DNA from: Sulfurovum sp.
Lineage (GTDB): Bacteria; Campylobacterota; Campylobacteria; Campylobacterales; Sulfurovaceae
Assembly: GCA_030622375.1 (NCBI GenBank)
Contig: JAUXGC010000022.1
Coordinates: 1-14,301, forward strand
Direction: 5' to 3'
Length of the DNA stretch: 14,301 bases
Shown here: positions 1 to 14,301 of the stretch, piece by piece
Position numbering within the stretch: position 1 is the first letter of the stretch
Layout: every line of letters starts with the position of its first letter
Notes under the pieces: model-generated
Databases searched by the model: none
Told to the model about the DNA's origin: nothing
The model's input: only the letters and a program-made list of their open reading frames with translations
Made by a program: the position numbers and the translations under genes

Positions 1-2
1 AG

Positions 3-1433
3 ATGGGTAAGTTTGTAAACAACACAGATGAGTTTTATAAATATTGTGAAGAGAATGAGGTTGAATTTGTAGATTTTAGATTTACAGATATTAAAGGTAC
101 ATGGCACCATATTTCATACCGTATGTCTGCGGTTGAGCCAAGTATGATTGAAGCTGGTTTCCCATTTGATGGCTCTTCCATTGAAAACTGGCAGCCAATT
201 GAAAAATCTGATATGGTACTTAAAGCAGATATTGGAACAGCGTTTTTAGATCCGTTTACTGCTGATTCAACAATCATCGTTATCTGTGATGTTTATGACA
301 TTTACAAAAATGAACTCTATGAGAGATGTCCAAGGTCTATTGCTAAAAAGACACTTAAATATATGGAAGAGTCTGGCGTGGGTGACGATGCATTTTTTGG
401 TCCTGAAAATGAATTTTTCATCTTTGATGATGTTAGAATTTGGTCTGATGTACACCAAACAGGTTACAGAGTAGACTCTGAAGAGGGTACATGGAATGAC
501 GCTACTGACATGGGAGACTATGGTAACATGGGTCACAGACCTGGACTCAAAGGTGGTTACTTCCCAGTAATGCCAATAGATACCATGGTTGACTTGCGTG
601 CTGAAATGATGCTCCTTCTTGAAGAAGTAGGCTTAACCGTAATGCTAGGTCACCACGAAGTTGCAATGGCACAAGGTGAGATAGGTATCAAGTATGCTGG
701 ACTCATAGAAGCAGCAGATAATGTTCAAAAATACAAATATGTTGTAAAAATGGTAGCACACCTTAATGGAAAAACTGCAACATTTATGCCTAAACCACTT
801 TATGGTGACAACGGTAACGGTATGCACGTACACCAATCAATCTGGAAAAAGGGCAAAAACCTTTTCTATAAAGAGGGTGAATATGCAAACCTTTCAGAAA
901 TGGCGTTACAGTATCTTGGTGGTATATTCAAACACTCTGGTGCAGTTGCAGCATTTACAAACCCAAGTACAAACTCATATAAAAGACTTGTTCCAGGGTT
1001 TGAAGCCCCATCTATCTTGACTTACTCTAGTCAAAACAGATCAGCTGCTTGTCGTATTCCTTATGGTTCTGGTGAGTATGCTACTAGAATTGAGACTAGA
1101 TTCCCAGACTCTGCATCATGTCCATACCTTTGTTTTGCAGTGCTTATGCTTGCAGGTCTTGATGGTATTAAAAATAAAGATGTGCCTGTTGGACCTATGG
1201 ATATTGACTTGTTTGAATTAACACTTGATGAAATCAAAGAAAAAAATATTCCTCAAATGCCTCGTACACTTAGAGAAGCGCTTGAAGGTCTTCGTGGTGA
1301 CTTTGAGTTCCTTAGACCAGTTATGTCTGATGAGTTTATCAACACATATAGAACATATATGTTCCACAGCCAAGTTCACCCAGATGAAGCTAGACCTACA
1401 GGATTTGAGTTTAAAACTACTTACTCTTGTTAA
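3..1433 (+). CDS. glnA: Glutamine synthetase, type I (GSI-beta-like), without the adenylylation tyrosine
   Basis: Cytoplasmic dodecameric enzyme that makes glutamine from glutamate, ammonia and ATP, the main entry point for ammonium nitrogen. The 476-residue protein is full length for the family. Visible motifs are FDGSSIENW (55-63), [10 protein letters not shown] (133-142), the metal-binding stretch around E219 and E226, [16 protein letters not shown] (264-279), the flexible-loop motif [17 protein letters not shown] (320-336) and the active-site arginine region R346-R351. The insertion at about 150-190 marks the GSI-beta subtype. In Escherichia coli a tyrosine in NLYDL is adenylylated by GlnE; here the equivalent is DLFEL with Phe404, so that control cannot operate. 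The ATG lies two bases from the window edge, so the ribosome site and promoter are not visible. The stop codon overlaps the stop of the convergent PBP gene by 4 nt. Confidence 0.98.
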
Positions 1434-3532
1434 AACAGTGTCCCACTATCTTCTGAAACCGGTACTTTAGGTACATTTCTTTTAGGATGTAGTGGGTCAT
1501 CCTCTTCTATTTTAAACTCTCCATCTATATTAAGTGTTTCCGCCGATCCAAACCCACTCTCTTGCTCAATACTGTACTCGTCAGTTGAAATGTACTCATA
1601 CTCATCTTGACTCTTTCGATATGAGGGTAGTGGAGAATTTTTTGTGTATAGTTCACTTTTCCCTTCATATACTCCCCTAAATACCCCTTGTGGTATATCA
1701 AACATACGTTTTGTATCTGGGTAGAGTTTAAGTAGTTTTTCATAATAGTATGCAAATGCTGGTGCGGCTAAAGCTCCACCAGTTGCTCCCCTTTTGGCTA
1801 TAGGCTTATTGTTATCTCTACCAAACCATACTACTGTCTCTATGGTTGGAGAGTAGCCACAAAACCATGCATCAATACTGTTGTTAGTCGTACCAGTCTT
1901 TCCGGCAAGTTCTATACCCCTGACTCTTGCATTTCTACCCGTACCCCTCTTGATTACATCCTGAAGTATATCTGTCATCAAATAAGCCTGTTCTGGTGTC
2001 GTAAAATTTGATATCTCTTTGGGTCTTGTTTCATAAATTACTGCACCCTCTTTAGAGATTATTTTACTAACCATTCTTGGCTCAATCATATGCCCTTTAT
2101 TGGCAAAGACTGAAAATATTTGTACCATTTTAAGAGGACTTAGCCCAAGGTTACCCAAAGCAATTGACATATCTCTAGGAATATGTGGCACATCTAAAAA
2201 AGCCAATCGTTTGCGTATGGTACTCACTCCCAAATCTGCTACCAAGTTAATGGTAGCAAGATTTCGTGAATGCACTAATGCCTCTCTGAGGGCAATAAAA
2301 CCTTGGAAGTTTCGTTCATAGTTCCTAGGTGCCCATATCTTTGGTTTTCCTTTATAGTAATACTGAAATGTTCTTGCTAAGTCAGTCAAAGGGGCTGCAG
2401 GGTTGTAGCCCATATCTAACGCTGTTTGATATATAAATGGTTTAAAGGCAGAACCAGGTTGTCGCTTAGACTGTGTTACTCGATTAAAAGCCGACCTCTT
2501 ATAATCTGCACCACCTACCATAGCCAATATGTCACCTGTCTTGCTCTCTACTGCTACAAAAGCAATATTGAGTGTAGATGTTTCAGGATTCTCTTTATAT
2601 TTTTTTAGTGCTTTTTTATAGGCAAATATCGCGGCATCTCTTGCAATGGCCTGTTGTTTCATATCTATAGTAGTATAGATTTGATATCCACCTGTACGAA
2701 TATCTCCAAGTTTTCCATTAAATCGCCTTAACACTTCATCAACAATATAAGGTGCTATATTTTGCGTTAGTGTTGTCTTATAGACTTTGGGCGACTCTTT
2801 TACCGCTTTGAGATAATCACTCTGTGTAATCCATCCTATACTTTTCATACGATAAAGCACACTATTTGCACGATTTAATGCACGCTTGTAGTGTCTTAAT
2901 GGATTGAAATAGCTTGGTGCATTGGGAAGACCCACTAATATAGCTGCTTCTTTATGCGTAAGCTCACTTAACTCTTTGTGAAAATAACCATCAGCAGCAG
3001 TTTTTACTCCAAAATAGTTATTGCCGTATGAGATTTCATTGAGATATCTCTCAATAATATCCTCTTTACTTAACTCATGTTCAATTTTGAGTGCCAAAAT
3101 AGCCTCTTTTAACTTACGAGCCAATTTTTTTTCATTAGATAAAAGTTTATTTTTAATAAGTTGCTGAGTAAGTGTGCTTCCACCTTCCACAAAACTGCCT
3201 GCTTGAATATCTTTTACTATGGCTCTCAAAATCGCATCTGGATTAACACCATTATGCTCAAAAAACTTCGTATCTTCCATGGCAATAAGCCCTTCAACCA
3301 AAAAACTTGGGAGCTCATCATACCTAGCATAAAGACGGTGTTGTTTTTTAAAAACGTATGCAAGTTTTGTACCATTTCTGTCTAATATAACAGAGGATAT
3401 TTCTGGTTTATAGTTAATAAGCTTATCTGCATCCAAAGATACCTCTTCATATGCATAGATAAATGCTGCTACTAAAGCTATAGCAAAAACTATCACTAAA
3501 ACAATAGAACCCTTAATTAAACTACTTAACAC
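1430..3532 (-). CDS. pbpA: Class A penicillin-binding protein (PBP1A type, bifunctional)
   Basis: Inner-membrane enzyme that polymerises glycan strands from lipid II and cross-links their peptides in the periplasm. The 700-residue protein has an N-terminal membrane anchor (about 5-27). A GT51 glycosyltransferase domain (about 55-230) follows, with catalytic Glu86 in MEDTKFFEH, then [13 protein letters not shown] (116-128) and the second acidic motif RYLNEISYG (162-170). The transpeptidase domain (about 320-605) has nucleophile Ser361 in SAFK (361-364), SRN (422-424) and KTGT (545-548). The last ~70 residues are an acidic, Tyr/Ser-rich low-complexity tail with 14 Asp/Glu against one Lys in 641-680. 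The start is GTG, with AAAGGG five bases upstream. It is the last gene of the alaS-to-PBP string, 27 nt after bioF. The product is mrcA/ponA-like; the symbol pbpA follows Campylobacter usage. Confidence 0.95.
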
Positions 3533-3559
3533 AGAAACCCTTTAGTTATATTGTCTTAT

Positions 3560-4654
3560 TTATTGTATCGTGTTATGACTAATAAATACCAATGTATCTT
3601 GAAGCTTTTTTGTAGAGACGCTCAAGTTCAATATCACCCTAAGCATGGGAGTATTGACCGTAGGCTGACGTATGGCTCCCACCAAATAACCTTGAGATAT
3701 CAATCTTCTTTGCATAGATAGAGCTGACTCATTATTTAGCATCACAATAGGCAGTATTAAGCTATGGCACTGAACACCTATATCTTTTTTGACAACTGCC
3801 TGTCTCTTTAAAATCTTTTTTGTATATTTTTTGACATTTTTTTGTATATGTTTCAGATTTACCAAAGCTAATGCAGTATCAAAAACAGAAGGAGCAGTAG
3901 AGTATATGATAGGTTTTGCTCTATTTTCCAAAAAACTTATAATATTTTTAGAAGCTAAAATATATGCTCCATACGAGCCGTACGCCTTTCCTAGTGTACC
4001 CATCTTTATGTGTCTTTCAGTGATATTGATATGGTAATACTCAAAAATACCCAATAGTTTTGCACCTATTACCCCTGCACTATGTGCCTCATCTACGATA
4101 AGAAGCGCTTCTGTCTCATCTGCGAGATCAAATATCTCTTTTTTACAAAGCTCCCCACTCATAGAGTAGACACCCTCAACCGCAATTACCTGCCTTTTGG
4201 CAGGATAAGATAGCAGCTTTTTACTCAAATCATCCACATCATTATGAGAAAAAGTTACAACCCTATCTCCCAAAAGTTGTGAAGCCATCACGCCACTTGC
4301 ATGATACTCTTCATCTATAAAAAGTATATCACCTTTACGAACCAAGGCTTCTATGAGTGACATATTGGCAAGAAATCCAGAGCCTACTACTAACCCCTCT
4401 TCAAATCCATTATACTCTGCGATTGTCTCTTCAAATAGTTTATGTATAGGATGATAACCATTGACAAGCATACTTGCTTTAGAACTTAATGTATTATACT
4501 TTTTAACTAATTTTACTGCTTTGCCAAACTGCTTTTTACTACGCGACAGTCCCAAATAATCATTAGAAGCCAAGTCATCCAAACTATCATCAAAAAGTTT
4601 ACGCTCTCTAAATCTTCCCGCTTTTTTAAGGGCTTTTATTTCACTTTCATACAT
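3560..4654 (-). CDS. bioF: 8-amino-7-oxononanoate synthase (alpha-oxoamine synthase family)
   Basis: PLP-dependent condensing enzyme; BioF joins pimeloyl-ACP or pimeloyl-CoA with alanine to give 8-amino-7-oxononanoate in biotin synthesis. At 364 residues it is slightly shorter than the usual 380-400. Motifs are NDYLGL (31-36), GYHPIHKLFEE (66-76), GSGFLANMS (91-99), VDEAHSAG (187-194, with Asp188 and His191 expected at the cofactor) and TLGKAYGSYGA (220-230), where Lys223 should form the PLP aldimine. The late motif IRQPTVNTPMLR (328-339) is the family's usual IRPPTVP..RLR. The ATG directly follows the maf stop codon (TAAATG), with AAAGGA about ten bases upstream inside maf, so translation is probably coupled. 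Other family members (2-amino-3-ketobutyrate CoA ligase, ALA or sphinganine-type synthases) cannot be fully excluded from motifs alone. No other biotin gene lies in the window. Confidence 0.85.
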   Translation of the reverse strand: MYESEIKALKKAGRFRERKLFDDSLDDLASNDYLGLSRSKKQFGKAVKLVKKYNTLSSKASMLVNGYHPIHKLFEETIAEYNGFEEGLVVGSGFLANMSLIEALVRKGDILFIDEEYHASGVMASQLLGDRVVTFSHNDVDDLSKKLLSYPAKRQVIAVEGVYSMSGELCKKEIFDLADETEALLIVDEAHSAGVIGAKLLGIFEYYHINITERHIKMGTLGKAYGSYGAYILASKNIISFLENRAKPIIYSTAPSVFDTALALVNLKHIQKNVKKYTKKILKRQAVVKKDIGVQCHSLILPIVMLNNESALSMQRRLISQGYLVGAIRQPTVNTPMLRVILNLSVSTKKLQDTLVFISHNTIQ

Positions 4655-5212
4655 TTAATTCAAATCCTTTAACCATGGCAATAAAACTTCAACCTGTAAA
4701 CCCATCGCCGTACTTTCATGCCCCTCAACGGACTTTATGTACTTTTTACAAAAACCTTCCACCATGCAGGCGCCTGCTTTACCTCGCCACAAGCCACCCT
4801 CCAAATAAGCTTCCAAATCATCTTTTTCAAATTTACTAAAGTGGTAATATGTTGCAGAGACATCTGAAAAGGCTAGAGTTTTTGATTTGTAGTGCACTGA
4901 AGAGATGATGGAAATCGTGGAGCCACTTTGTATCTTCAATATACGCCTTGCATCTTCAATATCTTTTGCTTTACGCAAGATAGAGCCACCAGCTGCCGCA
5001 ATCACTGTATCGGCACAAAGTAAAGGCATTTCTAAACCAAACTCACGTATAGCCGCATCTAACTTGCCTTTACTAGCAGTGTAAACAAAATCTTTTGCAA
5101 TAGTAGAACTAATCTGATCTTCATCATAATCAGGTGATTTTTGGATGAAGTCAATACCGAAGTTATTAAGTAGTAAAGCACGAGAGGGAGAATTAGAAGC
5201 AAGATGTATCAT
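4655..5212 (-). CDS. maf: Maf-family nucleoside triphosphate pyrophosphatase
   Basis: Cytoplasmic house-cleaning enzyme of the Maf/YhdE/YceF family, which hydrolyses non-canonical or methylated nucleoside triphosphates to monophosphates. The exact substrate cannot be read from the sequence. From the chosen ATG the protein has 185 residues, with SNSPSR (6-11), CADT (66-69, with the conserved Asp68), Lys81 in RKAKD and GKAGACMVEG (144-153). RKAKD replaces the common GKP motif, and a similar sequence occurs in Campylobacter Maf as I recall it. The reading frame stays open upstream to a TTG at 5251, but those 13 codons translate the REPIN-like repeat. The family N-terminus is M-I-x-LAS-x-SP, which fits the ATG at 5212 with a weak GGGAAA site upstream. 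The gene abuts bioF with no gap. The hairpin pair lies just upstream. Confidence 0.92.
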   Translation of the reverse strand: MIHLASNSPSRALLLNNFGIDFIQKSPDYDEDQISSTIAKDFVYTASKGKLDAAIREFGLEMPLLCADTVIAAAGGSILRKAKDIEDARRILKIQSGSTISIISSVHYKSKTLAFSDVSATYYHFSKFEKDDLEAYLEGGLWRGKAGACMVEGFCKKYIKSVEGHESTAMGLQVEVLLPWLKDLN

Positions 5213-5227
5213 AGATATTTCCCGTAG

Positions 5228-5249
5228 GGTGTTGTGTCCCCACAACACC
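5228..5249. repeat. REP-like hairpin 1 (perfect 9-bp stem)
   Basis: Arms GGTGTTGTG (5228-5236) and CACAACACC (5241-5249) pair perfectly around a TCCC loop. On the minus-strand transcript the loop is GGGA, a GNRA tetraloop sequence that should stabilise the hairpin. It ends 15 nt before the maf ATG. There is no T-run after it on either strand, so it does not look like an intrinsic terminator. Confidence 0.9.
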
Positions 5250-5268
5250 AAATGGGTACAATATTAAA

Positions 5269-5290
5269 GGTGCTGTAAGGATACAACACC
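5269..5290. repeat. REP-like hairpin 2 (9-bp stem with one wobble)
   Basis: Arms GGTGCTGTA (5269-5277) and TACAACACC (5282-5290) surround an AGGA loop. The single mismatch on the + strand (C5273 against A5286) becomes a G-U wobble in the minus-strand transcript, so the hairpin is fully paired in the RNA of the flanking genes. It begins directly after the stop codon of the CopD-like gene. Confidence 0.85.
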
Positions 5291-5818
5291 CTACAGTCCT
5301 CTCAAACTTACACCCGTCCAAAGCGCTACAAGACCTAAGATAATATTCAGTGGTAACAGTACATTAGGAATCCAACTTAATTGTGCTTTTGCTAGTTTCA
5401 TTTCACCTTTTCTAAACAACTTCCACGCTTCTGCTCGTTTGACATACATATAGGTGTAGTTCACTGCCATAATGGTCCAAATAATCTCTTTAGAAAGAAA
5501 AAGTGTTTTTAAATCTCCATTGTGTCCACCTGTAGCTATCGCCATCATCAAACCTGTGGCAAATAAAATTATAATGAAAGGCATCACAAGGTTAAACAAC
5601 CTACCCGTTGTTTGTAAGGTGATACCCAATCTCTGTATGGGTTCCAGCATTTTAGACATTACATCACTTTGCAACATCTCTTCTGCTGTCACACCACCTC
5701 TACTAATAACAGGATGCACTGCCACACGAATCGCTATCATGCCACCTACCCAGATAAAGGCAGATAGTACATGCAAAAAGACGATGAAATGCCCATAGTT
5801 GTTGAAGAATTCTGTCAT
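5291..5818 (-). CDS. CopD-like four-helix integral membrane protein, function unknown
   Basis: A 175-residue inner-membrane protein with four predicted helices at about 10-30, 74-95, 110-127 and 150-170. Helix 1 carries FLHVLSAFIWVGGM (14-27). An H-x6-W-V-G-G pattern of this kind is typical of CopD-type membrane domains and related small haem- or copper-linked membrane proteins. Basic loops (RVAVHP, KRAEAWKLFRKGEMK) fit the positive-inside rule for a cytoplasmic side. I do not recognise a specific function; a metal or haem role would rest on His16 and His35 only. The ATG lies 2 nt after the alaS stop codon, so translation is probably coupled to alaS. The TAG stop is formed by the GTAG foot of the REPIN-like element, suggesting the original C-terminus may have been altered by its insertion. 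Confidence 0.8.
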   Translation of the reverse strand: MTEFFNNYGHFIVFLHVLSAFIWVGGMIAIRVAVHPVISRGGVTAEEMLQSDVMSKMLEPIQRLGITLQTTGRLFNLVMPFIIILFATGLMMAIATGGHNGDLKTLFLSKEIIWTIMAVNYTYMYVKRAEAWKLFRKGEMKLAKAQLSWIPNVLLPLNIILGLVALWTGVSLRGL

Positions 5819-5820
5819 AT

Positions 5821-8412
5821 TTAATTGCCGCCTTCAAGGATGTCACTTAAATATACTTTTGCCTCTTCAAGTGCAACGGTAATCTTGGAAGTATCTTTTC
5901 CACCTGCTTGTGCAAAGTCAGGACGTCCACCACCACCACCACCAACAATCGGTGCGATAGACTTAATCCAATCTCCTGCTTTAATAGGTGTGTTTTTAGA
6001 ACCTGCTGCAAGCATCACTTTGTCACCTTTTTTCATAAAAAGCATCACGGCAATGTTCTCATACCTGTTTTTAAGCTCATCTATCATAGTTTTAATATCA
6101 CCATTTTCAACTTCTTCTACGACGATATTTACCCCATTGACTTCTACTACACTCAACTCTTTTTGGCTAGAACTCATCACTGAAGTCAGTTCGCTTTTAA
6201 GTGTTTTTACTTGCTCTTTGAGCTTAGCTATTCCTGCTAACGGGTTTACATTTTTAAGTTCTATTTTGATGTCATTCAAATCATCTCTTAATTCTTTTAC
6301 TGCAACCACAGCTGCATTTCCACAAATGGCTTCTATACGCCTAACCCCGGCAGAGACACCTGACTCTTTTTTTATCATAAAAAGTCCTATTTGAGATACA
6401 TTAGAGACATGCGTGCCTCCACAAAGTTCAGTAGAAGCATCACCCATGCTTACAACTCTTACCTCATCCCCATACTTTTCACCAAAGAGTGCCATAGCCC
6501 CAGAGTTTTTGGCTTCTTCTATACTCATCACTTCTGTTTTTGCCAGTAGTGCTCTGCTTATTTTGTCGTTTACCCATGCTTCTACTTTTGCTATTTCATC
6601 ACTTGTCATTGCTTGAGGATGAGAAAAATCAAAACGCAATCTTTTGTCATCATTGAGTGAACCTGCTTGAGATATGTGGTCACCTAAAATATCTCTAAGT
6701 GCTGCATGGAGTAAATGTGTTGCTGAGTGATGTTTCTCTATCTCTGTACGTGCTACATTTACAATGGCTTCTACAGTGTCACCCAAAGACAACTTCCCTT
6801 CAACTTCAGACATATTCATTTCAAGAAATTTTTTAGTATCCAATACCTTGACTTTGGCAAACTCAGTCACAGTTTCAGTTCTCTGAACCTGTCTAAGTGT
6901 TCCACTATCTCCAACTTGTCCTCCTGACTCTGCATAAAATGGCGTATTGTCAAGAAATACCCAACCTTTGCCGTCTATACTATCTGTATGCCTAAATGAC
7001 TCATCAAGAAGTGCTAACACTTTTGCAGAAGATGAAGTGCTTTCATACCCCACAAAGGCATTAGTGCCAAATTCCTCTTTTATCACCTTAAAGTCACCAG
7101 TAGTCGCTACATCCCCAGTGCCTTTCCAGTTGGCTTTAGATTGTGTTTTTTGGGCTTGCATTTTTCTATCGAACGTATCTATATCAAGGATAATCTCTTT
7201 CTCTCGAAGCATATCTTCAGTCAAATCAAGAGGAAAACCATAAGTATCATAAAGTTTAAAAGCCACCTCTCCATTGAAAGTATCGCTTGTCTTTTCCAAC
7301 TCTTTATTAAAGAGTGTGATTCCTGCTTCTATGGTATCAAAAAAACGCTCCTCTTCAAGCTTCATAGAGGTTTTAATAGATTCTGCTTTTGTGCCTAAAT
7401 ATGCATAGTGTTCACCCATTATAGACACGAGTATCTCTACTAGTTTAAATATAAACGGTTTACGCAATCCAAGCAAATACCCATGACGAATAGCCCGACG
7501 CATAATACGACGCAAGACATACCCTCTCCCCTCTTTGTCAAAATTCACACCTTGTGCAAGAAGAAATGAGCATGAACGAATATGATCTGCGATGACACGG
7601 TAACTAGCAGAATTCGACGCATCATAATCATATGATACCCCGACCAAATCTCCTATAGCATTAAGCAGTGGTTGGAAAAGAGAAGAGTGGTAGTTGTTTA
7701 GTTTGCCCTCTTTAATGGCAACAACACGCTCTAGCCCCATACCTGTATCAATGCTAGGTTCTGGAAGTGGGCTTAAGGTACCATTTTCATCTCTGAAATA
7801 CTGCATAAATACAAGATTCCAAATCTCCAAAAATCTATCACCATCTCCACCTATTTTATCTTCAGGACCAGAGAAGTTCTCTTCGCCTTGATCATAAAAA
7901 ATCTCAGAACAAGGACCGCAAGGACCAGTATCTCCCATTTGCCAAAAATTATCTTTGTCACCAAAACGGATGATACGCTCTAGAGCAATGTGTTCTGCCC
8001 AAAAATCAAAAGCTTCATCATCGCTATCATGCACAGTAACCCAAAGTTTCTCTATAGGAAGATTTAAATACTTTTCATCTGTAAGGAACTCCCAAGCATA
8101 GGCTATAGCTTCTTTTTTAAAATAATCTCCAAAAGAGAAATTTCCCAACATTTCAAAAAAAGTATGATGTCTTGCGGTATAACCTACATTATCAAGGTCA
8201 TTGTGTTTTCCGCCTGCTCTAATACATGTTTGAGAAGAGACTGCTCTTGGTATAGCAGGCACAGGTGCATCACCAGTAAAAATATTTTTAAATTGAACCA
8301 TACCCGCATTAGTAAAAAGTAGTGTTGCGTCATCTGGTACAAGAGGAGAGCTCTCTATAAGTTCGTGTCCTCTGTTTTGAAAAAAGTCTAAATATTCTTT
8401 TCTAATATCCAT
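5821..8412 (-). CDS. alaS: Alanyl-tRNA synthetase
   Basis: Class II synthetase that charges tRNA-Ala in the cytoplasm and hydrolyses mischarged Ser- or Gly-tRNA-Ala. At 863 residues it is full length (E. coli 876). The aminoacylation core includes [14 protein letters not shown] (35-48), [13 protein letters not shown] (65-77), [17 protein letters not shown] (82-98) and the motif 3 region DTGMGLERV (222-230). The editing domain has zinc-ligand candidates His562, His566, Cys664 and His668 in HSATH and CGGTH, each offset by two from E. coli. The C-Ala domain ends with the glycine-rich [15 protein letters not shown] (824-838). The ATG has AGGA about ten bases upstream. It is the first gene of the minus-strand string, 130 nt downstream of murG, with a possible promoter in that gap. 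Nothing is missing relative to the family. Confidence 0.98.
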
Positions 8413-8452
8413 TGAAAAAACGTCCTAAAATTATTTTATGTAAATTAGAGAT

Positions 8453-8458
8453 ATTTTA
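8453..8458 (-). promoter_or_regulatory. Possible -10 element for alaS
   Basis: On the minus strand TAAAAT lies about 40 nt before the alaS ATG and is preceded by a T-rich stretch. Campylobacterota sigma-70 promoters usually have a clear -10 and no defined -35. The 130-bp murG-alaS gap is AT-rich throughout, and a second TAAAAT occurs at 8513-8508, so chance matches are likely. No convincing murG terminator is visible, only an AT-only stem. Confidence 0.35.
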
Positions 8459-8542
8459 GCCAAATTGTAGTTATTGGGAGATAAAAAACAGATAAGAAAA
8501 ATAAACTATTTTAGGCTACATTGTCTAGTCTTGTTATTGTAA

Positions 8543-9571
8543 TTAATCTATTGTATCAGAATTTTTTATACTTTTTAAAAGTTTTGCTATCATTTTGCTT
8601 CCATCTTTTTCAACAATTTCCATTAAGCCTTTACTGACTATTGACAAATCTTTATCTAGGAGACCTGAGACTTCTTTACTATCTATTTTATCCTCTCTCA
8701 TAAGCCATGCAAGATTTTTTTCTACTAAAAACTGAGCATTATAGTACTGATGGTCAGATGCCGCATAGGGATAAGGTATAAAGAGAGCAGGAAGTGCAGT
8801 GGCACAGAGTTCCCAAAGCGTTGAAGCACCCGCTCTAGCTATAGCAAAATCTGCTTCATTCATATACTCTGCAAGTTTTGTAGTAAATCCAAATACTTCA
8901 GCTTTTACGCCTAAATTATCATAAGATTTTTTTACTTCATCAATGTTTTTTTCACCTACTTGATGAATAATTTTGATACCTTTTTTTTGAAGCTCAACTG
9001 CCATTTCAAGTGCCAAGACATTGATGGCTTTAGCACCCTGTGAGCCGCCAAGAAAAATAATAGTTTTTACTCTGTGCCTAATGTGGGCATTTTGAAAAAA
9101 TACTTCTTTAACAGGATAAGCCTTTATAGGACTCTCTTCAAGATAAGAGGAGATGAACTCTTGAGCATAAGGTTTTAGTAGTTTGTTTAGTGAGCCCAAT
9201 GCCGCATTTTGCTCATGTATTACTAGGGGAATACCCAAGCTCTTCGCTGCAAAAGATGAAGCGGCCGAAGAGAAGCCTCCTACAGAAAAAACCACTTTAG
9301 CCTTCTCTTGTTTTAATATTTTTCTAGCTTTTAATGTTGCTTTAAACAGCATAAAAATAGATTTTATCTTACCCAAAGCACCTTGGTTGACCACACCACG
9401 AGTATCAAAAAAATATTTATCTTTAAAATCATCATCACCCTCAAACCACTTCTTATCTTGCCCTTTAGTTGAACCTATGTAGATAAGTTCTTCTCCTCTA
9501 AGATGCTCTTTTACTGCTTTAATGATAGCAAGATGCCCACCTGTCCCACCACCTGTCATAACAATACTCAT
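8543..9571 (-). CDS. murG: UDP-GlcNAc:lipid I N-acetylglucosaminyltransferase MurG
   Basis: Peripheral enzyme on the cytoplasmic face of the inner membrane that adds GlcNAc to lipid I to give lipid II, the substrate of FtsW and the class A PBP. The 342-residue GT-B protein has the N-terminal acceptor-side loop GGGTGGHLA (7-15), a conserved FSVGGFSS stretch (95-102), HEQNA (119-123), the linker-side GGSQGAKAIN (175-184) and the UDP-GlcNAc-binding segment RAGASTLWELCA (246-257) with the later DHQYYNAQFL (273-282). The first loop lacks the proline common in other phyla (GGHxxP); Campylobacter MurG, as I recall, shares this. The ATG overlaps the ftsW stop as ATGA, and AAGGAG lies seven bases upstream, so the two genes are co-transcribed and translationally coupled. 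Confidence 0.96.
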   Translation of the reverse strand: MSIVMTGGGTGGHLAIIKAVKEHLRGEELIYIGSTKGQDKKWFEGDDDFKDKYFFDTRGVVNQGALGKIKSIFMLFKATLKARKILKQEKAKVVFSVGGFSSAASSFAAKSLGIPLVIHEQNAALGSLNKLLKPYAQEFISSYLEESPIKAYPVKEVFFQNAHIRHRVKTIIFLGGSQGAKAINVLALEMAVELQKKGIKIIHQVGEKNIDEVKKSYDNLGVKAEVFGFTTKLAEYMNEADFAIARAGASTLWELCATALPALFIPYPYAASDHQYYNAQFLVEKNLAWLMREDKIDSKEVSGLLDKDLSIVSKGLMEIVEKDGSKMIAKLLKSIKNSDTID

Positions 9572-10746
9572 AATATTTCTCCTTGAGAATTTCTAGGTAC
9601 CTCTTTGGAAATCATTAACACCATACCTATAGCTATACATGATGCCAAGATATGAGAGCCACCATAACTCAAAAATGGCACTGCTATTCCCTTAATAGGA
9701 GTAATCCCAGAAATACCATAACTATTTAATATAAATGCAAAAGCAAAAAGTAATCCAATACCTATACAAAACAGATAGTAGATAGGATTTTTTACTTTAG
9801 ATGCAATCTTAAAAATACGATAAACAATAAATAGCATCGTAAATGCTACTAAACTTAGGCCAAGAAAGCCAAACTCTTCACTAACTCCAGCGAGAATAAA
9901 GTCTGTATGCACTTCAGAAAGGTAGCCTAATTTAAACTGACCATTTCCTAAACCCTCTCCGAAAAAGCCTCCATTATGAATAGCATTAAGAGAGTTTGAT
10001 ATCTGATATGGTTCTTTACCTATATCAATACGGAGATTTTGCACAGAATCAAAAGGAAAAACAGAAAGAATACTATCTTGAACTGTTCCCCACCAGCTCT
10101 TAATACGTGCTAAACGATGTGGAGCAATAAATACAAGTCCTACAAAAGCTATAAAAGCAATACCAAGCAGTGTAAAGAAAAATTTTAAACTGCTCCCTGT
10201 AAATAAAAACAAAACTAAAAGTATCCCTCCAAGTACCATAATTTGTCCTAAATCTTTTTGGAAAATAGCAATAACTAGAACCACCAAAGAGAATACTGCC
10301 AAATAAGGGAAAAATGCACGTATCTCCTCTATGAAACTCATATTTGTTCTGTCTATTTTACGAGAGAGACTCCATGCAAAGAAAAAAACAAACCCTATTT
10401 TAAAAAATTCTACTGGAGAGATTGACATAGGTCCTAAACGTATCCATCTCTTTGCCCCTCCAACAGCTTTTACTAGTGATGGCGGAAGAAACTGCATCGT
10501 TATCATCAAAACAAAAAAGAGTATAAAAAGAGCTAGCCCTATTTTAACAAACCAGCGATCTGAATCTGCTCTACTTAAAAGCACCATCAACGCAAAGCCA
10601 ATAAAAACAGCAAAACTCTGCCTCATAAAAAAGTGAAAGTCACTGTAGTGAAAATGCAGTACCGCATAAGTTGAAAGAGAATAACTCATAACCAAAGAGA
10701 GTGTTAAAAGTATAATTACTGCAGACAAAAGAGGTTTATCTATCAT
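9568..10746 (-). CDS. ftsW: SEDS-family septal peptidoglycan polymerase FtsW
   Basis: Polytopic inner-membrane glycosyltransferase that polymerises lipid II at the division septum together with FtsI. The 392-residue protein is hydrophobic throughout, with about ten membrane segments. It carries the SEDS signature blocks GGAKRWIRLGPMSISPVEF (95-113), the large periplasmic loop with NAIHNGGFFGEGLGNG, EVHTDFILAGVSEEFG, and near the C-terminus SGITPIKGIAVPFLSYGGS. RodA shares these blocks, but the presence of murG downstream and ftsI upstream favours FtsW. The ATG has only a weak AAGAAG-like site. The gene is divergent from ftsI, and the two control regions appear to overlap. Confidence 0.9.
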   Translation of the reverse strand: MIDKPLLSAVIILLTLSLVMSYSLSTYAVLHFHYSDFHFFMRQSFAVFIGFALMVLLSRADSDRWFVKIGLALFILFFVLMITMQFLPPSLVKAVGGAKRWIRLGPMSISPVEFFKIGFVFFFAWSLSRKIDRTNMSFIEEIRAFFPYLAVFSLVVLVIAIFQKDLGQIMVLGGILLVLFLFTGSSLKFFFTLLGIAFIAFVGLVFIAPHRLARIKSWWGTVQDSILSVFPFDSVQNLRIDIGKEPYQISNSLNAIHNGGFFGEGLGNGQFKLGYLSEVHTDFILAGVSEEFGFLGLSLVAFTMLFIVYRIFKIASKVKNPIYYLFCIGIGLLFAFAFILNSYGISGITPIKGIAVPFLSYGGSHILASCIAIGMVLMISKEVPRNSQGEIL

Positions 10747-10789
10747 TCTTGTATCTTCTTATTTAAATTTATATCTATATTTAAAAAGT

Positions 10790-10795
10790 ATTTTA
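10790..10795 (-). promoter_or_regulatory. Probable -10 element of the ftsW-murG promoter
   Basis: On the minus strand GGATAAAAT precedes ftsW by about 44 nt, giving a leader of roughly 35-40 nt. The TAAAAT hexamer matches the sequence proposed here for prfB. A TATAAA closer to ftsW (near 10770) is an alternative. Position is inferred from sequence only. Confidence 0.45.
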
Positions 10796-10816
10796 TCCAA
10801 TTTATAGATAGATTTG

Positions 10817-10824
10817 TATAAAAT
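10817..10824 (+). promoter_or_regulatory. Probable -10 element of the ftsI promoter
   Basis: TATAAAAT preceded directly by TG lies 26 nt upstream of the ftsI ATG, giving a short leader of about 20 nt. This placement argues against a start at the TTG at 10814, which would lie within or before the promoter. No -35 is obvious, as expected for this phylum. Confidence 0.5.
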
Positions 10825-10836
10825 TGCATCTAATAT

Positions 10837-10845
10837 AGGTGAGGA
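10837..10845 (+). promoter_or_regulatory. Ribosome binding site that fixes the ftsI start
   Basis: AGGTGAGGA lies directly upstream of the ATG at 10850. AGGTGA (10837-10842) is a good match to the extended anti-Shine-Dalgarno target at a spacing of seven. No comparable site precedes the upstream in-frame TTG at 10814. Confidence 0.75.
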
Positions 10846-10849
10846 ATAC

Positions 10850-12880
10850 ATGAATATAGAAACTAACAGTAAAGCCACAGAACAAAGAAGCCTCAAAGTT
10901 TTATTACTTTTTATATTTTTAGTTGTAGCTGTTCTCTTTTTTTTACTCTCTATATTGAAAACCATAACTTCAGACAGACGGACTCCTAGCCACCATGCCA
11001 CCATACATAATAGATCTTTACGTGGGGCTATTATATCTGCTGATAACTATACCTTAAGTAGTTCTCAAAAAACCTATCAGGCAGTGATACGCGGAGAGAG
11101 TGTTAATCCTGACAAAAAAGAAATTTTCATCAAACTATTTAGTATTTATAGTGGTATTTCTGAAAAAAATCTACGAAAAAAGTTCAAAAATCGTAAGGGC
11201 AAAGAGATAAAAGGCAATATTACTATATCTAAAAGTATTACTTTAAGACATGCAATGCAGCTTAAATCTCTTGCACATAAACTTAGAAGATTGGGTGTCT
11301 TTCGCTCAATCAAAAACCACAATGGTGTTGAAGTACTTTATGGATTGGATATTATAGAAAATGGTGAGACCAGACTATTTCCACTAGGAGATGTTATGAG
11401 TCCCATCCTTGGATATGTGGGGAATAAAAATAATGGACGATATACAAGACCTGTGGGGAAAAAAGGCATTGAAAGAAACTATGACAAACATATTACTTCA
11501 AAGAAAAATGGATATTTCAAAGGAAAGAGAGATGTTGTAGGTGCCGTGATACACGACAAAAATAGCATAAGAATACAACGTGTTGATGGTATGGACTTAC
11601 ATCTCAATATTTCTTTGGCATTTCAAAGAAGAGTTGAGTTTATGTTAGACAAAATGAAAGCAAGCATAAATGCTGATGAAATTATTGTGGGCATAATGGA
11701 GAGTAAAACTGGAAAAGTAATTGGGTTGGCAAGTTCAGAACGTTTTAATCCTGCCCATATTACACAAAAAGATATCACCGCACTTAATCCTAAGTTTTCA
11801 GAGTATCCTTATGAGGCTGGTTCTGTTCTAAAACCTCTCACTATGGCAATAGCCCTAGAGAATAAAGTTGTCAATATCGATACAGTATTCAATACAAACT
11901 ACGACAGATTTACAATAGGTAAAGGAAGAGCTATTACAGATGATCATAGATTTGAGTCGCTTGCCGCTACAGATATCATCGTACACTCATCAAATATAGG
12001 AATATCTCAAGTCTCTTGGAAGCTCACAGGCAAGGAGTTTAGAGAAGGGCTACTTAAATTTGGTATAGCAAAACCTTCTGGACTTGATCTCTCCCGTGAT
12101 TTACCTGGTTCACTTAAATCGATAGATCAATTAAACCGTAAAATGTACAGAGCCAACAGTGCATATGGTTACGGGATGATGGTTACTTTTGCACAGCTTT
12201 TTAAAGCCTACAGTGCCTTTAATAATGATGGCGTAGCAGTAACTCCATATATTGTAAACTATCTTCAAGATATAAATGGAAATCACTATACATTAAAACC
12301 AAAAATAGGTAACCTAAAATCTGTAAGCAAAAAAACAGCTACGCAAATACATAATATACTTTTAGAGGTTGTCAAGAGAGGTACTGGAGTAAAAGCCCAA
12401 TATCCAGGACTTGAAGTAGGAGGAAAGACAGGGACTGCCCATATTTCAGTAAATGGTCGCTATAGGAGCGAATATCATAGTAGTTTTTATGGTTTTGCTA
12501 ATGATCAAGAAGGACATAAATATACCATAGGTGTTTTAGTTATACGAGCTAAAAAATATCGTAAATATTTTGCAGCACAATCGGCAGTACCAACTTTTAG
12601 AAGAACTATTGATATTTTAGTAGAACTTGACTATCTGAAACCAAAAGATGATATACAGATTGTAAGCCCAGCAATACATATGCCTTCCATGCCTCCTACA
12701 TCCCCAATTTTAAAAGAAGAAACCCAAGAAGCTGCCATTGTTGTTACAAAAGAGGCACAAAAGAAAAAATCTGTCAAATCACTTTTTGGCATTAAAGAGA
12801 AGAGAGATACAAAAGCAAAACCAACACCAAAACCTCCAAAAAATAAATCTCCACATGAACTTTTTGAGGACCTGTTTTAG
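10850..12880 (+). CDS. ftsI: Septal transpeptidase FtsI / PBP3 (class B PBP)
   Basis: Division-specific inner-membrane DD-transpeptidase that cross-links strands made by FtsW. From the ATG at 10850 the protein has 676 residues. It has a single membrane anchor (about 15-36), a PBP dimerisation region beginning RGAIISADN (58-66) and containing KKGIERNYDKH, and a transpeptidase domain with nucleophile Ser325 in SVLK (325-328), SSN (380-382) and KTGT (526-529). The usual DRNG after the RG of the first motif is replaced by SADN, which I recall from other members of this phylum. The last ~55 residues form a Lys/Pro-rich tail not part of the transpeptidase fold. It is divergent from its partner ftsW and has its own promoter and ribosome site. 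The stop is five bases from the convergent panC stop. MrdA/PBP2 is less likely given the ftsW context. Confidence 0.92.
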   Translation: MNIETNSKATEQRSLKVLLLFIFLVVAVLFFLLSILKTITSDRRTPSHHATIHNRSLRGAIISADNYTLSSSQKTYQAVIRGESVNPDKKEIFIKLFSIYSGISEKNLRKKFKNRKGKEIKGNITISKSITLRHAMQLKSLAHKLRRLGVFRSIKNHNGVEVLYGLDIIENGETRLFPLGDVMSPILGYVGNKNNGRYTRPVGKKGIERNYDKHITSKKNGYFKGKRDVVGAVIHDKNSIRIQRVDGMDLHLNISLAFQRRVEFMLDKMKASINADEIIVGIMESKTGKVIGLASSERFNPAHITQKDITALNPKFSEYPYEAGSVLKPLTMAIALENKVVNIDTVFNTNYDRFTIGKGRAITDDHRFESLAATDIIVHSSNIGISQVSWKLTGKEFREGLLKFGIAKPSGLDLSRDLPGSLKSIDQLNRKMYRANSAYGYGMMVTFAQLFKAYSAFNNDGVAVTPYIVNYLQDINGNHYTLKPKIGNLKSVSKKTATQIHNILLEVVKRGTGVKAQYPGLEVGGKTGTAHISVNGRYRSEYHSSFYGFANDQEGHKYTIGVLVIRAKKYRKYFAAQSAVPTFRRTIDILVELDYLKPKDDIQIVSPAIHMPSMPPTSPILKEETQEAAIVVTKEAQKKKSVKSLFGIKEKRDTKAKPTPKPPKNKSPHELFEDLF

Positions 12881-12885
12881 TTAAA

Positions 12886-13710
12886 TTAAATCCAAATATT
12901 ATCTATTAGTCTTGGCTTGCCCACCCATGCGGCAAGCAATATAATCGTATTACCTATTTCAATTTTTTCTAAAATATTAAAATTCCTGTCAACTATAGAT
13001 AAATACTCTAACTCATCTACATCTTTTAGTACCATATGCATCTCTTTTTTTATAATTTCCACATTTAATTCACCAGTCATAACAAGTTTTGTAGCACGCT
13101 TAAGAGAACGCGAAAGTACCAAAGCTCTTGTTTTCTCCTCCTCTTTAAGATAAATATTACGACTACTTAATGCCAATCCTCTTTCATCTCGTACTATTTC
13201 GCACGGAATAATCTCTACACTCATAAAATAATTTTTTACCATCTGGATAATCAATATTAACTGTTGTGCATCTTTTTTTCCAAAATATGCTCTAGTAGCA
13301 CCGGAAAGATTTAGTAACTTCATTACTACTTGTAGCATCCCATCAAAATGACCAGGCCTCTTTTCCCCCTCTAGAACATAGCCTCTTATGGCGGGAGCTC
13401 CTATATGCAACTCATCTTTTTCGTACATCTCATCAATTGTTGGCACAAAAAGTATATCTACTCCTGCGAGTTCACATATTTTGTTATCTGCTATATCTTT
13501 ACGAGGGTAACTATCCAACTCTTCACACTCTAAAAACTGTGTGGGGTTAACAAAAATAGAAACAATAAGATTATGATTTTCTTCTCTGGCTTGACGGATA
13601 AGAGAGAGATGTCCATGGTGCAAGGCTCCCATGGTTGGCACAAACCCTATGCTTCCCGATAAATTTTCTTTTTCTTTCTGTAGTTCATCTATTGTATGTA
13701 CGGTAACCAC
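12886..13710 (-). CDS. panC: Pantothenate synthetase (pantoate--beta-alanine ligase)
   Basis: Cytoplasmic ligase that joins pantoate and beta-alanine with ATP, via pantoyl adenylate, to give pantothenate for coenzyme A. The 274-residue protein is close to the E. coli length (283). It shows the HIGH-type nucleotide motif [10 protein letters not shown] (25-34), FVNPTQF (53-59), [12 protein letters not shown] (113-124), FGKKDAQQL (143-151) and the KMSKS-like loop [12 protein letters not shown] (174-185). The start is GTG at 13710 with AGAGG six bases upstream, and the N-terminus fits the family. It is divergent from prfB. Its own promoter must lie in the 77-bp AT-rich gap, but I could not pick one -10 confidently (TATGAT at 13749-13744 is one choice). 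panB and panD are not in the window. Confidence 0.95.
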
Positions 13711-13736
13711 CTCTAACCTCTATCTCTAATATATTT

Positions 13737-13745
13737 TGATAAAAT
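13737..13745 (+). promoter_or_regulatory. Probable extended -10 promoter of prfB
   Basis: TGATAAAAT fits an extended -10 (TG-n-TAAAAT) and lies 42 nt before the GTG start, predicting a leader of about 35 nt. It sits in the short AT-rich region between divergent panC and prfB. Confidence 0.55.
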
Positions 13746-13772
13746 CATACCCTATTAATTATTAATTTAAAA

Positions 13773-13777
13773 AAGGA
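13773..13777 (+). promoter_or_regulatory. Ribosome binding site of prfB
   Basis: AAGGA, ten bases before the GTG at 13788, is the only Shine-Dalgarno-like sequence here. It directly abuts an out-of-frame ATG at 13778, which is too close to be served efficiently, so it supports the GTG start. Confidence 0.65.
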
Positions 13778-13787
13778 ATGTTGTACA

Positions 13788-14301
13788 GTGGACTCATATG
13801 AATACAGTGAACTGCTTAAGTTACTAACAATTAAAATAGATAATATTAAAAATATTGTAAAACCTAATATATTAGAAGCTATACTTGATGAGATAGAGAA
13901 AATGCAACAGAACCAAGACTTTTGGAGTGATGCAACAAATGCAGGAAAAATCTCTCAAGAGAAAACAAAAACCCAACGTATCTTGGCTACTTATAGTAGT
14001 GCCTATGATGCTGTCCATGATGCCAGCGAGTACTTTGAACTCTCTAAAGCAGAAAGTGATGAAGAGAGCCTTGAAATGCTCTATGAAGATGCACCAGCTC
14101 TTCAGGAGAGTATCAAGTCCTTAGAGGTACAGATGATGCTAAGTGGAGAACATGACGGAGCAAATGCCATTATCTCAATACACTCAGGAGCTGGTGGTAC
14201 TGAGTCACAAGATTGGGCAAGTATGCTTTATCGTATGTATCTTCGCTGGGCAGAGAGACATGGATTTAAAGTTGAGGGGCTTGACTATCAAGTTGGAGAA
14301 G
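13788..14301 (+). CDS. prfB: Peptide chain release factor 2 (N-terminal part, cut by the window edge)
   Basis: RF2 recognises UGA and UAA stop codons in the ribosomal A site and triggers peptide release. About 171 codons are visible. The protein begins MDSYEYSELLKLL, close to Campylobacter RF2 as I recall it, followed by the helical N-terminal domain. Near the end comes the start of the catalytic-domain side with NAIISIHSGAGGTESQDWAS; GAGGTE-SQDWA is typical of RF2 rather than RF1. The SPF-type and GGQ motifs lie beyond the window. The start is GTG with AAGGA ten bases upstream and an extended -10 promoter in front. There is no in-frame UGA, so the programmed +1 frameshift seen in many prfB genes is absent. 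The gene is truncated only by the window boundary. Confidence 0.95.
   Translation, partial: MDSYEYSELLKLLTIKIDNIKNIVKPNILEAILDEIEKMQQNQDFWSDATNAGKISQEKTKTQRILATYSSAYDAVHDASEYFELSKAESDEESLEMLYEDAPALQESIKSLEVQMMLSGEHDGANAIISIHSGAGGTESQDWASMLYRMYLRWAERHGFKVEGLDYQVGE

Follow-up and report, generated by a model that had tools for sequence, protein, structure and literature searches.

The window, a stretch of 14,301 nucleotides from a Sulfurovum genome assembly, carries at positions 5224-5294 a paired hairpin that is very probably a REPIN, i.e. a non-autonomous mobile pair of inverted GTAG REP hairpins, recognised by a RAYT transposase of the type found in related genomes. The hairpin family is dispersed through the host genome and flanks the cognate RAYT genes of relatives. 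Its stems diverge together with these genes, and at the gene junction occupied by the window copy its presence and absence are scattered across the genus.

Anatomy and dispersal of the paired hairpin

The 71-base unit consists of two GTAG-tagged hairpins placed head to head, with the stem GGTGTTGT/ACAACACC and 19 nt between them. The left REP unit (positions 5224-5249, plus strand, GTAGGGTGTTGTGTCCCCACAACACC) is built from GTAG and an 8-bp stem GGTGTTGT/ACAACACC with the 6-nt loop gtcccc. It is followed by the spacer (5250-5268) and by the inverted right REP unit (5269-5294), which reads GTAGGGTGTTGTATCCTTACAGCACC on the minus strand and combines GTAG with a GGTGTTGT/ACAGCACC stem containing one G/T pair. 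This pair, the single imperfect one of the right hairpin, appears as C/A on the plus strand and as T/G on the minus strand. Both units form a perfect inverted repeat over their outer 12 bases, and 4 differences were found over 26 bases. The pattern GTAGGGTGYTGT-N3..8-ACARCACC was present twice in the window and in none of 200 dinucleotide-preserving shuffles. Folding of the unit and its flanks as RNA (5213-5300, minus strand) predicted a single long hairpin of -46.3 kcal/mol (z -7.3), and the unit alone, folded as single-stranded DNA, likewise yielded one hairpin (z -4.7). A known structured RNA was rejected, as no Rfam family matched at gathering score anywhere in the window.

The hairpin pair is located between two co-directional genes on the minus strand. 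The upstream partner is a gene of 175 aa (5291-5818, minus strand) for which Pfam gave no hit at E ≤ 0.001; it is followed by a maf-like gene (4655-5212, minus strand) identified by its Pfam match (PF02545). The stop codon of the 175-aa gene lies inside the right REP unit and is the TAG within the GTAG of that unit (5291-5293, minus strand). On the other side, the ATG of the maf-like gene is 11 nt away from the end of the left unit.

In the host assembly (G000; 1,432,744 bases in 202 contigs, 75.99% complete) GTAGGGTGYTGT was found 66 times with at most one mismatch, compared to 7 matches for the reversed pattern. Together with the shuffles, these counts rule out a chance origin of the pair. 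Exact copies of GTAGGGTGTTGT numbered 46. Among 78 genomes of the same genus, 27 contained at least 10 exact copies and 29 contained none (reversed control, 0-1 per strand). When 150 genomes, the host and its relatives, were considered, the exact 12-mer occurred at least once in 60, and counts above 3 were confined to the host genus (up to 83) and to one genome of another genus of the same family (G080, 25 copies). The earlier note had described two related GTAG hairpins in inverted orientation, 19 nt apart in a 71-bp unit, and had supposed that they belong to a dispersed family; the coordinates were confirmed and the dispersal was borne out, the host containing dozens of copies rather than a single one and relatives containing similar pairs as well.

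The repeat takes several forms in the host: besides complete pairs there are single hairpins, solo units of 30 bp with a tag at each end and a small number of units arranged tail to tail, and in many copies the partner was degenerate or missing. Head-head pairs or solos within 200 bp accounted for 22 of the 46 exact copies in the host and for 58 of 83 in the relative G052. The head-head spans ranged from 63 to 107 bp in the host (9 pairs) and from 66 to 146 bp in G052 (28 pairs); 30-bp solo units among the exact copies numbered 2 and 1, respectively. The outer flanks of the dispersed copies are almost all mutually unrelated. A spacer conserved throughout the family was ruled out, the spacers being mostly unrelated between pairs: 9 of 806 spacer-versus-spacer comparisons in the host (outer flanks 1, shuffled 0) and 8 of 2675 in G052 (outer flanks 0, shuffled 0) scored at least 30, and some of these include REP residues. 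The few copies with a common spacer, to which the evidence is confined, lend limited support to the idea that the pair may move as a unit.

Another small hairpin repeat, CGA-N5-CATTTAGTG with a TTTAG loop and a length of roughly 40-50 bp, was noticed inside the loop of REP units, where it directly follows an intact or degenerate GTAGGGTGTTGT. All five exact matches in the host (L037:1229, L028:1543, L045:497, L046 on the minus strand and L048:1472) lay in such REP units (control 0). In relatives the repeat was seen at L137, L172, L186 and L275, and the motif was encountered again in G012 and G052.

RAYT transposases and their flanking hairpins

A Y1_Tnp domain (PF01797) above cut-off was detected in 56 of the 78 genomes of the host genus, and in G023, G008 and G080 a RAYT gene was found between copies of the window's hairpin type. 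The RAYT protein of G023 was searched against the 150 genomes; matches were obtained in 34, host included, and 30 loci were read. RAYTs at least 68% identical to the G023 protein carried GTAG-GGTGTTGT hairpins on both sides in 7 of 7 genomes, as did a broken RAYT copy in G049 (L115). All seven cognate RAYT genes, and the broken one as well, have the TAG of the 3' REP as their stop codon. The near 5' hairpin of the G080 RAYT reads GGTGCTGT/ACAGCACC, a compensated stem change. A scan of named genomes gave the same picture: hairpins of this type stood on either side of all eight loci of at least 69% identity, which are partly identical to the seven and come from MAGs labelled Sulfurovum, Campylobacteraceae or Epsilonproteobacteria. 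The flank scan of the 30 loci, which allowed stems with at most one mismatch, found no hairpin in 2; the named-genome scan, restricted to perfect stems no more than 320 bp away, gave no hairpin at 6 of 29 loci.

The stems beside less similar RAYTs were of other types. RAYTs L111-L114 and L116 (59-67% identity) are accompanied by GTCGG-type stems, and more distant ones by GGTGCG, GGTGCTGT, GGTGGG, GTTYGGC and other stems. On the RAYT tree, 7 changes accounted for 7 REP-stem labels (28 of 30 rows labelled), where the labels, like those used for the junction below, were assigned by hand from the sequences, and two of them, GGTGGG and GTTYGGC, are each spread over more than one clade. The GGTGCTGT stem was also found beside two more distant RAYTs, L120 and L123 (loop tgcc or tgct), and hence the match between stem and RAYT clade is imperfect.

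Two cognate-clade RAYTs tested against the REP_Tyr_transpos profile (NF047646) scored 143 and 143.9 bits, with a cut-off of 80, and the tested RAYTs remained below the cut-off of 55 with the IS200 profile (29.7-46.5). H58, H60 and Y132, i.e. the HUH motif and a conserved tyrosine, are invariant across 9 RAYTs, Y132 being the probable catalytic residue. Among the host proteins, NF047646 scored 133.8 bits for C170 and 82 for C79, and C125, the fifth protein in the profile test, is an IS200 transposase. A cognate RAYT was not found in the host assembly, which is 76% complete, and the only host match to it was C170 (52% identical). This protein, cut by a contig end, was ruled out as the cognate RAYT, the hairpins on its assembled side being of the GTAG-GGTGGGCA type. 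The C170 RAYT (L074, L132) is associated with a second REP family, GTAG-GGTGGGCA/TGCCCACC, represented in the host by 12 exact copies with the tag. A RAYT gene flanked by the same hairpin type, which the earlier note had proposed to look for, was present in seven of seven relatives whose RAYT reaches 68% identity and absent from the assembly of the host itself.

According to the mechanism that we propose, a Y1/HUH RAYT would recognise the REPIN as a single-stranded hairpin, with GTAG serving as recognition or guide sequence, and the REPIN would be copied or moved to places where it causes little harm, often gene ends, at which the TAG within GTAG could act as stop codon. The RAYT is presumably the mover of the family. 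By analogy with the in-vitro systems described in the accessible text of PMC8266576, GTAG might act as a guide for cleavage.

A different question is whether the family still moves in the host. REPINs deprived of their RAYT would be immobile there and inherited vertically, a state that concerns present activity and is compatible with a REPIN origin; we regard it as a real possibility, at somewhat less than an even chance. Within the genus, an intact cognate RAYT was present in 6 genomes, each of which contained at least 20 copies. The 72 genomes without one, including the host, comprised 29 with no copies and 21 with at least 10, among the latter G041 and G055, both 99% complete, and the single-contig, 100% complete G050, with 15-49 exact copies of GTAGGGTGTTGT. 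In G049, 57 copies coexist with the broken cognate-clade RAYT L115, in which the N-terminal part is unmatched and one internal stop is present. These populations speak for orphaned copies, as do the missing RAYT in the host assembly and the degenerate or missing partner of many host copies. On the other hand, the exact tagged arm has been kept in 46 copies, and the RAYT may be only apparently absent from the host, whose assembly is only 76% complete. Since 21 of the 72 genomes without an intact cognate RAYT hold at least 10 copies, and three of these are 99-100% complete, the copies need not reflect present mobility; the host family may be orphaned now, or its RAYT may reside in a portion of the genome that was not assembled. 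A precedent is found in the main text of PMC3733652, according to which many E. coli strains have lost REPtrons. With so many copies found without an intact cognate RAYT, the persistence of REPINs after transposase loss becomes directly testable.

Insertion context and occupancy of gene junctions

The base preceding GTAG was a pyrimidine in 529 of 568 copies from genomes G000-G054. In the host, the dinucleotides at this position were TT (11), CT (9), CC (8) and others among 46 copies; this mixture rules out a strict CT target, and only the pyrimidine at -1 is strong. The TAG of GTAG frequently coincided with the end of a reading frame. With open frames as proxy for gene calls and related copies treated as independent, it terminated ORFs of at least 80 codons in 9 of 45 host copies versus 21 of 840 other GTAGs (21 of 870 if overlapping matches are counted), and in 14 of 83 copies versus 24 of 922 other GTAGs in G052. 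In the other two frames, REP copies ended 1 and 2 ORFs of 45 in the host and 3 and 0 of 83 in G052. Judged by open frames only, the copies are mostly extragenic: a frame of at least 80 codons reached the tag in 12 of the 45 host copies, and in 9 of these the frame was ended by the TAG. In one REPIN (L003:995-1101, G000:C5) TAG provides the stops for two ORFs, of 216 and 263 aa, that converge on it.

The junction between the 175-aa gene and the maf-like gene was compared across the genus. Loci were obtained from 70 of the 78 genomes; five were dropped, one of the genes not being found, and 65 were read, of which 64 entered the two-gene tree (L336 was left out owing to its short match). A clear REP was present at 12 of these 64 junctions, and a further 4 were too unclear to be classified, which leaves 48. 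The genes overlap or lie within 7 nt of each other at 36 of these 48 junctions without a REP (36 of 64 overall). At the other 12 they are further apart, by 17-641 nt, and inspection by eye revealed no REP in the gaps that were read (all but the 641-nt one of L331). A clear REP or REPIN at the stop codon of the 175-aa gene was thus observed in 12 of 64 junctions, that of G068 lying three bases beyond the start of the overlap. The stems were GGTGTTGT in five cases, GGTCGGTT, GGTGGGTT and GGTGCTGT in two each and GTCGGGG in one, which makes four or five families, depending on whether GGTGTTGT and GGTGCTGT are taken as one or two. In 10 of the 12 occupied junctions the gene stop is a TAG at the position of the REP tag (8 GTAG, 2 ATAG).

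Occupancy required at least 11 changes on the two-gene tree of 60 clear rows, a tree that can be misled by recombination. Well-supported sister genomes differing in occupancy were G012/G066, G045/G057 and G068/G008 with G021. This junction was selected on the grounds that it carries the host copy, and its occupancy is therefore a non-random sample. The pattern may reflect insertions that occurred independently, losses that left no scar or the replacement of one family by another, and the window copy would have arrived at its junction by transposition. This place may be the only harmless one, in which case selection rather than target choice would be a possible reason for the recurrence. A second junction, between an aminotransferase-like gene and a 210-aa ORF (named by eye), gave an akin, weaker picture. 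Here 76 genomes had a match and 30 loci were read; the host carries a REPIN, three other genomes carry single REPs of the GGTGCG type or related, one of them doubtful, and the genes overlap in 15 of the 30 by extrapolated starts. At this second junction a CGGCATTTAGTGCC motif was seen in relatives that have no REP there.

We tentatively extend these observations to a broader proposal, which we ourselves consider rather doubtful. Single stop codons at tight or overlapping gene junctions would serve, throughout the genus, as places where several unrelated REP families dock again and again; GTAG would both guide the transposase and supply the stop, so that entry would break neither frame, and REPIN turnover at such sites would far exceed the usual picture of slow, vertical inheritance. 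What is possibly new is the comparison itself, in which several REP families are seen to have used one and the same stop codon repeatedly.

The same occupancy could instead go back to a single old insertion, or to a few, in which recombination exchanged one REP family for another, with losses besides. On visual inspection, G000, G010, G012 and G043 look similar in the stretch from the unit to the maf start, and G020 and G068 have a common spacer and flank with two stem variants in one pair, as such a history would suggest. We nevertheless judge it unlikely in view of the well-supported occupied and unoccupied sisters and of the 36 of 48 unoccupied junctions with overlapping or nearly adjoining genes. 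Far less probable still, to the point of being hardly credible, is that the element is not mobile at all and represents a conserved RNA hairpin, a bidirectional terminator or an mRNA-stability stem, that selection maintains at gene ends. Its strong RNA fold, its position between two co-directional genes and the exact abutment of some copies to reading frames would fit such a role. Against it stand the dispersed copies with almost entirely unrelated outer flanks, the occurrence of the same stem around RAYT genes whose phylogeny it tracks, the lack of such a hairpin at the same junction in most relatives and the Rfam result for the window.

Relation to known REP and RAYT systems

Most work on REPs and RAYTs has been devoted to Gammaproteobacteria. 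To this field the present analysis adds a Campylobacterota genus with several co-diverging REP/RAYT pairs, and one junction followed over 64 genomes amounts to a natural experiment for counting gain, loss and replacement of REPINs. In Pseudomonas fluorescens, Bertels and Rainey reportedly described in 2011 (PMC3116915) the inverted REP pair as a dispersed unit tied to a RAYT. Compared with these REPINs, the window family belongs to another phylum, has another stem and has spacers that are mostly unrelated between copies.

The earlier note knew of no description of REPINs as a usual feature of the phylum, a hint that is not right: Di Nocera et al. reported GTAG repeats in 2013 for the epsilon division, including Sulfurovum sp. 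NBC37-1 (PMC3733652). With the GTAG REP families of that main text the present one has in common the GTAG tag, a stem of 6-13 bp, HH dimers, the location at gene ends, TAG as stop and RAYTs flanked by REPs, and it was already stated there that GTAG termini often supply the stop codon. The Sulfurovum family of that study may be the same as that of the window; the letters GGTGTTGT are absent from its main text, the part compared here. Nor do the sections considered here contain a genus-wide comparison of one junction, apart from the recB case of Xanthomonas, in which different REPs occupy about the same site in two species. According to a survey, epsilonproteobacteria are among the groups in which one class of RAYT-like proteins is prevalent (PMC6006769). 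Among the listed matches from the open-licence literature, no REPIN study in the phylum was found beyond these two.

The REPtrons of E. coli, S. maltophilia and Marinomonas, in which a Y1 transposase cleaves a single-stranded GTAG hairpin at CT (or CA), resemble the present system in their GTAG hairpin of the single-strand type (accessible text of PMC8266576). In the present family GTAG is preceded by either T or C, without the fixed CT. Finally, IS200/IS605 TnpA belongs to the same Y1 transposase family (PF01797) as these RAYTs, of which those tested fall below the IS200 cut-off and above that for REP transposases.
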